A DNA stretch of 64,000 bases from an uncultured bacterium (GCA_937958695.1 CALGNK010000001.1:37378-101377), one strand, 5' to 3'; shown: positions 1 to 64,000, counted from the first letter of the stretch. The notes: a model not told the origin generated them from the letters alone. Translations and numbers: made by a program.

Positions 1-89
1 ACACCTAGACTATCTCTAGCTATATAAGCTCCTTCTACTAATACCTGTGGGGCAAAATCCCCACCCATAGCATCTAAAGCTATTTTCAT
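1..89 (-). CDS. plsX: Phosphate acyltransferase PlsX, N-terminal fragment
   Basis: Only the first 29 or so codons are present; the gene runs off the left edge. The translation begins [20 protein letters not shown], the signature N terminus of PlsX, which converts acyl-ACP to acyl-phosphate for phospholipid synthesis. The ATG (89-87) overlaps the TGA stop of rpmF in an ATGA arrangement, so translation is probably coupled. The rpmF-plsX order is common in bacteria and supports both calls. Confidence 0.9.
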
Positions 90-271
90 TTCTCTTCTTT
101 AACCGTTATGACTTCTTCTCCATCATAATATCCACAAGAGGGACATACCCTATGAGGCAAAGTCCAATTGTGACACTGTGGACAGCGTATTAATGTTGGA
201 GGTTCCAGTTTCCAGAGAGACCTCCTTCTGTGTGTCCTACATCTAGACATTTTCTTCTTCGGATTAGCCAT
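86..271 (-). CDS. rpmF: 50S ribosomal protein L32
   Basis: The 61-residue basic protein starts [18 protein letters not shown], as L32 does, and carries two CxxC pairs (RCPQC and VCPSC) expected to bind structural zinc. It is a large-subunit ribosomal protein near the peptide exit region. An AGGGGATAGATAAGGT-like ribosome site precedes the ATG. It lies between the YceD-family gene and plsX, the conserved yceD-rpmF-plsX order. The zinc-binding form of L32 is present, so it is not a zinc-independent paralogue. Confidence 0.95.
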
Positions 272-295
272 ACCTTATCTATCCCCTCCATATCT

Positions 296-775
296 TTAGT
301 ATTCTATAGTTATATCTTCCAAACTACAGTTACAACTCTCTCTATTAAGATTCTTACCACATATAGGACAAAGGCCCTTACAGTCCTCTCTACATAAGGG
401 TTTAATAGGGAGATTCATTATTATATTCTCCCTAACACTTTTAGAAATATCAACCATATTGTTTTCTATTGTATACTTAAAATCTTCTTCTGTCAATTTA
501 CCTATTATCCTAAAAGGCTCTTCTGTATAGACTTCTTCATAAGAAAAATCAAGTTCCTGAGGATAAACATCAAGACATCTGCTACATTCAAGTAAAACCT
601 TAGTCTTAACCTTACAAGTAAGTAACAGTTTTCGATTCTCAATTCTCCTAAGCCTACCTTCTACTTCAGGTAGGATATCAAATGTGAGTCCTTCCATCGC
701 TTCTAAGGTCTCAATATAGTGGAAAGAAGTAACATTAACCCTTCCCTCTAGCATCTCTTTAACATCTATATTCAT
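296..775 (-). CDS. yceD: YceD/DUF177 family protein
   Basis: The protein of about 159 residues has the DUF177 pattern: an internal ECSRC motif near residue 80 and a Cys-rich tail with CREDC, CPIC and CNC, probably a zinc site. YceD proteins are usually encoded just upstream of rpmF and are linked to 23S rRNA or large-subunit synthesis; the molecular function is uncertain. I start it at the ATG at 775 (MNIDVKEML); a TTG two codons upstream is also in frame. It ends 24 bp before rpmF, so the two are likely cotranscribed. Confidence 0.85.
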   Translation of the reverse strand: MNIDVKEMLEGRVNVTSFHYIETLEAMEGLTFDILPEVEGRLRRIENRKLLLTCKVKTKVLLECSRCLDVYPQELDFSYEEVYTEEPFRIIGKLTEEDFKYTIENNMVDISKSVRENIIMNLPIKPLCREDCKGLCPICGKNLNRESCNCSLEDITIEY

Positions 776-785
776 AAACAAACAC

Positions 786-1976
786 TCAACTAATTAGACG
801 TGCAGTCTCTCTTGCAATAACCAATTCTTCATTAGTAGGAATAACCCATACCTTTACTTTAGAATCTGAGGTACTAATTTCCCTCTCCTGACCCTTAAAA
901 TTATTCCTTTGAGAGTCTATTTTAATACCAAGATAATCCATATTTTCACAGATCATCTCTCTTATTTCTGGCTCATTCTCTCCTATCCCTGCAGTAAATA
1001 CTAATACATCTAGCCCATTCATAATAGCAGTGTATGCACCGATATATTTTTTAATCCTATAGCAGAACATCTCCATAGCTAATTTTGCATTCTGATTACC
1101 CTCTTCAGCAGCCTTCATAATATCTCTCATGTCATTACTGAACTCAGAGATACCTAAGAGACCACTCTCTTTATTAAGGATATCATCGACTTCTTCCGCA
1201 GTATAGTTAAGATTTCTCATAAGATAAAGAGGAATGGCTGGATCTAAATCCCCGCTTCTAGTTCCCATAATAAGCCCTTCTAAAGGAGTAAATCCCATAC
1301 TAGTGTCTATAGACCTACCACCTTTAACTGCGCTAATGCTACAACCATTACCAAGATGACAGGTAATAATCTTCAACTCCTCTATTGGTCTTCCAACTAG
1401 TTTTGCAGCTCTGTTAGCTACATAGTAGTGGCTAGTCCCATGGAAGCCGTATCTCCTAATTCTATAATCTCTGTAAAATCTCATGGGTATTGCATATAAA
1501 TAGGCATATTTAGGCATATTTGAGTGGAAAGATGTATCAAATATAGCGGTCTGAGGAACATTAGGGAGTACTTCCATGCTAGCTCTTATACCAGCAAGAC
1601 CTGCAGGGTTATGAAGTGGAGCTAATTCATTATTCCTCTCTATCTCTGCTATAACATCATCATTTATAATGGTAGGTTCTTTAAACCTTTCTCCACCATG
1701 TACCACTCTATGTCCTACTGCTTTAATCTCTTCTATGGAACTTATTACAGGATTAACACCATTTAGTAATGTATCTATAACTACTTTAAAGGCTTCCGTA
1801 TGATTATTAGCGAATACCTCTTTTTTTACCTTTTCGCCATTGAGCGAATAAGTAAGATAAGATGGAGGAGTCCCTATTCTTTCTACTATACCTTTCGCTA
1901 TAACTTCCTCCTTTTCCATATCAAAAAGCTGATATTTGAGAGATGAGCTCCCACAATTTACTACTAGTATCTTCAT
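786..1976 (-). CDS. ackA: Acetate kinase
   Basis: The 396-residue protein is full length for AckA. It opens MKILVVNCGSSSLKYQLF and contains the family motifs GHRVVHGGE, YGFHGTSH, CHLGNGCS and TAGIGENEPEIR. It interconverts acetate plus ATP and acetyl-phosphate plus ADP in the cytoplasm; in a fermenter it makes ATP from acetyl-phosphate. A strong AGGAGG lies 10 bp before the ATG. It follows pta by 15 bp in the same direction, so the pair forms the acetyl-CoA to acetate pathway. The order pta-ackA ahead of yceD-rpmF is a common low-GC arrangement. Confidence 0.97.
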   Translation of the reverse strand: MKILVVNCGSSSLKYQLFDMEKEEVIAKGIVERIGTPPSYLTYSLNGEKVKKEVFANNHTEAFKVVIDTLLNGVNPVISSIEEIKAVGHRVVHGGERFKEPTIINDDVIAEIERNNELAPLHNPAGLAGIRASMEVLPNVPQTAIFDTSFHSNMPKYAYLYAIPMRFYRDYRIRRYGFHGTSHYYVANRAAKLVGRPIEELKIITCHLGNGCSISAVKGGRSIDTSMGFTPLEGLIMGTRSGDLDPAIPLYLMRNLNYTAEEVDDILNKESGLLGISEFSNDMRDIMKAAEEGNQNAKLAMEMFCYRIKKYIGAYTAIMNGLDVLVFTAGIGENEPEIREMICENMDYLGIKIDSQRNNFKGQEREISTSDSKVKVWVIPTNEELVIARETARLIS

Positions 1977-1991
1977 AGTATTTTTAACCTC

Positions 1992-3005
1992 CTATAATTC
2001 AGCTGCTCTCACACACACAATAGCAATAGAATCTACTATATCTTCAACGCTACACCCTCTAGATAAGTCATTTGCTGGTTTAGCAGTTCCCTGAAGTACT
2101 GGACCTATAGCCTTAGCTTTAGCAAGCCTCTCTGTAAGCTTATAAGATATATTACCAGCATTAAGATCGGGGAATATAAGGACATTTGCCTTTCCAGCAA
2201 CGGGACTACCAGGAGCTTTAAAATTACCAACAGCAGGGACTAGTGCTGCATCAGCCTGTATTTCTCCATCTATAATAAGATCAGGAGCCTTACTCTTAGC
2301 TATTCTGGTAGCTTCAACTACCTTATCAACTAACTCATGCTTAGCGCTTCCTTTAGTGGAAAAGGATAACATTGCTACTCTTGGTTCTTTCTCAACCAAT
2401 AATCTAAATAGATGAGCACTAGATATAGCTATAGAGGCAAGTTCACTTGCATTTGGATTAGGGTTTACACCACAGTCTGCATAGAGGAAAACCCCATTCT
2501 CTCCATATGGACAATCGGGAACAACCATAAGAAATGCTCCTGAGGCTACATCTATACCTGGAGCTGTTTTTATAATCTGAAAGATAGGCCTCTCTGCATC
2601 TGCACTTGAGTGTATCGATCCTGCCACCCAACCATCAACTTTGTTTAATTTCAATAACATAGTGGAAAAGTAGAGAGGATTTCTAAGGACTTCGTAAGCC
2701 TTATCTAAAGTATCTATACCTTTAGTCTTTCTAAGTTCTACCAGTGTGCTAGCTAATAATTCCTTTTCAGGATATCTATTTGGATCTATAATCTCTATTC
2801 CCTCTAAGCTAACTTTAAGTTCCCTAGCTCTCTCCTTTAAAGCCGACTCTTCACCTATAAGTACTATTTTAGCTATGTTTTCTTTAGTAGCTATCTCAGC
2901 TGCCTTTAAAGTTCTCTCCTCAAAACTTTCTGGTAGAACAACCTTTTTATTTGCCTGTCTTGCCCTTTCTCTTATCCTTTGTATAATATCTACAGTTTCA
3001 TTCAT
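1992..3005 (-). CDS. pta: Phosphate acetyltransferase
   Basis: The protein of about 337 residues is of the short, single-domain Pta class and lacks the DRTGG extension. It transfers acetyl from acetyl-CoA to phosphate. Motifs include KVVLPESFEERTLKAA at the start, VDGWVAGSIHSSAD, and LNAGNISYKLTERLAKAKAIGP near the end. I choose the ATG at 3005 (MNETVDII), which has AAAGGAGG 8 bp upstream. The open frame extends 17 codons further but that extension overlaps nadE and is not Pta-like. It is immediately upstream of ackA. Confidence 0.96.
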   Translation of the reverse strand: MNETVDIIQRIRERARQANKKVVLPESFEERTLKAAEIATKENIAKIVLIGEESALKERARELKVSLEGIEIIDPNRYPEKELLASTLVELRKTKGIDTLDKAYEVLRNPLYFSTMLLKLNKVDGWVAGSIHSSADAERPIFQIIKTAPGIDVASGAFLMVVPDCPYGENGVFLYADCGVNPNPNASELASIAISSAHLFRLLVEKEPRVAMLSFSTKGSAKHELVDKVVEATRIAKSKAPDLIIDGEIQADAALVPAVGNFKAPGSPVAGKANVLIFPDLNAGNISYKLTERLAKAKAIGPVLQGTAKPANDLSRGCSVEDIVDSIAIVCVRAAEL

Positions 3006-3021
3006 AAACTTTTCCTCCTTT

Positions 3022-3843
3022 TTATTTCCCCCAGTCTCTAGGATATCTAAAATCAATACCGATAGTTCTATCAGTCAACTTAGCAATAATAGGTAAAGAA
3101 CGCTTAAACTGGTTCTTCTTTACCAGACTTACAATCTTGTTAATCTTAGAGACATCGTATCCTCTCTCTATTAAGACCAAAGGTGGAATTCTCCTTTCTA
3201 TAAGGTTATACAATATATCATCCGCCTCCTCATAAGTTATACCTAATTCCCCTTCATCCGTCTGTCCAACCCACAAGTCAGCAGTAGGTGGTTTAGAGAT
3301 GATTCTTTCTGGAATTCCTATCTCCTTTGCTAAAACCCTTACCTGAGTCTTATACAAGTCTCCTAAGGGATTTATAGCAGAAGCCATATCCCCATATATA
3401 GTTCCATAACCAAGTAATAGCTCTGTTTTGTTACTAGTTCCTAATACGAGGGCATTAAGCTCGTTAGACTTATCAAAAAGCACACACATTCTAACTCTGG
3501 CTATAAAATTCCCTCTTCTAACCCTATCTACATCGTCTATCTTAAAATAGCTATCAACTATTGGGGTTATATCTATCGTCTCTGCTTGAATACCTAATAT
3601 TTTTACCATAAGCTGTGCATCGTCTAGACTTTCTCTACTAGTAGTTTTATAAGGTAATATAAAACCAAAAACATTCTCCTTACCTAAAGCACTTACTGCT
3701 AGTGTGGCAGATACACTAGAATCTAATCCGCCTGATAGCCCTATTATTACTCTATCTATATCAAATTTCTTGGTCTCGTCTCTTATAAATCTTACAAGTA
3801 TATTCTTCGTAAAGATTGGATCAAAGGGAATACTAGTATTCAT
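3022..3843 (-). CDS. nadE: NAD synthetase, ammonia-type catalytic domain
   Basis: The 273-residue protein carries the PP-loop SGGLDSS at residues 37-43 and other NadE blocks (ALVLGTSNKTELLLGYGTIYGD; ISKPPTADLW.GQTDE). It amidates nicotinate adenine dinucleotide to NAD+. The length fits the stand-alone synthetase with no fused glutaminase. The start overlaps the end of the upstream nitrilase-like gene by 11 bp, implying coupling and perhaps a complex that resembles glutamine-dependent NadE split in two. That partner lacks the catalytic cysteine (see its entry), so ammonia rather than glutamine is the likely nitrogen donor. Confidence 0.93.
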   Translation of the reverse strand: MNTSIPFDPIFTKNILVRFIRDETKKFDIDRVIIGLSGGLDSSVSATLAVSALGKENVFGFILPYKTTSRESLDDAQLMVKILGIQAETIDITPIVDSYFKIDDVDRVRRGNFIARVRMCVLFDKSNELNALVLGTSNKTELLLGYGTIYGDMASAINPLGDLYKTQVRVLAKEIGIPERIISKPPTADLWVGQTDEGELGITYEEADDILYNLIERRIPPLVLIERGYDVSKINKIVSLVKKNQFKRSLPIIAKLTDRTIGIDFRYPRDWGK

Positions 3844-4657
3844 AAGAGATATCTCTCACTAACTTGAATGCTTTGTCAAAATTTAAAAAAGTACTATTGC
3901 CTCTAAACGTCTCTAAATCTAGTTCCAAGGTAATTACAGACTCTTCAAAATACGGACAAGAAGCTAAAACTTCTCCAGAAGGACTTATTACACAGGAACC
4001 TCCAAAGAAGTTAATACCGTCTTCAAAACCTACCCTGTTCATATAGACAACATAGAAAGAATAAAATCTTGCATAAGCAGTTAGAAGGCTCATTAAATCT
4101 ACATAACTTTTAGAGATACCTGTCCCACTAGAAGAATAACCAACAGATACATTATTATCCATTACTATTAGTACTTTGATTCCAGATCTAATAAAAGGCA
4201 ATATTACTAAAGGATTTAATATATCTTGCCCAATAACAATTCCTAACTTACCCCATCTAGAACTTATAAAATCTATCCTATTTCCACTTGCAAAATACTT
4301 AGGTCTTCCTATATATGAAGTTAGAAAGAGCTTACGCTGTATAGATTTAAGAGAAGAATCACTATAATAAAAAGCAGAATCATAAAGGTTTCCGTCTTCA
4401 CCAAGTTCGACCAGCCCTATGACTATGTCTATATACTTAGATGCCTCCAGTATAGGTCTAAGAAGACTGCTGTCACTAGTTTGTGCTATATCTACAGTTA
4501 GATCCATTAGGTTAGAACCTGTAAGGCTTAACTCTGGGAAGATTAAAATTTGAGACTTTTCTTTTACTTCTTCAATAATCTCTATATGCCTTTCTATATT
4601 ACATTTTAAATCTCCTAACTTAGGATATATCTGTGCTAAAGAGACTCCTAATTTCAT
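3833..4657 (-). CDS. Nitrilase-fold protein lacking the catalytic cysteine
   Basis: The 274-residue protein resembles the carbon-nitrogen hydrolase domain that supplies ammonia in glutamine-dependent NAD synthetase. It begins [17 protein letters not shown], keeps the general-base glutamate (FPELS, Glu42) and the lysine of the triad (QRKLF, Lys109). The nucleophile region reads [13 protein letters not shown], so Gly143 replaces the expected cysteine (usually ..ICxD..). A hydrolytic nitrilase is therefore unlikely; a scaffold or regulatory role towards NadE is possible. It overlaps coaD by 4 bp upstream and nadE by 11 bp downstream, so all three are probably cotranslated. Confidence 0.8.
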
Positions 4658-5136
4658 CTTCGTCCAACCTTCTCTAAAAGCTTAGCTTCAACACACTCAG
4701 GGACTAAGCCTGAAACATTACCCCCTAATTTAGCCACTTCTTTTACCACACCAGAACTTAGATAAGAGTATTCATAGCTTGTCATCAAGAAAACTATCTC
4801 TACCTCGGGATTTAATCTCTTATTCATAAGAGCCATCTGGAACTCAGTCTCAAAATCAGACACTGCCCTTAAGCCTCTAACAATCACATCTGCATTTATC
4901 CTTGATACGTAATGAGCCAATAGACCATCAAAATTATCAACTTTTACATTAGGAATATTGTTAAGGCTTTTTTTTATTAAATCCATTCTTTCCTCTACCG
5001 TAAATAAAGGGGTCTTGGCTGGATTAACAAGAACAGCCACTATAAGTTCATCAAAGAGCTTCGACGCCCTTTTTATTATATCTATATGTCCATTTGTTAT
5101 TGGGTCAAAGCTACCAGGATATACAGCTCTTTTCAT
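4654..5136 (-). CDS. coaD: Phosphopantetheine adenylyltransferase
   Basis: The 160-residue protein is full length for CoaD. It carries the nucleotidyltransferase motif [16 protein letters not shown] at the N terminus, [19 protein letters not shown] in the middle, and a [15 protein letters not shown] block near the C terminus where the ISSTxVRE motif of related enzymes lies. It converts 4'-phosphopantetheine and ATP to dephospho-CoA, the penultimate step of coenzyme A synthesis. It sits directly after rsmD (stop and start one base apart), the frequent rsmD-coaD pair of low-GC bacteria. A pantothenate kinase gene, coaX, lies elsewhere in the window at 36816. Confidence 0.97.
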
Positions 5137-5682
5137 TCAACCGTAATACTCTCCTATATATAATAACAACGATTCTCCATATCTCTTTTCTTTTACTATA
5201 TTAAGAGACTCTCTATTAATATTACTTCTTATAGAAGTCTCCCATATTATAATACCACTATTTGCAAGTAACCCTTTACTCAAGATTTCCTTAATAATAC
5301 TAGAACAATCAATACTATACGGAGGGTCTAAATAGATAATTTTATATACACCATCTGAAAATCTAACAAAATTCTCTACTGACATACAATATAGACTTGC
5401 CTTTTCAAAACAATCAAGTATATCTAGATTTTTCTTTATAACATCTATACATTTTCTATTCTTTTCAACAAAGATAACCTTTTTTGCCCCTCTACTTAAA
5501 GCTTCTATACCCACAGTTCCAAAACCTGCGTAAAGGTCTAGAAATGTAGAATCTTTCACCATATTCCCTAGAGAACTAAAGATAGCTTCACGAATGAAGC
5601 TCATAGTAGGTCTTACATTGATATTATTTGGAACGTGTAATTTTCTACCTTTAAACATCCCCCCAGTAATCACTATTTCCAT
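5137..5682 (-). CDS. rsmD: 16S rRNA (guanine-N2) methyltransferase RsmD
   Basis: The protein has the RsmD layout: an N-terminal GGMFKGRKLHVP and VRPTMSFIREAIFSSLG block, the SAM-binding FLDLYAGFGTVGIEALSRGA, and the catalytic DPPY (YLDPPYS). It methylates a guanine of 16S rRNA (G966 in E. coli numbering). About 181 residues is normal. I start at ATG 5682; a TTG at 5688 overlapping the recG stop (TTGA) is the alternative. It is coupled to recG upstream and coaD downstream. Confidence 0.92.
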   Translation of the reverse strand: MEIVITGGMFKGRKLHVPNNINVRPTMSFIREAIFSSLGNMVKDSTFLDLYAGFGTVGIEALSRGAKKVIFVEKNRKCIDVIKKNLDILDCFEKASLYCMSVENFVRFSDGVYKIIYLDPPYSIDCSSIIKEILSKGLLANSGIIIWETSIRSNINRESLNIVKEKRYGESLLLYIGEYYG

Positions 5683-5684
5683 TA

Positions 5685-7733
5685 TCAACCTGTACTCAAA
5701 AACTCTAAAATACGAGAAGTTTCTACCTTCTCTTTTAATTTTCTATAAGAACTAAGATTAGGGTCTTTTTTTAAAAGATTTATTGCCTCTTCTCTTGCTA
5801 ACTCTAATGTTCTAGCATCACGTATAATATTCCCCACCTTAAAATCTGGTATACCATGTTGTCTAGTGCCGTTTATTTCACCTGGACCCCTAAGTCTTAA
5901 GTCTGCTTCAGCTATCTCGAAACCATTCTGAGTTTTAGTCATTATCTTTATCCTCTCTCTAGCTTCTTCTGTAGTCAAATCACTTATAAGAATACAATAA
6001 GACTTTAAACTCCCTCTACCTACTCTACCTCTCAACTGATGTAGCTGAGAAAGTCCAAATCTTTCCGCATTTTCTATCACCATAATAGTTGCATTAGGTA
6101 CATCTACTCCTACTTCTATTACCGTTGTAGAAACTAGTATATTGATATCCCCATTCCTAAATCTATTCATCACTTCCTCTTTTTCGCTAATACTCATTCT
6201 TCCATGAAGTAGGCCAACTTTAAATTCCGGAAACACCTCTTCTTGCATCTTCTTAGCTAAAGCTATGGCTGATTCTGCCTCTAACTTTTCGGATTCTTCT
6301 ATAAGGGGACATACAATATAAGCCTGTTGTCCATTCTTAACAAGTTTTCTAACCATACTGTATACTTGAGCCCTCTGTTCACTAGAAGCCCAATATGTGG
6401 CAACAGGCAATCTGCCACTAGGAAGTTCATCTATAACTGAAATATCAAGGTCTCCATAGAGTGTAAGGGCCAAGGTCCTAGGAATAGGGGTAGCACTCAT
6501 AACTAGAAAATGAGGCGAATTCCCCTTGCTTCTTAAAGCCATTCTCTGCATAACACCAAACCTGTGTTGCTCATCTATCACTATACCTACAAGATTCTTA
6601 AACTCTATCTCCTCCTGTATAAGGGCATGGGTTCCAACAATTACTAGTAATTCCCCAAGAGCTAATTTTTCCTTGATCTTTTGTCTTTCTTTCTCTTTTG
6701 TAGAACCAATAAGCAGAGCAGTTTCTAAACCCAAGTTGGCTAAGAGGGGTCCAATTCTATCATAGTGTTGTTGGGCAAGTATCTCAGTCGGAGCCATAAT
6801 TGCACTCTGATAACCACTACTAGCTATCACGTATAGAAAATAAGCCGCTACAACAGTTTTCCCAGAACCAACATCACCTTGTAAGAGTCTTTGCATAGAT
6901 TTTCCACTTGCTATATCCCTCTTAATGTCCTCAATTACCCTTTTCTGTGCATTTGTCAATTCAAAAGGAAGACTTCTAAAAAATTTTTCTTCGATCTCTC
7001 TAGGAACTTTTATTATAGGGGCATTTTCCTCCAATAAAGACATCCTACGTCTCAAGATAGCAAGCTGAAGCAAAAAGAATTCTTCAAAAGCTAATCTCTC
7101 TTTAGCTCTTTTAAGGGTATCTTCGCTATCTGGAAAATGTATCCCCCGCATAGCATCTTTTATATCTGGAAATCCATACTTATATAATATCTCCATTGGA
7201 ATAAATTCTTCTAACTCTTCTAAATATCTATCAAGAGTATTCCAAATGATGTTTCTTACTATCTTCTGACTTAAACCTTCAGTAAGAGGGTAAACAGGTA
7301 TTATCCTCCCTGTATGTATTGTTTCATCACTATCTGCTATTTCATAATCTGGGTTTTGTATCTCTACCCTTCCAAACCTTCTAATGATATTTCCATAGAG
7401 ATAGAGTTTAGTTCCCCTTTTTAGTATATTTTTCAGATAAGTCTGATTAAACCATACTGCAATAGCCTCACCAGTACCATCTCTTACTCTTGCCTTAACT
7501 AACGTAAGGTTATTTCTTACTCTCTCCTCCTGAATATCTACCACATAACATAGAACAGTTTGATAAGTGTCTGATTCTAGAGAATTTATAGGCTTTAAGT
7601 TACTCCTATCCTCGTATCTCTTTGGGATAAAATAGAGCAAATCATTCAGTGTCTCTACACCAAGTTTTTTGAAAAGGAGAGCTCTTTTAGGACCTACTCC
7701 CTTAACGTACTGAATAGGAATATCTAAAGCCAA
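5685..7733 (-). CDS. recG: ATP-dependent DNA helicase RecG
   Basis: The 682-residue protein is a full-length RecG, the superfamily 2 helicase that remodels stalled forks and branched DNA. The N-terminal wedge/OB region opens with IQYVKGVGPKRA. Walker A GDVGSGKT is at residues 286-293, the DEQH box at 387-390, motif III is MSATPIPRTL, and the QLRGRVGRG motif is near the C terminus. The start codon is TTG at 7733, with a GAGGTG-type ribosome site shortly upstream; no ATG fits the conserved N terminus. It lies 21 bp after the Asp23 gene, and the order asp23-recG-rsmD-coaD is familiar from low-GC bacteria. Confidence 0.95.
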   Translation of the reverse strand: MALDIPIQYVKGVGPKRALLFKKLGVETLNDLLYFIPKRYEDRSNLKPINSLESDTYQTVLCYVVDIQEERVRNNLTLVKARVRDGTGEAIAVWFNQTYLKNILKRGTKLYLYGNIIRRFGRVEIQNPDYEIADSDETIHTGRIIPVYPLTEGLSQKIVRNIIWNTLDRYLEELEEFIPMEILYKYGFPDIKDAMRGIHFPDSEDTLKRAKERLAFEEFFLLQLAILRRRMSLLEENAPIIKVPREIEEKFFRSLPFELTNAQKRVIEDIKRDIASGKSMQRLLQGDVGSGKTVVAAYFLYVIASSGYQSAIMAPTEILAQQHYDRIGPLLANLGLETALLIGSTKEKERQKIKEKLALGELLVIVGTHALIQEEIEFKNLVGIVIDEQHRFGVMQRMALRSKGNSPHFLVMSATPIPRTLALTLYGDLDISVIDELPSGRLPVATYWASSEQRAQVYSMVRKLVKNGQQAYIVCPLIEESEKLEAESAIALAKKMQEEVFPEFKVGLLHGRMSISEKEEVMNRFRNGDINILVSTTVIEVGVDVPNATIMVIENAERFGLSQLHQLRGRVGRGSLKSYCILISDLTTEEARERIKIMTKTQNGFEIAEADLRLRGPGEINGTRQHGIPDFKVGNIIRDARTLELAREEAINLLKKDPNLSSYRKLKEKVETSRILEFLSTG

Positions 7734-7754
7734 CCAACTACACCTCTTCTGCTT

Positions 7755-8102
7755 TTAAGAGATGCCAACAACACTTACATTTATAGAAGAAACAGTAAGT
7801 CCTGTATATTTTTCTAAATCTGCCTTTATAGAAGTAGCTATAGCCTCGGCAAGTTCTGGGATACTTGTCCCATATTTCACTATAACATATACATTTACAT
7901 CTACTTTATCCCCCGAAATATTAATCTCTACACCCTTAGAGGGAGACTCTACTCTCAAAAGGTTAGCTATCTCCTCGGTAAATGACTTAGAACTCATCCC
8001 TACAACTCCAGGGCATCTTAAAGTAGCATTTGTCACTATATTGGCTATAGCATTGGCAGAAATATTTATCTGCCCTAAAGGATTCTCTACTCTACTTTCC
8101 AT
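7755..8102 (-). CDS. Asp23/Gls24 family protein
   Basis: The protein of about 115 residues has Asp23-family features: IANIVTNATLRCPGVVGM near the start, GVEINISGDKVDVNVYVIVKYGTSIPELA in the middle and VSSINVSVVGI at the end. Family members are small, abundant proteins, some tied to envelope stress or membrane anchoring; this copy, close to recG, resembles the YloU type. Function is unproven. I start at ATG 8102 (MESRVENP), preceded by AGGGGGATGA; TTG 8105 is the alternative. A possible promoter lies at 8133-8141. Confidence 0.85.
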   Translation of the reverse strand: MESRVENPLGQINISANAIANIVTNATLRCPGVVGMSSKSFTEEIANLLRVESPSKGVEINISGDKVDVNVYVIVKYGTSIPELAEAIATSIKADLEKYTGLTVSSINVSVVGIS

Positions 8103-8132
8103 CAATCATCCCCCTAAATATCATTATCTTTC

Positions 8133-8141
8133 ATTATAACA
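8133..8141 (-). promoter_or_regulatory. Extended -10 promoter ahead of asp23-recG
   Basis: On the minus strand this reads TGTTATAAT, an exact TATAAT with the extended TGn element, 31 bp upstream of the Asp23 start in the 52-bp gap after argS. No good -35 hexamer is seen at the usual spacing, which fits an extended -10 promoter. It would drive asp23-recG-rsmD-coaD-nitrilase-nadE. Confidence 0.45.
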
Positions 8142-8154
8142 CAAAGCGATGAAA

Positions 8155-9801
8155 TTACATCTTTTCAGGAGCGCTAACCCCTATTATATCTAACCCGTTC
8201 TTTATTACCTGTTGAGTAGCAAAAACGAGAGCCATACGAGCATACATTACAGATTCTTCTTCTTGTAAGATACGTAACGAATTATAGAAAGAATGAAAAC
8301 TTTTAGCTAAAGATTCGAGATAAAAAGTAAGCCTGTGTGGGGCGCGATTATAAAATGCATTCCTTAGTATATCTGGAAAGTCTTCAAGAGTTATAATAAG
8401 TTCGATCTCCAACGGATCTTTAAGATAAGACAAATCACAGTTAAACATCTTTTCTGTCTCTATTTTCCGTACCTCAGCTTGTTTAAAAAGGCTACAGCAT
8501 CTGGCAAAGGCATACTGAACATAGTATACAGGGTTGTTAGTAGATTGAGTCTTTGCCAAATCTATATCGAAATCCAACTGACTATTTGGGTCTCTCATAA
8601 CAAAGAAATATCTAGCAGCATCTTTCCCCACCTCATCTAACAATTCCCTAAGTGTAACCATCTCCCCTGCTCTCTTAGACATTCTTACCGCAGAACCACC
8701 TCTAAAAAGATGAACTATTTGGTAGATTATCAGTTCAAGGGTATTAGGATCGTAACCTAATGCCTCTACACTAGCCTTCATTCTAGGAACATGACCATGA
8801 TGATCAGCTCCCCATATATCAATTATGCGAGAAAATCCTCTCCTATATTTATCTAAATGATACGCTATATCAGCTAGAAAGTATGTAGAAGATCCGTCAC
8901 TCTTTATAAGAACCCTATCTTTTTCATCACCAAATCTGGTGGAGGCAAACCATACAGCTCCATCTTTTTCATAAGTATACCCACCAGCTTTAAGTATCTC
9001 AAAAGCTTCTTTTAGAAGGCCTTTCTTATGCAGACTACTTTCCTTATACCAACAATCAAATCTTATTCCAAAATCTTCTAAGTCTTCTCTCTGCCACTCT
9101 AAAATCGTATCTTTAGCAAACTCTTTAAGCCTCTCTAGTCTTTCTTCTTGAGGAAGATTCCAGATATCATTACCAAATTTTTCAACGGCCAACTTAGCTA
9201 TATCCTTTATATATTCTCCATGATATCCATCTTCTGGAAACTCAAAGGGCATTCCTAACAATTCTTTCATCCTAGCCTCAACAGAAAGGGCTAAGAGATT
9301 CATCTGAGTCCCCATATCATTCACATAGAACTCTCTTTCCACCTTGTACCCAAACCATTCAAACATGTTAGCTAAGACATCGCCTAAGGCACCACCTCTT
9401 CCATTACCCACATGAAGTGGTCCAGAAGGATTAGCACTTACAAATTCTATCTGTATTTTTTCCCCTTTTCCTTCATTTGACCTTCCATAGTTCTCTTTCT
9501 CTTTTATAATCTCTTTTATAACAAGATGAAATGCTTTTTCTTTCAAGAAAAAGTTTATAAAACCATTCTTTATCTCTACTTTATCTATAAGCTCCGATGG
9601 GTCAGTAAGGTTTCCCACTATATCTTTTGCTATTTCATAAGGAGATTTCTTAAGAATTTTAGAGAGATTGAAGGATACAGATGAAGCATAATGTCCAAAC
9701 TCCGGACTTTGAGTCCTATCTACCAATACTTCTGTAAACTTTATATTAATCTTATTTAATGCATCTAAAATTCTATCTGCTAAATATCTCTTCAGTGTCA
9801 T
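8155..9801 (-). CDS. argS: Arginyl-tRNA synthetase
   Basis: The 548-residue class I synthetase has the family signature FVSANPSGPLHVGNGRGG (HVGN standing for HIGH), GADHHGHVPRMKA, and RMSKRAGEMVTLRELLDEVG where the KMSKS loop lies. The C-terminal helical DALR domain carries VYYVQYAFARCCSLFK. It charges tRNA-Arg. Its ATG overlaps the stop of the M28 peptidase gene by 4 bp. The length is slightly under the usual 550-570 but no block is missing. Confidence 0.97.
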   Translation of the reverse strand: MTLKRYLADRILDALNKINIKFTEVLVDRTQSPEFGHYASSVSFNLSKILKKSPYEIAKDIVGNLTDPSELIDKVEIKNGFINFFLKEKAFHLVIKEIIKEKENYGRSNEGKGEKIQIEFVSANPSGPLHVGNGRGGALGDVLANMFEWFGYKVEREFYVNDMGTQMNLLALSVEARMKELLGMPFEFPEDGYHGEYIKDIAKLAVEKFGNDIWNLPQEERLERLKEFAKDTILEWQREDLEDFGIRFDCWYKESSLHKKGLLKEAFEILKAGGYTYEKDGAVWFASTRFGDEKDRVLIKSDGSSTYFLADIAYHLDKYRRGFSRIIDIWGADHHGHVPRMKASVEALGYDPNTLELIIYQIVHLFRGGSAVRMSKRAGEMVTLRELLDEVGKDAARYFFVMRDPNSQLDFDIDLAKTQSTNNPVYYVQYAFARCCSLFKQAEVRKIETEKMFNCDLSYLKDPLEIELIITLEDFPDILRNAFYNRAPHRLTFYLESLAKSFHSFYNSLRILQEEESVMYARMALVFATQQVIKNGLDIIGVSAPEKM

Positions 9802-10904
9802 TTTATATATCTCCCCACATTCGTAACTATATTGATAGCATCTGTTAAGATCTTCTTATCTAAAAATTCTACACTATCAGTATACCAATGCCAATTCACA
9901 GGAAAACCTCTTTTATCAAGTGCAATAATAGTCCCAGCATTATAATCTCTAGCTAGAAATATAGTAGCATCAGTAGAAAGACCCAAATAAGGCCTAAAAT
10001 TTACATCTATATCGCTAGTACAATTCTTTATAACATTTAACCAGTCTTTCTTTACCTTAAATATCTTCCACATACCTTCTTCTATAGCTATGGTAAGTCT
10101 TCCTATTCCTAGATTATCAAGATTTAGGATAAAAGCATCTTTCAACTTTTCTCCATATTCTTTCTCCAATGCTTCAGCCCCGTAAGTACCAGATTCTTCC
10201 CCTCCAGTAAATACTACCCAAAAGGGAATATCTTCTTCTCTTAATATCTTAGCACTACATAAAGCGGTTATAACACCAGACCCATTATCATTTCCTCCGG
10301 GGCTAAATCCCATAAATAACTCCCTGTGTATATGAGCAGCTATAAGAAATAATAGATATAGAGAAGGAATCAAGCCAATATAAAACCAAAGTCTTAGGGG
10401 AAAGATAAGGTTAAGGAGCGTAAGAATTAGTACTGCTAAACTAGAACCTGTAGTAAGGAGCATTGAAGTCCTAGGAGAAGTAACATATTTGGGATGAAAA
10501 AATATAGACGTCCTAGCAGAGTCCATATGAGCCATTATGACTAGCCTTGGTTTATCAGAGTTTTTACCAATTACATTTGTAGATACCCTAGTTCTAAACA
10601 AATTTGTAATATTGTGAAACGTATCCAATTCTCTAAATTCTAAAAAGACAATAACTAGTGATAAGAAAAATGGAAGAAATCTATTAACAGGCATAAAAAA
10701 TATGGAAAAAACTAAAAGTCCCCAGATTATTATATATGGATAGGAATAAGTTGGGACAACTTTAAAGTTTTGAACTTCAGTATCAAGGCCAAAAGACTTA
10801 AGCTTATCCTCTATCCATTTAGAAAACTCTTTCTCTTTATCCGAACCTGTTGGCCTTGGACCTATGTTCTTAAGTTTAAAAATTATCTCCTCTATTAACT
10901 CCAT
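9798..10904 (-). CDS. Membrane-anchored M28-family metallopeptidase
   Basis: The 368-residue protein has an M28 zinc-aminopeptidase domain split by two membrane regions. Visible motifs are IMAHMDSAR (first zinc His and Asp), GGNDNGSGV (bridging Asp), TGGEESGTYGAEAL (catalytic and zinc Glu), LNLDNLG, and NWHWYTDSVE (last zinc His). Hydrophobic segments at about residues 55-90 and 145-195 would place it in the membrane. It probably trims peptides at the cell surface; the substrate is unknown. It sits between guaA and argS with a 3-bp gap and a 4-bp overlap, so it is cotranscribed with housekeeping genes. Confidence 0.82.
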   Translation of the reverse strand: MELIEEIIFKLKNIGPRPTGSDKEKEFSKWIEDKLKSFGLDTEVQNFKVVPTYSYPYIIIWGLLVFSIFFMPVNRFLPFFLSLVIVFLEFRELDTFHNITNLFRTRVSTNVIGKNSDKPRLVIMAHMDSARTSIFFHPKYVTSPRTSMLLTTGSSLAVLILTLLNLIFPLRLWFYIGLIPSLYLLFLIAAHIHRELFMGFSPGGNDNGSGVITALCSAKILREEDIPFWVVFTGGEESGTYGAEALEKEYGEKLKDAFILNLDNLGIGRLTIAIEEGMWKIFKVKKDWLNVIKNCTSDIDVNFRPYLGLSTDATIFLARDYNAGTIIALDKRGFPVNWHWYTDSVEFLDKKILTDAINIVTNVGRYIK

Positions 10905-10907
10905 AAC

Positions 10908-12440
10908 CTATTCCCACTCTATTGTAGCTGGCGGTTTTGAACTTATATCATACACAACTCTATTAACCTTGGGAACTTCATTTATTATTCGGTTAGATAT
11001 AGTTTCTAAAAGAGAGTATGGCAGTCTAGCCCAATCTGCAGTCATTCCATCTTCACTTAAGATAGCCCTTACAGCCACCACATGACCAAATGTTCTTTTA
11101 TCACCCATCACTCCTACACTCATCTCTGGTAAAAGGACACCAAAATACTGCCAAAGTTCTCTACTTAAACCAGCATTCTCTATCTCAGTAGAGATTATAT
11201 AATCTGCCTTCCTGATAATTTCTAGCCTCTCTCTAGTAACCTCTCCTATAATTCTTATTGCTAATCCTGGTCCAGGAAAAGGCTGACGATAGACTATCTT
11301 CTCCGGAATACCAAGGGATAGCGCTACTTTTCTAACCTCATCCTTAAAAAGATATCTTAATGGCTCAACCAATTTTAATCTCATTTTCTCTGGAAGGCCA
11401 CCAACGTTGTGATGGGTTTTTATCTTATGTGCCTTTTGAGAACTCGTTGCACTTTCTATCACGTCAGGATAAAGTGTCCCTTGAGCAAGAAAATCTATAT
11501 CCCCAAGTTTTGTAGCTACCTCCTCAAATACACTCACAAACTCATGACCAATTATCCTACGCTTCTCTTCGGGATCTGTTATCCCTTTTAACCTTTCTAG
11601 AAATCTATCAGTGGCATCTATATATTCTACCCTCATATTGAAACTCTTCAGGGTATTCAATACCTGCTCGACTTCATTCTGTCTAAGGGTCCCCTGATTT
11701 ACAAATATACAGATAAGATTATCTCCAATAGCTTTGTGGACAAGTACAGCGGTAGTAGTAGAATCTACTCCACCACTTAATGCGCATATAACTCTCCCAT
11801 CTTTAACTATATCTCTTATATTTTCTATCGTCTCATTTATAAAATGCTCAGGGGTCCAATCTCCACTACAGGAACATACATTATAGAGAAAATTTTGTAT
11901 AATCTTACTCCCATTTACAGTATGGACCACCTCAGGATGAAATTGGACAGCATAGAGATTCTTACCAATGTCTTCCATAGCAGCTACAGGAGTATTATCA
12001 GTAGCGGCAGTGACTTTAAAATTATCTGGCGGTTTTATTACCATATCGTTGTGGCTCATCCAAGCAATAAACTCTCTTTCTAGCCCCTTAAATAATAAAG
12101 AATCCTTCTCAATTTTCAAAAGGGTCTTACCAAATTCACCCTTTTCTCCTCTGACCACCTTACCTCCAAGCATGTATGCCATAAGTTGCATCCCATAGCA
12201 AATTCCCAATACAGGATATCTTCCACTAAAGATTAACGGGCTACACCTAGGAGCCCCCTCTTCATAGACACTAGAAGGACCACCAGAAAGAATGATCCCC
12301 TTAGGATTCATTTTCTCTATTTCTTCAAAAGAGATATCACATGGTAATATCTCGGAATAAACTTGATGTTCTCTTATCCTCCTAGCTATAAGATTTGTAT
12401 ACTGCGAACCAAAATCAAGAACAATTACTACTTCTCTCAT
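10908..12440 (-). CDS. guaA: GMP synthase (glutamine-hydrolysing)
   Basis: The 510-residue enzyme joins an N-terminal class I glutamine amidotransferase ([18 protein letters not shown]; nucleophile GICYGMQ; VQFHPEV) to a PP-loop ATP pyrophosphatase ([15 protein letters not shown]) and a dimerisation domain ending [14 protein letters not shown]. It aminates XMP to GMP. All catalytic blocks are intact and the length is typical. The ATG overlaps the serS stop by 4 bp; the M28 gene follows 3 bp downstream. Confidence 0.98.
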
Positions 12441-13696
12441 CGTTTTATTACCTCAAATTTGGTATAAGGAATTAATACATCTGGAACTCTTATACTTCCA
12501 TCTTTATTCTGATAATTTTCCATTATAGCAATAATCGTCCTACCAATAGCAAGAGCAGTTCCGTTTAAGATATGGACATAACGGACATTTCCATCTTCGT
12601 CCCTATACCTTATGTTTAGACGTCTAGCCTGAAAATCAGTACAATTACTGCAAGAGTGTGTTTCCCTGTATCTATTCTGTCCAGGCATCCATGCTTCTAT
12701 ATCGTATTTTTTACTAGCAGGGAATCCCAAATCACCTGCACATATGAGAACTACTCTATAAGGAATATTTAGTTTACTCATTATCTCTTCCTCGATAGAG
12801 AGTAAAAATTCATGCTCTTCCCAAGATTTATCAGGTAAAGTAAAGGATACCATTTCAAGCTTATCAAACTGGTGAACTCTTAGAATACCTCTTGTATCCT
12901 TCCCTGCAGCACCAGCTTCTCTTCTAAAACAGGATGAAAATGAAATAAACCTTTGAGGTAGATCTTCTACATTAAGTATTTCATCTTTAAACATAGGTAC
13001 AACAGTATGCTCTGATGTCCCTGCTAATCTTAATTCATCAAGAGGTATTTTATACATCTGTTCTTCAAGCTCAGGAAGGTATCCAAGGCTATAGAGTATA
13101 TCTTCCCTTACAAGCACAGGAGGAATCACAGGTATAAATCCTTTCTCTAAAAGGAGATCAGTCACAAACCTTATGAGCGCATATTCCAGTATAACCAATT
13201 CACGTTTGAGATAGTAAAATCTAGAACCGCTTACCTTTCCTGCTCTCTTTACGTCTATCAGATCTAACGTCTCTCCTAATTCTAAATGGTCTTTTGGTAC
13301 AAAATCAAATTGTGGTATATCGCCAAAATACTTTATTGGTATATTACCACTCTCATCTTTCCCTTCAGGAACACTCTCATGAGGGATGTTAGGCAAGGTT
13401 AACATCAAATCATTAAGAGAATCCTCTACCCTTTTCAGTTCATTTTCAAGTTCTCTTAATCTAGGAACTACTTCTTTGATCTTACTAATAAGAGCCTCTC
13501 TATCTTTAGGATTCTTTTGTATCTCTTTAGAAGTTACATTTTGTAAATGTCTAAGATTATCTACTTCTTTAATAAGATCCTTCCTTTTCTGATTTAACTC
13601 TAATATCTCATCAATAGGTGGATTATCAATTCCTTTTTTCTTTAAAAGATTCTTTATCTCTTCAGGTTTAGCCTCAATAAGTCTTATATCTATCAT
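12437..13696 (-). CDS. serS: Seryl-tRNA synthetase
   Basis: The 419-residue class II synthetase has an N-terminal coiled-coil arm (about residues 30-105, rich in Lys/Glu/Leu) that grips tRNA-Ser. The catalytic core has [13 protein letters not shown] (motif 2 region), [29 protein letters not shown], and [18 protein letters not shown] (motif 3). It charges tRNA-Ser and, for SelA systems, tRNA-Sec. Its start overlaps the end of the DUF554 gene by 4 bp. Confidence 0.97.
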
Positions 13697-14376
13697 AATA
13701 GAGCTCCTAATAACCCTCCTATCAAAAGTCCTGGTAATAGGTTTCCTACTTTTATCTTTCCTATACCTAAAAGATTAATACCTATTCCAATAATCATTAA
13801 TCCTCCAACTATAGTTATACAATTTACAGAACTGTCAGGTAGAAGACTCCCAATCATAGAAGCTAGTATAGTCAATACTCCTTGATAGCCTAAGACAACT
13901 AATGCTGAAAATATAACACCTATACCCAGTGAAGCAGATAAGACTATAGAAGAAATACCATCCATTATAGACTTTGTAAGTAGTATATTATAGGTTCCTT
14001 TTATACCATCTTCTATAGCCCCAGTGATTGCCATAGGTCCTATACAGAAGAGTAGACTAGCTGCCATAAAACCCTGTGTAAAAGTACTCAAATTATTTGA
14101 AGTCTTTTTCTTGAGTGTATCTCCTAATCTTTCTAAAGAGGATTCTATATCTAACAATTCGCCTATTATACCACCAATAGCAAGGCTTATCAAAACAATT
14201 ATAGATTCTTTTATATCTTTAGCACCAAATGCCATTTTTAAACCTACCGTTAGAGTAAATAATCCTACAGATTGTATAGCTATCCTCTGCAATCTCTCAG
14301 AAAATCTATTCCCTAAAAGTAAACCAATACTACTTCCAGCTATAACAGTAACAGTATTTACAATTGTCCCTAGAAT
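13693..14376 (-). CDS. DUF554 membrane protein with an apparent ATT start
   Basis: The product has six or so hydrophobic segments and matches the DUF554 (YdfK-like) pattern, for example GLFTLTVGLKMAFGAKDI, GGIIGELLDIE, GFMAASLLFCIGPMAITGA and the Gly-rich C terminus. Family members begin near xLGTIVNTVxVIxGSxIG. That block is encoded here in frame (ILGTIVNTVTVIAGSSIGLL, from 14376), but between the upstream in-frame TGA (14385) and TTG 14292 there is no ATG, GTG or TTG. AAGGGTGATG lies just before the ATT at 14376, so ATT (as in infC) is my preferred start, giving 227 residues. A frameshift near 14380 is the alternative. Function is unknown. Confidence 0.7.
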   Translation of the reverse strand: MLGTIVNTVTVIAGSSIGLLLGNRFSERLQRIAIQSVGLFTLTVGLKMAFGAKDIKESIIVLISLAIGGIIGELLDIESSLERLGDTLKKKTSNNLSTFTQGFMAASLLFCIGPMAITGAIEDGIKGTYNILLTKSIMDGISSIVLSASLGIGVIFSALVVLGYQGVLTILASMIGSLLPDSSVNCITIVGGLMIIGIGINLLGIGKIKVGNLLPGLLIGGLLGALL

Positions 14377-14392
14377 AACACATCACCCTTTA

Positions 14393-14845
14393 TTACTTTA
14401 AAACTGCTAATTCACCCTTTTCTTCTCTGCTCAGTATCTTATCTATATCCAATATAATAATCAATCTCTCGTCTAATTTCCCTACCCCTTCTATAAAATC
14501 TGCTCCGATAGTAGTAACTGGAGGTGGAGGTTCTATATTATCTTTCGGTATCCTTAAAACCTCAGTTACAGAATCTACTATTAAGCCAACAGTTTGTGAG
14601 GATATCTCTACTACTATTATCCTTGTATCTGGTGTAATCTCTTTTTCTTGAAGATTAAATCTCTCCTTTAGATCTATAACTGGTATTATCTTACCCCTAA
14701 GGTTTATAACACCTTTAACAAAAGATGGAGCCTTAGGGACAAAAGTTATATCCCTATACTGAATAATCTCTTGAACCTTATAGATATCTATCCCATAGTC
14801 TTCATTTAGTAGAGAAAATACTACTAACTGTCTTTCTTCTGCCAT
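14393..14845 (-). CDS. cheW: CheW-like chemotaxis coupling protein
   Basis: The 150-residue protein is a single CheW domain: QLVVFSLLNEDYGIDIYKVQEI, VPKAPSFVKGVINLRGKIIPVIDLKERF and GLIVDSVTEVLRIP. CheW links chemoreceptors to the CheA kinase. No cheA, receptor or flagellar gene is nearby; its neighbours are a ROK kinase and a DUF554 gene. A good AGGAGG precedes the ATG. It could serve a chemotaxis array encoded elsewhere or be a free-standing adaptor. Confidence 0.9.
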   Translation of the reverse strand: MAEERQLVVFSLLNEDYGIDIYKVQEIIQYRDITFVPKAPSFVKGVINLRGKIIPVIDLKERFNLQEKEITPDTRIIVVEISSQTVGLIVDSVTEVLRIPKDNIEPPPPVTTIGADFIEGVGKLDERLIIILDIDKILSREEKGELAVLK

Positions 14846-14862
14846 AAAATCCCTCCTACCAA

Positions 14863-15765
14863 TTATTTTGCTCCTTTTAAGAATACTAAGGCAGATGCTC
14901 CTACTACACCTGCCTGTTCACCCAAGGTAGCCTTAGTTATCTTTACATCCCTTCCGCCTGGAAGGGCATAAGTATCTACTATCTTTCTTATTGGGTTGAT
15001 CAAGAGATCTCCTAAATTAGAGACTCCTCCAGAAAGGAGTATAATATCGGGGTTGAATATATTTATAAAACTTACCATCGCATATCCAAGGAGTATCCCT
15101 ATCTCTTCTATAGCTTCTAAAACTATTTTATCTCCGCTTTCAGCATATAGTTGAATCTCCTCAGGATTTTTTATAGATCTACCCTTCTCCTGAAGTCTTT
15201 TCATAAGAGCTGGGCCAGATGCGTATGCCTCGATACATCCTATACCACCACAGTTACATCTAATTCCATCATACTTTATACTCATATGACCTAACTCTGC
15301 ACCAACGCCCTTAGCTCCTCTAAAGACCTTACCATTATAGACTATTCCAGAACCAATCCCGGTACCTATAGTAAGACATAAAAGACACTTAGCTCCTCTT
15401 CCACCACCAGCCCACCATTCACCCAGAGCAGCCACATTACCATCATTATCTACATACGTTGGAAGTTTAAATCTCTCCTCAATTATATCCTTTAGGGGTG
15501 TCCCTGCCCAATCTTTAAGGTTAGGTGTAGCGGTAACTATTGTGCCGGTATCAGGATCAACCTGTCCAGCTGTCCCTATACCAATACCCTCTATATCTTC
15601 GCTTAAGATCCCTTCTATAGCTTCATACAAATGGCTTAAAATCTTTTCTCTACCCTCTTTGCCTTCGCTAGGAACTCTTAAACTCTTTATTATATTCCCC
15701 TTCTCATCTATAACAGCAGAAAGAATTTTTGTCCCACCAATATCTACTCCGATCGCTTTAGACAT
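14863..15765 (-). CDS. ROK-family sugar kinase (glucokinase-like)
   Basis: The 300-residue protein has the ROK pattern: ATP-binding AIGVDIGGTKILSAVID at the N terminus, substrate region YVDNDGNVAALGEWWAGGG, the ExGH motif GAELGHMSI, and the zinc signature CNCGGIGCIEAYASG. The C-terminal SGGVSNLGDLL completes the nucleotide site. Such proteins phosphorylate glucose, N-acetylglucosamine or related hexoses. No helix-turn-helix is present, so it is a kinase rather than a NagC/XylR repressor. It follows a Gfo/Idh oxidoreductase by 3 bp, which hints at a role in sugar activation for the polysaccharide block upstream. Confidence 0.87.
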   Translation of the reverse strand: MSKAIGVDIGGTKILSAVIDEKGNIIKSLRVPSEGKEGREKILSHLYEAIEGILSEDIEGIGIGTAGQVDPDTGTIVTATPNLKDWAGTPLKDIIEERFKLPTYVDNDGNVAALGEWWAGGGRGAKCLLCLTIGTGIGSGIVYNGKVFRGAKGVGAELGHMSIKYDGIRCNCGGIGCIEAYASGPALMKRLQEKGRSIKNPEEIQLYAESGDKIVLEAIEEIGILLGYAMVSFINIFNPDIILLSGGVSNLGDLLINPIRKIVDTYALPGGRDVKITKATLGEQAGVVGASALVFLKGAK

Positions 15766-15768
15766 AAT

Positions 15769-16764
15769 CTATCCCTCTCTTAAAGATTTATAGATAGCAT
15801 CTATAGTTTCTAAAACCAAAAGCGAATTCACCGCATCTATCCTAGTAGGGCTGTTATTAACTATACCATTACAGAAGTCTAGTATCATATTTTTAAAGCA
15901 GAGCCTTCTAAGATACAAAGGGTCATATGTAACAACTTTTGGAGAAATTGCATTATCCTTTATCCTCCATGCGTTAATACTATTCAATGCTAGACCACCA
16001 ATTACAATAGTTCCTCTATCTCCAAATATACTCAAACTAGTCTCTAAATTTTGAGGATAGATAGAGAAACTTCCTTCAAAGGTACCTAAAGCCCCATTAT
16101 AAAATCTCAAAACTGCAACTAAAGTATCTTCAGTTTCAATTGAATGAGTAAAGGTATCAGCCATAGCATAGGCAGAGCAAACCTCACCAAAAAATGAGAT
16201 TAAAAGGTCTAGATAATGTATTGCCATATTATAGAGCATGCCACCATCATAGTCTTTACTTCCTCTCCAAGAGTTTTCAAAGTATTCCTGTGGCCTATAC
16301 CAAAGCATATGAACACTTCCTAAAAAAAGCTTACCTAAAGCACCATTCTTTGCAGCCTCCTGAGCTAATTCTACAAGTGGATTATACCTCATCTGTACTA
16401 CCATACCCAACTTTAAACCTAAGTTATCGGCAAGAAAACATAACTCTTTAGCCTCCCTTAGACTTAAAGCCAATGGCTTTTCTACAAGCACATTCACTTT
16501 CGAATTCAATGCATCCTTAGCAATCTCATAATGAGATGAATGTGGGGTAGAAATAGAAACAAAATCCAAATCTTCCTTCTCTAAAAGTTCTCTATAATCT
16601 GTATAGACCTTTCTAACTTTATATAAGGAAGCAAAATCTTCTGCTTTAGACAAATTACTATCACATACTGCTACTAACTCTAAATGAGGAACATCCGAAA
16701 TAACTTCGCTATGCTTATGTGCATTCTGTCCGCATCCTATAATAGCAAATCTAACTTTTTCCAT
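15769..16764 (-). CDS. Gfo/Idh/MocA-family oxidoreductase
   Basis: The 331-residue protein has an N-terminal Rossmann domain (FAIIGCGQNAHKHSEVI) and the VEKPLALSLREAKEL motif whose Lys is the family's conserved catalytic or binding residue. The GSKDYDGGMLYNMAIHYLDLL block carries the conserved His. It would oxidise or reduce a sugar or nucleotide-sugar with NAD(P). It overlaps the DegT aminotransferase gene by 14 bp. The Gfo/Idh-DegT pairing is typical of amino-sugar synthesis, for instance 3-keto then 3-amino formation on UDP-sugar acids. Substrate is not determined. Confidence 0.85.
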   Translation of the reverse strand: MEKVRFAIIGCGQNAHKHSEVISDVPHLELVAVCDSNLSKAEDFASLYKVRKVYTDYRELLEKEDLDFVSISTPHSSHYEIAKDALNSKVNVLVEKPLALSLREAKELCFLADNLGLKLGMVVQMRYNPLVELAQEAAKNGALGKLFLGSVHMLWYRPQEYFENSWRGSKDYDGGMLYNMAIHYLDLLISFFGEVCSAYAMADTFTHSIETEDTLVAVLRFYNGALGTFEGSFSIYPQNLETSLSIFGDRGTIVIGGLALNSINAWRIKDNAISPKVVTYDPLYLRRLCFKNMILDFCNGIVNNSPTRIDAVNSLLVLETIDAIYKSLREG

Positions 16765-17860
16765 AGAAAGACTTTATAACCTCCACAACTTTTCTAACTT
16801 CTTCATCTTTCAATTCTGGCCACATAGGTAATGCCAAGACATCTTTAGAGGCTCTTTCTGCCTCTGGAAAATCTCCTAGTTTATAACCTAAGATATTATA
16901 TACCTTCTGAAGATGTAACGGCAAGGGATAATACACTGTAGAGCCAATACCATTATCAGAGAGATATCTCTGCAGTTCATCTCTTCTTTCTGCCCTTATC
17001 ACATACTGATGGAATGTATGGATATGCCCTTCCTTAATTCTTGGAGTTTTCACATAAGGCACATCTGAAAGTAAATTGTTATATAAACTAGCTATCTCCT
17101 GTCTTCTCTTTATATAACTATCTAAATATCTGAGCTTTACCCTCAATATAGCTGCCTGAATCTCATCTAATCTACTGTTGTATCCCAACTCCTCATGATA
17201 ATATTTTTTCTTGCTTCCATGATTTCTTAACATCAATATCTTATCTTTTATCTTTTCATCACTAGTAACAATCATCCCACCATCTCCAAATGCCCCTAAG
17301 TTTTTGGTAGGGAAGAAACTAAAACATCCAGTGTCTCCAATGCTTCCAGCCTTTTTACCTCTATAAACTGCACCTATAGCCTGACAGGCGTCCTCTACCA
17401 CAGAAAGATTATATTTCTCTTTAAGCTCTAAAATTTTATCCATATCACACATCTGTCCAAAGATATGAACCGGTAAAATAACTTTGGTATTTTTAGTTAT
17501 CACTCTTTCTACCTTTTCTACATCTATGTTAAAAGTATCTGGCTCTATATCAACAAAAACCGGTTTTGCACCGAGATTAGAAATAACCTCGGCAGTAGCA
17601 AAGAATGTAAATGGAGTAGTTATAACTTCATCTCCAGGGCAAACTCCAAGGGCTCTCAAAGAAAGTAAAAGGGCATCAGTTCCTGAAGCAACCCCAATGG
17701 CATACTTAGTACCACAGTATACCGATAACTCTGATTCTAGGAGACTTACATTTTCTCCCAGTATAAATTGACCTTTTTCCATCACATCTTTTACTACTTG
17801 GTCTATCTCCAGCTTAAGATCCTGATACTGTCTCTTAAGGTCAAAACTAGGAATCTTCAT
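16751..17860 (-). CDS. DegT/DnrJ/EryC1 sugar aminotransferase
   Basis: The 369-residue PLP enzyme opens PSFDLKRQYQDLKLEID and has GVASGTDALLLSLRALGVCPGDEVI, PFTFFATAEVI, VVEDACQAIGA and the PLP-lysine loop FSFFPTKNLGAFGDGG. It would transfer an amino group to a keto-sugar nucleotide. The downstream Gfo/Idh gene probably makes that keto sugar; the closest known pattern is the WlbA/WlbE-type pair for diaminouronate synthesis. It starts 14 bp inside the end of the Wzz-like gene, so the polysaccharide genes form one transcription unit. Confidence 0.9.
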   Translation of the reverse strand: MKIPSFDLKRQYQDLKLEIDQVVKDVMEKGQFILGENVSLLESELSVYCGTKYAIGVASGTDALLLSLRALGVCPGDEVITTPFTFFATAEVISNLGAKPVFVDIEPDTFNIDVEKVERVITKNTKVILPVHIFGQMCDMDKILELKEKYNLSVVEDACQAIGAVYRGKKAGSIGDTGCFSFFPTKNLGAFGDGGMIVTSDEKIKDKILMLRNHGSKKKYYHEELGYNSRLDEIQAAILRVKLRYLDSYIKRRQEIASLYNNLLSDVPYVKTPRIKEGHIHTFHQYVIRAERRDELQRYLSDNGIGSTVYYPLPLHLQKVYNILGYKLGDFPEAERASKDVLALPMWPELKDEEVRKVVEVIKSFYGKS

Positions 17861-19217
17861 CTTTTGCTAATTCCTCCTTAAGATTCTTCCAAAATTCTAA
17901 AAAGAATACTAAAAATATTCCCAGAAATAGAGAAGCTACTCCAGCGATAAGGACATTAAGCATAGTATTAGGTTTACTATGCTTTTCAGGTGGTACAGCA
18001 TAGTCTAGTACTTGAATCTCTACTGACTCTCTTGCCTCACTTATCTTTGCCTGTTCATACTGAGTAGAAAGAGTAGTGTATATAGCCTCTTGCAACTTTA
18101 CATCCCTAATAAGCCTAGAAAGTTGTAAACTCAGATCTGGAAGCTCGCTTAATTTCTTCTCATACTTTGAAATAAGCCCTGTTAAACCCTGATACTTAGC
18201 CTCTAAAGAGATTCTCTTAACACTTAGATCAAATAGTTCTGGGGTGGAAAGAGTCCCTAATGCATTAGACAATCTTTCTATCTCTTCCTTCATAACCTTC
18301 TTTATTTCAGTTATCTGTTGTTTTAACTCGACTACTTTAGGGTGGAGTTCTCCGTAGTCTTGTAGGAGAGTAGCTAGATTAACTTCACTTTCTATGAGTT
18401 TCTCTCTCCAAGTTTGAATCTTAGGGTCTGAACTTATAGTAGTTATTGTAAGAGGATCTTTACCTAGAATTTCAGCCTGGGACTTTAAGATACTCTGCAA
18501 GGTATTTATCTGAGAGTTTACAGTGTTTAACTCTATCTGAGTAGATTCCTTCTGAGCCTGTAGATTAGCCATATTATCTATCAAAGCCTTGGTCTCATCA
18601 CTTACACTAATTAACTTATACTTCTCTTGGAAAGATTTAAGTTTAGATTCTGCCTCGTTTAAAAGTTTCTCCGTCTCTCTTAATCTTCTTTCTAAAAATA
18701 ATTTTTCCCTCTGAGCAGAACTAAGCATAATTTTAGAAGTTATCTCCTTTAAAGCTGATATATACGCATTAGATATATCTGCAGCTAATTGAGGGCTCTT
18801 AGCCTCTGCAGTTATTTCTATGGTATTCTCCTTAGTATCACCTATCTTTATAGATTTTTGCAGTATAGATATAGCTTCTTGTAGGCTATTAGTATTATAC
18901 TCTTTTTCTAGTCCTAGCTTTCTAACAACATACTCAGCAGCTGATCGGCTTTTAAGAATAGCAGTATAATTCGCTCCAACTCCTCCCGCTAGACCAGATA
19001 TCCCACCTGTTATAGGGAGATACTGAAGAAGTTGAGTACTTATCCCAGTCCCTTTCTCACTAGGCAGAAGTACTACTGCTTTTGCAGAATATATCTTAGG
19101 AGTCATCTTACTAAAAGTATATGCTCCTACAACCGCTAACAGAAAGATCGTTATAATATACATTTTTCTCTTCATTAATACTTTTATAAGGTCAACTAAA
19201 CTTATCTCTTCTTCCAT
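17847..19217 (-). CDS. Wzz/GumC-like polysaccharide chain-length regulator
   Basis: The protein of about 456 residues has the Wzz layout: a short cytoplasmic MEEEISLVDLIKVLMKRKM, a first membrane helix (IITIFLLAVVGAYTF), a long periplasmic region with coiled coils (about residues 160-350), and a second helix near the C terminus (LNVLIAGVASLFLGIFLVFF). It lacks a fused Walker-type tyrosine kinase. It would set chain length or bridge to the SLBB exporter directly upstream. I start at ATG 19217; the open frame goes 26 codons further into the exporter gene but that part is out of family. GGTGG lies just before the ATG. Confidence 0.87.
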   Translation of the reverse strand: MEEEISLVDLIKVLMKRKMYIITIFLLAVVGAYTFSKMTPKIYSAKAVVLLPSEKGTGISTQLLQYLPITGGISGLAGGVGANYTAILKSRSAAEYVVRKLGLEKEYNTNSLQEAISILQKSIKIGDTKENTIEITAEAKSPQLAADISNAYISALKEITSKIMLSSAQREKLFLERRLRETEKLLNEAESKLKSFQEKYKLISVSDETKALIDNMANLQAQKESTQIELNTVNSQINTLQSILKSQAEILGKDPLTITTISSDPKIQTWREKLIESEVNLATLLQDYGELHPKVVELKQQITEIKKVMKEEIERLSNALGTLSTPELFDLSVKRISLEAKYQGLTGLISKYEKKLSELPDLSLQLSRLIRDVKLQEAIYTTLSTQYEQAKISEARESVEIQVLDYAVPPEKHSKPNTMLNVLIAGVASLFLGIFLVFFLEFWKNLKEELAKDEDS

Positions 19218-19219
19218 AA

Positions 19220-21523
19220 CTACCACCCAAATAGAGAACCAAAGGTGTCTTTTAGTATTCCAATGCTCATGAGAATCTGAACAAGGTCCTGCCAACCCTT
19301 AAAGAGAAGTTCAGGGACATATACTATATCATCCTCTCTAATCTCTATGTCTAGCTCACCTTTGCCTTTTTTAACAATCTCCTCATAATTAATTGTTATC
19401 ATTTCGGGTTTATCTCCAGTTTGTCTAATAACGGTAACTTTCTTTAGATCCGACCTATCTTTTATACCGCCTGCAGCACTTATATATTCTGTAAGTCTTC
19501 TTCCCTCCACATACTCTATAGATCCAGGGTTATTAACCTGGCCTAATACATAAACAAGTCTTCTTAATTCTGGAATAAATACATTATCTCCATCCTTTAA
19601 TAGTATATTATTTTTTTCGTCTCCTCTAAGTGCATAGTCAACATTAAATAGAATATCTTCCTTTTTGCCATTTATGACACGTTCAATCTTTGCCAAAGTC
19701 CTTGTAGATCGGGGAGTTAATCCACCAGCCCTTATGAGTAAGTCTCTTACTCTATCACCTTCTCTTATCTCGTATATACCAGGTTCTCTTACCTGTCCAA
19801 AGATTCTAACAGTATTTTCCATTGGAGGAACAAATATTATATCACCATCTATGAGGCGTAAACTTACTTCCTGGGTTATATCTCCTAAAACTAAAACTCT
19901 GTAAAGATCTATAACTGCTATTTCTTTACCGCCTCTAAAGACTTTTATATTTCTAGTGCTTGCAGTAGGTAATATACCACCAGCACGAGTTATTAATTCT
20001 GATATCCTTGCTCCCTCCCTAGCTTGACCTAGGATAGCCTCACCAGTCTGAGCTCCACTTACTTCTCCTGTAGTTAGAGTAATAGCTCCAGGGTTTCTAA
20101 CTTGTCCTAAGACATAAACTCTATCGATTCTAGTTGGTATTTTAATTAAATCTTTATCCTTTAAAAGGATCTCGTTAGACTTAAGAAAATCTAATTCTAT
20201 GATCTCTCCTGAGATCCTTTCAATAATCCCTCCTACTAGGCTTGCCTTAGGTGTTAGCCCTCCTGCCATCTCTATGATGTCTTTTAACCTATCCCCTCTT
20301 ACTATCTCATACTCTCCTGGATTACGTACCTCCCCTAGTATCTTTACACTCTCTCTCATTACTGGTACGTATATTACATCTCCTGCTAATAGCTTTATCT
20401 CTTCTTCCTCTTTCTCCCCTCTTACTAGTACCTTGTATAGGTCTAGCTCTTTTATTATCCTATTTTCTCTTATTAGTTGTATCTTCCTCGTACTTGCCTG
20501 CGGTAGGACTCCTCCTGCCTTTGTTATAAGTTCTGATATCTTTACCCCTTCTAATACTTCGTTTGGTTGTAGCTGTTCCTTCTGGCTTACTACTGTGAAT
20601 GGCCCTGGATTCCTTACCTGCCCTAGTACGTATATCTTGTCTACCTTTACTGGTATTGTTATCGTATCCCCTCTTAGTAGTTCTATGTTCGCTTCTATAT
20701 TGTTCCCTATTAGTAATTCGTATAGGTTTACTTCTATTACCTCTCTCTTTGATTCTCTTAGCCTCTCTATCGTACCTCCTACTAGGCTTGCCTTAGGTGT
20801 TAGCCCTCCTGCCATCTCTATGATGTCTTTTAGCCTATCCCCTCTTACTATCTCATACTCTCCTGGATTACGTACCTCCCCTAGTATCTTTACACTCTCT
20901 CTCATTACTGGTACGTATATTACATCTCCTGCCTCAAGATATGGATTCTGGGAAATATCTCCTTTTTTGTAGAATTTATATAAATCTACAGTTAAGATTT
21001 TCTTTTTATTATCTTTTACTCTTGTTATTTGTATTTGTCTGTATGAACCATTGGGTAATATCCCACCTACTAAATTAATAGCTTCCTGAAGTCTAGCCAA
21101 AGCCTTCACAGTAACTGTTCCAGGGTTAGAAACTGCACCTGTTACAAAAACCTTAAAAGTTCTTGGTGATAAGAGGGCTAGAGAAATTTGGACATTTTTA
21201 TAATACTTTGGAATCAATTCTCCTAATCTTTTCTTTAAAGATTTTATCGATAAACCAGAACAATAGACAGGACCTATCTCTGGGATAATAACGTTACCAT
21301 CTGCAGTTATTACTAGCTCATAAGAAACATTTATAATCTTCCCTTTTATAGATAGAAGTAATTTATCTCCTGGACCAAGTACATAGTCTTCTGTTATAGG
21401 TTCTTCTAATGCTTCTACTTGGGAAGAGGTTATATTGGAAGGATTTAAAGCTTGAGAATTAACAATAAACACAGGAAAAATCAAAAATAACAAGAGATAA
21501 AAAATTAAAAACCTAGCCCTCAT
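19220..21523 (-). CDS. Multi-SLBB polysaccharide export protein (OPX/Wza-like)
   Basis: The protein of 767 residues starts with a signal peptide (RARFLIFYLLLFLIFPVFIV) and a poly_export domain (YVLGPGDKLLLSIKG; IIPEIGPVYCSGL). Seven SLBB-type motifs follow, of the form V-x-V-x-G-x-V-x-N-P-G, near residues 128, 213, 300, 393, 472, 580 and 667. It probably forms or caps an outer-membrane or periplasmic export channel, so it argues for a diderm cell. There is no lipobox. Motifs 2 and 4 are encoded by a near-identical 158-bp repeat. I start at ATG 21523 with GAGGAG 10 bp upstream; GTG 21532 is too close to that site. Confidence 0.88.
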   Translation of the reverse strand: MRARFLIFYLLLFLIFPVFIVNSQALNPSNITSSQVEALEEPITEDYVLGPGDKLLLSIKGKIINVSYELVITADGNVIIPEIGPVYCSGLSIKSLKKRLGELIPKYYKNVQISLALLSPRTFKVFVTGAVSNPGTVTVKALARLQEAINLVGGILPNGSYRQIQITRVKDNKKKILTVDLYKFYKKGDISQNPYLEAGDVIYVPVMRESVKILGEVRNPGEYEIVRGDRLKDIIEMAGGLTPKASLVGGTIERLRESKREVIEVNLYELLIGNNIEANIELLRGDTITIPVKVDKIYVLGQVRNPGPFTVVSQKEQLQPNEVLEGVKISELITKAGGVLPQASTRKIQLIRENRIIKELDLYKVLVRGEKEEEEIKLLAGDVIYVPVMRESVKILGEVRNPGEYEIVRGDRLKDIIEMAGGLTPKASLVGGIIERISGEIIELDFLKSNEILLKDKDLIKIPTRIDRVYVLGQVRNPGAITLTTGEVSGAQTGEAILGQAREGARISELITRAGGILPTASTRNIKVFRGGKEIAVIDLYRVLVLGDITQEVSLRLIDGDIIFVPPMENTVRIFGQVREPGIYEIREGDRVRDLLIRAGGLTPRSTRTLAKIERVINGKKEDILFNVDYALRGDEKNNILLKDGDNVFIPELRRLVYVLGQVNNPGSIEYVEGRRLTEYISAAGGIKDRSDLKKVTVIRQTGDKPEMITINYEEIVKKGKGELDIEIREDDIVYVPELLFKGWQDLVQILMSIGILKDTFGSLFGW
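20229..20386 (-). repeat. 158-bp direct repeat, copy A, inside the SLBB exporter gene
   Basis: This stretch matches 20775-20932 at 157 of 158 positions; the only difference I see is an A/G change (TTTTAACCTA here, TTTTAGCCTA there, plus strand). It encodes the fourth SLBB motif (VPVMRESVKILGEVRNPG) and the following GDRLKDIIEMAGGLTP segment. Other SLBB units of the gene are diverged in DNA, so this pair looks like a recent duplication or gene conversion. Confidence 0.95.
20775..20932 (-). repeat. 158-bp direct repeat, copy B, inside the SLBB exporter gene
   Basis: The second copy of the pair, 546 bp from the first in the same orientation and frame. It encodes the second SLBB motif. The offset of 546 bp equals 182 codons, the size of a two-SLBB unit, so unequal recombination between copies would delete or add two SLBB domains without breaking the frame. 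Confidence 0.95.
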
Positions 21524-21564
21524 AGTATACACACTCCTCTATGATTAAAATCTCAATAATATTA

Positions 21565-21834
21565 TCAACCAGAATATTTTCTTCTAATTTCAAACAATTC
21601 TGCTCTGAAGTCAGCTTTTTTTAATGGATTAATAACATTATCAATAAGTTTATTTATAAGAGGACTTATATCATCAACAGTTAGATTAGAAGCATCTCGC
21701 CCTATACTATTTAAAGATGACTTTAAAACACTATCAGTTTTGTCTCCTAAGTATTTCTGGCAAACAGTTTTTAAGTCTGATAGAATCTGAGCGGAATCAA
21801 CCTTCTTAGATTCTTTTTTCCAAAAAAGAGGCAC
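21565..21834 (-). CDS. Small protein of unknown function in the polysaccharide block
   Basis: An 89-residue open frame with a GTG start and a strong AAAGGAGGG 7 bp upstream. It begins MPLFWKKESKKVDSAQIL, is rich in Lys, Asp, Ser and Leu, and looks alpha-helical (LSDLKTVCQKYLG; ISPLINKLIDNVINPLKK). There is no signal peptide, membrane segment or motif I recognise. It sits 23 bp after the TPR gene and 41 bp before the SLBB exporter, so it is probably cotranscribed and may be a small cytoplasmic partner. Codon use matches its neighbours. Confidence 0.7.
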   Translation of the reverse strand: MPLFWKKESKKVDSAQILSDLKTVCQKYLGDKTDSVLKSSLNSIGRDASNLTVDDISPLINKLIDNVINPLKKADFRAELFEIRRKYSG

Positions 21835-21857
21835 CAGTATCCCTCCTTTTCCTAAAA

Positions 21858-22364
21858 TTAAGTTCCCCTATATATAAAGTATAATATGGCTGCTATCACT
21901 AGAATCCATAACCACCAATTTCTAGTAAAACCTATCCTTCCTCCCTCTCGATGATAAGCTTTCTTTAGTTCTTCAACTGCCATATCTATCCTACCAGTCA
22001 CACGATAAAGGTGAGCAAGGTTATTTCTAGCACTAGAAAAATTCGGATCTATTTCAAGCGCCTTCTTATACCAAACTAGAGCTTCTTCGTATCTTCCAGC
22101 CTCAGTACATAGGTTACCTATATTACTATATGGAGGGGCAAACTTAGGATTTATCTCTATAGCTCTTATAAAACACTCCCTAGCTCTGTCAAGCTTACCA
22201 TCATTAACAAATGCTACTCCTAGCTTGTTTATAGCATAATAATCTTCAGGATGAATAATAAGATACTGTTCTAATATCTTTATAGCTTCTAGAATTTCAC
22301 CTTTATATAATTTCTCCTCAGCCTGCTTTACCTCTGGAGCCTTTTCCTCCATCCTCCTAGTCAT
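21858..22364 (-). CDS. TPR-repeat protein with a C-terminal membrane anchor
   Basis: The 168-residue protein has about three to four tetratricopeptide repeats from residue 15 to 140 (for example AINKLGVAFVNDGKLDRARE, SNIGNLCTEAGRYEEALVWY, ARNNLAHLYRVTGRIDMAVE) and a hydrophobic helix at the extreme C terminus (WWLWILVIAAILYFIY). It is a tail-anchored adaptor rather than an enzyme. It overlaps tyrS by 8 bp upstream and leads into the polysaccharide export genes, so assembly of that machinery is a reasonable guess. M5 is an alternative start. Confidence 0.82.
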   Translation of the reverse strand: MTRRMEEKAPEVKQAEEKLYKGEILEAIKILEQYLIIHPEDYYAINKLGVAFVNDGKLDRARECFIRAIEINPKFAPPYSNIGNLCTEAGRYEEALVWYKKALEIDPNFSSARNNLAHLYRVTGRIDMAVEELKKAYHREGGRIGFTRNWWLWILVIAAILYFIYRGT

Positions 22365-23574
22365 TCCTAACTTTCAATTTTAAAAATTTACGCTTCCCTA
22401 CCTGTAAGACTATGTCTGGCTTCAATTTAATCTTAACTTCTGGATCCTCTGCTATAGAGCCATCCACTTTAACTCCTCTCTGTCTTATAAGTCTTCTAGC
22501 TTCGCTCTTAGAAGATACCAAACCAGTATTAAGTAAAATATCTACTAATAAAACCTCTCCATTAAAATAAGAAGAATCTAAATAAAAAGCAGGAATCTCC
22601 TTTGGTAATTCTCTCTGAGAAAACACACGATTAAATTCATCTCTACATTCTATAGCCTTCTCTCTACTATAAAAAGTAGCAACAATCTCCATAGCAAGAA
22701 TCTCTTTAACAATCTTAGGATTAAGCCCTTCTTGCATCTCTCTTTCCCATCGCTTTATTTCCATATCTGAAAAGTCGGTAAGTAGTGTAAGATACTTAAT
22801 AATGAGATGATCTGGAATAGACATAAGCTTTCCATACATCTCTTGTGGTGGGTCTTCAAGTGCTACATAGTTACCATAACTTTTACTCATTTTTACTATC
22901 CCATCTATACCCTCTATTAGAGGCCAAGTGAATACTATCTGAGGTCTTTGTCCATATATTGGCTGTATCTCTCTACCTACTAACAGATTAAATGTCTGGT
23001 CTGTTCCTCCTGTCTCTATATCGGCATTTATAGCCACAGAATCATAAGCCTGAAAAAGAGGATATAAAAATTCATGAATACTAATAGGACGATTCTCGCT
23101 AAATCTCTTCTTAAAATCATCTCTTTCTAACATTCTAGCAACTGTATAATTACTAGTAAGCTTTATAATATCAATAGAAGAAAGTTTACCAAGCCATTCA
23201 CTATTAAACCGAAGCTCTGTTTTCTCTCTATCCAATACTTTAAAGACCTGTTTGGCATAAGTTTCAGCATTAGCACCTACCTCTTCTTCGGTCAAGGGTT
23301 TTCTAGTTTCAGAACGCCCAGAAGGATCTCCTATCCTTGCAGTAAAATCTCCTATAACGAAGACTATAGTATGACCAAATTCCTGAAATTCCCTAAGTTT
23401 TCTTAAACCCACATAATGGCCCAAGTGTAAATCCGGAGCGGTAGGATCAACCCCCAACTTTACTCTAAGGGGCTTTTTTAATCTCTCAGATTCTTCCAAC
23501 CTCTCATTCAACTCTTCAACCGATATTACCTGCACCGTATTTCTTAATAATCTTTCCAAGACATCTTTACACAT
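22357..23574 (-). CDS. tyrS: Tyrosyl-tRNA synthetase
   Basis: The 405-residue class I enzyme has KLGVDPTAPDLHLGHYVGLR (HLGH for HIGH), GGTDQTFNLLVGRE, and KMSKSYGNYVAL. A C-terminal S4-type RNA-binding domain is visible (LVSSKSEARRLIRQRGVKVDG). It belongs to the bacterial TyrRS group of about 400 residues with HLGH (TyrZ-like). It charges tRNA-Tyr. Its ATG overlaps the phoU stop by 8 bp, so it follows the phosphate genes in the operon. I see no T-box leader. Confidence 0.96.
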   Translation of the reverse strand: MCKDVLERLLRNTVQVISVEELNERLEESERLKKPLRVKLGVDPTAPDLHLGHYVGLRKLREFQEFGHTIVFVIGDFTARIGDPSGRSETRKPLTEEEVGANAETYAKQVFKVLDREKTELRFNSEWLGKLSSIDIIKLTSNYTVARMLERDDFKKRFSENRPISIHEFLYPLFQAYDSVAINADIETGGTDQTFNLLVGREIQPIYGQRPQIVFTWPLIEGIDGIVKMSKSYGNYVALEDPPQEMYGKLMSIPDHLIIKYLTLLTDFSDMEIKRWEREMQEGLNPKIVKEILAMEIVATFYSREKAIECRDEFNRVFSQRELPKEIPAFYLDSSYFNGEVLLVDILLNTGLVSSKSEARRLIRQRGVKVDGSIAEDPEVKIKLKPDIVLQVGKRKFLKLKVRND

Positions 23575-24229
23575 TTAACTCTTTTAAAACCCCTGTAACC
23601 ATATATATTACTCTTTCTCCTACATTAGTAGCATGGTCAGCAACTCTCTCTAAAAACCTTGCGACAAAGATAAGATACAGAGCTCTAACTACAGCCTTTG
23701 GGTCTTCCATCATATAAGTCAAGAGCTCTCTAAAGACTTGATTGTATAAGGCATCAACCAAATCGTCTCTTTCACACATCTTTTTGGCTAATTCAGTATC
23801 CTCACTTACAAATGACTTCAAGGCGTCATCCAACATAGATAGGGAAAGCTCACACATCCTTGGAATATCTATATAAGGTTTCAAAGGAGGCTGGTCTGCT
23901 AAAATCTTAACTATCTTGGCTATATCTACAGCGTGATCTGCTATACGTTCTAAATCAGTTATCGTTTTCAAAATTGTTCCTATAGTCCTTAGATCTCTAG
24001 CCATAGGCTGCTGTCTAGCTATAAGTTCCATACATTTCATTTCTATATCAAGGTCCATCTTATCTATAATATCATCACCAACTATAACTTCTTCAGCAAG
24101 ATTTGTATCTCTATTTATAAGAGCCTTTATCGACTTATCGACAGCTTCTCTGGCTAGAGTCCCCATTCTTAAGAGATCTGCTCTTAAATTTCTTAGCTCT
24201 TCATCAAATATATGTCTAGGATTTACCAT
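23567..24229 (-). CDS. phoU: Phosphate-specific transport accessory protein PhoU
   Basis: The 220-residue protein has two PhoU helical repeats: RADLLRMGTLAREAVDKSIKAL with RDLRTIGTILKTITDLERIADHAVDIAK, and a second half ending LIFVARFLERVADHATNVGE. The E/D-R-x-x-D-H-A-x-x metal-binding signatures are intact in both. PhoU damps Pst uptake and PhoR signalling. I start at ATG 24229 (MVNPRHIF); TTG 24235 is possible. It follows pstB by about 15 bp. Confidence 0.93.
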   Translation of the reverse strand: MVNPRHIFDEELRNLRADLLRMGTLAREAVDKSIKALINRDTNLAEEVIVGDDIIDKMDLDIEMKCMELIARQQPMARDLRTIGTILKTITDLERIADHAVDIAKIVKILADQPPLKPYIDIPRMCELSLSMLDDALKSFVSEDTELAKKMCERDDLVDALYNQVFRELLTYMMEDPKAVVRALYLIFVARFLERVADHATNVGERVIYMVTGVLKELNV

Positions 24230-24244
24230 AACCAAACTTCTCCC

Positions 24245-25018
24245 TTATCCATATCTACCAGTTATATAACCTTCTGTCCTAGGGTCTTTCGGCATTGTAA
24301 ATATCTCCGAAGTCCTTCCGTATTCTATAAGCATACCAGCCCTATTATCATCTGTCAAGAAAAATGCAGTAAAATCAGAAACCCTTGCTGCCTGTTGCAT
24401 ATTATGTGTCACTATTACTATAGTATACTCTTCCTTCAATTCTCTCATTAAGTCCTCTATCCTAAGGGTTGCTATAGGGTCAAGGGCAGAAGCAGGTTCG
24501 TCCATTAAAATTACCTCGGGTTGAACCGCAAGAGCCCTAGCTATACAAAGTCTTTGCTGTTGCCCTCCAGAAAGCTCTAAAGCGGATTTATGAAGCTTGT
24601 CCTTTACCTCGTCCCAGAGTGCTGCTCTCCTCAGACTTAACTCTACTATTTCCTCTATCTGCTCTCTATTCTTTATACCTTGGATACGAAGACCAAATGC
24701 AACATTTTCAAAAATAGACTTAGGAAAAGGGTTTGGCCTTTGAAAAACCATACCAACTTTTCTTCGCAAACTTACAAGGTCAACATCGTCATTATAAATA
24801 TTCTGTCCATCTAATATAACTTCTCCTTCAGTCCTAACATTTGGTAGTAACTCATTCATCCTATTTAATGCCCTTAAAAATGTAGACTTTCCACAGCCTG
24901 ATGGGCCTATAATAGCTGTTATACTCTTTTCTGGTATATCTAGTGTTATATCTTTTAAAGCTAGAAAATTTCCATAATAGATATTTAAGTTTTTTACCGA
25001 GATCTTAATATTATTCAT
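24245..25018 (-). CDS. pstB: Phosphate ABC transporter ATP-binding protein
   Basis: The 257-residue ATPase has Walker [22 protein letters not shown]-loop [21 protein letters not shown] (the PNPFPxSIxxNV motif is PstB-specific), signature [16 protein letters not shown], Walker [14 protein letters not shown] and the switch His (VTHNM). It drives high-affinity phosphate import with PstA and PstC. Its ATG follows the pstA stop directly. Confidence 0.97.
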
Positions 25019-25864
25019 CTATCCTATTCTCCCTCTTCTTATTTTGGACCTTATAAGAATAGCAACAATATTTAAAGAGAATGTAAGCATTAAAAGGACT
25101 AAAGTACTTCCATATTGTATAGGTTTAGTCAACTCTACATTAAAAGACTGAGTAGTCATTATGTATATGTGATATCCTAAATCCATAAACTGATCAAAAA
25201 TAGAGGATGGAAGGTAGGGAAGATAATAAGCAACTCCAGTAAATAGTATGGGAGCAACTTCTCCCATCCCTCTACTTACACTTAATATTGCCCCAGTTAA
25301 TATACCTGGTAATGCCTGAGGAAGAACAATCATCTTTATAACCTGCCATTTAGTAGCACCTAAGGCGAATCCGGCTTCCCTATAAGAGTTTGGCACAGCT
25401 TTTAAAGCCTCCTCCGTAGAAACCACAACTAGAGGAAGAGTAAGTAAGCCAACAGTCAAAGCGGCTGAAAGAAGTCCTGCTCCTAATCTTAGAAATAACA
25501 CAAAGAATCCTAATCCAAAGAGTCCAAATACTATAGAGGGTATGCTAGCAAGATTATTTATAGCTAATCTTATCCACTTGGAAAATCTTTTTCCTCTCCC
25601 ATACTCATTAAGATATACTGCGGTAAAAATTCCAACTGGAACGACAAATATCAACATTAGTAATGTCCTAAGAAGAGTCCCGTATAATGCTGGGAATATA
25701 CCACCCTTAGTCATCCCCTCCCTAGGCGGTTGAGAGATAAATTCCCAGCTTATTACTCCTATCCCATTTTTAAAAATATCGAATATTATAAAAAAAAGTA
25801 AACCAACAACAATAACTACCGCTAAAGCGGTAATTGCTATATATATCCTCTCCCTAAATTTCAT
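25019..25864 (-). CDS. pstA: Phosphate ABC transporter permease PstA
   Basis: The 281-residue protein has six predicted membrane helices and the permease EAA-type loop AGFALGATKWQVIKMIVLPQALPGILTG. IINNLASIPSIVFGLFGLG-like sequence (about residues 105-125) is characteristic of PstA. Together with PstC it forms the membrane channel. It overlaps pstC by 4 bp and abuts pstB. Confidence 0.95.
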   Translation of the reverse strand: MKFRERIYIAITALAVVIVVGLLFFIIFDIFKNGIGVISWEFISQPPREGMTKGGIFPALYGTLLRTLLMLIFVVPVGIFTAVYLNEYGRGKRFSKWIRLAINNLASIPSIVFGLFGLGFFVLFLRLGAGLLSAALTVGLLTLPLVVVSTEEALKAVPNSYREAGFALGATKWQVIKMIVLPQALPGILTGAILSVSRGMGEVAPILFTGVAYYLPYLPSSIFDQFMDLGYHIYIMTTQSFNVELTKPIQYGSTLVLLMLTFSLNIVAILIRSKIRRGRIG

Positions 25865-26760
25865 TTTTCTCCTCTAAGTCTTTTCTGGGTTCTTTCCAAA
25901 AGTATAGATGCAATATAATTAATAATAAAGGTAATAGAAAAAAGAAGGAGACCTAAGAAAAATAGAGTAGCGTAGTGAGCTCCACCAAAGGCTACTTCTC
26001 CCATTTCTGCAGCTATAGTAGCGGGGATGGTTCTTACAGAATCCAAAAAACTCCAGGTTATTTGGGCTGCATTTCCTGAAACCATTAAGACTATCATTGT
26101 CTCGCCCATTGCTCTAGCTAGACCCAGCATAATCCCTGCAAAGATTCCGCCTGATGCGGAAGGTAAAACAACTCTAACAGTAGTTTGCCATCTAGTAGCT
26201 CCTAGCGCTATACTAGCCTCCTTCAGTTCTCTAGGTACAGTATTCAACGCATCTTCGCATATAGTATAGGTAATTGGTATAACCGCAAAGGCAAGGGCAA
26301 AGCCAGCAGTCACAGCATTTAACCTTGAAGATGTATGGAATATATTTTGAACCCAAGAGGCTATAACCATAAGGGCAAAAAAACCTAAAACTACTGAGGG
26401 GATGGCAGAAAAGAGTTCTATTATGGGCTTTATTACCTCTCTCAATCTTCTAGGAGCAAACTCTGCAGTAAAGATAGCTGATCCTAAAGAAAGAGGTAAA
26501 GCTACCATAATAGCAACTAATGTAACCTTTAATGTTCCTATAATAAGAGGAATAAAAGAATATTTAGGTTCTAGACCAACTGGCTGCCAATCCCTAGTTG
26601 AAAAGAAAATTCTGAGATTTGCTTCTTTTTTGATTTCTGGATTGAAAAAGACAAGTAGAGATTCTTTTGCAATAAAGATGAATATCAATATTACACTTAT
26701 AATAGCAATGCTTGCTAGCAAAGAAATCACTATATAAGCTATTCTTTCCTTTGCCTCCAT
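25861..26760 (-). CDS. pstC: Phosphate ABC transporter permease PstC
   Basis: The 299-residue permease has an N-terminal helix and five more membrane helices, ELFSAIPSVVLGFFALMVIA and the EAA loop IALGATRWQTTVRVVLPSASGG. It pairs with PstA. No pstS binding-protein gene precedes it: the next gene upstream is a phosphotriesterase-like gene 79 bp away. The ATG (26760) has only a distant AAGG, and TAAAAT and TATAAT lie immediately before the ATG, so the transcript start is unclear. Confidence 0.94.
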   Translation of the reverse strand: MEAKERIAYIVISLLASIAIISVILIFIFIAKESLLVFFNPEIKKEANLRIFFSTRDWQPVGLEPKYSFIPLIIGTLKVTLVAIMVALPLSLGSAIFTAEFAPRRLREVIKPIIELFSAIPSVVLGFFALMVIASWVQNIFHTSSRLNAVTAGFALAFAVIPITYTICEDALNTVPRELKEASIALGATRWQTTVRVVLPSASGGIFAGIMLGLARAMGETMIVLMVSGNAAQITWSFLDSVRTIPATIAAEMGEVAFGGAHYATLFFLGLLLFSITFIINYIASILLERTQKRLRGEK

Positions 26761-26814
26761 ATTATAATTTTACCTTATAGAAAATTACTGTGACAACGTC
26801 TCAACCATTAATTT

Positions 26815-26831
26815 TTTTAAGAAATTGTTAA
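26815..26831 (-). promoter_or_regulatory. Possible Pho box ahead of pstC
   Basis: On the minus strand this reads TTAACA, five bases, TTAAAA: two direct hexamers 11 bp apart, resembling the TTAACA-type repeats bound by PhoP in Bacillus. It lies about 55 bp before the pstC ATG, partly beside the end of the upstream gene, and upstream of a TTGTCA that could act as a -35. Only two repeats are clear and the sequence is AT-rich, so the call is tentative. Confidence 0.3.
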
Positions 26832-26839
26832 GATTTTCC

Positions 26840-27778
26840 CTATAGCTTTCTAATAGATATAGAAAAGGCTCTAGCAGGGTTATCCACAAGAATATTCTTT
26901 ATAATCTCTTCATTTAAACCTTCTTTTATAAGCCTTGGGATAAGAGACTCAGACATGTAAGTATATGGTCTAATCCTTGATTCTCCACCTCTAGGTTCTC
27001 CCACTGTATACCATCCAGCATCATGGGAGAGCAACAACTGTGAAATAAAACCTCTTTCAATTGTATCCATAATAAGCCTTACATGAAATTCTATCGGTTT
27101 ACTTCCTATCGAATCATACTCTATCCAGCAACCTTCCTCTGCTAACTTAAATATTACATCTTTTTCTTCTATACTATCAGCATGAACTATTACAAGAGCA
27201 GTTGGAGAAACTCCATATTCCTTTACAGTATTAAGTACTTCTAAAGCACAAGTTCCCTCTCCAGTATGACAGGCTATTGTTAATCCTGTTTCTAAATGAG
27301 TAATAGCTGAAGCTACTATAAGTTTCTTATCTATCTCACTTAACGCAAAATGATCAACTCCAGTTTTTATAAAACCTGGCTTAATATTGGTACCATCTAT
27401 CCCATTTCTCCATTCATCTATCCACAATTTTGCTATATCCTCTTCATTCAAATCGTATACAAATCTTGGTATAAATTTATCATCAGCAGCACCATAATAA
27501 CCAGTGTTAGTTATTATATTTACACCGGATTCTTCCGAAAGTCTATACAAAATTTCAACATCACGTCCAATATACTTGGGGGTACAGTCGAAGAAGCTGT
27601 TAAAACCATAATTTTTTATCGATCTAAGAAAGGGAAATATAATCTTTATAACTTCTTCTTGACTATATTTATCCTTAGAAGTCTCTTCCGCTCCAGAAAA
27701 GTCACAGATGATATGTTCATGAACCAACGCCTTACCCAAAAAAGTTTCTTCTATCGGACCCATTACTGTCATAATCAT
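26840..27778 (-). CDS. Phosphotriesterase-family metal-dependent hydrolase
   Basis: The 312-residue protein has the binuclear-metal amidohydrolase pattern of the phosphotriesterase/PHP group: His20 and His22 in ALVHEHI, Lys138 in GFIKTGVD (the carboxylated bridging Lys), His171 in ACHTGEG, His199 in VIVHADS and Asp253 in LLSHDAGWY. All metal ligands are present. Family members hydrolyse lactones or phosphoesters; true organophosphate activity is not implied. It has AGGAGG before the ATG and shares a symmetric promoter region with the FAH gene transcribed the other way, suggesting a joint role. Confidence 0.85.
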   Translation of the reverse strand: MIMTVMGPIEETFLGKALVHEHIICDFSGAEETSKDKYSQEEVIKIIFPFLRSIKNYGFNSFFDCTPKYIGRDVEILYRLSEESGVNIITNTGYYGAADDKFIPRFVYDLNEEDIAKLWIDEWRNGIDGTNIKPGFIKTGVDHFALSEIDKKLIVASAITHLETGLTIACHTGEGTCALEVLNTVKEYGVSPTALVIVHADSIEEKDVIFKLAEEGCWIEYDSIGSKPIEFHVRLIMDTIERGFISQLLLSHDAGWYTVGEPRGGESRIRPYTYMSESLIPRLIKEGLNEEIIKNILVDNPARAFSISIRKL

Positions 27779-27814
27779 AATAGAATCCTCCTAAAGTAGA
27801 TTTAACTACGTTAG

Positions 27815-27837
27815 ATTATATCACAGTATGATATAAT
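27815..27837. promoter_or_regulatory. Symmetric divergent promoter between the phosphotriesterase-like and FAH genes
   Basis: The plus strand reads ATTATATCA, CAGTA, TGATATAAT: perfect 9-bp inverted arms around a 5-bp centre. Each arm contains an extended -10 (TGATATAAT), one facing right (TATAAT 27832-27837) and one facing left (27815-27820). A leftward -35-like TTGTTT lies at 27838-27843, 17 bp away. The dyad could also be an operator. It would fire the FAH gene to the right and the phosphotriesterase-like gene to the left. Confidence 0.65.
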
Positions 27838-27866
27838 AAACAAAAATTTTATGATTGGAGGAGATT

Positions 27867-28754
27867 ATGAAACTTTTAAATTGCCAAAATGATAATGAAA
27901 AATTCATAGGGCTTTTATTTGAAGATAGAACGCTGAATCTAACGAAAGGGATACAGCTCTTTAGTAGTATATACGAAAAGGAAATAAACATACCAACCTT
28001 GATAGAAGAATTGTTGTGCATAGAAAATCTAGCACTATATCTAGAAAAGGTACTAATCTTTATCAAGCATCATAATCTTATAAATACCTTATCTATAGAC
28101 TCATATAAAATACTGCCTCCGATAACTAGGCCATCCAAGATCATAGCATTAGGAAGAAACTATCTAGAGCATGCAAAGGAGACTGGATACAATGCCCCTA
28201 AAGAACCAATATTTTTTAGTAAGTCCGTATCTTCTATGATAGGGCATAATGAAAAGATAATATACCCAACCTGGCTTACAAGAGTAGACCCTGAAGTAGA
28301 ATTGGGAGTTATTATTGGGAAAAAAGCAAAGGATGTTTCTGAAGAAACAGCTATGGACTATGTACTTGGATACACAATAATAAACGATGTAACTGCAAGG
28401 GATATGCAGACGGAAGATTTAAAGATCTCTAATCCATGGTTTAGATCTAAAAGCTTCGATACATTCTGCCCAATAGGACCCTATCTAGTCCTAAAAGAGC
28501 AAGTGAAAGATCCGCATAATCTAAATATAGAACTTAGAGTAAATGGAATTATACGTCAGAAGGATAATACCAAAAACCTTATATTTAAAATTCCATATAT
28601 AATCTCTTATATAACACGACATATGACTCTTGAACCTGGTGATATAATAGCTACTGGAACACCTTCAGGAATTGCTCCTATAAAACCTGGAGATATAATC
28701 GAAGCAGAGATAGAAGGGATAGGAGTACTAAAAAATATAGTTGTAGAGAGTTAA
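27867..28754 (+). CDS. Fumarylacetoacetate hydrolase (FAH) family protein
   Basis: The 295-residue protein has a short N-terminal segment and a FAH domain: IALGRNYLEHAKETG, PIFFSKSVSSMIGH, DPEVELGVIIGKKAK (acidic metal ligands), GYTIINDVTARDMQ, SKSFDTFCPIGPYLV and GDIIATGTPSGIAP. Members hydrolyse or decarboxylate acylpyruvates and related 2-keto acids with Mg2+. I start at the ATG at 27867, which has GGAGGAG 7 bp upstream; a TTG at 27855 sits inside that site. It diverges from a phosphotriesterase-like hydrolase, so a small degradative or repair pathway is plausible. Substrate is unknown. Confidence 0.9.
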   Translation: MKLLNCQNDNEKFIGLLFEDRTLNLTKGIQLFSSIYEKEINIPTLIEELLCIENLALYLEKVLIFIKHHNLINTLSIDSYKILPPITRPSKIIALGRNYLEHAKETGYNAPKEPIFFSKSVSSMIGHNEKIIYPTWLTRVDPEVELGVIIGKKAKDVSEETAMDYVLGYTIINDVTARDMQTEDLKISNPWFRSKSFDTFCPIGPYLVLKEQVKDPHNLNIELRVNGIIRQKDNTKNLIFKIPYIISYITRHMTLEPGDIIATGTPSGIAPIKPGDIIEAEIEGIGVLKNIVVES

Positions 28755-28793
28755 TAATAATTGATCTCACATAAGACTTTAACTTCTAGATTA

Positions 28794-28822
28794 TTGCAAT
28801 TTTTGTTAAAAAAATGTATAGT
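28794..28822 (+). promoter_or_regulatory. speD: Putative speD promoter
   Basis: TTGCAA (28794-28799) and TATAGT (28817-28822) are spaced by 17 bp, a reasonable housekeeping promoter. The predicted start, near 28829, is immediately before the inverted repeat at 28831-28865. It lies in the 144-bp gap between the FAH gene and speD. Confidence 0.45.
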
Positions 28823-28830
28823 TATAAATT

Positions 28831-28865
28831 GTGTAGGAGATATTATAAAAGGATTACTCCTACAC
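28831..28865 (+). promoter_or_regulatory. Inverted repeat in the speD leader
   Basis: GTGTAGGAG and CTCCTACAC form a perfect 9-bp stem with a 17-base loop. The following bases (TAAATTTTAAAAG) are not a clean U tract, so it is a weak candidate for a terminator of the FAH gene. With a promoter predicted just upstream it would instead sit at the very 5' end of the speD mRNA, 33 bp before the start codon, where it could stabilise or regulate the message. Confidence 0.5.
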
Positions 28866-28898
28866 TAAATTTTAAAAGAAAGGGGTTGGGAACTTGAG

Positions 28899-29315
28899 AT
28901 GAAAACTCTCGGGGTCCATATATTAGTAGAACTCTCTGGATGCCAGGCAAATTTTCTAGACAATATAGAGAAGATAAAAGAACTTATGATAAAGGCTGCT
29001 ATTGCAGCTAATGCCCACATAAAAGAAGCAGTATTTCATAAGTTTAACCCTATAGGGGTAAGTGGGGTAGTGGTAATAGCGGAATCTCATATTTCTATAC
29101 ATACATGGCCTGAATGTGGCTATGCAGCTGTAGACATATATACTTGTGGAGAAAATACTGACCCATGGAAGGCTTGTGACATAATAGCAGATGGTTTAAA
29201 AGCTCAATCTGTCTATATAACCCAGATAGATAGAGGAATTCCAGCAGAAAATAATAGATTTGTACATACACTACACACCACTGAGGAGGTGAAAGGGTAT
29301 GTCAAGAGCTCATAA
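28899..29315 (+). CDS. speD: S-adenosylmethionine decarboxylase proenzyme, prokaryotic class
   Basis: The 138-residue proenzyme has the self-cleavage site AESHISIHTWPECGYAAVD; cleavage between Glu62 and Ser63 would make the pyruvoyl group. His68 and Cys83 (YTCG) are also in place, matching the numbering of the Thermotoga maritima enzyme. It produces decarboxylated SAM, the aminopropyl donor for polyamines. An AGGGGTTGG-type site precedes the ATG. It overlaps speE by 17 bp. Confidence 0.96.
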   Translation: MKTLGVHILVELSGCQANFLDNIEKIKELMIKAAIAANAHIKEAVFHKFNPIGVSGVVVIAESHISIHTWPECGYAAVDIYTCGENTDPWKACDIIADGLKAQSVYITQIDRGIPAENNRFVHTLHTTEEVKGYVKSS

Positions 29316-30237
29316 TTGGCAGTGGTTTCTAGAGCTAGTTGTACCTAATGAATACCATGTTCATGGTATAAAGAGAAGCTTAGTTGTAAGAGAAACTAAA
29401 TATCAAGTAGCTGAGATTTTAGAAAGTTATCAATTTGGTAAAATGTTAGTTTTAGATGGAGAGAGTCAGTCTTCAGAAAGAGATGAATATATATATCATG
29501 AAGTCTTAGTTCATCCTGCTATGATCTTAGCTGACAACCCTAAAAATGTTTTACTCCTTGGTGGGGGAGAAGGAGCTACTCTAAGAGAGATACTTAGGCA
29601 TCCGGTAGAGCGAGCAGTAATGGTAGACATAGATGAGGAGGTTATAGAATTGTGTAAAGAGTATCTTCCTAATCTAGCAGGAGGATCTTTTAACGACTCT
29701 AGAGCTGAGCTCGTTATTGGAGACGCAAGGGCTTATGTCGAAAACTCTAAAGAGAAGTTTGATGTTATAATTAGCGACCTTACAGAACCTTTAGAAGAAG
29801 GACCAGCCTCTATACTCTTTACTAAAGAATTTTACAATTCTATAAAAGAACACCTTAATGAGGATGGAGTATTTGTAACTCAAGCTCTAAGTGTCTCAAT
29901 TATTAATAACAAAGCCCATACCGCTATCCATAATACTTTGAAACAGGTCTTTCCACTAGTTAGATCTTATCATGCTTATATACCGATGTATGATTCAGAC
30001 TGGGGTTTTGTCATGGCGACATTTGGAAAAGATCCTGTAAAGTTGAGCGAGGAAGAAATCAACAGAAGATTAGAAAAGATAGGACTGAGTAATTTAAGGT
30101 ATTATGATGGAGAGACACATAAATCTATCTTCAGTCTACCTAAAGACCTAAGAGATGCTATTGCCAACGAAACAACTATTATAGAGGATAATAAACCTTT
30201 TCTAATAACAAGGAGAGAGAAGTTTTTTGGAGCTTAG
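29299..30237 (+). CDS. speE: Polyamine aminopropyltransferase
   Basis: The 312-residue enzyme has the spermidine-synthase fold: LVLDGESQSSERDEYIYHEVLVHP, the SAM-binding LLLGGGEGATLREILRHP, VDIDEEVIELCKEYLP, GDARAYV and SDLTEP. The GGGEGATLRE form, rather than GGGDGG, and the absence of some putrescine-contact residues resemble the thermophile/archaeal enzymes that accept agmatine or longer amines; by eye I cannot fix the substrate. It is coupled to speD upstream and runs into a HAD gene downstream. Confidence 0.92.
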   Translation: MSRAHNWQWFLELVVPNEYHVHGIKRSLVVRETKYQVAEILESYQFGKMLVLDGESQSSERDEYIYHEVLVHPAMILADNPKNVLLLGGGEGATLREILRHPVERAVMVDIDEEVIELCKEYLPNLAGGSFNDSRAELVIGDARAYVENSKEKFDVIISDLTEPLEEGPASILFTKEFYNSIKEHLNEDGVFVTQALSVSIINNKAHTAIHNTLKQVFPLVRSYHAYIPMYDSDWGFVMATFGKDPVKLSEEEINRRLEKIGLSNLRYYDGETHKSIFSLPKDLRDAIANETTIIEDNKPFLITRREKFFGA

Positions 30238-31031
30238 TAGTATAAAGTTAGCCATTTTAGATATAGACGGAGTAGTTATAAAAGGAAGGACGCCAATACC
30301 AGGAGCCACTAAAGGCATAAGATTACTAGAAGAGAATAATGTTAAGGTGATTTATCTAACAAATAACTCAACTAGACCTAGGAAAAGAATAGTAGGTTTA
30401 TTGAAGGAGATAGGAATAAATGTCTCAGTATATGACGTATTTACTTCTAGTTATCTTACTGCACTTTATTTAGATAAAGAGGCAAATAAGAACGACAGGA
30501 TTTTTATTATAGGAGAAGAGGGTATAGTTTATGAACTAGAAGAGATGGGGTTTCAAAATCTATTTTGGTCAAATTATGAACCCCCAATTGATTATGTTAT
30601 AGTTGGGATGGATAAAAATTTCAATTTCCAAAAACTTACATATGCTCAACATGCTATTCTTTCCGGGGCTAAATTCATAGCAACTAATACAGATCCAACA
30701 TTTCCCACTGAAAATGGATTAATTCCTGGTGGAGGAAGTATAGTTAAGGCGGTAGAAATAGCATCTAAGAAACAACCTATAATAATTGGTAAGCCGGAAA
30801 TTGTTGGTCTGAGGCTTATATTGAATAAATTTAAAATCTCAGATCTAGAAAATGTAATCTTTATAGGTGATAGAATAGAGACAGACCTAATAGCAGGGAA
30901 AAGACTAGGATGTAAGACTGGGATAGTATTAAGTGGAGTAACAACTAAAGATGAGCTAGAAAAACTTGAAAATTCTCTCAAACCAGATTTCTATGGAGAG
31001 AATCTTTTAGATCTTTTGGGAGGGAAGAATT

Positions 31032-31048
<17 letters not shown>
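30227..31048 (+). CDS. HAD-superfamily phosphatase, NagD-like (class IIA)
   Basis: The 273-residue protein carries HAD motif I LAILDIDGVVIKG, motif II YLTNNSTRPRKR, a C2-type cap in the middle, the lysine block IIIGKPE and motif IV IGDRIETDLIAGKRLGCKTGIVLSG. It is likely a small-molecule phosphatase of the NagD/AraL/4-nitrophenylphosphatase type; the substrate is open. The start is TTG at 30227, 11 bp before the end of speE, with AAGGAGAGAG upstream; no ATG precedes motif I. It continues into the next gene with a 17-bp overlap. Confidence 0.88.
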
Positions 31049-34282
<3,234 letters not shown>

Positions 34283-34290
<8 letters not shown>

Positions 34291-35509
34291 AGGGAATTTA
34301 AGGATAGAATGGGCAGAAAAACAAATGCCAGTCTTAGTTTCTTTAAGAGAAGATTTCGCTATAAATAAGCCTTTCGCTGGTATAAAGATAGGTATGTGTT
34401 TACATGTAACAGCAGAAACTGCAGTCTTAGCAAGGACACTCAGATACGGGGGAGCAGAGATAGCTCTATGTGGGTCTAATCCACTAAGTACTCAGGACGA
34501 TGTAGCAGAAGCTCTTTCTAAAGAGAATACAGCCATGGTCTTCGCGAAGAGAGGGGTAGATACCGAAGAATATTACAGAAATATAGAGACTGTACTCTCT
34601 ATAAAGCCACATATAATTATGGATGATGGGGGAGATCTAACCACTGTCCTACATAAGAGATGGGAAAAGTTTGGAGAAAATATTATAGGAGGAACAGAAG
34701 AGACTACCACTGGAGTAAACAGACTCTTAAGTCTAGAAAAAAATAACCAATTAAAAATTCCTATAATAGCAGTAAATAATGCTATGACTAAACATTTCTT
34801 TGACAATAGATATGGAACAGGACAGAGTACCATTGACGGTATATTAAGGGCTACTAATATATTACTTGCAGGAAAGATATTTGTTGTATGTGGATATGGA
34901 CAGTGTGGGAGAGGTTTAGCTAGTAGAGCCAGAGGTATGGGAGCAAGAGTAATAGTAACAGAGGTAGATCACATAAAAGCATTAGAGGCAGTTATGGATG
35001 GATATGAGGTTATGCCGATAAGAGAAGCAGCAAGATATGGAGATATCTTCGTAACTGTTACAGGTAATATAAACGTAATAAGAAAGGAACATTTCTATCT
35101 TATGAAAGATGGAGCTATTTTGGGAAACTCTGGACATTTTGATGTAGAGATAGATATAAAAGGACTAGAAGAGATATCTATTTCTAGGAGAACAGTAAGG
35201 GAACAGCTAGAAGAATTTACCCTTTCGGATGGAAAGAGATTATATCTACTAGCTAAGGGAAGATTACTAAATCTAGCCTGTGCAGAGGGACATCCTTCAA
35301 GTGTTATGGATATGAGCTTTGCCAACCAAGCATTAGCTGTAGAATTTCTAGTTAGAGAAGGAAAAAATCTCCCACCTAAAGTATTGAATGTCCCGATAGA
35401 GATAGACAAAATGGTAGCTAAGAGAAAACTACTAACAATGGGAATAACAATAGATGAATTAACAGAGGAACAAAAGCAGTATTTAGAGAGTTGGGAGATA
35501 GGAACCTAA
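34283..35509 (+). CDS. ahcY: S-adenosylhomocysteine (or S-inosylhomocysteine) hydrolase
   Basis: The 408-residue enzyme matches the short SAHase group of archaea and thermophiles: WAEKQMPVLVSLRE, GMCLHVTAETAVLARTL, MDDGGDLTTVLH, GGTEETTTGVNRL, NAMTKHFFDNRYGTGQSTIDGI, and the NAD-binding VVCGYGQCGRGLASRARGMGA. It splits SAH to homocysteine and adenosine and clears the by-product of the many methyltransferases. In some archaea and anaerobes the homologue prefers S-inosylhomocysteine, and I cannot exclude that. It ends the speD-led operon. Confidence 0.92.
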
Positions 35510-35517
35510 AATTAGAT

Positions 35518-36777
35518 TTATTCTTTAGGGATAGTTTTTAAATAAAGATAAGTTCCAATAATTCTAACTGCTGTACCTATAAAGAATACTGATGGTAAAC
35601 CTATAATATTAGAAAGTTGAGTCCCTATTATAGGACCAATTGTAAGACTCATATTTGAGATAATTCCATTTATAGCTAGATATTCTGCCTTTTTTTCAGC
35701 TGGCAAAAAGATTAAAAGAGCCATATACATAAAGATGGAAAATCCTGCGCTAAAAAATCCACCTAAAACAGAAAGAGAGATTATCTCTGATGGATTTTTA
35801 AGCATGACAAATATAAGAGGATAAAAAGCGATTCCTACATTACTCCAAAATAATGCATTTCTAACTCCAACCTTTCTTCCTATCTTGTTCCAAAATAAAT
35901 ATGAGAGCGCCATTGCTAAACCACTAGAAGTAGATGTGAGCCCTATAATAAAATTAGAAAAGCCTAGTTCTCTTACCATCCTAATACCAAAAAGAGGCAT
36001 AGGGATATATAGTCCTAAGTAAAAAATAAACGTAGCAAACTGAAACATCTTAAACGACTGATCTTGTTTAAAGATATTAATTATATCTTTAAATTGGGTA
36101 TATATTGAAGAGATAATCATTTTCCAGTCAATAAATCTAATCTTTTCCTTAGGAATTTTTCTTACTGGTTTTAAAAAGGTCATAAAATAGAGACTTACCA
36201 TACTAGCAATAAAACCAATAAGCATAACTATTTGAAAATTCATCGGAAATCTAGTCTTATCTAACAGATAACCAACTAAAGTAGAAGTAGCTGTCTGTAT
36301 AAACATCAAAAGCATATTTCTATTTGATAAAATAGTAGCTCTTAGATAGGAAGGAATTAAATCAATAAACATAACATTAAATGCAATGTTAGCTGAAGTA
36401 GCGGGAATGGCTAATAATGTAACAGTTAATAGTATAAAGAAAGGAGGATTAGGAAGGTAGGGAACAAATGCTAAGGGGATATAAAGAATTCTGGTAAATA
36501 AAAAGGTCCATTTGTTTATCTCTATCTTATTCTCCCAGCTGTTTACTAACTGAGAAGCTGGGTACATAAGAAGAACTGTAATAAGAGCCGGCAAAGAGGA
36601 TATAAGGCCTATGAGTGTATTTGAAGCCCCTAATCTTATGGCAAAGATACCCAAATAAGTACCAATAGTACCATTTAAAATTCCGATAAATGCTATCTCG
36701 CCATAGAGTAGTAGTATATTCCTAAGGGTAACAGATTCCTTCCATCTTTTTCTTAATCTAACTATTTCTGTATGCAC
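35518..36777 (-). CDS. Major facilitator superfamily transporter
   Basis: The 419-residue protein has 11-12 hydrophobic helices and an MFS pattern (GAIRLGASNTLIGLISSLPA-like first loop; TSTSSGLAMALSYLFWNKIGRKVG in the second half). No substrate can be named. The start is GTG at 36777: there is no ATG ahead of the first helix. A promoter (36784-36811) ends only 6 bp before that GTG and no separate ribosome site fits, so the mRNA may be leaderless. It is convergent with ahcY, 8 bp from its stop. Confidence 0.82.
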   Translation of the reverse strand: MHTEIVRLRKRWKESVTLRNILLLYGEIAFIGILNGTIGTYLGIFAIRLGASNTLIGLISSLPALITVLLMYPASQLVNSWENKIEINKWTFLFTRILYIPLAFVPYLPNPPFFILLTVTLLAIPATSANIAFNVMFIDLIPSYLRATILSNRNMLLMFIQTATSTLVGYLLDKTRFPMNFQIVMLIGFIASMVSLYFMTFLKPVRKIPKEKIRFIDWKMIISSIYTQFKDIINIFKQDQSFKMFQFATFIFYLGLYIPMPLFGIRMVRELGFSNFIIGLTSTSSGLAMALSYLFWNKIGRKVGVRNALFWSNVGIAFYPLIFVMLKNPSEIISLSVLGGFFSAGFSIFMYMALLIFLPAEKKAEYLAINGIISNMSLTIGPIIGTQLSNIIGLPSVFFIGTAVRIIGTYLYLKTIPKE

Positions 36778-36783
36778 CCTTAT

Positions 36784-36811
36784 ATTTTATGAAAAGGGAT
36801 AAAAAAGTCAA
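36784..36811 (-). promoter_or_regulatory. Promoter of the MFS gene, possibly giving a leaderless transcript
   Basis: On the minus strand TTGACT (36811-36806) is followed after 16 bp by TAAAAT (36789-36784). The transcription start expected about seven bases later coincides with the GTG at 36777. The gap between the two genes is only 38 bp, so few alternatives exist. Confidence 0.55.
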
Positions 36812-36815
36812 TTAT

Positions 36816-37580
36816 CTAGAGATTTTTCATATACAGTCTACAAAGACCCTTAAGGGTAAGATAAGGGTCTATAAGGTTTATACTGTTACAATATTTAGCT
36901 ATCCTCTCAGACCAACCCCCAGTAGCTATAACAAAGGGTTCTATCTTCATCTCTTTTAATTCTAAAGAGACGAGATTGTCAACTAGCCCTACAAAGCCAT
37001 ATATTATTCCAGCTTGCATAGCAGTAACCGTGTTCTTACCAAGCACACTCTCTGGAGGATTAAATATATCTATGGGAGAAAGCCTTGCCGCTCTCTCCCA
37101 TAGAGCAGAACTTGCTGTCCATATGCCGGGGGCTATTGCTACTCCAAGAAGTCTTCTATCCTTAACTCCAGTAACAGTAATAGCAGTTCCAAAGTCTACA
37201 ACTATTCCAGATATTCTATAATCCTCTACAAGTGAAACTACATTGCATATTATATCTGAACCTACCTCTTTAGGATTCTCCACATCTATAATTAGTCCTG
37301 TCTTTATGCCAGGAGCTACAATAAAAGGCTTTAATCCAAAGAGATACTTTATAGCTCGCTCTAATTCCAAGGTTACTGGAGGAACGACTGAAGATAAAGC
37401 AACTCCTTCTACATCATCAGCCTTTAGGTTGTTATTATCTATAAGCCAAGAGAGGTTTAAGGCATATTCATAACTAGTTGCCTGTCTATTTGTAGAAAGT
37501 TCAAAGTGTCTTAATAACTTATATCCTTGAAAAAATCCAATATCAATATTAGTATTTCCAACATCAATAGCTATTATCAT
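36816..37580 (-). CDS. coaX: Type III pantothenate kinase
   Basis: The 254-residue protein has the ASKHA kinase motifs of CoaX: IIAIDVGNTNIDIGFFQG, ALSSVVPPVT, and VVDFGTAITVTGV with APGI. It phosphorylates pantothenate, the first step of CoA synthesis, and usually requires a monovalent cation. It overlaps the upstream ECF S component by 4 bp, so uptake and phosphorylation of the vitamin are probably coupled. CoaD is encoded at 4654 in this window. Confidence 0.95.
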   Translation of the reverse strand: MIIAIDVGNTNIDIGFFQGYKLLRHFELSTNRQATSYEYALNLSWLIDNNNLKADDVEGVALSSVVPPVTLELERAIKYLFGLKPFIVAPGIKTGLIIDVENPKEVGSDIICNVVSLVEDYRISGIVVDFGTAITVTGVKDRRLLGVAIAPGIWTASSALWERAARLSPIDIFNPPESVLGKNTVTAMQAGIIYGFVGLVDNLVSLELKEMKIEPFVIATGGWSERIAKYCNSINLIDPYLTLKGLCRLYMKNL

Positions 37581-38260
37581 CCTTTAACTCTCCCTTCTAA
37601 AGTCATTACTAGAGGGGTACATATAATAACAGCTAATATTGCTTCAGGGATACCATGAAGTACTCCTATAGATACAGCGGTACCAACAGGAAAGATCTTA
37701 AATATCACAGCTAGGCCCAGTGTTCCAACAGTATTAGTTAAACTTCCCAAGAATGATGCTACAGCAAGGGAAACTATTTTGGGGTCGGAGCTTCTTATCC
37801 AAAAGATGATCACTAAAATGAGTAAAATAGATAAAAGAACAAACCAGAAACTAATACCTAGTTTATCGTAACTTAGCTTGAGAGTAATAATTAGAAGAAA
37901 TACTGAGACGATTAGAGATATCCACCTTACAAAAGATTGTTCCTTTCTTTTAAGAATTCTAAATATTCCCCAATAAACCAGTGGAGGGACTACACCTATA
38001 AAAGGTCTAGCAGGGAATAAGACCCAGGGGGGCGCTATACTTAGGAAATAATATATAGCAGATAGGCCAAAAAGTGTACCTGCTATAGCCCCAAATTTGG
38101 GTCCTAGAAGCAGACCAGCTACTATAACCGGTATATGCATAATAGTCGCAGCACCAGCTGGTGTAGGAAGAGGAATATAACCAAGATAAGAAAAACCTAA
38201 TAATAGTATAATGCCTCCAAACAACCCACCTAAAACAATCTCCCTATTAGATATACGCAT
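37577..38260 (-). CDS. ECF transporter S component, probably for pantothenate
   Basis: The 227-residue hydrophobic protein has an S-component N terminus (REIVLGGLFGGIILLLGF), a polar PTPAGAATIMHIPVIVAG stretch and the GPKFGAIAGTLFGLSAIYYF block found in ECF substrate-binding subunits. It would bind a vitamin and use a shared EcfAAT module encoded elsewhere. Pantothenate is inferred from the 4-bp overlap with coaX (PanT-like); sequence alone does not prove it. I start at ATG 38260 with GGAGGTG 7 bp upstream; GTG 38269 is inside that site. A structured leader lies ahead. Confidence 0.8.
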   Translation of the reverse strand: MRISNREIVLGGLFGGIILLLGFSYLGYIPLPTPAGAATIMHIPVIVAGLLLGPKFGAIAGTLFGLSAIYYFLSIAPPWVLFPARPFIGVVPPLVYWGIFRILKRKEQSFVRWISLIVSVFLLIITLKLSYDKLGISFWFVLLSILLILVIIFWIRSSDPKIVSLAVASFLGSLTNTVGTLGLAVIFKIFPVGTAVSIGVLHGIPEAILAVIICTPLVMTLEGRVKG

Positions 38261-38279
38261 AATAAACACCTCCGTTCCA

Positions 38280-38298
38280 GTCCGATATGGTACCGGAC
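38280..38298 (-). promoter_or_regulatory. Small hairpin just upstream of the ECF ribosome site
   Basis: GTCCG and CGGAC form a 5-bp stem with a 9-base loop, ending 6 bases before the Shine-Dalgarno sequence (38268-38273). It may act with the larger hairpin at 38327-38359 as an expression switch. On its own it is short and could be chance. Confidence 0.35.
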
Positions 38299-38326
38299 GA
38301 ATTTTGTCTAAATTAAATTACTCTCC

Positions 38327-38359
38327 AGATGGTCTTGTCTCTTACAGTACAAGCCATCT
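38327..38359 (-). ncRNA. Bulged hairpin in the ECF-coaX leader (candidate cis-regulatory RNA)
   Basis: In the RNA sense AGATGGCTTGT pairs with ACAAGACCATCT: 11 base pairs with a single unpaired A on the 3' side and a 10-base loop. It begins at about +1 of the predicted promoter and lies 67 bases upstream of the start codon. Its place ahead of a vitamin-uptake and kinase operon suggests a riboswitch or protein-binding leader. The pan RNA motif, known upstream of pantothenate genes, also features bulged As, but I cannot verify a match. Confidence 0.5.
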
Positions 38360-38367
38360 TAAGCAAT

Positions 38368-38376
38368 ATAATATCA
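38368..38376 (-). promoter_or_regulatory. Promoter ahead of the ECF-coaX leader
   Basis: TGATATTAT on the minus strand is an extended -10 (TGn plus TATTAT). No -35 consensus is visible at 17 bp. It lies immediately after the stop codon of the upstream RCK gene, so the ECF-coaX pair would have its own transcript. Confidence 0.45.
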
Positions 38377-39048
38377 CTAAATAATGAAACCTTCAAGAGT
38401 AGAGGGAGTCCCAAAAAGGTATATCTTATCACTAGGCTTTATAGTTTCTTCAGGACTCGGAGCTATTATGATGTTTCCATTTCTTCTTATACCTAACACT
38501 AAGATACCTTCACCAGTAAGGGTTAGCTCATGAATCTTTTTACCAATTAAATCTCGAGTAGGGACAATTTCAATAACTCTAGCCTCTGGGATAGCATCCA
38601 TAAGATCCGTTATACCAGGGATTGCCATCTTTTGCGCAATCTTTCTTCCCATCTCCTTTTCTGGGCATACAATCCAATCTACACCAATCAATTTCAAGAT
38701 CTCCATATGATTATCATTCAATCCTCTAGCAATTACATATCGTATCCCCAATTCTTTAACTATCATAGTAGCAATTATATTCTTCTCTAGATCTGAGAGA
38801 CAAACTATAACAACATCGACATTGGTAACACCTGTCTCTTCTAATTCTTTCTCATTAGTTACATCTACAACTGCGGTATGCGTCGCTATATTCCTTACTC
38901 TTTCTATATTTTTCTCTTCAGGATCTATAGCTAGAACCTCATAACCTAAATCAATTAGAGTTTCAACTACCGAAGTACCAAATCTTCCAATTCCTATTAC
39001 TGCGTATTGCGATGGCCTATTCAGATTATATTGCCAAGGGAATCTCAT
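38377..39048 (-). CDS. Potassium-channel RCK subunit (KtrA/TrkA type), first copy
   Basis: The 223-residue protein has a TrkA-N Rossmann domain (QYAVIGIGRFGTSVVETLIDLGYEVLAIDPEE) and a TrkA-C domain in the last 80 residues (DLIGKKIHELTLTGEGILVLGIRR). It would gate the adjacent KtrB/TrkH channel by binding ATP, ADP or NAD(H). It overlaps that gene by 4 bp. A second, diverged copy is encoded at 40379, so the system has two RCK proteins. Confidence 0.9.
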   Translation of the reverse strand: MRFPWQYNLNRPSQYAVIGIGRFGTSVVETLIDLGYEVLAIDPEEKNIERVRNIATHTAVVDVTNEKELEETGVTNVDVVIVCLSDLEKNIIATMIVKELGIRYVIARGLNDNHMEILKLIGVDWIVCPEKEMGRKIAQKMAIPGITDLMDAIPEARVIEIVPTRDLIGKKIHELTLTGEGILVLGIRRNGNIIIAPSPEETIKPSDKIYLFGTPSTLEGFII

Positions 39049-40376
39049 CCTATACTCACCTCACCATAAGGTAGTTCTATATGCGCTTTTCTTCTTAAAG
39101 GATATAAGAATGATAAACCAAAGACTACTAATCCAACTCTACCAAGATACATAACTAAAATTATCACTATCCTTCCTAAATAAGACAAATTAGGAGTTAT
39201 CCCAGTAGATAAACCAACCGTACCAAAGGCAGAAACAACCTCAAAGAGAATATTTATTGGGGGAAAATTTTCTGTAAGTAAAAGTATAAAGCAACTTAGA
39301 AATATAAGACCTAGAGAAAGGAAAAACAAAGCCCAAGCCTTTCTGACAGAATCCCAGTATAATTTACGTCCAAGTATTTCGACATTCTCGTATCCCATAA
39401 GGGTAGCCCTTACCGCAAATAGAAGAACTGCAAATGTTACCGTTTTTATACCTCCACCAGTACCTCCTGGGGAGGCTCCAATAAACATAAGTAGTATAAT
39501 AAATAGTAACGTATCAGGATGCATTCCTCCAATATTAATAGTGCTGAAGCCAGCAGTCCTAGGTGTTACACTCTGGAAATAAGAAGCAAGCAGTTTACTT
39601 TTCAAAGAGAGATTACCAATAGTATTTGGATTCTTCCATTCTAGAAGACCAATGACCACTGTGCCAGAAATTATAAGTACAACGGTCATTATTATAGCTA
39701 CTTTAGAATGTAGAGTAAGTTTCTTCCACTTTAAAAAATTACTTCTGATATCATGTATAACTATAAAGCCTATACCTCCTAAAATAATCAAAGAAGTTAT
39801 AGTAAAGACCAATAAAGAATTATCTACATATCCAGTAAAACTTTTAAAACCACCTAAAAGATCGAAGCCTGCATTACAAAAAGCAGAAATACTATGAAAT
39901 ATAGCAAATTTTACAGAAGTTATAACTGGATAATCTTTTATAAAAACTAAAAATAGAAGAATTGCTCCGATCCCCTCAAATAAGACTACAGTAAAAAATA
40001 CTAATCTTGCTAACCTCATAACTCCTTTAATAGACCACGTGTTAAGAGCTTCATGCAAGATAATCCTTTCATGAAGAAAGACTTGCCTGCGAAGAAGCAA
40101 AGCTAAGAAACTCAAAAGGGTCATATAGCTTATACCACCTAATTGAATCAAAGCTAAAATAACTATCTGACCAAAAAGTGACCAATACGTCCCAGTATCA
40201 ACAACTACTAAACCTGTAACACAGGTAGCGGAAGTTGCGGTAAAAAGGGCATCAATAGGATTAGTGAATCTTCCAGAGCGAGAAGAAATCGGTAAGGCGA
40301 GTAAAAAAGTTCCTATAAGAATTATAAAAAGAAAACTTAGAACTATAAAGCGCCAAGGATTATTATCTCTTTGCAT
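39045..40376 (-). CDS. Potassium uptake protein, TrkH/KtrB family
   Basis: The 443-residue membrane protein has four M1-P-M2 units with selectivity-filter-like glycines: TSATCVTGLVVVDTGT, SAFCNAGFDLLGG, TPRTAGFSTI and SAFGTVGLSTGI. The length and the single conserved glycine per loop fit KtrB rather than the longer TrkH. GGTGGGIKTVTFAVL is the conserved mid-region. It sits between two RCK genes, 2 bp after one and overlapping the other. Confidence 0.93.
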   Translation of the reverse strand: MQRDNNPWRFIVLSFLFIILIGTFLLALPISSRSGRFTNPIDALFTATSATCVTGLVVVDTGTYWSLFGQIVILALIQLGGISYMTLLSFLALLLRRQVFLHERIILHEALNTWSIKGVMRLARLVFFTVVLFEGIGAILLFLVFIKDYPVITSVKFAIFHSISAFCNAGFDLLGGFKSFTGYVDNSLLVFTITSLIILGGIGFIVIHDIRSNFLKWKKLTLHSKVAIIMTVVLIISGTVVIGLLEWKNPNTIGNLSLKSKLLASYFQSVTPRTAGFSTINIGGMHPDTLLFIILLMFIGASPGGTGGGIKTVTFAVLLFAVRATLMGYENVEILGRKLYWDSVRKAWALFFLSLGLIFLSCFILLLTENFPPINILFEVVSAFGTVGLSTGITPNLSYLGRIVIILVMYLGRVGLVVFGLSFLYPLRRKAHIELPYGEVSIG

Positions 40377-40378
40377 AG

Positions 40379-41038
40379 CTAATGCTCCACAAATCTCTCT
40401 AAGACACTATGTCTACCATAGATATATATCTTATCATCCCTTAAGATCTTAGTGCTTCCAGTAAGTTCTGTTATAGTCTTATCTCCCCGTCTTATAGCAA
40501 AAATTCTTACACCATGTCTCTTGGGTAGGTCAATTTCTGCTAAAGATTTACCCACCATCCAGTCTAAAGGGTCTATCTCTATCATTTCTACATCTGGTGA
40601 AACCTCAATCCTCTCTAAGACAGTAGGATGAGTCAACCTATAGGCAATCCTAGCACCCATATCTTTCTCGGGGAATATAATTAAATTTACACCAATCTTT
40701 TCTAGTATCTTTTTGTGCAATTCATTTATTGCAGTAGCCAAGATGTACCTTACACCAAGCTTCTTGACTATAAGAGCGGTTAAGATACTCGACTGTAAAT
40801 CTCTTCCAGTCGAGATACATACCGCATCCATATCCCCTACACCTGCCTCCCTCAAAGCAGTTTCATTAGTAGCGTCTAAAACTAAAGCCTGTGATATACT
40901 ATCCTTTATACTTTCTATAACATCTTCATCACTATCTATAGCTAACACATTACAGCCTAGTTGTTGCAGATTTACAGCTAGGGAGAAACCAAATCTACCC
41001 AAACCTATAACTGCTACATTTTTAAATTTTTCTGACAT
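40379..41038 (-). CDS. Potassium-channel RCK subunit (KtrA/TrkA type), second copy
   Basis: The 219-residue protein has the TrkA-N motif VAVIGLGRFGFSLAVNLQQLGCNVLAIDSDEDVIE and a TrkA-C domain (DWMVGKSLAEIDLPKRHGVRIFAIRRG). It is the first gene of the ktr operon, with AGGTGATG before the ATG and a good promoter at 41060-41087. It differs clearly from the copy at 38377 in sequence, so this is an old duplication or two functional classes. Confidence 0.9.
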   Translation of the reverse strand: MSEKFKNVAVIGLGRFGFSLAVNLQQLGCNVLAIDSDEDVIESIKDSISQALVLDATNETALREAGVGDMDAVCISTGRDLQSSILTALIVKKLGVRYILATAINELHKKILEKIGVNLIIFPEKDMGARIAYRLTHPTVLERIEVSPDVEMIEIDPLDWMVGKSLAEIDLPKRHGVRIFAIRRGDKTITELTGSTKILRDDKIYIYGRHSVLERFVEH

Positions 41039-41059
41039 ACTACATCACCTAGAGATAGA

Positions 41060-41087
41060 ATTATATCACTAGTCATTAGAAAATCAA
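41060..41087 (-). promoter_or_regulatory. Promoter of the potassium uptake operon
   Basis: On the minus strand TTGATT (41087-41082), 16 bp, then TATAAT (41065-41060) with an upstream TGn (TGATATAAT). The predicted start is about 15 bp before the first RCK gene's ATG. It is in the 133-bp gap after mtaB, which otherwise shows only a weak TCCTA/TAGGA dyad and no clear terminator. Confidence 0.65.
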
Positions 41088-41171
41088 TATTGGATAGTTT
41101 CTATAGACTCCTACTTAGGATAAAATAGGATTACTCTCAAAAAATCTATCTTATGCAATAAGTTACAGTAC

Positions 41172-42419
41172 TTATTCAGATAAAGCTTTCCCTTTAAGAA
41201 TAACACTATCTTTTTCTCTCTTTAGACTATCAATACAAACCCTTAGGAAACTTCCTATTACTGGAATAGAGTCTACATCTGAGTAGACTCTAACATAGGA
41301 TGACGTTAATCCAATTGCTGTATCACCAACATATCTTTCTACTAGTACCTCTATAGTTTTGCCTATAAGATGCTTAAGCCTGTCAGAAGCAACATTTAAA
41401 CTCTTTTCTCTAAGTCTTTCTTCCCTATCTTTAATTATTCTCTTATCTATCTGCTTTAGAGAAAATGCCTCAGTCCCGGGTCTAGGGGAAAATGGAAAGA
41501 TATGGACCTTGATAAATCCAACCTCTTCTATCAATGAGAGAGTATCTTTAAAATCGTTCTCTTCCTCAGTAGGGAAACCCACTATTATATCAGTTGTAAA
41601 CTCTATATCATCTCTAACAGATCTAAATTCCTTTACTAGAGAGAGATACTCCTCTCTAGTATACTTTCTCTTCATGTCCCTTAAGACCTTATCACTTCCG
41701 CTTTGTGCAACCAAGTGTACATGTGGACATAAATTTGGAATCTCACCAAAAAGTTCTATGATTTCCTTATTTACCTCTTGCGGTTCTAGCGAGCTTAACC
41801 TAATCCTCTTTATAGTAGGTATCTCTTTATATATAAGCTTTACCAAATCTGGAAGTTTTATGCCATTATCTTCAAATCTCCCTATATGAATTCCAGTCAA
41901 TACTATCTCTGGATATCCAAGTTCGGCTAAAGCTTTAATCTCATCTAGAATCTCTACGGTACTTCTTGATCGGACTAAACCTCTTACATATGGAACTATA
42001 CAGTAAGAACAAAAATCATCACAACCGTCTTGAATCTTTACAAAAGCCCTTATTCTCTTACTCTTATCCTCGGGTAATACTTTAGGTTTTAAATCCGATA
42101 GGAATAGCTTAGGGATATTTTCTTTCTCCTTATTGCCTATCACTATAAGATCTCCAAGGCTTTTTATAGTCCTAGGATCTCTCTCTGCATAGCAACCAGT
42201 AACAACTATCTTTGCATTAGGATAGATTCTCTTTAGATGCCTAATAAGTGTTCGAGCCTTTCTTTCTGCTATATGAGTTACTGAACAGGTATTAACAATA
42301 ATGACATCCGGAATATCTTTATCGTTGGCTTCCTTCATAGAATTGATAAGAGTTCGTCTTAAAACTTCTGAATCATACTGATTAGTCTTGCAACCAAACG
42401 TATATATGCGAAACTTCAT
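41172..42419 (-). CDS. mtaB: tRNA t6A37 methylthiotransferase MtaB
   Basis: The protein of about 415 residues is a radical-SAM methylthiotransferase. The N-terminal UPF0004 domain has FGCKTNQYDSEVL, NTCSVTHIAERKART and VTGCYAERDP (three Fe-S cysteines). The radical-SAM site is QDGCDDFCSYCIVPYVRG (CxxxCxxC), and a C-terminal TRAM domain follows. FGCKTNQ and the CSYCIVP order point to MtaB rather than MiaB or RimO. It makes ms2t6A in tRNAs reading ANN codons. I start at ATG 42419; TTG 42428 is the alternative. Confidence 0.92.
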   Translation of the reverse strand: MKFRIYTFGCKTNQYDSEVLRRTLINSMKEANDKDIPDVIIVNTCSVTHIAERKARTLIRHLKRIYPNAKIVVTGCYAERDPRTIKSLGDLIVIGNKEKENIPKLFLSDLKPKVLPEDKSKRIRAFVKIQDGCDDFCSYCIVPYVRGLVRSRSTVEILDEIKALAELGYPEIVLTGIHIGRFEDNGIKLPDLVKLIYKEIPTIKRIRLSSLEPQEVNKEIIELFGEIPNLCPHVHLVAQSGSDKVLRDMKRKYTREEYLSLVKEFRSVRDDIEFTTDIIVGFPTEEENDFKDTLSLIEEVGFIKVHIFPFSPRPGTEAFSLKQIDKRIIKDREERLREKSLNVASDRLKHLIGKTIEVLVERYVGDTAIGLTSSYVRVYSDVDSIPVIGSFLRVCIDSLKREKDSVILKGKALSE

Positions 42420-42424
42420 ATTAA

Positions 42425-43135
42425 TCAAACCCCAAATTGAAGAAGAGAAAGGACAACAAATCCTGCTACTTCTGAGGTTAAAATTCTATCACCCAAAGAG
42501 AGAATATATCCACCTTTCTCCCTAACCACTTCAACCTCTTCATCTTCAAAACCTCCTTCAGGGCCTACAATACACAGTATATCTTTAGCATTGTTATTCC
42601 TAAGCCACTCCAGGTTTAATCTTTCCTGTGAATTTTCATAAAGGAGAAGAGGTTCATAAGTATTAAATTGTTCTAGAAGAATTGACAAATTAGGAACAGT
42701 CTTTATATCAGGTACTTTACTCATAGATACCTCTGCAGAGGCAGTAGCTACCTTCTTAAGTCTATCTAACCGCTTTTCTACTATACTTAAATCTCTTACA
42801 GATGACCTTTTAGAAACGAAGAAAACAAAACTTTCTACACCTAACTGAGTACTATAAGAAATAATAGCTTCTAGCTTTTTGGGTTTTAAAAGTGCCTGGG
42901 CATATATAACATTTATTGGAGGTAAAGGTGAATTTGCAGGTTCTACTTTTTCTAATAAAGCACTCGATTGTCCTCTATCCTTTAGTCTATATATGTAAGA
43001 TCGTCCTTCTTTATCGCAGATTACTACTTCATCCCCTTGAGAAAGTCTCCTAACAGACATATGACGCAGAATCTCTCTATCAGAAATCCTAATAACATCA
43101 GAAACTTTTTCTAAAAAAATTCTAAACAGCGTCAT
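42425..43135 (-). CDS. rsmE: 16S rRNA m3U1498 methyltransferase RsmE
   Basis: The protein of about 236 residues has the RsmE PUA-like N terminus (FRIFLEKVS, LRHMSVRRLSQGDEV) and the SPOUT knot (CIVGPEGGFEDEEVEVVRE and SLGDRILTSEVAGFVVLSLL). I start at ATG 43135 (MTLFRIF), 14 bp inside the end of prmA; the frame is open 12 codons further but that part is not RsmE-like. It is coupled to prmA and then mtaB, the usual order. Confidence 0.92.
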   Translation of the reverse strand: MTLFRIFLEKVSDVIRISDREILRHMSVRRLSQGDEVVICDKEGRSYIYRLKDRGQSSALLEKVEPANSPLPPINVIYAQALLKPKKLEAIISYSTQLGVESFVFFVSKRSSVRDLSIVEKRLDRLKKVATASAEVSMSKVPDIKTVPNLSILLEQFNTYEPLLLYENSQERLNLEWLRNNNAKDILCIVGPEGGFEDEEVEVVREKGGYILSLGDRILTSEVAGFVVLSLLQFGV

Positions 43136-43997
43136 AAGCAAATAAAAGCGCAGACCATCCTTCTTCTTCAAGTTTCTCTTTTAGAGAAAGGTTATAAGAT
43201 AAAGCAAGGTCTTCAATATCTTTAGACTCATTCTCAGAAAATCCGCTTACAATAAGATATCCTCCAAAGTTCAAGGTTGAAGAAATCTTTTCAAAGAGAG
43301 GAATCATAAGTTGAGGGAGGAGATTACCCACAATTACATCTACCTTTTCTCCTTCATAATCGTTAAGTAGATCTCCTAATCTTAGATCTAATCTATCTGC
43401 TACTCCGCTTTTAAGACTATTCTCTCTTGCATCAGATATAGCTATTAAGTCATTATCTATACCAATAACTCTAGAGCAACCAAGTTTTAACATACATATA
43501 GCTAATATACCACTACCGGTACCTACATCTATACCTATCTTACCCTCTAAAGAAAGGGTTTCTAATAACTTTATACACATCCTTGTGGTAGGATGAAGTC
43601 CTGTTCCAAAAGCCATTCCAGGTTTTATAAATATCGGTATTAATCCTTCTGGAATATTATAATTAGCCTCATCTGGAATAACAAAAAACTTTCCAACTTG
43701 AAATGGCTCAAAGTCTTGATACTTCTGCCATTCAGATTCTTCTGATATATTAAAGCTAAATCTTAGTCCGGAAAGTATATACTCTCCCAAGGAAAGCTTT
43801 AGCTCCTCTAGTCTTTTATAAAAAAGAGCATCAAAAGGGAAATACCCTGTTATTCTTACAATGTTACTCGACGAATCTATTGCTACTCCAGAAGAATCAA
43901 TATCCCATAACTTACTAGAGATTATATCTTCTAGATCCAAGTAAGGAAAAGCTTTTTTATTATAACTTATACTTACCTCTACCCAAAATTTAGACAA
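43122..43997 (-). CDS. prmA: Ribosomal protein L11 methyltransferase
   Basis: The 291-residue protein has an N-terminal substrate-recognition region and a C-terminal SAM domain: KPGMAFGTGLHPTTRMCIKLL, GIDVGTGSGILAICMLKLGCSRVIGID, and GNLLPQLMIPLF (NxxxP-like motif). It methylates ribosomal protein L11. It starts immediately after the dnaJ stop. Length fits the family of about 290-310. Confidence 0.92.
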   Translation of the reverse strand: MSKFWVEVSISYNKKAFPYLDLEDIISSKLWDIDSSGVAIDSSSNIVRITGYFPFDALFYKRLEELKLSLGEYILSGLRFSFNISEESEWQKYQDFEPFQVGKFFVIPDEANYNIPEGLIPIFIKPGMAFGTGLHPTTRMCIKLLETLSLEGKIGIDVGTGSGILAICMLKLGCSRVIGIDNDLIAISDARENSLKSGVADRLDLRLGDLLNDYEGEKVDVIVGNLLPQLMIPLFEKISSTLNFGGYLIVSGFSENESKDIEDLALSYNLSLKEKLEEEGWSALLFAYDAV

Positions 43998-45167
43998 TTA
44001 ACCTCCAAACGCATCCTTTACTCTTTCAAAAAAGGATTTCCCACTCTTACCATTAACCTTCTTACCACGTAGATTAGCTATCTCTAACAGTAACTCTCTT
44101 TCTTTTTCACTCAGTTTTTGAGGTACTTCCACCTTAATCTTAACAATAAGGTCTCCTCTACCTTCATCATTAATAAAGGGTAGCCCTTTTCTTCTTAGTC
44201 TAAAGGTAGCTCCAAATTGAGTTCCAGGAGGAATATTCAACTTTTCTCCAACCCCTTCTAAAGTTGGGACTTCTATTTCTGTTCCTAAAATAGCATCAAA
44301 TACATCTATAACTGCTTCATATTCTAAATCAGCTCCAAATCTGGTGAATATTGGATGAGATCTTACTTTTACAAAGACAAAGAGATCTCCAGCAGGACCT
44401 CCGTTAATACCTACATCTCCTTCTCCTTTCAATCTGAGCCTTGTCCCATCTTCTATCCCAGGCGGAACTTTCACTATAACTTTACGTTTTCTCGAGACAA
44501 AACCTTTACCATTACACTGATGACAAGGATGAGTAATTATTCTACCTGTTCCTCTACAAGTAGGGCAGGTCATAATATTTACCATCTGTCCAAAGGGGGT
44601 AGAACGCGAAGATCTTAGTTCCCCTGTTCCATTGCAGTAAGGACATTTTTCGGGTTGTGTTCCAGGTTCTAATCCACTTCCCTTACAGAGATCACAAAGT
44701 TCTCTTCTGTTTACCTCTACCTCTCTTTCAGTCCCTGTAAGAACCTCTTCTAAGGTAACAGTCAAACCCACAGATATATCTGAACCTCTTCTTGGTATTC
44801 TTTCCCTAGTTTGAGCCCTATCTTCTCCAAAGAAGTTCTTTACAAATTCACTGAAAGTAGAGTTTAAATCGCTAAATATATCAGAAAAGTTTGTAAATCC
44901 AGTAAAGTCAGAAGCATACTGCTGTCCCCCAAAAGAAGAGAAGTTTTCACCAACCGTTCCAAAACGGTCATACTGAGCCCTCTTTTGGGGGTCGCTTAAA
45001 ACTTCATAAGCCTCATTTATCTCCTTAAACTTCTCATTGGCTTGAGGATCATTCTTATTTATATCAGGATGATACTGCTTAGCTAATCTCCTATACGCCT
45101 TCTTTATATCTTCAAGGGAGGCATCTCTAGGCACTCCCAATATCTCATAATAGTCCTTACTAGGCAT
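43998..45167 (-). CDS. dnaJ: Chaperone protein DnaJ
   Basis: The 389-residue type I DnaJ has the J domain with HPD ([14 protein letters not shown]), a Gly/Phe-rich linker, four CxxCxGxG zinc repeats ([32 protein letters not shown]) and two C-terminal beta domains. It stimulates DnaK ATPase and presents clients. It follows dnaK by 2 bp in the heat-shock operon. Confidence 0.97.
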
Positions 45168-45169
45168 AG

Positions 45170-46993
<1,824 letters not shown>

Positions 46994-47497
46994 TTACTCT
47001 CCCTCCTTTACCTTCTTAATAATCTTTACCATAGTAGGTCTTATAACCCTATCGTTAAGTAAATAACCTTTCCTTAACTCTTCAATTCTATCTTCTTTTA
47101 TATCTTTACTCTCTTCAACTATTACAGCCTCATGATATTTGGGATCAAAAAGATTATCAACAACTTCTATAACCTTAACTCCTTGGTCAGAAAGCCAGTT
47201 TTGAAAGTTTTTCACTACCATCCCTAACCCTTCCTTAATGTTACTATCACTATTATCAGGGATCGAAGAAAATGCCCTTTCTATATCATCCAATATAGGA
47301 AGTAGGGTTTTTATAAGTTCAATTCTTATTATATCCTTAAGCTCTTCTATCTCCCTTACCATTCTTTTCCTATAATTATCAAAGTCTGCTGCAAGCCTTA
47401 AAAACTTATCCTCTAACTCCTTATACTGCTGTTTGACAAGTTCTATATCTTCTGCAGGTAAATTCTCCTTCTCTTCTGAGAGAAGTTCTTCTTCCAT
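46994..47497 (-). CDS. grpE: Nucleotide exchange factor GrpE
   Basis: The 167-residue protein has an acidic N terminus, a long coiled-coil (about residues 18-55, DKFLRLAADFDNYRKRM) and the beta-domain signature VEVVDNLFDPKYHEAVIVEES-like region ending DRVIRPTMVKI. It releases ADP from DnaK. A GGAGGTG site lies before its ATG, 4 bp after the hrcA stop. Confidence 0.95.
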   Translation of the reverse strand: MEEELLSEEKENLPAEDIELVKQQYKELEDKFLRLAADFDNYRKRMVREIEELKDIIRIELIKTLLPILDDIERAFSSIPDNSDSNIKEGLGMVVKNFQNWLSDQGVKVIEVVDNLFDPKYHEAVIVEESKDIKEDRIEELRKGYLLNDRVIRPTMVKIIKKVKEGE

Positions 47498-47501
47498 ATA
47501 T

Positions 47502-48512
47502 TCACCTCCAACGGATCGATAGCATATCAGATATGCAGTTCTTTATATAACTCAAAAGTGGTATTATATACTTATAGTTCATTCTTATAGGACCAACTAC
47601 TCCCGCTGCACCTATAGGAAGATCCTTAGCAAAATACGGAACCACTATAAAAGTAAGATTCCCTTTTTCTCCAATACTAGTCCGTACATTACCAGAATTT
47701 ATAGCGGCATTTACTTGTTCTATTACTAACTCCTCTTTATTTATTATACTTATAAGGCTCTTAAGAATCTCTGGGTCATTAAATTCAGGAATCTTATCTA
47801 TATAATCTGTACCCTCTATATATGACTCTGCATAAGAGTACTCTTCTTTTAGTGAGTTAAAAATCTCCTTTATCAAAGACTCTTCCTCTGGTAGAAGGGT
47901 TAATACTTCTTTTATCTCTATTTTATCTATACTCTCCTTCTCTAACTTGGCTGATAATATATTAGAAAGTTTTTCTAAATTAAGAGGATTATATCTCGTA
48001 TGCATAACCCTATGTTCTACATCGCCGGTCTCTGTCATATATATTAGTAAAACATTATAATCATCTATAGGTGTAAGCCAGAGTTTTTTAATAAATTTCC
48101 CAGATAAAATGGGACCATAAGAAAACGCTAAAAGTTTTGAAAGTTGCGCAATTAGCCAAGAGGTAGCTTTTATAATCTCTCTTACGTCTCTTGTCTCTGA
48201 CTCCAAATTGGACAATACTTTTCTTATCCTCATTCTTTGTTGAGGAGAAAGTTTGCAGTCCATAAGAAGATTTTCTATATAATATTTGTATCCTTTAGGG
48301 CTAGGCACCCTTCCAGCAGAAGGATGAGGCTGGGTTATATAGCCCATCTCTTCTAAGACACCCATATCATTCCTAATAGTAGCAGAGCTTACAAAAGGAC
48401 AATACTTTGATGCTACCACTTTTGAACTTATAGGCTCCCCTGTATCTATATACTCCTCCACAATAGCCTTTAATATTAATTCTTCACGCTCAGTAAGCAT
48501 AGCTTTCATCAT
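47502..48512 (-). CDS. hrcA: Heat-inducible transcription repressor HrcA
   Basis: The protein has a winged-helix N terminus (LTEREELILKAIVEEYIDTGEPISSKVVASKY, SATIRNDMGVLEEMGYI, HPSAGRVPSPKGYKYYI) and the HrcA C-terminal domain ending IGPIRMNYKYIIPLL-like sequence. It represses this operon by binding CIRCE. The start is ambiguous: ATG codons at 48512, 48509 and 48500, with AGGAGATG overlapping the first two; MLTEREEL (48500) matches the family best. A CIRCE element lies 7 bp upstream of 48512. Confidence 0.95.
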   Translation of the reverse strand: MMKAMLTEREELILKAIVEEYIDTGEPISSKVVASKYCPFVSSATIRNDMGVLEEMGYITQPHPSAGRVPSPKGYKYYIENLLMDCKLSPQQRMRIRKVLSNLESETRDVREIIKATSWLIAQLSKLLAFSYGPILSGKFIKKLWLTPIDDYNVLLIYMTETGDVEHRVMHTRYNPLNLEKLSNILSAKLEKESIDKIEIKEVLTLLPEEESLIKEIFNSLKEEYSYAESYIEGTDYIDKIPEFNDPEILKSLISIINKEELVIEQVNAAINSGNVRTSIGEKGNLTFIVVPYFAKDLPIGAAGVVGPIRMNYKYIIPLLSYIKNCISDMLSIRWR

Positions 48513-48518
48513 CTCCTG

Positions 48519-48545
48519 TTAGCACTCTATATGCTCAAGTGCTAA
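48519..48545. promoter_or_regulatory. CIRCE operator
   Basis: TTAGCACTC, nine bases, AAGTGCTAA on the plus strand: the classical CIRCE inverted repeat (TTAGCACTC-N9-GAGTGCTAA) with one mismatch in the second arm. It lies between the promoter at 48559-48587 and hrcA, so HrcA binding would block the hrcA-grpE-dnaK-dnaJ operon. Confidence 0.96.
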
Positions 48546-48558
48546 CTTTACATAAAAC

Positions 48559-48587
48559 AGTTTACCATTTACTTAAATCTTTGTCAA
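48559..48587 (-). promoter_or_regulatory. Promoter of the hrcA heat-shock operon
   Basis: On the minus strand a consensus TTGACA (48587-48582), 17 bp, then TAAACT (48564-48559) with a preceding TGG (extended -10). The -35 overlaps the ccdA stop codon. The start site would fall just upstream of CIRCE, the usual HrcA-regulated layout. Confidence 0.8.
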
Positions 48588-49261
48588 GAAAAGAAGATCT
48601 GACTAAACATTTTGCCAAAAAGCAAAAACATTCCCATAAAAATGAGGAATATACCACTTACATAAGAAATATAAGGAATTACTTTTCTTATCTTATTAGT
48701 ATTCTTGAGAAATACGTCAATAAATAATGCTACCAAGAAGAATGGCAAGCCTATCCCAAGCGCATAGAAAAAAAGCAGTAATGTTCCCTTAGAGACCGAT
48801 TCCTCTTTGGTGGCATATAAGAATATAGAAGACAGTATTGGTGTAACACATGGCGTCCATCCTAAGGCAAATACAAGACCTAGAAGAAATGCACCAATAT
48901 ATCCCCCTGTAGTCTTCAAGTTTATTCTTGCCTCCCTATATAAGAATGGAAGTTTGATAAAACCTAAAAAAGAAACTCCAAATATGATAAGTATTACTCC
49001 GCCCACCCTATTTAAGAGATCTCTATAGATAAAAAGCCAACTCCCTAAAAAAGATGCGGATGCTCCTAAAAGAGAAAAAAATAGAGAAAATCCAAAAATA
49101 AAAATTAGTACCTTGATCATTAAAGTTCTTCTAGAAGAAGACAATTCCTGAAAAGATACTCCACTTATATAAGAGAGATAGACAGGTACAAGGGGCAATA
49201 TACAAGGAGAAAAGAAAGAGATTATTCCACCCCAAAATGCCAAAAGAAAAGATATATTCAT
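48584..49261 (-). CDS. ccdA: CcdA-type cytochrome c biogenesis / thiol-reductant membrane protein
   Basis: The 225-residue protein has six hydrophobic helices with the paired redox cysteines of CcdA: FFSPCILPLVPVYLSYISG in helix 1 and ALGWTPCVTPILSSIF in helix 4. It carries electrons from cytoplasmic thioredoxin across the membrane. No cytochrome c assembly, thioredoxin-like or DsbE-type gene is adjacent, so the partner is elsewhere. It has a consensus promoter (49293-49321) and AAGGAG about 11 bp before the ATG. Confidence 0.92.
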   Translation of the reverse strand: MNISFLLAFWGGIISFFSPCILPLVPVYLSYISGVSFQELSSSRRTLMIKVLIFIFGFSLFFSLLGASASFLGSWLFIYRDLLNRVGGVILIIFGVSFLGFIKLPFLYREARINLKTTGGYIGAFLLGLVFALGWTPCVTPILSSIFLYATKEESVSKGTLLLFFYALGIGLPFFLVALFIDVFLKNTNKIRKVIPYISYVSGIFLIFMGMFLLFGKMFSQIFFS

Positions 49262-49292
49262 AAAAGTTTCAACTCCTTATAACTTTTTCATA

Positions 49293-49321
49293 ATTATACT
49301 CAGGATGCTAATTGGTGTCAA
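49293..49321 (-). promoter_or_regulatory. Consensus promoter of ccdA
   Basis: The minus strand has a perfect TTGACA (49321-49316), 17 bp, then a perfect TATAAT (49298-49293). The start would fall about 25 bp ahead of the ccdA ATG. It is the closest match to the sigma-A consensus I found in this window and overlaps the rightward promoter of the LctP gene. Confidence 0.8.
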
Positions 49322-49341
49322 ATATGATAAAATCTTATAAA
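49312..49341 (+). promoter_or_regulatory. Possible promoter of the LctP-type permease gene
   Basis: TTGGTG (49312-49317), 18 bp, TATAAA (49336-49341) on the plus strand, about 25 bp ahead of the ATG at 49367. It occupies nearly the same DNA as the -35 of ccdA on the other strand, so the two genes may compete for polymerase. Confidence 0.4.
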
Positions 49342-49366
49342 ACTATGGAAAACAAGGAGAATAGAG

Positions 49367-50875
49367 ATGATAGGAGATTACAAAGAATTGCTAAAGTTAC
49401 TATCTGCTATAATTCCTCTATTTTGGCTCTGCTATGCCCTTGTATCTAGAATCATAAAACCATATATAGCTTGCATTATATCCCTCTTTATAACGATTCT
49501 AGGAGCTGTTTCTCTTTGGAATACATCTACTGATATAATTTATTGGTGTATTATAGACGGCATTATCTCTTCCCTATACCCAATTATTTGGACCATCTTT
49601 GGAGCCCTTTTTACCTATAGACTTATCTGCGAAGTTGGAGCGATTGAGGGAATTAAAAGAAGTTTATCTAGCTTGTCAGACAGAAAGATAATACAGGCAC
49701 TTATAATAGCCTTCTGTTTTGGAGCTCTCCTTGAAGGTATAGCGGGATTTGGAACATCAGTTATAGTTCCGTCTGCCATACTTTTATCTCTAGGGTTTAC
49801 CCCTTACCAATCTGCCATAGTCTCTCTGTTATCAAATACTGTTCCGGTAGCCTATGCCGCTATAGGGGTACCAGTAGTAGCATTAGCAAGGATTACTAAT
49901 CTACCCCTAAAAAACCTTAGTGGAGTGATAGGCTTACAACTCTTTCCAGTAACCTTAATTATTCCCTTCTTTATAAAGAAGTTCCTAAAAGAATCAGCCA
50001 ATGTCTCTCTTCTTTTAGGTAGTGGAATTGTGTTTGCCATAACTCAAAGCCTTGTTAGTTGGTATGTTGGACCAGAACTTCCTGCAATTTTAGCTCCATT
50101 CTCTACAATAGGATTTTTGATTTTCTATTTAAAAGTAATAGAGAAAGAAGATACCAATAAAAAACTTTATAGAGAAGACCTAAGGTCTTGGATGCCGTAC
50201 ATATTAATTATATCACTTATACTCATAACTAGATTTAGCAAGGGTATAAATAAACTACTAACTTCGTATCCACTTTCATTCACATTAGCCCTGGAGATGA
50301 TAGGTAAAACTATAAAGATAGATCCTCTCTATACACCTGGAACAATCATAATGCTTTCTGCCATTATAGGAGGACTACTAATGAAAGCTAAAACTAAAGA
50401 TTATAAAAAAGCACTTTCTGGAGCATTAATACAGATTCTACCGACTATCTCAATCATTACATCTATGATGGCTATGGCTAATATTATGAGTTACGCAGGA
50501 ATGACTAAACTTCTTGCCATTAAACTTATACAGGTATTTGGTAGCTTCTATCCTCTTGTATCTCCATTTCTTGGAGCAGTAGGGACATTCTTAGGGGGAA
50601 GCGATACTGCTTCAAATTTGCTCTTTGGGACTTTACAAACTGAGGCAGGTAAGAATGTGGGTGTCTCAGTAATATGGTTAGCAAGTGCCAACGCTAGTGG
50701 AGCAACTGGAGGAAAACTTATATCACTTCAGAATCTTACCTTGGCAGTTTCAGGGATAAATAAAAAAGGAGAAGAAGGAAACTTAATGAGACTTGTGTTT
50801 CCTTACACTCTCCTCTATCTAGTATTTATGGGTTTAACCATCTATATAGGAGCAAGAATCTTTATATATCACTAG
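49367..50875 (+). CDS. L-lactate permease (LctP) family transporter
   Basis: The 502-residue protein has 12 or more membrane helices and the family block FGALLEGIAGFGTSVIVPSAILLSLGFTP; PVAYAAIGVPVVALARIT and FLGGSDTASNLLFGTLQ are also typical. LctP proteins move lactate, glycolate or other 2-hydroxy acids with protons. Here it neighbours a LarA-family racemase and sugar-acid-type enzymes, so a 2-hydroxy acid or sugar acid is a plausible substrate. AAGGAGA precedes the ATG. It ends one base from the stop of the convergent GH38 gene. Confidence 0.88.
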   Translation: MIGDYKELLKLLSAIIPLFWLCYALVSRIIKPYIACIISLFITILGAVSLWNTSTDIIYWCIIDGIISSLYPIIWTIFGALFTYRLICEVGAIEGIKRSLSSLSDRKIIQALIIAFCFGALLEGIAGFGTSVIVPSAILLSLGFTPYQSAIVSLLSNTVPVAYAAIGVPVVALARITNLPLKNLSGVIGLQLFPVTLIIPFFIKKFLKESANVSLLLGSGIVFAITQSLVSWYVGPELPAILAPFSTIGFLIFYLKVIEKEDTNKKLYREDLRSWMPYILIISLILITRFSKGINKLLTSYPLSFTLALEMIGKTIKIDPLYTPGTIIMLSAIIGGLLMKAKTKDYKKALSGALIQILPTISIITSMMAMANIMSYAGMTKLLAIKLIQVFGSFYPLVSPFLGAVGTFLGGSDTASNLLFGTLQTEAGKNVGVSVIWLASANASGATGGKLISLQNLTLAVSGINKKGEEGNLMRLVFPYTLLYLVFMGLTIYIGARIFIYH

Positions 50876-50876
50876 C

Positions 50877-53800
50877 CTATTTATTAGGATTTAGATAGAA
50901 GGTATTTCCCATATATACAAGTTTTATTATGCTCCAACTTTTAGTTTTTTTATAATCTATCTTCAAGCTATACTCTTCTTTAGGTCCACAGTAGAAGTTA
51001 AATCTTTCGGGAATGCTTTCAAGGGCAAACTCTCCAACAAGATCTTTACCCCATGACTCTAAGGGAGCACTTATAATAATTTCTCCATCTATCTCAAACT
51101 GATTGGGATTATATATACAGACCTTACCATCTCTAAAAGAAACATCTAAAGGACTCATCTCTCCTAAGAAGAGAACATCCTTATAACTCTGTCCTTCATA
51201 TTCCCATATAGATTCTACAATACCAGAAGCATCATCTTCACAAATAGCAACCTCATATCTAGCATAACTAGAAGGAGATAATTCAAATTCTACAATTCTC
51301 TTATCTAATACTATCCCTACCGATCTAAGATGGACCTTACCTGAAATTCTCTTGTCAATAAGGTCATTAGCTATATAGAGTGTTATCTTCTCTCCTTCTC
51401 TCCTTAATGATGCTATTAGGGGAAGATTTCCAATTGGTGAAGCTCCTCCATTATGCCTCCAGTATCTCACATATACAGGCTGATGGGGTTCAGCCTGTAC
51501 ATCATACTCTAAATATTTCAATGGATTCCTCTTTAAGGAAAGCTTATAGGTTTCTATTGAGAATGGGGGAAGATGAAATCTAATAACAGGTGCAATATCA
51601 TTCTCCATAAGATCAGTCCTATTCACTTTTAAAATAGGAAAGCTAGAGTAAATATCGAAAGGTGTATCCTTACCACAAGGTTCATAGACTCTTATAATAA
51701 CATTATTATAACTATCAACATCTCCAATTGGTCCTGCAAGAGGAGTCCCTTCTAATTTTAAAGTGGTAAGTATAATATTGCTATCTCCAAAATTTATAAA
51801 ACTATATCTTTTTGGAAGCCTCCCACCATGGGAAGAAGTAACTATAGCGTCTAGATTAAAATTAAAATCCATAGCCTTTCTATAAGATTTTGCCTCGACC
51901 CAAGTACCTTTATGAGGATAAAGAGCATATAAAAATCTATGTGTTCCCTCTTCGGGAATAAAGTCAAAATCAAAATGCTTTCCAGACCAATTAGCCGTGT
52001 GCTGTAAAAGCATTACAATAGTTCCATCAGTTTCTACACTGTTACTTATATTGCCTTTATTCAACAAGGTTAACCCATAAGATAAAGCTTCCCTATGGGT
52101 TATAAATCCTTCTTCTTCTGAAAGCTCTATAACTCTATCCTCTAGGTCTCTATCTATCCTAGAAAGAATATCTATAAACCTAGATATATCCTTTACAGAA
52201 ATGATAAGAACAGGGATATCATCTTCTACTAATAGTATTCCATACCCATTTTCTTCTAAAGCTTTCTGAAAATTTTTAACTACTTCCTTAGGTAAGTTAG
52301 AAAGTATCTTCTCGGTATAAATATTACTAGGGAATCCGATAGATATCCTAAACGTTGCAAATATATCCTCCTCAATTGGAGGTAAAGTGCTATCCTCACT
52401 CAAAAGCTTCTTTCTTCTTTCCTTATCATTATCATCATACATAATAGAAGCAGTTATACCTCTATTGGCTAAAGACTTTAATAGTATAGGGATATTAGCC
52501 TCTATTTCTTTATTATGAGGGATTATTATGTCCGTAAGGCCAATCGGTATGCTACTTGTTCCTACTCTTATAGTTATAGAGGGACCTAAGTCTGTCCATC
52601 TATACGTAGGATATATTCCACAGCCAGAATAGTTCCGCCACTGCCAACTTCTAAAATCTAAGTAACCTTTACTCTTTCTTCTTGTTATTGCTCCAAATCT
52701 ATCCTCAAAGGTAGGAATCGCATTCTCAAGTTTAGTAGAAAAGGTAACAGCAAACATATCATCCCTTGAACTCTTTTTCTTGTAATCAATAATATCAGTA
52801 AGAAATTCTATCCTCTCTATACCTCTATATAGAGTTATCATCTGTTTAAATTTACATATATCACCTATTTCCCCTCTTACAATAAGTCGTTCATAAAGTT
52901 CGTTCTTTTCTCTCTCCACTTCTGCCGGAGATTCACCTGAACCTATTCTTTCACCTGTAGTAAAGACTTCCCATGAAGGTTCTTTCCTATTTGAATCCTC
53001 TTTAAGTATGAAAAGTTCATTCATTCCATCCCCCTCTTTTACAAGCTCCTCTCCTCTATAGATAAGGCTTTTAATTCTTCCACCCTTATTAGGGTCTACC
53101 TCTAACCTGTAGAATTCGTTTTCTATTACTGTACCTTTATCTTTTATTACCTTCTTCTCATCCGCACTTGGCAGGGCAAAGAATACCTTATAGCCTAATG
53201 GCGGAATATCATCGCTTCTAAAAATAACCTCTACACTATTTCCACTTTCTACTGCAAATGAGGGATAAATATTCCCTGAAGCATCTACTATCTTGTAAGT
53301 TCCAAGCGGAAGCTCTACTTTACATAAATCAGAACGTTTCCAGTTTAGGCTATTAAATACTACCACAGGAATCCCTTCTCCTTCTGTGTTCACAAGAGAA
53401 GAGAGAAACTTAAGAGAGTTATCTAATACAAAGCTAGACAATCTTAATGCCTCTCTATATCCTATCATAAGGTCAACGTAAGGTTTATCTCCGGAAGTTC
53501 CAGTTATAGCATCATGATGCTGGTTAAACAATAATTGTCTCCAAGCCTTATCTAAAGCTTTAGTAGGATATCTAGCTCCAAATAGAAAAGCTATTGTAGC
53601 AAACCTTTCAGCCTTTAATAACTTAATCTCCCCTAATCTATTTGCTATCTTTAACTCCACTCTAGAAAGAGAGGTCCCTATATGATAAAAAGCCATATCT
53701 CTAGAGGTGTATGGAATACTAAATCTTTTACCTTTAATCCTGTTTATAAGTTCTTCTATATATTTACTTGGAACTGAAAGAACAATAGGAATCCTTCCTG

Positions 53801-54512
53801 TTCTTAACTCTTTAGATCTCCCTGTAAGCCAGTCAGTTGGAGGATCGGAATCCCCTCCTATAAATCTTAAGTCTATATCCAATCCCATTCCTTCTATTTC
53901 TTCAAATCTCAAAGCTAGATCTTCATTTAATACATCCATATTCTGAAAATGCCCTCCATAATCCACCCTTCTATGAGGAAGAATACTTCCATCTAGGGAC
54001 ATATGATAGAAAACAGGAGGGAATCCTACTACACGCTTAGACCAAACACATCCTAAAAATCCACTCTTTTTAAGAATCTGAGACAACTGAATTGTATGTC
54101 CAAAGACATCTAAGGGTAGATAAACCTTTGGATCTGCTCCTAACTGAAGTTTATGAAAGGTCATACCGTAGAAGATATTTCTAATTAAGGCTTCATCTCC
54201 TATACTGTTTTCATTTGGTTCACTATAAGCTCCACCTAAATCTAGTCTTCTTCTAGATACTAGATATCTTATAAATGCCCTATCTTCTGGATACATATCC
54301 CAGTAAGGTTTTAGATAATCTAGTTCAGAAAGAAGAATGGTATATTCGTCATCTTTTCTACAACAATCTAGATAAGCCTTTACTAAGTCCAAAAAACCAA
54401 GTGGATGACGTGTCATCTTGGGGAGAACTTCTCCTCCTTCTTGATACATGTTCTGATCGGCTATCCATACAGGATCACAGTGAAAATGTGGAACAAGATA
54501 GATCTCTCTCAT
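50877..54512 (-). CDS. GH38-family alpha-mannosidase
   Basis: The 1211-residue protein is a large glycoside hydrolase 38. The N-terminal catalytic domain has the zinc site HFHCDPVW (His9, His11, Asp13), the nucleophile region YLPLDVFGHT (Asp135) and the second zinc motif FNQHHDAITGTSGD (His333). The rest is GH38 C-terminal beta domains (about residues 380-1211). There is no signal peptide, so it acts in the cytoplasm on imported mannosides or related glycosides. GGAGGG lies before the ATG. It follows the RuBisCO-like gene by 15 bp in the same direction. Confidence 0.92.
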   Translation of the reverse strand: MREIYLVPHFHCDPVWIADQNMYQEGGEVLPKMTRHPLGFLDLVKAYLDCCRKDDEYTILLSELDYLKPYWDMYPEDRAFIRYLVSRRRLDLGGAYSEPNENSIGDEALIRNIFYGMTFHKLQLGADPKVYLPLDVFGHTIQLSQILKKSGFLGCVWSKRVVGFPPVFYHMSLDGSILPHRRVDYGGHFQNMDVLNEDLALRFEEIEGMGLDIDLRFIGGDSDPPTDWLTGRSKELRTGRIPIVLSVPSKYIEELINRIKGKRFSIPYTSRDMAFYHIGTSLSRVELKIANRLGEIKLLKAERFATIAFLFGARYPTKALDKAWRQLLFNQHHDAITGTSGDKPYVDLMIGYREALRLSSFVLDNSLKFLSSLVNTEGEGIPVVVFNSLNWKRSDLCKVELPLGTYKIVDASGNIYPSFAVESGNSVEVIFRSDDIPPLGYKVFFALPSADEKKVIKDKGTVIENEFYRLEVDPNKGGRIKSLIYRGEELVKEGDGMNELFILKEDSNRKEPSWEVFTTGERIGSGESPAEVEREKNELYERLIVRGEIGDICKFKQMITLYRGIERIEFLTDIIDYKKKSSRDDMFAVTFSTKLENAIPTFEDRFGAITRRKSKGYLDFRSWQWRNYSGCGIYPTYRWTDLGPSITIRVGTSSIPIGLTDIIIPHNKEIEANIPILLKSLANRGITASIMYDDNDKERRKKLLSEDSTLPPIEEDIFATFRISIGFPSNIYTEKILSNLPKEVVKNFQKALEENGYGILLVEDDIPVLIISVKDISRFIDILSRIDRDLEDRVIELSEEEGFITHREALSYGLTLLNKGNISNSVETDGTIVMLLQHTANWSGKHFDFDFIPEEGTHRFLYALYPHKGTWVEAKSYRKAMDFNFNLDAIVTSSHGGRLPKRYSFINFGDSNIILTTLKLEGTPLAGPIGDVDSYNNVIIRVYEPCGKDTPFDIYSSFPILKVNRTDLMENDIAPVIRFHLPPFSIETYKLSLKRNPLKYLEYDVQAEPHQPVYVRYWRHNGGASPIGNLPLIASLRREGEKITLYIANDLIDKRISGKVHLRSVGIVLDKRIVEFELSPSSYARYEVAICEDDASGIVESIWEYEGQSYKDVLFLGEMSPLDVSFRDGKVCIYNPNQFEIDGEIIISAPLESWGKDLVGEFALESIPERFNFYCGPKEEYSLKIDYKKTKSWSIIKLVYMGNTFYLNPNK

Positions 54513-54527
54513 AATACCCTCCAGTCT

Positions 54528-55847
54528 TTATAACAATCTTAATAATTCCTTTAACCTCTTTCTCTCTGCATATTCTTTTAACTTTTCTTTTTCTATTATC
54601 TCTTCATCATAATAAGCCTGAACCGCCTGGTGCATTGCTATAGCTCCTGCTTTTGGCCCATCAGGATGTTTTAAGACATTAGACCCAGCCAAGAGAGCAA
54701 CACCGTAACCAAATCTCTCGTCTTTATGTTCTTTAAGATTTATTCCAACATTAGTTACTCCAAGTCCACCGGCAGAAACAGGAATTGTATCTTTAATACC
54801 AGGAGTATCTTCCCTTAGAACCTTAACTAAATTATGAAGCAATCCATCGTCTAAAGATGCAACATGCATCTCCTTCATGCCAAAAACTCCGTGCTGAAAG
54901 AAATCTGCCCCACTATATCTTAATAGCTTTGCTATTACAGTATCGTCTATTCTTCTAGGCCCAGTAGAAAGACCTGATCTGCCTCCAGAGTGTGCATATA
55001 AGGGGACATTTATATCTTTATCTTCAGCCAAAATACTTAGCACCTCATACGTATGACCAAGTACTGCATTAAACATTAATGCAGTGGCACCCCACTCTAT
55101 AGCTCTTTTAGCCACATCTTTAATCTTATCAGCTCTTGCAACTATATGTGGAGCATAAAGACATTTTCGTCCAGTCTCTTCTTCTGCCATTTTCAAAGCT
55201 TGAGAAACAAGCCTTACTTTCTCTTCCAAAGGACAATAATTAGGTCCAAGCATCTTTTCATCATCCTTTATAAACATCACACCACCAAGAGCTGATTGAT
55301 AGCACTTCTCTGCTACTTCCTTAGGAGTTAACCCTGCACATGGCTTCATAATTGTTCCAATAATGGGTTCTCCATCTTTAAGATTTAAAAGCTTTCTAAC
55401 ACCATTTATGCCAAACTTTGGACCTGGAAACCTTTTCAAAAAGCTCTCTGGAAAGACAAAATCTAAAAGGGCTACTTGTTGATAATAGACAAACTCAAGT
55501 ACAGGTCCTCCTACCGCAAGCATTATAAATTGGTATAGAGGATCTGCCTCTTGAGAGATATTAGATAAAGGCGTTCTCACATAGATTACTCCCTCATTCT
55601 CTCCATATCTTTCTATTCTATCCACATCTGCCTGAGAGCGGATGAATAGTTCTGTCGGTTCTCCTTTTCCAATCCAAGGACCGGTAGTTTCATCTCTAGC
55701 TATATCCTTAGCTACTTTTATTAAGTCTTTATCCGTTTTTATATAAAATTTAAGCTCTATAGACTCTTCATTACTAAATTTAGATCCAAGATATATTGTC
55801 TCTAAGATTTTTTTGTCCTTTAATTCATAAGGTATGTATTCCTCCAT
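54528..55847 (-). CDS. RuBisCO-like protein (form IV type)
   Basis: The 439-residue protein has the RuBisCO large-subunit fold: GTIMKPCAGLTP (Lys168, K175 equivalent), the metal-binding VMFIKDDEKM (Lys194, Asp196, Glu197; carbamylated Lys site) and KFGINGVRKLL. By-eye alignment shows changes that argue against carboxylating RuBP: canonical HRAMH reads HSGGR (R295 lost), SGGIH reads SAGGLG, the phosphate loop GGG reads AGS, and GKLEG of loop 6 reads MKEMH, although Lys325 aligns with K334. Known relatives act as enolases, isomerases or decarboxylases on sugar-phosphate-like substrates. It precedes the GH38 gene and diverges from the DapA-like and LarA-like genes. Confidence 0.9.
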   Translation of the reverse strand: MEEYIPYELKDKKILETIYLGSKFSNEESIELKFYIKTDKDLIKVAKDIARDETTGPWIGKGEPTELFIRSQADVDRIERYGENEGVIYVRTPLSNISQEADPLYQFIMLAVGGPVLEFVYYQQVALLDFVFPESFLKRFPGPKFGINGVRKLLNLKDGEPIIGTIMKPCAGLTPKEVAEKCYQSALGGVMFIKDDEKMLGPNYCPLEEKVRLVSQALKMAEEETGRKCLYAPHIVARADKIKDVAKRAIEWGATALMFNAVLGHTYEVLSILAEDKDINVPLYAHSGGRSGLSTGPRRIDDTVIAKLLRYSGADFFQHGVFGMKEMHVASLDDGLLHNLVKVLREDTPGIKDTIPVSAGGLGVTNVGINLKEHKDERFGYGVALLAGSNVLKHPDGPKAGAIAMHQAVQAYYDEEIIEKEKLKEYAERKRLKELLRLL

Positions 55848-55885
55848 CTAGTCCTCCTTTTTTATTTTGCGAAATATTACTTAAT

Positions 55886-55913
55886 ATTTTACTACAAATT
55901 GCTAAGTATACAA
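55886..55913 (-). promoter_or_regulatory. Promoter of the RuBisCO-like/GH38 operon
   Basis: On the minus strand TTGTAT (55913-55908), 16 bp, TAAAAT (55891-55886). The -10 lies within TGTAGTAAAATATTAA (55896-55881), similar to boxes at three other promoters in this region. The gene's AAAGGAGGA follows before the ATG at 55847. Confidence 0.5.
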
Positions 55914-56012
55914 TAGTAAAGTATGCTATTCTTTGAATTACCTGACATAAAGATAAATAAATACTATTATTTTAGTAAGAAAAATAAATATACAAATTAT
56001 TGATGAAAATTT

Positions 56013-56041
56013 TTGACAGTCAAATATGGGCCTGTTAAAAT
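56013..56041 (+). promoter_or_regulatory. Promoter of the DapA-like/LarA-like operon
   Basis: A consensus TTGACA (56013-56018), 17 bp, TAAAAT (56036-56041) with a TGT extension. The -10 is part of TGTTAAAATTTTAA, which contains the perfect palindrome TTAAAATTTTAA (56035-56046) and resembles the other boxes in this island. The GTG start follows at 56082. The 234-bp gap to the RuBisCO-like gene otherwise holds only AT-rich sequence. Confidence 0.7.
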
Positions 56042-56081
56042 TTTAATCTAGATCTAATATTTTATAGGAGGTGTTACTAAA

Positions 56082-57035
56082 GTGATAGAATTTAAAGAGC
56101 TAAAAGATAAAATCAAGGGCATCGTAGTAGTTATGATAACTCCATTTAAAGAAAACTATGAATTAGATGAAGAAGGGCTAAGAAAACTTACAAGATTCCT
56201 TATAGATAGCGGAATTAAAGAGGGCAATGGAGTATTAGTTCCTGCTGGCAGTACCGGAGAATGTCCTATGCTTACGGATGAAGAAAGAAAAAGAATTTTT
56301 GAGATAGTAAAAGAGGAGGCTGGTAATAATGTTCCTGTAATTGGTGGATGCAATCATACAGATACAAGAACCGTCATAAAGTTGGTTCATTATGCTGAAG
56401 AGGCAAGGCTTGATGGAGTTATGATAAGTCCGCCATACTACTGGAAACCTTCAGAGAAGATACTTTTAAATCACTACAAAGCCATTGCTAAGGAGACAAA
56501 TTTGGGCATTATGGTTTATAATAACTGGTTTGCCTCTCAGTTAGATATACCAATAGAGACAATGGTAAAACTCGTAGACGAAGTGCCAAATATAGTAGCC
56601 TTAAAAGATAACTCTCCATATATAAGTAAACTTGCTAAAATGATAGAAGTCTTAGGAGATAGAATATCCATAGTAAATGGAGCAGGAGAACCTCACGAAC
56701 CTTACGCTAGCCTAATGGGAGCTCGTGGTTTTGTCACTGGAGAAGCATGTCTAATACCTAAAACCTGTTTAAGCATATATGAAGCTGAGATAAAAGGAGA
56801 GCATCAAACAGCAAAGATGATTCTGAAACAGGCAGGGCCACTCTTAGATTACATACTCGAAGCAGGGGATCATTTAGCAGATTATATAGTAAAAATAAAG
56901 GCAGGATTAAATATAGTAGGACTTCCTGGCGGAATCCCTAGACTCCCATTAAGCCCTGCCGACGAAGAAACAAAAGCTAAAATGAAGAAACTGCTTGAAG
57001 AATATCCTCTACCAGAACTATGGAAGAAATCATAA
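56082..57035 (+). CDS. DapA/NanA-family (dihydrodipicolinate synthase superfamily) aldolase or dehydratase
   Basis: The 317-residue TIM-barrel protein has GIVVVMITPFKENYELDEEGL, the phosphate/carboxylate motif PAGSTGECPMLTDEER, a YNN block (MVYNNW) and the Schiff-base lysine in IVALKDNSP. Members cleave or dehydrate keto-sugar acids or make dihydrodipicolinate; lysine synthesis neighbours are absent, so a sugar-acid lyase such as a 2-keto-3-deoxy acid aldolase is more likely. The start is GTG at 56082 with AGGAGGTG 8 bp upstream. It overlaps the LarA-like gene by 16 bp, so the two are coupled. Confidence 0.9.
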   Translation: MIEFKELKDKIKGIVVVMITPFKENYELDEEGLRKLTRFLIDSGIKEGNGVLVPAGSTGECPMLTDEERKRIFEIVKEEAGNNVPVIGGCNHTDTRTVIKLVHYAEEARLDGVMISPPYYWKPSEKILLNHYKAIAKETNLGIMVYNNWFASQLDIPIETMVKLVDEVPNIVALKDNSPYISKLAKMIEVLGDRISIVNGAGEPHEPYASLMGARGFVTGEACLIPKTCLSIYEAEIKGEHQTAKMILKQAGPLLDYILEAGDHLADYIVKIKAGLNIVGLPGGIPRLPLSPADEETKAKMKKLLEEYPLPELWKKS

Positions 57036-58300
57036 AGTTACCATATGGAGACGAAGAAAGAGAGTTTAACATAAAGGGATTAAAACTCTTAGGTGTATTA
57101 GAGCCTCAAAATTATCCAGAAATAATAGACCAGAAAAATGCTATTTATAGTGCTATCAGAGATCCAGAGTATGGAGCTTCTCTTATAGACATAGCTAATG
57201 GTAAACAATCTGCAGTAATTTTAGTTAGCGATAAGACAAGGAAAACACTAGCTAGAGAGATTATTCCTATCCTTTTGGAAGAACTTACTAAAGTAGACAT
57301 ACCTCTTTCTAATATTACAATAATTATTGCTATAGGGGCTCATCCTATGCTCACCAAAGAGGAGATTAAAGTCCTTCTGGGGAAAGACGTTACAGAAGCA
57401 GTAACTGTTATAAATCATAACTGTAGAGATGAATCTTCTTTAGTATATAGGGGTGTCTCTTCTAAAGGCACTCCTATATACTTAAATAAAAACTATCTAG
57501 AAGCAGAACTAAAAATATTAACAGGTGCAGTAAATTATCATGATTTCGCCGGTTTTAGTGGAGGAGCTAAATCTATACTTCCAGGGATATCAGGATTCTC
57601 TACCATAAGTCACAACCATCTAATGCTACTAAACCCATCTTTTGGTACAGGATATAATCAAATGGCTACTGCTGGAATACTCAAGGGTAATCCTGTTCAT
57701 GAAGATATGGAAGAGATAGGAGAATTGGCAGGCATAGATTTCATCGTAAATACGGTATTCAATGCAGATGGAGGTCTTTCAAAGATAGTATCTGGTACTA
57801 ACTGGAAACAGGCTCATCGTGCTGGATGCGAAGTTATAGAGAAAATATTTTCGGTAGAGATTAAAGAGAGAGCCGATATAGTTCTTGTAAGTGCGGGAGG
57901 ACATCCGTTCGATATTAATTTCTATCAGGCGATGAAGTCTATAATCAACACAATGAAAATGGTAAAGGAAGATGGAATAATAGTGCTATTAGCCTCTTGC
58001 AAAGAAGGATTAGGAACAGAAAATCTGAAAGAATGGCTTAATATAGAATCTCCTACAAAGTTGGAAGAAGAACTAAGAAATAACTTTAATATGATAGGAA
58101 AGATAGCGTATGATATAAGAATCGGAATAGGAAAGAGGAAGGTCTTTATGATAACGGACCTTCCAAAGGATGAAGTAGAACTTCTAGGATTTAGGAAAAT
58201 AGATAACTTAGAAGAGATAAAGGAACTACTTGATTCGAAAGATAGTCCTACACTATATATGGTTCCCTATGGAAATATTACTGTAGCTAAGTCTAGCTAG
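57020..58300 (+). CDS. LarA-family nickel-pincer-dependent racemase or epimerase
   Basis: The 426-residue protein matches lactate racemase LarA (DUF2088). The key residues fall at the same numbers as in the Lactobacillus plantarum enzyme: His108 (IGAHPM), His174 (VNYHDF), Lys184 (FSGGAKSILPGI; cofactor-linking Lys) and His200 (SHNHLML). Homologues racemise 2-hydroxy acids or epimerise sugar acids such as gluconate at C2, using a nickel pincer cofactor made by LarB, LarC and LarE, none of which is in the window. It overlaps the DapA-like gene by 16 bp and is tail-to-tail with the PHP gene (4-bp overlap). Confidence 0.9.
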   Translation: MEEIIKLPYGDEEREFNIKGLKLLGVLEPQNYPEIIDQKNAIYSAIRDPEYGASLIDIANGKQSAVILVSDKTRKTLAREIIPILLEELTKVDIPLSNITIIIAIGAHPMLTKEEIKVLLGKDVTEAVTVINHNCRDESSLVYRGVSSKGTPIYLNKNYLEAELKILTGAVNYHDFAGFSGGAKSILPGISGFSTISHNHLMLLNPSFGTGYNQMATAGILKGNPVHEDMEEIGELAGIDFIVNTVFNADGGLSKIVSGTNWKQAHRAGCEVIEKIFSVEIKERADIVLVSAGGHPFDINFYQAMKSIINTMKMVKEDGIIVLLASCKEGLGTENLKEWLNIESPTKLEEELRNNFNMIGKIAYDIRIGIGKRKVFMITDLPKDEVELLGFRKIDNLEEIKELLDSKDSPTLYMVPYGNITVAKSS

Positions 58301-59748
58301 TCTTCTATAAATATTGGATTTGTAAAGGCTACCAACTCCTTTCCTTTCCAAAATTCAAGATAGACATAGCCTGAACGTTCTGGAACAAATTCTATCTCTC
58401 CTAACTTGGTATTCCTAATAGTATTAACCTCATTACCGTTATAGATAATTTTAACGTCCGATTCAGTAGAGATAGAATATTTTAGATCTGTAGGCTTTTT
58501 AGATACTGATATACTATCCCCTATATCTGCATTGCCAATCCTAAACCCAACCTCTGGTCCTTTACTTACATAAACTCGACCTTTTTTTACAGAATTTAAA
58601 ACATTACTAAGTGTCAAATCTTCCACTAATACAAAGGTTGCTGGCACGTCTGGATAGATATCCTTTAGTGAATGGATATCAGTAGAACCTATACCAGTTA
58701 TTCTATAACCTTGATTTAATAAGTTTCTCCATAATTTCAAAGCCTCTGTATTCTCATGCCTTCTCTGACTAAATGTTCCTGCCCATACCTCCAAGGCGTC
58801 AACGTATTTCCAATCTACATCAATGATACATCTACAGCCAGTGCAGACAGGGTCTCCTATAGTAAAGGGGTGCGCAACGCAGAAAAGGCCACCTTGAGAA
58901 TGAACCAATTCAGATACCTCAATGATTCCTTTATCAGAATTTATATTATCCCATTCTATATACCTAGTTATACCAAAAGCAGTAAAGTGGCCCCAAAATG
59001 TAGTAAATTCTATTCCAGGAAATAGAGGAAACTTTTCTTCCCTAGCAGATTCCCACCCAGAGATCTTATTATGGTCAGTAAGAAATATAAAATCAAGACC
59101 TCTATCGATAGCATTTTGAACCAATTCTTCAACGGATAGGCTTCCATCACTATGCTTAGTATGGGAATGGAAATCTCCTTTAACCCAACCATTCTTTGGA
59201 CTAAACTTAGTCCATACAGGACTGTAAGAACTAGCAAGTTCAGGTATGTTGATATTTTTCTCCTCCTCATTAAGCTCAATCTTAAACTCTAGATGACACT
59301 TATTAACAACTGCATGGGTCTCAATTACAAGTCTCCATATCCCAGGGTATATGGTTCCTGAAACACAGCCAAAGGAACTAATAGTTTCTCCTATCTTTAT
59401 TGGAATTCCATTGGATATTCTATTATCACCTGTTCCTCTAAAATTCCCTAATGGATCGAAAAGCCTAAAGTTTATAAGGTTTCTTACAGGTATAAATTCT
59501 GCCATCACTTTTTCCAATACATCTTCTGGTAGTGTATCAATATCTAATGGCATATCACCTTGATTTAGATATATTCTTAAAGCAAGTTTAGCTAATTCTT
59601 TAGAGAACGTCTCATCAGCAGATTCAGGCTTATAGTTACCATTAATTATTATTTCTTTTATACCTTCTTTTACCTCAAATGTTATTGGAAAATGTTTCTT
59701 GGTATCCTTCTCAGTAAAATCAAAAACAAAATTATACTCGTATGGCAT
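58297..59748 (-). CDS. PHP-domain metal-dependent phosphoesterase
   Basis: The 483-residue protein has an N-terminal domain of about 190 residues with beta-rich features and no known family, then a PHP domain (WVKGDFHSHTKHSDGSLSVEEL, FIFLTDHNKISG, LFPGIEFTTFWGHFTAFGI, FCVAHPF, GSTDIHSLK), followed by a C-terminal beta domain. The HxH, D-H, E and H ligands are present for three metals. It resembles CehA/McbA-like PHP proteins that cleave phosphoesters or carbamates. It is divergent from the deacetylase gene and convergent with the LarA-like gene. Confidence 0.85.
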   Translation of the reverse strand: MPYEYNFVFDFTEKDTKKHFPITFEVKEGIKEIIINGNYKPESADETFSKELAKLALRIYLNQGDMPLDIDTLPEDVLEKVMAEFIPVRNLINFRLFDPLGNFRGTGDNRISNGIPIKIGETISSFGCVSGTIYPGIWRLVIETHAVVNKCHLEFKIELNEEEKNINIPELASSYSPVWTKFSPKNGWVKGDFHSHTKHSDGSLSVEELVQNAIDRGLDFIFLTDHNKISGWESAREEKFPLFPGIEFTTFWGHFTAFGITRYIEWDNINSDKGIIEVSELVHSQGGLFCVAHPFTIGDPVCTGCRCIIDVDWKYVDALEVWAGTFSQRRHENTEALKLWRNLLNQGYRITGIGSTDIHSLKDIYPDVPATFVLVEDLTLSNVLNSVKKGRVYVSKGPEVGFRIGNADIGDSISVSKKPTDLKYSISTESDVKIIYNGNEVNTIRNTKLGEIEFVPERSGYVYLEFWKGKELVAFTNPIFIED

Positions 59749-59787
59749 CAGTAATTCTCCTTTCTAGATATTTAGTTACTACTAGCT

Positions 59788-59802
59788 TTATATTTTAACA
59801 CA
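59788..59802 (-). promoter_or_regulatory. Shared box with extended -10 ahead of the PHP gene
   Basis: The minus strand reads TGTGTTAAAATATAA: an extended -10 (TGTTAAAAT) within a 15-base box. It matches TGTGCTAAAATTTAA at 59843-59857 on the other strand at 13 of 15 positions. The two face away from each other in the 142-bp gap between the PHP and deacetylase genes. Confidence 0.5.
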
Positions 59803-59842
59803 AAGAGAGAAATTTATTTTAACTACCAGCTCCAAATCTAAC

Positions 59843-59857
59843 TGTGCTAAAATTTAA
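59843..59857 (+). promoter_or_regulatory. Shared box with extended -10 ahead of the deacetylase-like gene
   Basis: TGTGCTAAAATTTAA on the plus strand holds an extended -10 (TGCTAAAAT) 38 bp before the ATG at 59891. No -35 is evident. See the partner box at 59788-59802. Confidence 0.5.
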
Positions 59858-59890
59858 TCGAATAATCCTTATTAGCGAGGAGGAGCTTTT

Positions 59891-61330
59891 ATGTCTAAAG
59901 TATATGTCTTATTTTGGTTTGACGTAGAAGATTTTATGACACCACAAAGTGATGATGCACTTAAAGGTATAATAGATATCTTCGACTCCCTCAAGATAAA
60001 AGGTACCTTTAAACTAGTAGGAGAGAAGGTTAGGATCTTAAAGAAGCGCAGAAGAGAAGATATAATTAACGCTCTAAAAAGACATGACATTGGTTATCAT
60101 ACAGACTTACATAGCATTCATCCAACACCTGTCGAGTATCTAAAAGACTTAGGTTGGGAAGAAGGAATAAAGGAATTTGAGCGTAGAGAAAGATTAGGAT
60201 TCGAAGAAGTAGTTAATACTTTTGATATGACACCCTCCTGTTATGGACAACCTGGAGCTTCTTGGGCACCTCAGGTTTACCCAGTCCTTAAAGAGTGGGG
60301 AATTTCAATGTATCTTGATGAGGCAGAACATATTGGACTTAATGAAAAACCATTTTGGTATTGTGGGATGCTCAATATTATTAGACTTAGGCAAAATACA
60401 ACAAGATATAATTTAGATTTAGGCTATGAGGGAGTCAAGATTGGCATAAACAATTTTGATTCCATAGTTAAAAGACTTTTAGATGAAGGTGGTGGAGTAA
60501 TTAGTATATGGTATCACCCTTGTGAATTTGCTACCTATGAATTCTGGGATGCAGTTAATTTTAGTGGGGGTAGGAACCCAGAAAAGACTAACTGGATTCT
60601 TCCTAAAGTAAAGTCTTATCAAAAAATGAAAAGAGAGCTTGAATTTTTCTCTGAATATGTAAAACATATAGTCTCACATCCAGATATTCAAATTACAACA
60701 GCAAAAGAAATATACGACATATACTCTGATAAATCTAAGAATAAGATATTTTCTATGAATGACATTATATATCTAGCTGAAAGCATTAACTCCTCTATAA
60801 GATATTGCGAAGTTAACAATGTCGTTCTATCCCCCGCTGAAATTTTTTATTTAGTCCTCTCATTACTAGTAGATGTAGAAGAAGGCAAGTTGCCCAAAAT
60901 ATCTGAGAAAAAGTTTAATTTGCCTCCAATAATCTACGGTCCTACTAAGAGAGTTAATAGTGAATTATTATCATGTAATCAAAGAGACTTCCTCTCTGCC
61001 TGCAAGTGGACGGTAGAATTTATTAATAAAAATAGTCGTGTTCCAGATTCTATAAAAATAGAAGATAAGAATATAAGTCCAATAGACATCTTTGCTACAG
61101 CTAATACATTAATATCATCACTTAATAGATCTAAAAACAAATTAAGCCCAGAAGAAGCATTATCCAGTACTATTAAAATAAGAAAAGGAACTCTAATATT
61201 GGAAGATCAAGTCAAAGAAGAAGGGGTATGGAATTGGATCATACTTCCAAAAGACTTCAATGCCCCAAACATAATAGAACTTGCTAAGTTACAAACATGG
61301 ACACTAAAACCAGCATACCCTAGCTATTGA
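59891..61330 (+). CDS. Polysaccharide deacetylase-like protein with a C-terminal repeat domain
   Basis: The 479-residue protein begins with a NodB/polysaccharide-deacetylase-type domain (LFWFDVEDFMTPQSDDAL, GTFKLVGEKV, HDIGYHTDLHSIHPTP). The metal-site Asp-His-His pattern is partly visible (DVED; HTDLHSIH). The last 200 residues hold segments that look like weak pseudomurein-binding-type repeats (SINSSIRYCEVNNVVLSPAE; VEFINKNSRVPDSIKIEDKN). No signal peptide is present, so it may act in the cytoplasm on a sugar or glycan fragment. GAGGAGG precedes the ATG. It leads into the DeoR regulator and the ABC importer. Confidence 0.75.
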   Translation: MSKVYVLFWFDVEDFMTPQSDDALKGIIDIFDSLKIKGTFKLVGEKVRILKKRRREDIINALKRHDIGYHTDLHSIHPTPVEYLKDLGWEEGIKEFERRERLGFEEVVNTFDMTPSCYGQPGASWAPQVYPVLKEWGISMYLDEAEHIGLNEKPFWYCGMLNIIRLRQNTTRYNLDLGYEGVKIGINNFDSIVKRLLDEGGGVISIWYHPCEFATYEFWDAVNFSGGRNPEKTNWILPKVKSYQKMKRELEFFSEYVKHIVSHPDIQITTAKEIYDIYSDKSKNKIFSMNDIIYLAESINSSIRYCEVNNVVLSPAEIFYLVLSLLVDVEEGKLPKISEKKFNLPPIIYGPTKRVNSELLSCNQRDFLSACKWTVEFINKNSRVPDSIKIEDKNISPIDIFATANTLISSLNRSKNKLSPEEALSSTIKIRKGTLILEDQVKEEGVWNWIILPKDFNAPNIIELAKLQTWTLKPAYPSY

Positions 61331-61373
61331 CATTTCGAAAATTTTATGATTAAATATTGAAAGGAGATAGAAA

Positions 61374-62165
61374 GTGAATAAATCTATTTTGAAAGAGAAA
61401 AGAAAGGAAAGAATAATGGAACTTATAAGAAAATTAGGGGTGGTTTCTATTGAAGATTTATCTAGAGAATTAGGATTATCCACAGTTACAATTCGAAAGG
61501 ATATAAAAGAACTGGAAATGTCTGGGTTAGTAGATAGGCTATGGGGTGGAGTATCTATAAAGGAACCTTCTTCTATAGAACCCTCATTTTCTCAAAAATA
61601 CACATTAAATATATTAGAAAAGAAGGCTATTGCTAGGGCTGCAATAAATCTTCTTAATCCAGAAGATATTATAGGGATAAGTGCAGGAACTACAGCTTAT
61701 GAATTCGCAAGACTCCTATACCAATTTCCAAGCATTCATGTAGTTACTTATGGGCTTAACATAGCTTATATCTTAGCAAAAATGGGAATAAATGTTGTAG
61801 TACCAGGCGGATTTTTAAGAGAAAAATCTTTTGCACTGGTAGGAGAAGAGACGGTGTCTTTTTTAAAAAAGATCCATTTAGATAAGTGTTTTATGGGAGT
61901 AGACGGAATAGATATGGAAATTTTAACTGATGTTAATATGTCTGAAGCTGCTGTAAATAGAACCATGATAGAGAGAAGTAAAGAACTTATAGTAATAGCG
62001 GACCACACAAAATTAGGGCAGAGAAAGTTAACCCCTATAGCGCCGACAGAAAGAGTAAAAGTATTAATTACAGACAATAAGGCAGATAAGAGGCTTTTAG
62101 AAGCTTTTGAGAATAAAGGAATAAAAGTCATCGTAGGGGAGGTGAAAGATGAAGAGGATCTATAA
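61374..62165 (+). CDS. DeoR-family transcriptional regulator
   Basis: The 263-residue protein has a DeoR winged helix (KERIMELIRKLGVVSIEDLSRELGLSTVTIRKDIKELEMSGLVDRLWGG in segments) and a DeoRC sugar-phosphate sensor domain (GISAGTTAYEFARLL, VVPGGFLREKSFALVGEE, CFMGVDGID, VIADHTKLGQ). Such proteins repress sugar catabolic operons and respond to phosphorylated sugars. The start is GTG at 61374 with AAGGAG upstream. It stands at the centre of the island and is the obvious candidate to bind the shared boxes. Confidence 0.92.
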   Translation: MNKSILKEKRKERIMELIRKLGVVSIEDLSRELGLSTVTIRKDIKELEMSGLVDRLWGGVSIKEPSSIEPSFSQKYTLNILEKKAIARAAINLLNPEDIIGISAGTTAYEFARLLYQFPSIHVVTYGLNIAYILAKMGINVVVPGGFLREKSFALVGEETVSFLKKIHLDKCFMGVDGIDMEILTDVNMSEAAVNRTMIERSKELIVIADHTKLGQRKLTPIAPTERVKVLITDNKADKRLLEAFENKGIKVIVGEVKDEEDL

Positions 62166-62262
62166 ATAAAAAACTTGGATAGTTAGTGAAAATAGCTTTT
62201 ACAGATGAGGAGAACAGGAGGGGACAAATAAGATAATATTATACGAAAGAGGAGGGAAAATA

Positions 62263-63576
62263 ATGAGTAAATTCTCAAAAACTTTTTATTTAAAATATGT
62301 TATGATGTTTTCCTTTATAGTAATTTGTATCTTTACTTTATATCCTTTGGCATTATCTAAGACAACTCTTACATTTATTTATTGGGTTGATCCGGCAGCT
62401 ATGCCCATATGGAAACAAATAATAGAAGGATTTGAGAAAGAAAATCCAGATATAGACGTAAAGGATATACCTAATCCTGCAGACTACTGGACTAAAGTTC
62501 TTACCATGATTGCCGCTGGAGATCCTCCTGATATTATGATGATGGATTACATATATTTTCCATCTTGGGCTGTTGCTAAAAGGTTAGAATCATTGGATGC
62601 ATTTATAAGAAAGGACAAGTTTGACTTAAAAGATTTTGTTCCAATTTCACTAAAATCTACTAGATATGAAGGCAAACAATATGGGATTCCTATGGATCTG
62701 AATAACCAAATAATGTTTTACAATAAGAATCTCTTTCAAGATGCTGGGCTTAAGGATATAGATTATACTTGGACTTGGAATACTTTCTTAGATGCATGTA
62801 AAAAATTAACCAAAACTGATAGTAGTGGCAAAGTAACCCAATATGGATATGTTACTGAACTCAATTGGGAGCATTTAAGCCCTTGGATATGGATGAATAA
62901 AGGAGATTGGTTTAATTCGACCCTTACTAAATGTACTGTTGATAATCCTAGGACAATTGAAGCTTTTACATTCATAGGAGATCTTATAAATAAATACAAC
63001 TATATGCCTTCACCTACTCGGCAGACAGAAATGGGACTCCCAGGACCACTTCAAATCTTTAGTGCTGGAAAAAGTGGAATGTATTCCTCTGGATTTTGGC
63101 AAATTTCAACCTTAAGGACTATAAAAACTTTCAAATGGGATATAGGTCCGTTGCCATATAAAATATTAGAAAAAGGGAAACCGCTGAGAGCATCAACTTT
63201 AGGGGGAGTACAACTTTGTATACTTTCTACCTCTAAAAATAAAGAAGCTGCGTGGAAGTTTATAAAATACAGAACAAAACCAGAAGTACAGAAATTGGGA
63301 ACAGGATTAGGTCTTTCTATGCCTGCCCTCTTATCTATAGTAAGGTCTAAGGAATTCTTTGATATGTATGCAGGAATAAATGTAAAATACTGCGTCGAGG
63401 CATTAGAGTATACAAGAATGTTTCCAACACACCCCTATTTTGAAAGGATAGATACAGAAGTTTGGCCTGTCTTTGATCAATTATGGTTAGGTAAAAAAAC
63501 AGCAGTTGAGGTCTGCAAAGAATATACAGAAAAAGCAAATAAGATCATGGTTGATGCTAAACCTTTCAGGAGGTAA
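62263..63576 (+). CDS. Sugar ABC transporter substrate-binding protein
   Basis: The 437-residue family-1 extracellular binding protein has a hydrophobic N-terminal export segment (YVMMFSFIVICIFTLYPLAL) and typical blocks: TLTFIYWVDPAAMPIWKQIIEGFEKENPDI, AAGDPPDIMMMDY, YGIPMDLNNQIMFYNKNLF, and STLGGVQLCILSTSKNKEAAWKFIKY. No lipobox cysteine is seen after the helix, so it may be a signal-anchored or cleaved periplasmic protein. It would deliver an oligosaccharide or glycoside to the permease that follows. GAGGAGGG precedes the ATG. In the 97-bp gap before it, I see no clear promoter. Confidence 0.9.
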   Translation: MSKFSKTFYLKYVMMFSFIVICIFTLYPLALSKTTLTFIYWVDPAAMPIWKQIIEGFEKENPDIDVKDIPNPADYWTKVLTMIAAGDPPDIMMMDYIYFPSWAVAKRLESLDAFIRKDKFDLKDFVPISLKSTRYEGKQYGIPMDLNNQIMFYNKNLFQDAGLKDIDYTWTWNTFLDACKKLTKTDSSGKVTQYGYVTELNWEHLSPWIWMNKGDWFNSTLTKCTVDNPRTIEAFTFIGDLINKYNYMPSPTRQTEMGLPGPLQIFSAGKSGMYSSGFWQISTLRTIKTFKWDIGPLPYKILEKGKPLRASTLGGVQLCILSTSKNKEAAWKFIKYRTKPEVQKLGTGLGLSMPALLSIVRSKEFFDMYAGINVKYCVEALEYTRMFPTHPYFERIDTEVWPVFDQLWLGKKTAVEVCKEYTEKANKIMVDAKPFRR

Positions 63577-63578
63577 AA

Positions 63579-64000
63579 GTGAATCGGCGGACTCGTAGAG
63601 AAGTTATAGAATTTTATATTGCTATATCTCCCTGGTTAATAGGTTTTGCTATCTTTACAGTATATCCTTTAGCTTTCTCTTTTTATCTAAGTTTTCATGA
63701 TTGGAATTTACTTGAGCCATGGAAATATATAGGTCCTTTGAATTACAAAAACATATTCTTGAAAGATCAACTCTTTAAGCAATCTTTAAAAGTGACGACT
63801 ATATACACAGGAACAAGCGTTCCTTTAGGAGTCGTTACGGCACTTATATTAGCGTCTTTATTAAATAGGCCTACTATAAAAGGACTTTCTATATTTAGAA
63901 CCATATTTTACTTACCATCAGTAATTTCTGGGGTAGCTGTAGCAATTCTATGGATGTGGATATTTAATCCAGAATTCGGAATAATAAATTATCTTTTAAA
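63579..64000 (+). CDS. Sugar ABC transporter permease (MalF/UgpA type), partial
   Basis: About 140 residues are present before the window ends. The GTG start follows AGGAGGTAAAA, whose ribosome site lies inside the end of the binding-protein gene. The sequence (REVIEFYIAISPWLIGFAIFTVYPLAFSFYLSF; LLNRPTIKGLSIFRTIFYLPSVISGVAVAILWMWIFNP) is a UgpA/MalF-type permease N terminus with the first helices. The second permease, and any further catabolic genes, should lie to the right. Confidence 0.93.
   Translation, partial: MNRRTRREVIEFYIAISPWLIGFAIFTVYPLAFSFYLSFHDWNLLEPWKYIGPLNYKNIFLKDQLFKQSLKVTTIYTGTSVPLGVVTALILASLLNRPTIKGLSIFRTIFYLPSVISGVAVAILWMWIFNPEFGIINYLL

Follow-up and report, generated by a model that had tools for sequence, protein, structure and literature searches.

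A RuBisCO-like protein and an overlapping dapA-larA gene pair in a probably modular carbohydrate locus of an uncultured bacterium

RuBisCO enolises its substrate at a Mg2+ site built on a carbamylated lysine, and a loop-6 lysine together with a second phosphate site is needed for RuBP carboxylation. How this fold acquired its chemistry can be seen from relatives without CO2 fixation, few of which have a known function. MtnW, the DK-MTP-1-P enolase of methionine salvage, has the RuBisCO fold and metal site and no carboxylation determinants. OiaX is a 3-oxo-isoapionate-4-phosphate decarboxylase, and the apionate RuBisCO-like proteins (RLPs) are described as decarboxylating or transcarboxylating 3-oxo-isoapionate-4-phosphate (PMC6302742, citing Carter 2018). 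Among the nickel-pincer-nucleotide (NPN) enzymes of the LarA family, classes differ at positions 175/176/358/359: lactate F,F,W,E/Q; gluconate epimerase (GntE) E,V,A,H; hydroxyglutarate Y,F,H/Q,T; malate x,x,H/Q,K; and hydrophobic x,x,F/Y,x (PMC11770544).

Here we describe a locus in which an RLP lies close to LarA-like, DapA-like and GH38 genes. The window, meaning the whole stretch of DNA analysed, comprises 64,000 nt from an uncultured bacterium (CALGNK010000001.1:37378-101377, GCA_937958695.1). All of the genes named in an earlier, sequence-only reading are full open frames that fall into the expected families in Pfam and NCBIfam profile searches, with the exception of a "deacetylase-like" gene (Table 1). 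The DeoR regulator and sugar ABC importer are thus present as that reading had stated, the importer being truncated because the contig stops at the end of the window. Its gene placement also held: RLP and GH38, on the minus strand, point away from dapA-like and larA, from which they are separated by 234 bases, and the LctP permease is at the other end. Only 15 bases lie between the end of RLP and GH38, which run in the same direction and are likely to be cotranscribed, and dapA and larA overlap by 16 bases. Within-lineage comparisons used three MAGs of one genus (the source genome G000, its sister species G001, and G002), the other genomes compared being related only at the level of the same domain.

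Table 1. Features of the locus, in coordinates of the window.
Feature	Coordinates	Strand	Evidence
LctP-family (lactate/glycolate-type) permease	49367..50875	+	Pfam Lactate_perm, E 1e-101; TIGR00795 332.9 bits, cut-off 341
GH38-type glycosidase, 1211 aa, divergent	50877..54512	-	four GH38 Pfam domains; HxDPxW, LPLDVFGH, HHDAITGT motifs
RuBisCO-like protein (RLP)	54528..55847	-	RuBisCO_large; separate clade
Divergent intergenic region, RLP vs dapA-like, 234 bases	55848..56081	.	sigma-70-like promoter within (putative)
DapA-family lyase, not DHDPS	56082..57035	+	Pfam DHDPS; Schiff-base K and Y kept; R138 to A
LarA-like nickel-pincer-nucleotide 2-hydroxyacid racemase/epimerase	57020..58300	+	Lar_N/LarA_C; quartet D,F,K,I
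PHP-domain CehA/McbA-family metallohydrolase	58297..59748	-	NCBIfam NF038032 250 bits, cut-off 80
Putative CE4-like carbohydrate deacetylase fold, without sequence family	59891..61330	+	FDxED, HxxxH motifs; weak model
DeoR-family regulator	61374..62165	+	DeoR profile match
Sugar ABC importer substrate-binding protein	62263..63576	+	SBP_bac_1
Sugar ABC importer permease, cut by contig end	63579..63998	+	open frame to contig end

The structure model of the RLP (pLDDT 90) has the RuBisCO large-subunit fold, with TM scores of 0.74-0.83 to RuBisCO and RLP structures. Compared with a form I RuBisCO sequence, the metal and carbamate residues are retained (K168, K194, D196, E197 and H286, equivalent to RuBisCO K175, K201, D203, E204 and H294), while K177 is replaced by C, R295 by S, H327 by Q, K334 by H, N123 by P, T65 by P and S379 by A, the first five of these being CO2- and phosphate-binding residues. 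These losses rule out a true RuBisCO. Carboxylation by the RLP is very unlikely, and capacity for RuBP carboxylation would be lacking because neither the loop-6 lysine nor a second phosphate site appears to remain. From the retained residues we infer that the site could have kept Mg2+ binding through a carbamylated lysine and the ability to enolise a substrate.

In a maximum-likelihood tree of 50 RuBisCO-superfamily proteins, rooted for drawing only, the RLP falls in a clade (A) with Omnitrophota, Aerophobetes and other MAG sequences that are 58-62% identical to it (support 100/100). Clade A is sister (99/96) to a clade B of Chloroflexota, Armatimonadota, Planctomycetota and Acidobacteriota sequences, which are 35-45% identical to the RLP. 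Together the two clades span at least six phyla, and they stand apart from OiaX-labelled, MtnW-labelled and RuBisCO-type sequences in this tree, in which some long branches adjoin them. The RLP scores far under the curated NCBIfam cut-offs for MtnW, OiaX and RuBisCO III. The sequence-only reading had allowed that the RLP might prove to be a methionine-salvage enolase, and MtnW does figure among the best PDB and NCBIfam scores and is similar in fold, metal site and missing carboxylation determinants. That identity was rejected: the two MtnW profiles give 187 bits (cut-off 409) and 154 bits (cut-off 514), the clades are separate with high support, the MtnW base lysine K123 is a proline (P115) in the RLP, and a search of the genome for acireductone dioxygenase returned nothing over threshold. 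With sugar genes adjoining related RLPs at other loci as well, it is extremely improbable that the protein serves methionine salvage or SAM recycling and sits beside sugar genes by chance.

The neighbours of clade A and B members in other lineages give a further indication of function. An Aerophobetes RLP locus (L069) contains a DRL/SAF oxidoreductase, a xylulokinase-like FGGY kinase, a 2-hydroxyacid dehydrogenase, a transketolase, a CehA/McbA hydrolase, a sugar ABC importer and a PfkB kinase, and a Pelolinea locus (L074) contains PfkB and FGGY kinases and a LacD-type aldolase. Elsewhere the RLP is accompanied by a PfkB kinase (L070), by an RPE-like epimerase and a Gfo/Idh oxidoreductase (L078), by an IlvD-type dehydratase (L071) or by a GatZ/KbaZ-like protein (L065). 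No sugar genes were seen beside the RLP at three Omnitrophota loci. Because sugar kinases, aldolases, epimerases or transketolase recur at several related loci, a role in sugar-phosphate enolisation is likely for the RLP, and the sugar or sugar-acid context that had been proposed for the region is supported. Alternatively, the RLP might resemble the apionate RLPs in decarboxylating or transcarboxylating a branched sugar acid, though not the one that they use. The precedent described in PMC6302742, the shared fold, the common equivalents of K175/K201/D203/E204/H294 and the sugar-acid context favor this idea, and the phosphate could come from kinases encoded next to clade members. However, the RLP is only about 30% identical to OiaX and scores 133 bits against an OiaX cut-off of 700, and OiaX keeps the R295 and K334 equivalents where the RLP clade has S and H (S287 and H328 in the locus protein); we therefore consider such a reaction doubtful. 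A clade spread across several phyla, with a distinct active site and lying near sugar kinases and importers, offers clear candidates for assay.

The LarA-like protein has the equivalents of all of the NPN-binding and catalytic residues (D72, R75, H108, H174, K184, H200, Q295 and K298), and the NPN biosynthesis gene larC is found in all three genomes of the genus. With the site intact and LarC encoded in the genome, the racemase or epimerase assignment of the sequence-only reading appears sound. Its specificity quartet is D,F,K,I, which fits none of the described classes compared (LAR, GntE, MAR, HGR and HHR). LarAH10 and the malate racemases LarAH5/6 share all of the NPN-binding and catalytic residues, but the locus protein has its own quartet and reaches 390, 369 and 334 bits, under the cut-offs of 540, 500 and 462. 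Outside the genus, the closest homologues found share 37-38% identity with it.

In DHDPS, R138 binds the carboxylate of aspartate semialdehyde. The DapA-like protein shares GSTGE, the catalytic Tyr and the Schiff-base Lys with the DapA/NAL superfamily (DHDPS, KDG-type aldolases), but Ala replaces R138, its YNNWFASQLD motif is distinct and it falls under every equivalog cut-off. A separate DHDPS-like paralogue with R138 is encoded elsewhere in the same genome. These residues support assignment to the Schiff-base 2-keto-acid lyase type, as had been supposed, rather than DHDPS. The overlap of the dapA and larA genes is preserved in G002. Across 30 LarA loci, LarA-DapA adjacency was limited to the pair in this genus and one distant DapA (28%, G029). 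In another genome (G143), a DapA-like orthologue (72%) is encoded after a sugar ABC importer; next come an Ldh_2-type 2-hydroxyacid dehydrogenase and a regulator judged by eye to be IclR-like. The DapA-like protein thus has a C2 epimerase acting on 2-hydroxyacids as its partner in one case and a 2-hydroxyacid dehydrogenase in the other, which fits a 2-keto-acid substrate.

In the GH38 protein, N-terminal, middle and C-terminal domains (four Pfam domains) all exceed gathering cut-offs, and the motifs read HCDPVW, LPLDVFGH and HHDAITGT, which include the nucleophile Asp and the Zn ligands. Its domain order and catalytic motifs are those of GH38 mannosylglycerate hydrolases and alpha-mannosidases, but it scores 100 bits against a mannosylglycerate hydrolase cut-off of 1138 and is 1211 aa long. 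Two neighbours were only partly as first described. The supposed PHP phosphoesterase is indeed a PHP gene, of the CehA/McbA metallohydrolase type, on the minus strand and convergent with larA. The "deacetylase-like" protein (ending at 61330) has no Pfam or NCBIfam match, and a weak model (pLDDT 66) matches the CE4 deacetylase (NodB-homology) fold at E 5e-6, with FDxED and HxxxH motifs.

Comparison with relatives bears on whether these enzymes work together. In G001, LctP-RLP-PHP-CE4-DeoR-SBP form a continuous block that is not interrupted by GH38, dapA or larA; genome-wide, no LarA of the locus type was found, no DapA-like orthologue was found at E 1e-45, and GH38 genes are of other kinds only. 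In G002, LctP-GH38-RLP occupy the end of one contig and GH116-dapA-larA-PHP-CE4 lie on a second, so that all four enzymes are present, consistent with an order similar to that of G000. The LctP permease and CehA/McbA hydrolase are retained in all three species. Outside the genus, homologues of LarA, DapA-like and GH38 were not seen close to the RLP at 17 other-lineage clade A/B loci, many of them short, and the G143 genome yielded neither an RLP (threshold E 1e-20) nor a LarA (E 1e-40).

The sequence-only reading had proposed one joint pathway, in which a mannose-type or sugar-acid unit freed by GH38 has its C2 inverted by LarA, the DapA-like enzyme cleaves the product and the RLP handles a keto intermediate. 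Adjacency of the four genes in G000, their presence in G002 in what may be a similar order, and the joint lack of GH38, dapA and larA in G001 would agree with it. Against it, G001 retains the RLP without the other three, RLP loci of other phyla show none of the three nearby, the G143 genome has the DapA-like orthologue but yielded no RLP or LarA of the locus type, and the locus lacks an aldonate dehydratase, dehydrogenase or kinase to join the steps. In related genomes the four thus largely fail to co-occur, and nothing supports the order of steps proposed. Because the genes come and go separately among relatives, the four enzymes do not look like parts of one fixed pathway, and a joint pathway is quite improbable. 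The patterns in G001, G002 and G143 instead indicate separate histories for the RLP and dapA-larA.

Faint traces of a loss in G001 were sought at the sequence level. With lenient gaps, the 3' end of G000 larA scores higher against the G001 gap than any of 5000 shuffles, but an equally good alignment is given by 7 of the 2409 other windows, the G002 gene gives no support (406/5000 shuffles) and strict scoring is weak. Given these mixed alignments, a possible faint remnant is suggestive of larA loss in G001. The combined lack of GH38, dapA and larA there could reflect one loss event or cooperation of the trio. On the latter reading, dapA-larA and GH38 would be one catabolic unit for glycoside release, 2-hydroxyacid epimerisation and 2-keto-acid cleavage, with the RLP an unrelated resident. 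The three genes do co-vary in three species, and dapA and larA overlap; however, GH38 lies 15 bases behind the RLP on the strand opposite to dapA-larA, a single absence event underlies the co-variation, and no such trio was found elsewhere, which leaves this reading rather unlikely.

We consider that the region is, on balance, probably a carbohydrate-use locus of separable modules, with RLP(-GH38) and dapA-larA arranged around a core, a reading based on three species of one genus. The core, as retained in the sister species, would comprise the LctP-type permease, RLP, CehA/McbA hydrolase, CE4-like deacetylase, DeoR regulator and sugar ABC importer, and the variable cassettes would be GH38 behind the RLP and dapA-larA, the latter preceded by a GH116 gene in G002. 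The gene order, phyletic pattern, residues and folds are direct results, and the reaction classes given here for these enzymes are predicted. The RLP most likely binds Mg2+ on carbamylated K194 with D196/E197, and would enolise a sugar-phosphate or keto-acid substrate and then re-protonate it, as an isomerase, epimerase or tautomerase, possibly with decarboxylation. Acting separately from the RLP, the LarA-like enzyme would invert C2 of a polar or acidic 2-hydroxyacid via nickel-pincer hydride transfer, K at position 358 predicting a substrate side chain that is acidic or strongly polar, and the DapA-like enzyme would form a Schiff base with a 2-keto acid and then cleave or dehydrate it.

New here are an RLP clade that is associated with sugar genes and has a distinct active site, and a LarA whose specificity quartet is unmatched and whose gene overlaps a DapA-family lyase gene. 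These are known kinds of enzyme in new variants, and a new pathway is not demonstrated. In the open-access literature searched there was no description of the RLP clade; the main RLP papers lie outside that scope, and an earlier description is possible. More tentatively, clades A and B may represent a new functional RuBisCO-like class in sugar or sugar-acid breakdown, and the dapA-larA epimerase may have a new specificity, with neither reaction belonging to a known pathway. The LarA-like protein, with its unmatched quartet and a gene that overlaps the one for a 2-keto-acid lyase, is a promising starting point in the search for a new substrate of nickel-dependent epimerases. Viral contigs examined held no relatives. 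Among the intergenic regions of the locus, a search for a shared DeoR operator yielded no motif that beat shuffles. The region between RLP and dapA-like contains a putative sigma-70-like promoter on the plus strand, a consensus match of TTGACA-17-TAAAAT at 56013-56041.

The window's CE4-like protein, which carries no annotation, together with homologues sharing 25-39% identity, forms a rare family without a name, whose members are probably carbohydrate deacetylases. The neighbors of these homologues are listed in the table below.

A second RLP, distantly related at 36% identity, occurs in both same-genus sister species (G001 and G002) and was not found in the window's own genome. Its closest match is MtnW, the methionine-salvage enolase RLP, with a score below the MtnW cut-off. 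Immediately downstream in both species lie genes for E1-alpha, E1-beta, and E2 of a 2-oxoacid (acetoin-type) dehydrogenase, accompanied in G002 by an FGGY rhamnulokinase-like gene. Similarly, in Zipacnadum a clade-B RLP is followed by 2-oxoacid dehydrogenase-type genes.

Coordinates of features in compared genomes and the window
Feature	Genome	Locus	Coordinates	Neighbor
CE4-like homologue	Armatimonadetes MAG	L073	19167-20564	clade-B RLP, 8 kb away
CE4-like homologue	G185	L207	4847-6268	GH4 gene, adjoining
CE4-like homologue	G056	L208	2591-4084	hexosaminidase-like gene, adjoining
Second RLP and dehydrogenase genes	G001	L016	6785-11202	
Second RLP and dehydrogenase genes	G002	L017	3389-9293	
Clade-B RLP region (compare L016/L017)	Zipacnadum	L076	9989-15148	
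GH116-type gene	G002	L055	1-2256	dapA-larA
Second LarA-family gene	G002	L056	7048-8358	sugar ABC importer genes, flanking
MFS-transporter-like gene	sister species	L014	7251-8465	
MFS-transporter-like gene	sister species	L015	3136-4350	
CcdA-like gene to lctP	window		49262-49366	

In G002, a GH116-type glycosidase gene immediately precedes dapA-larA; the window has none at that position. The second LarA-family protein of G002 is altered at the Q295/K298 site and in the neighbors of H174. Upstream of lctP, both sister species have an MFS-transporter-like gene after the CcdA-like gene; the window lacks it, with a gap of just 105 bases from the CcdA-like gene to lctP.
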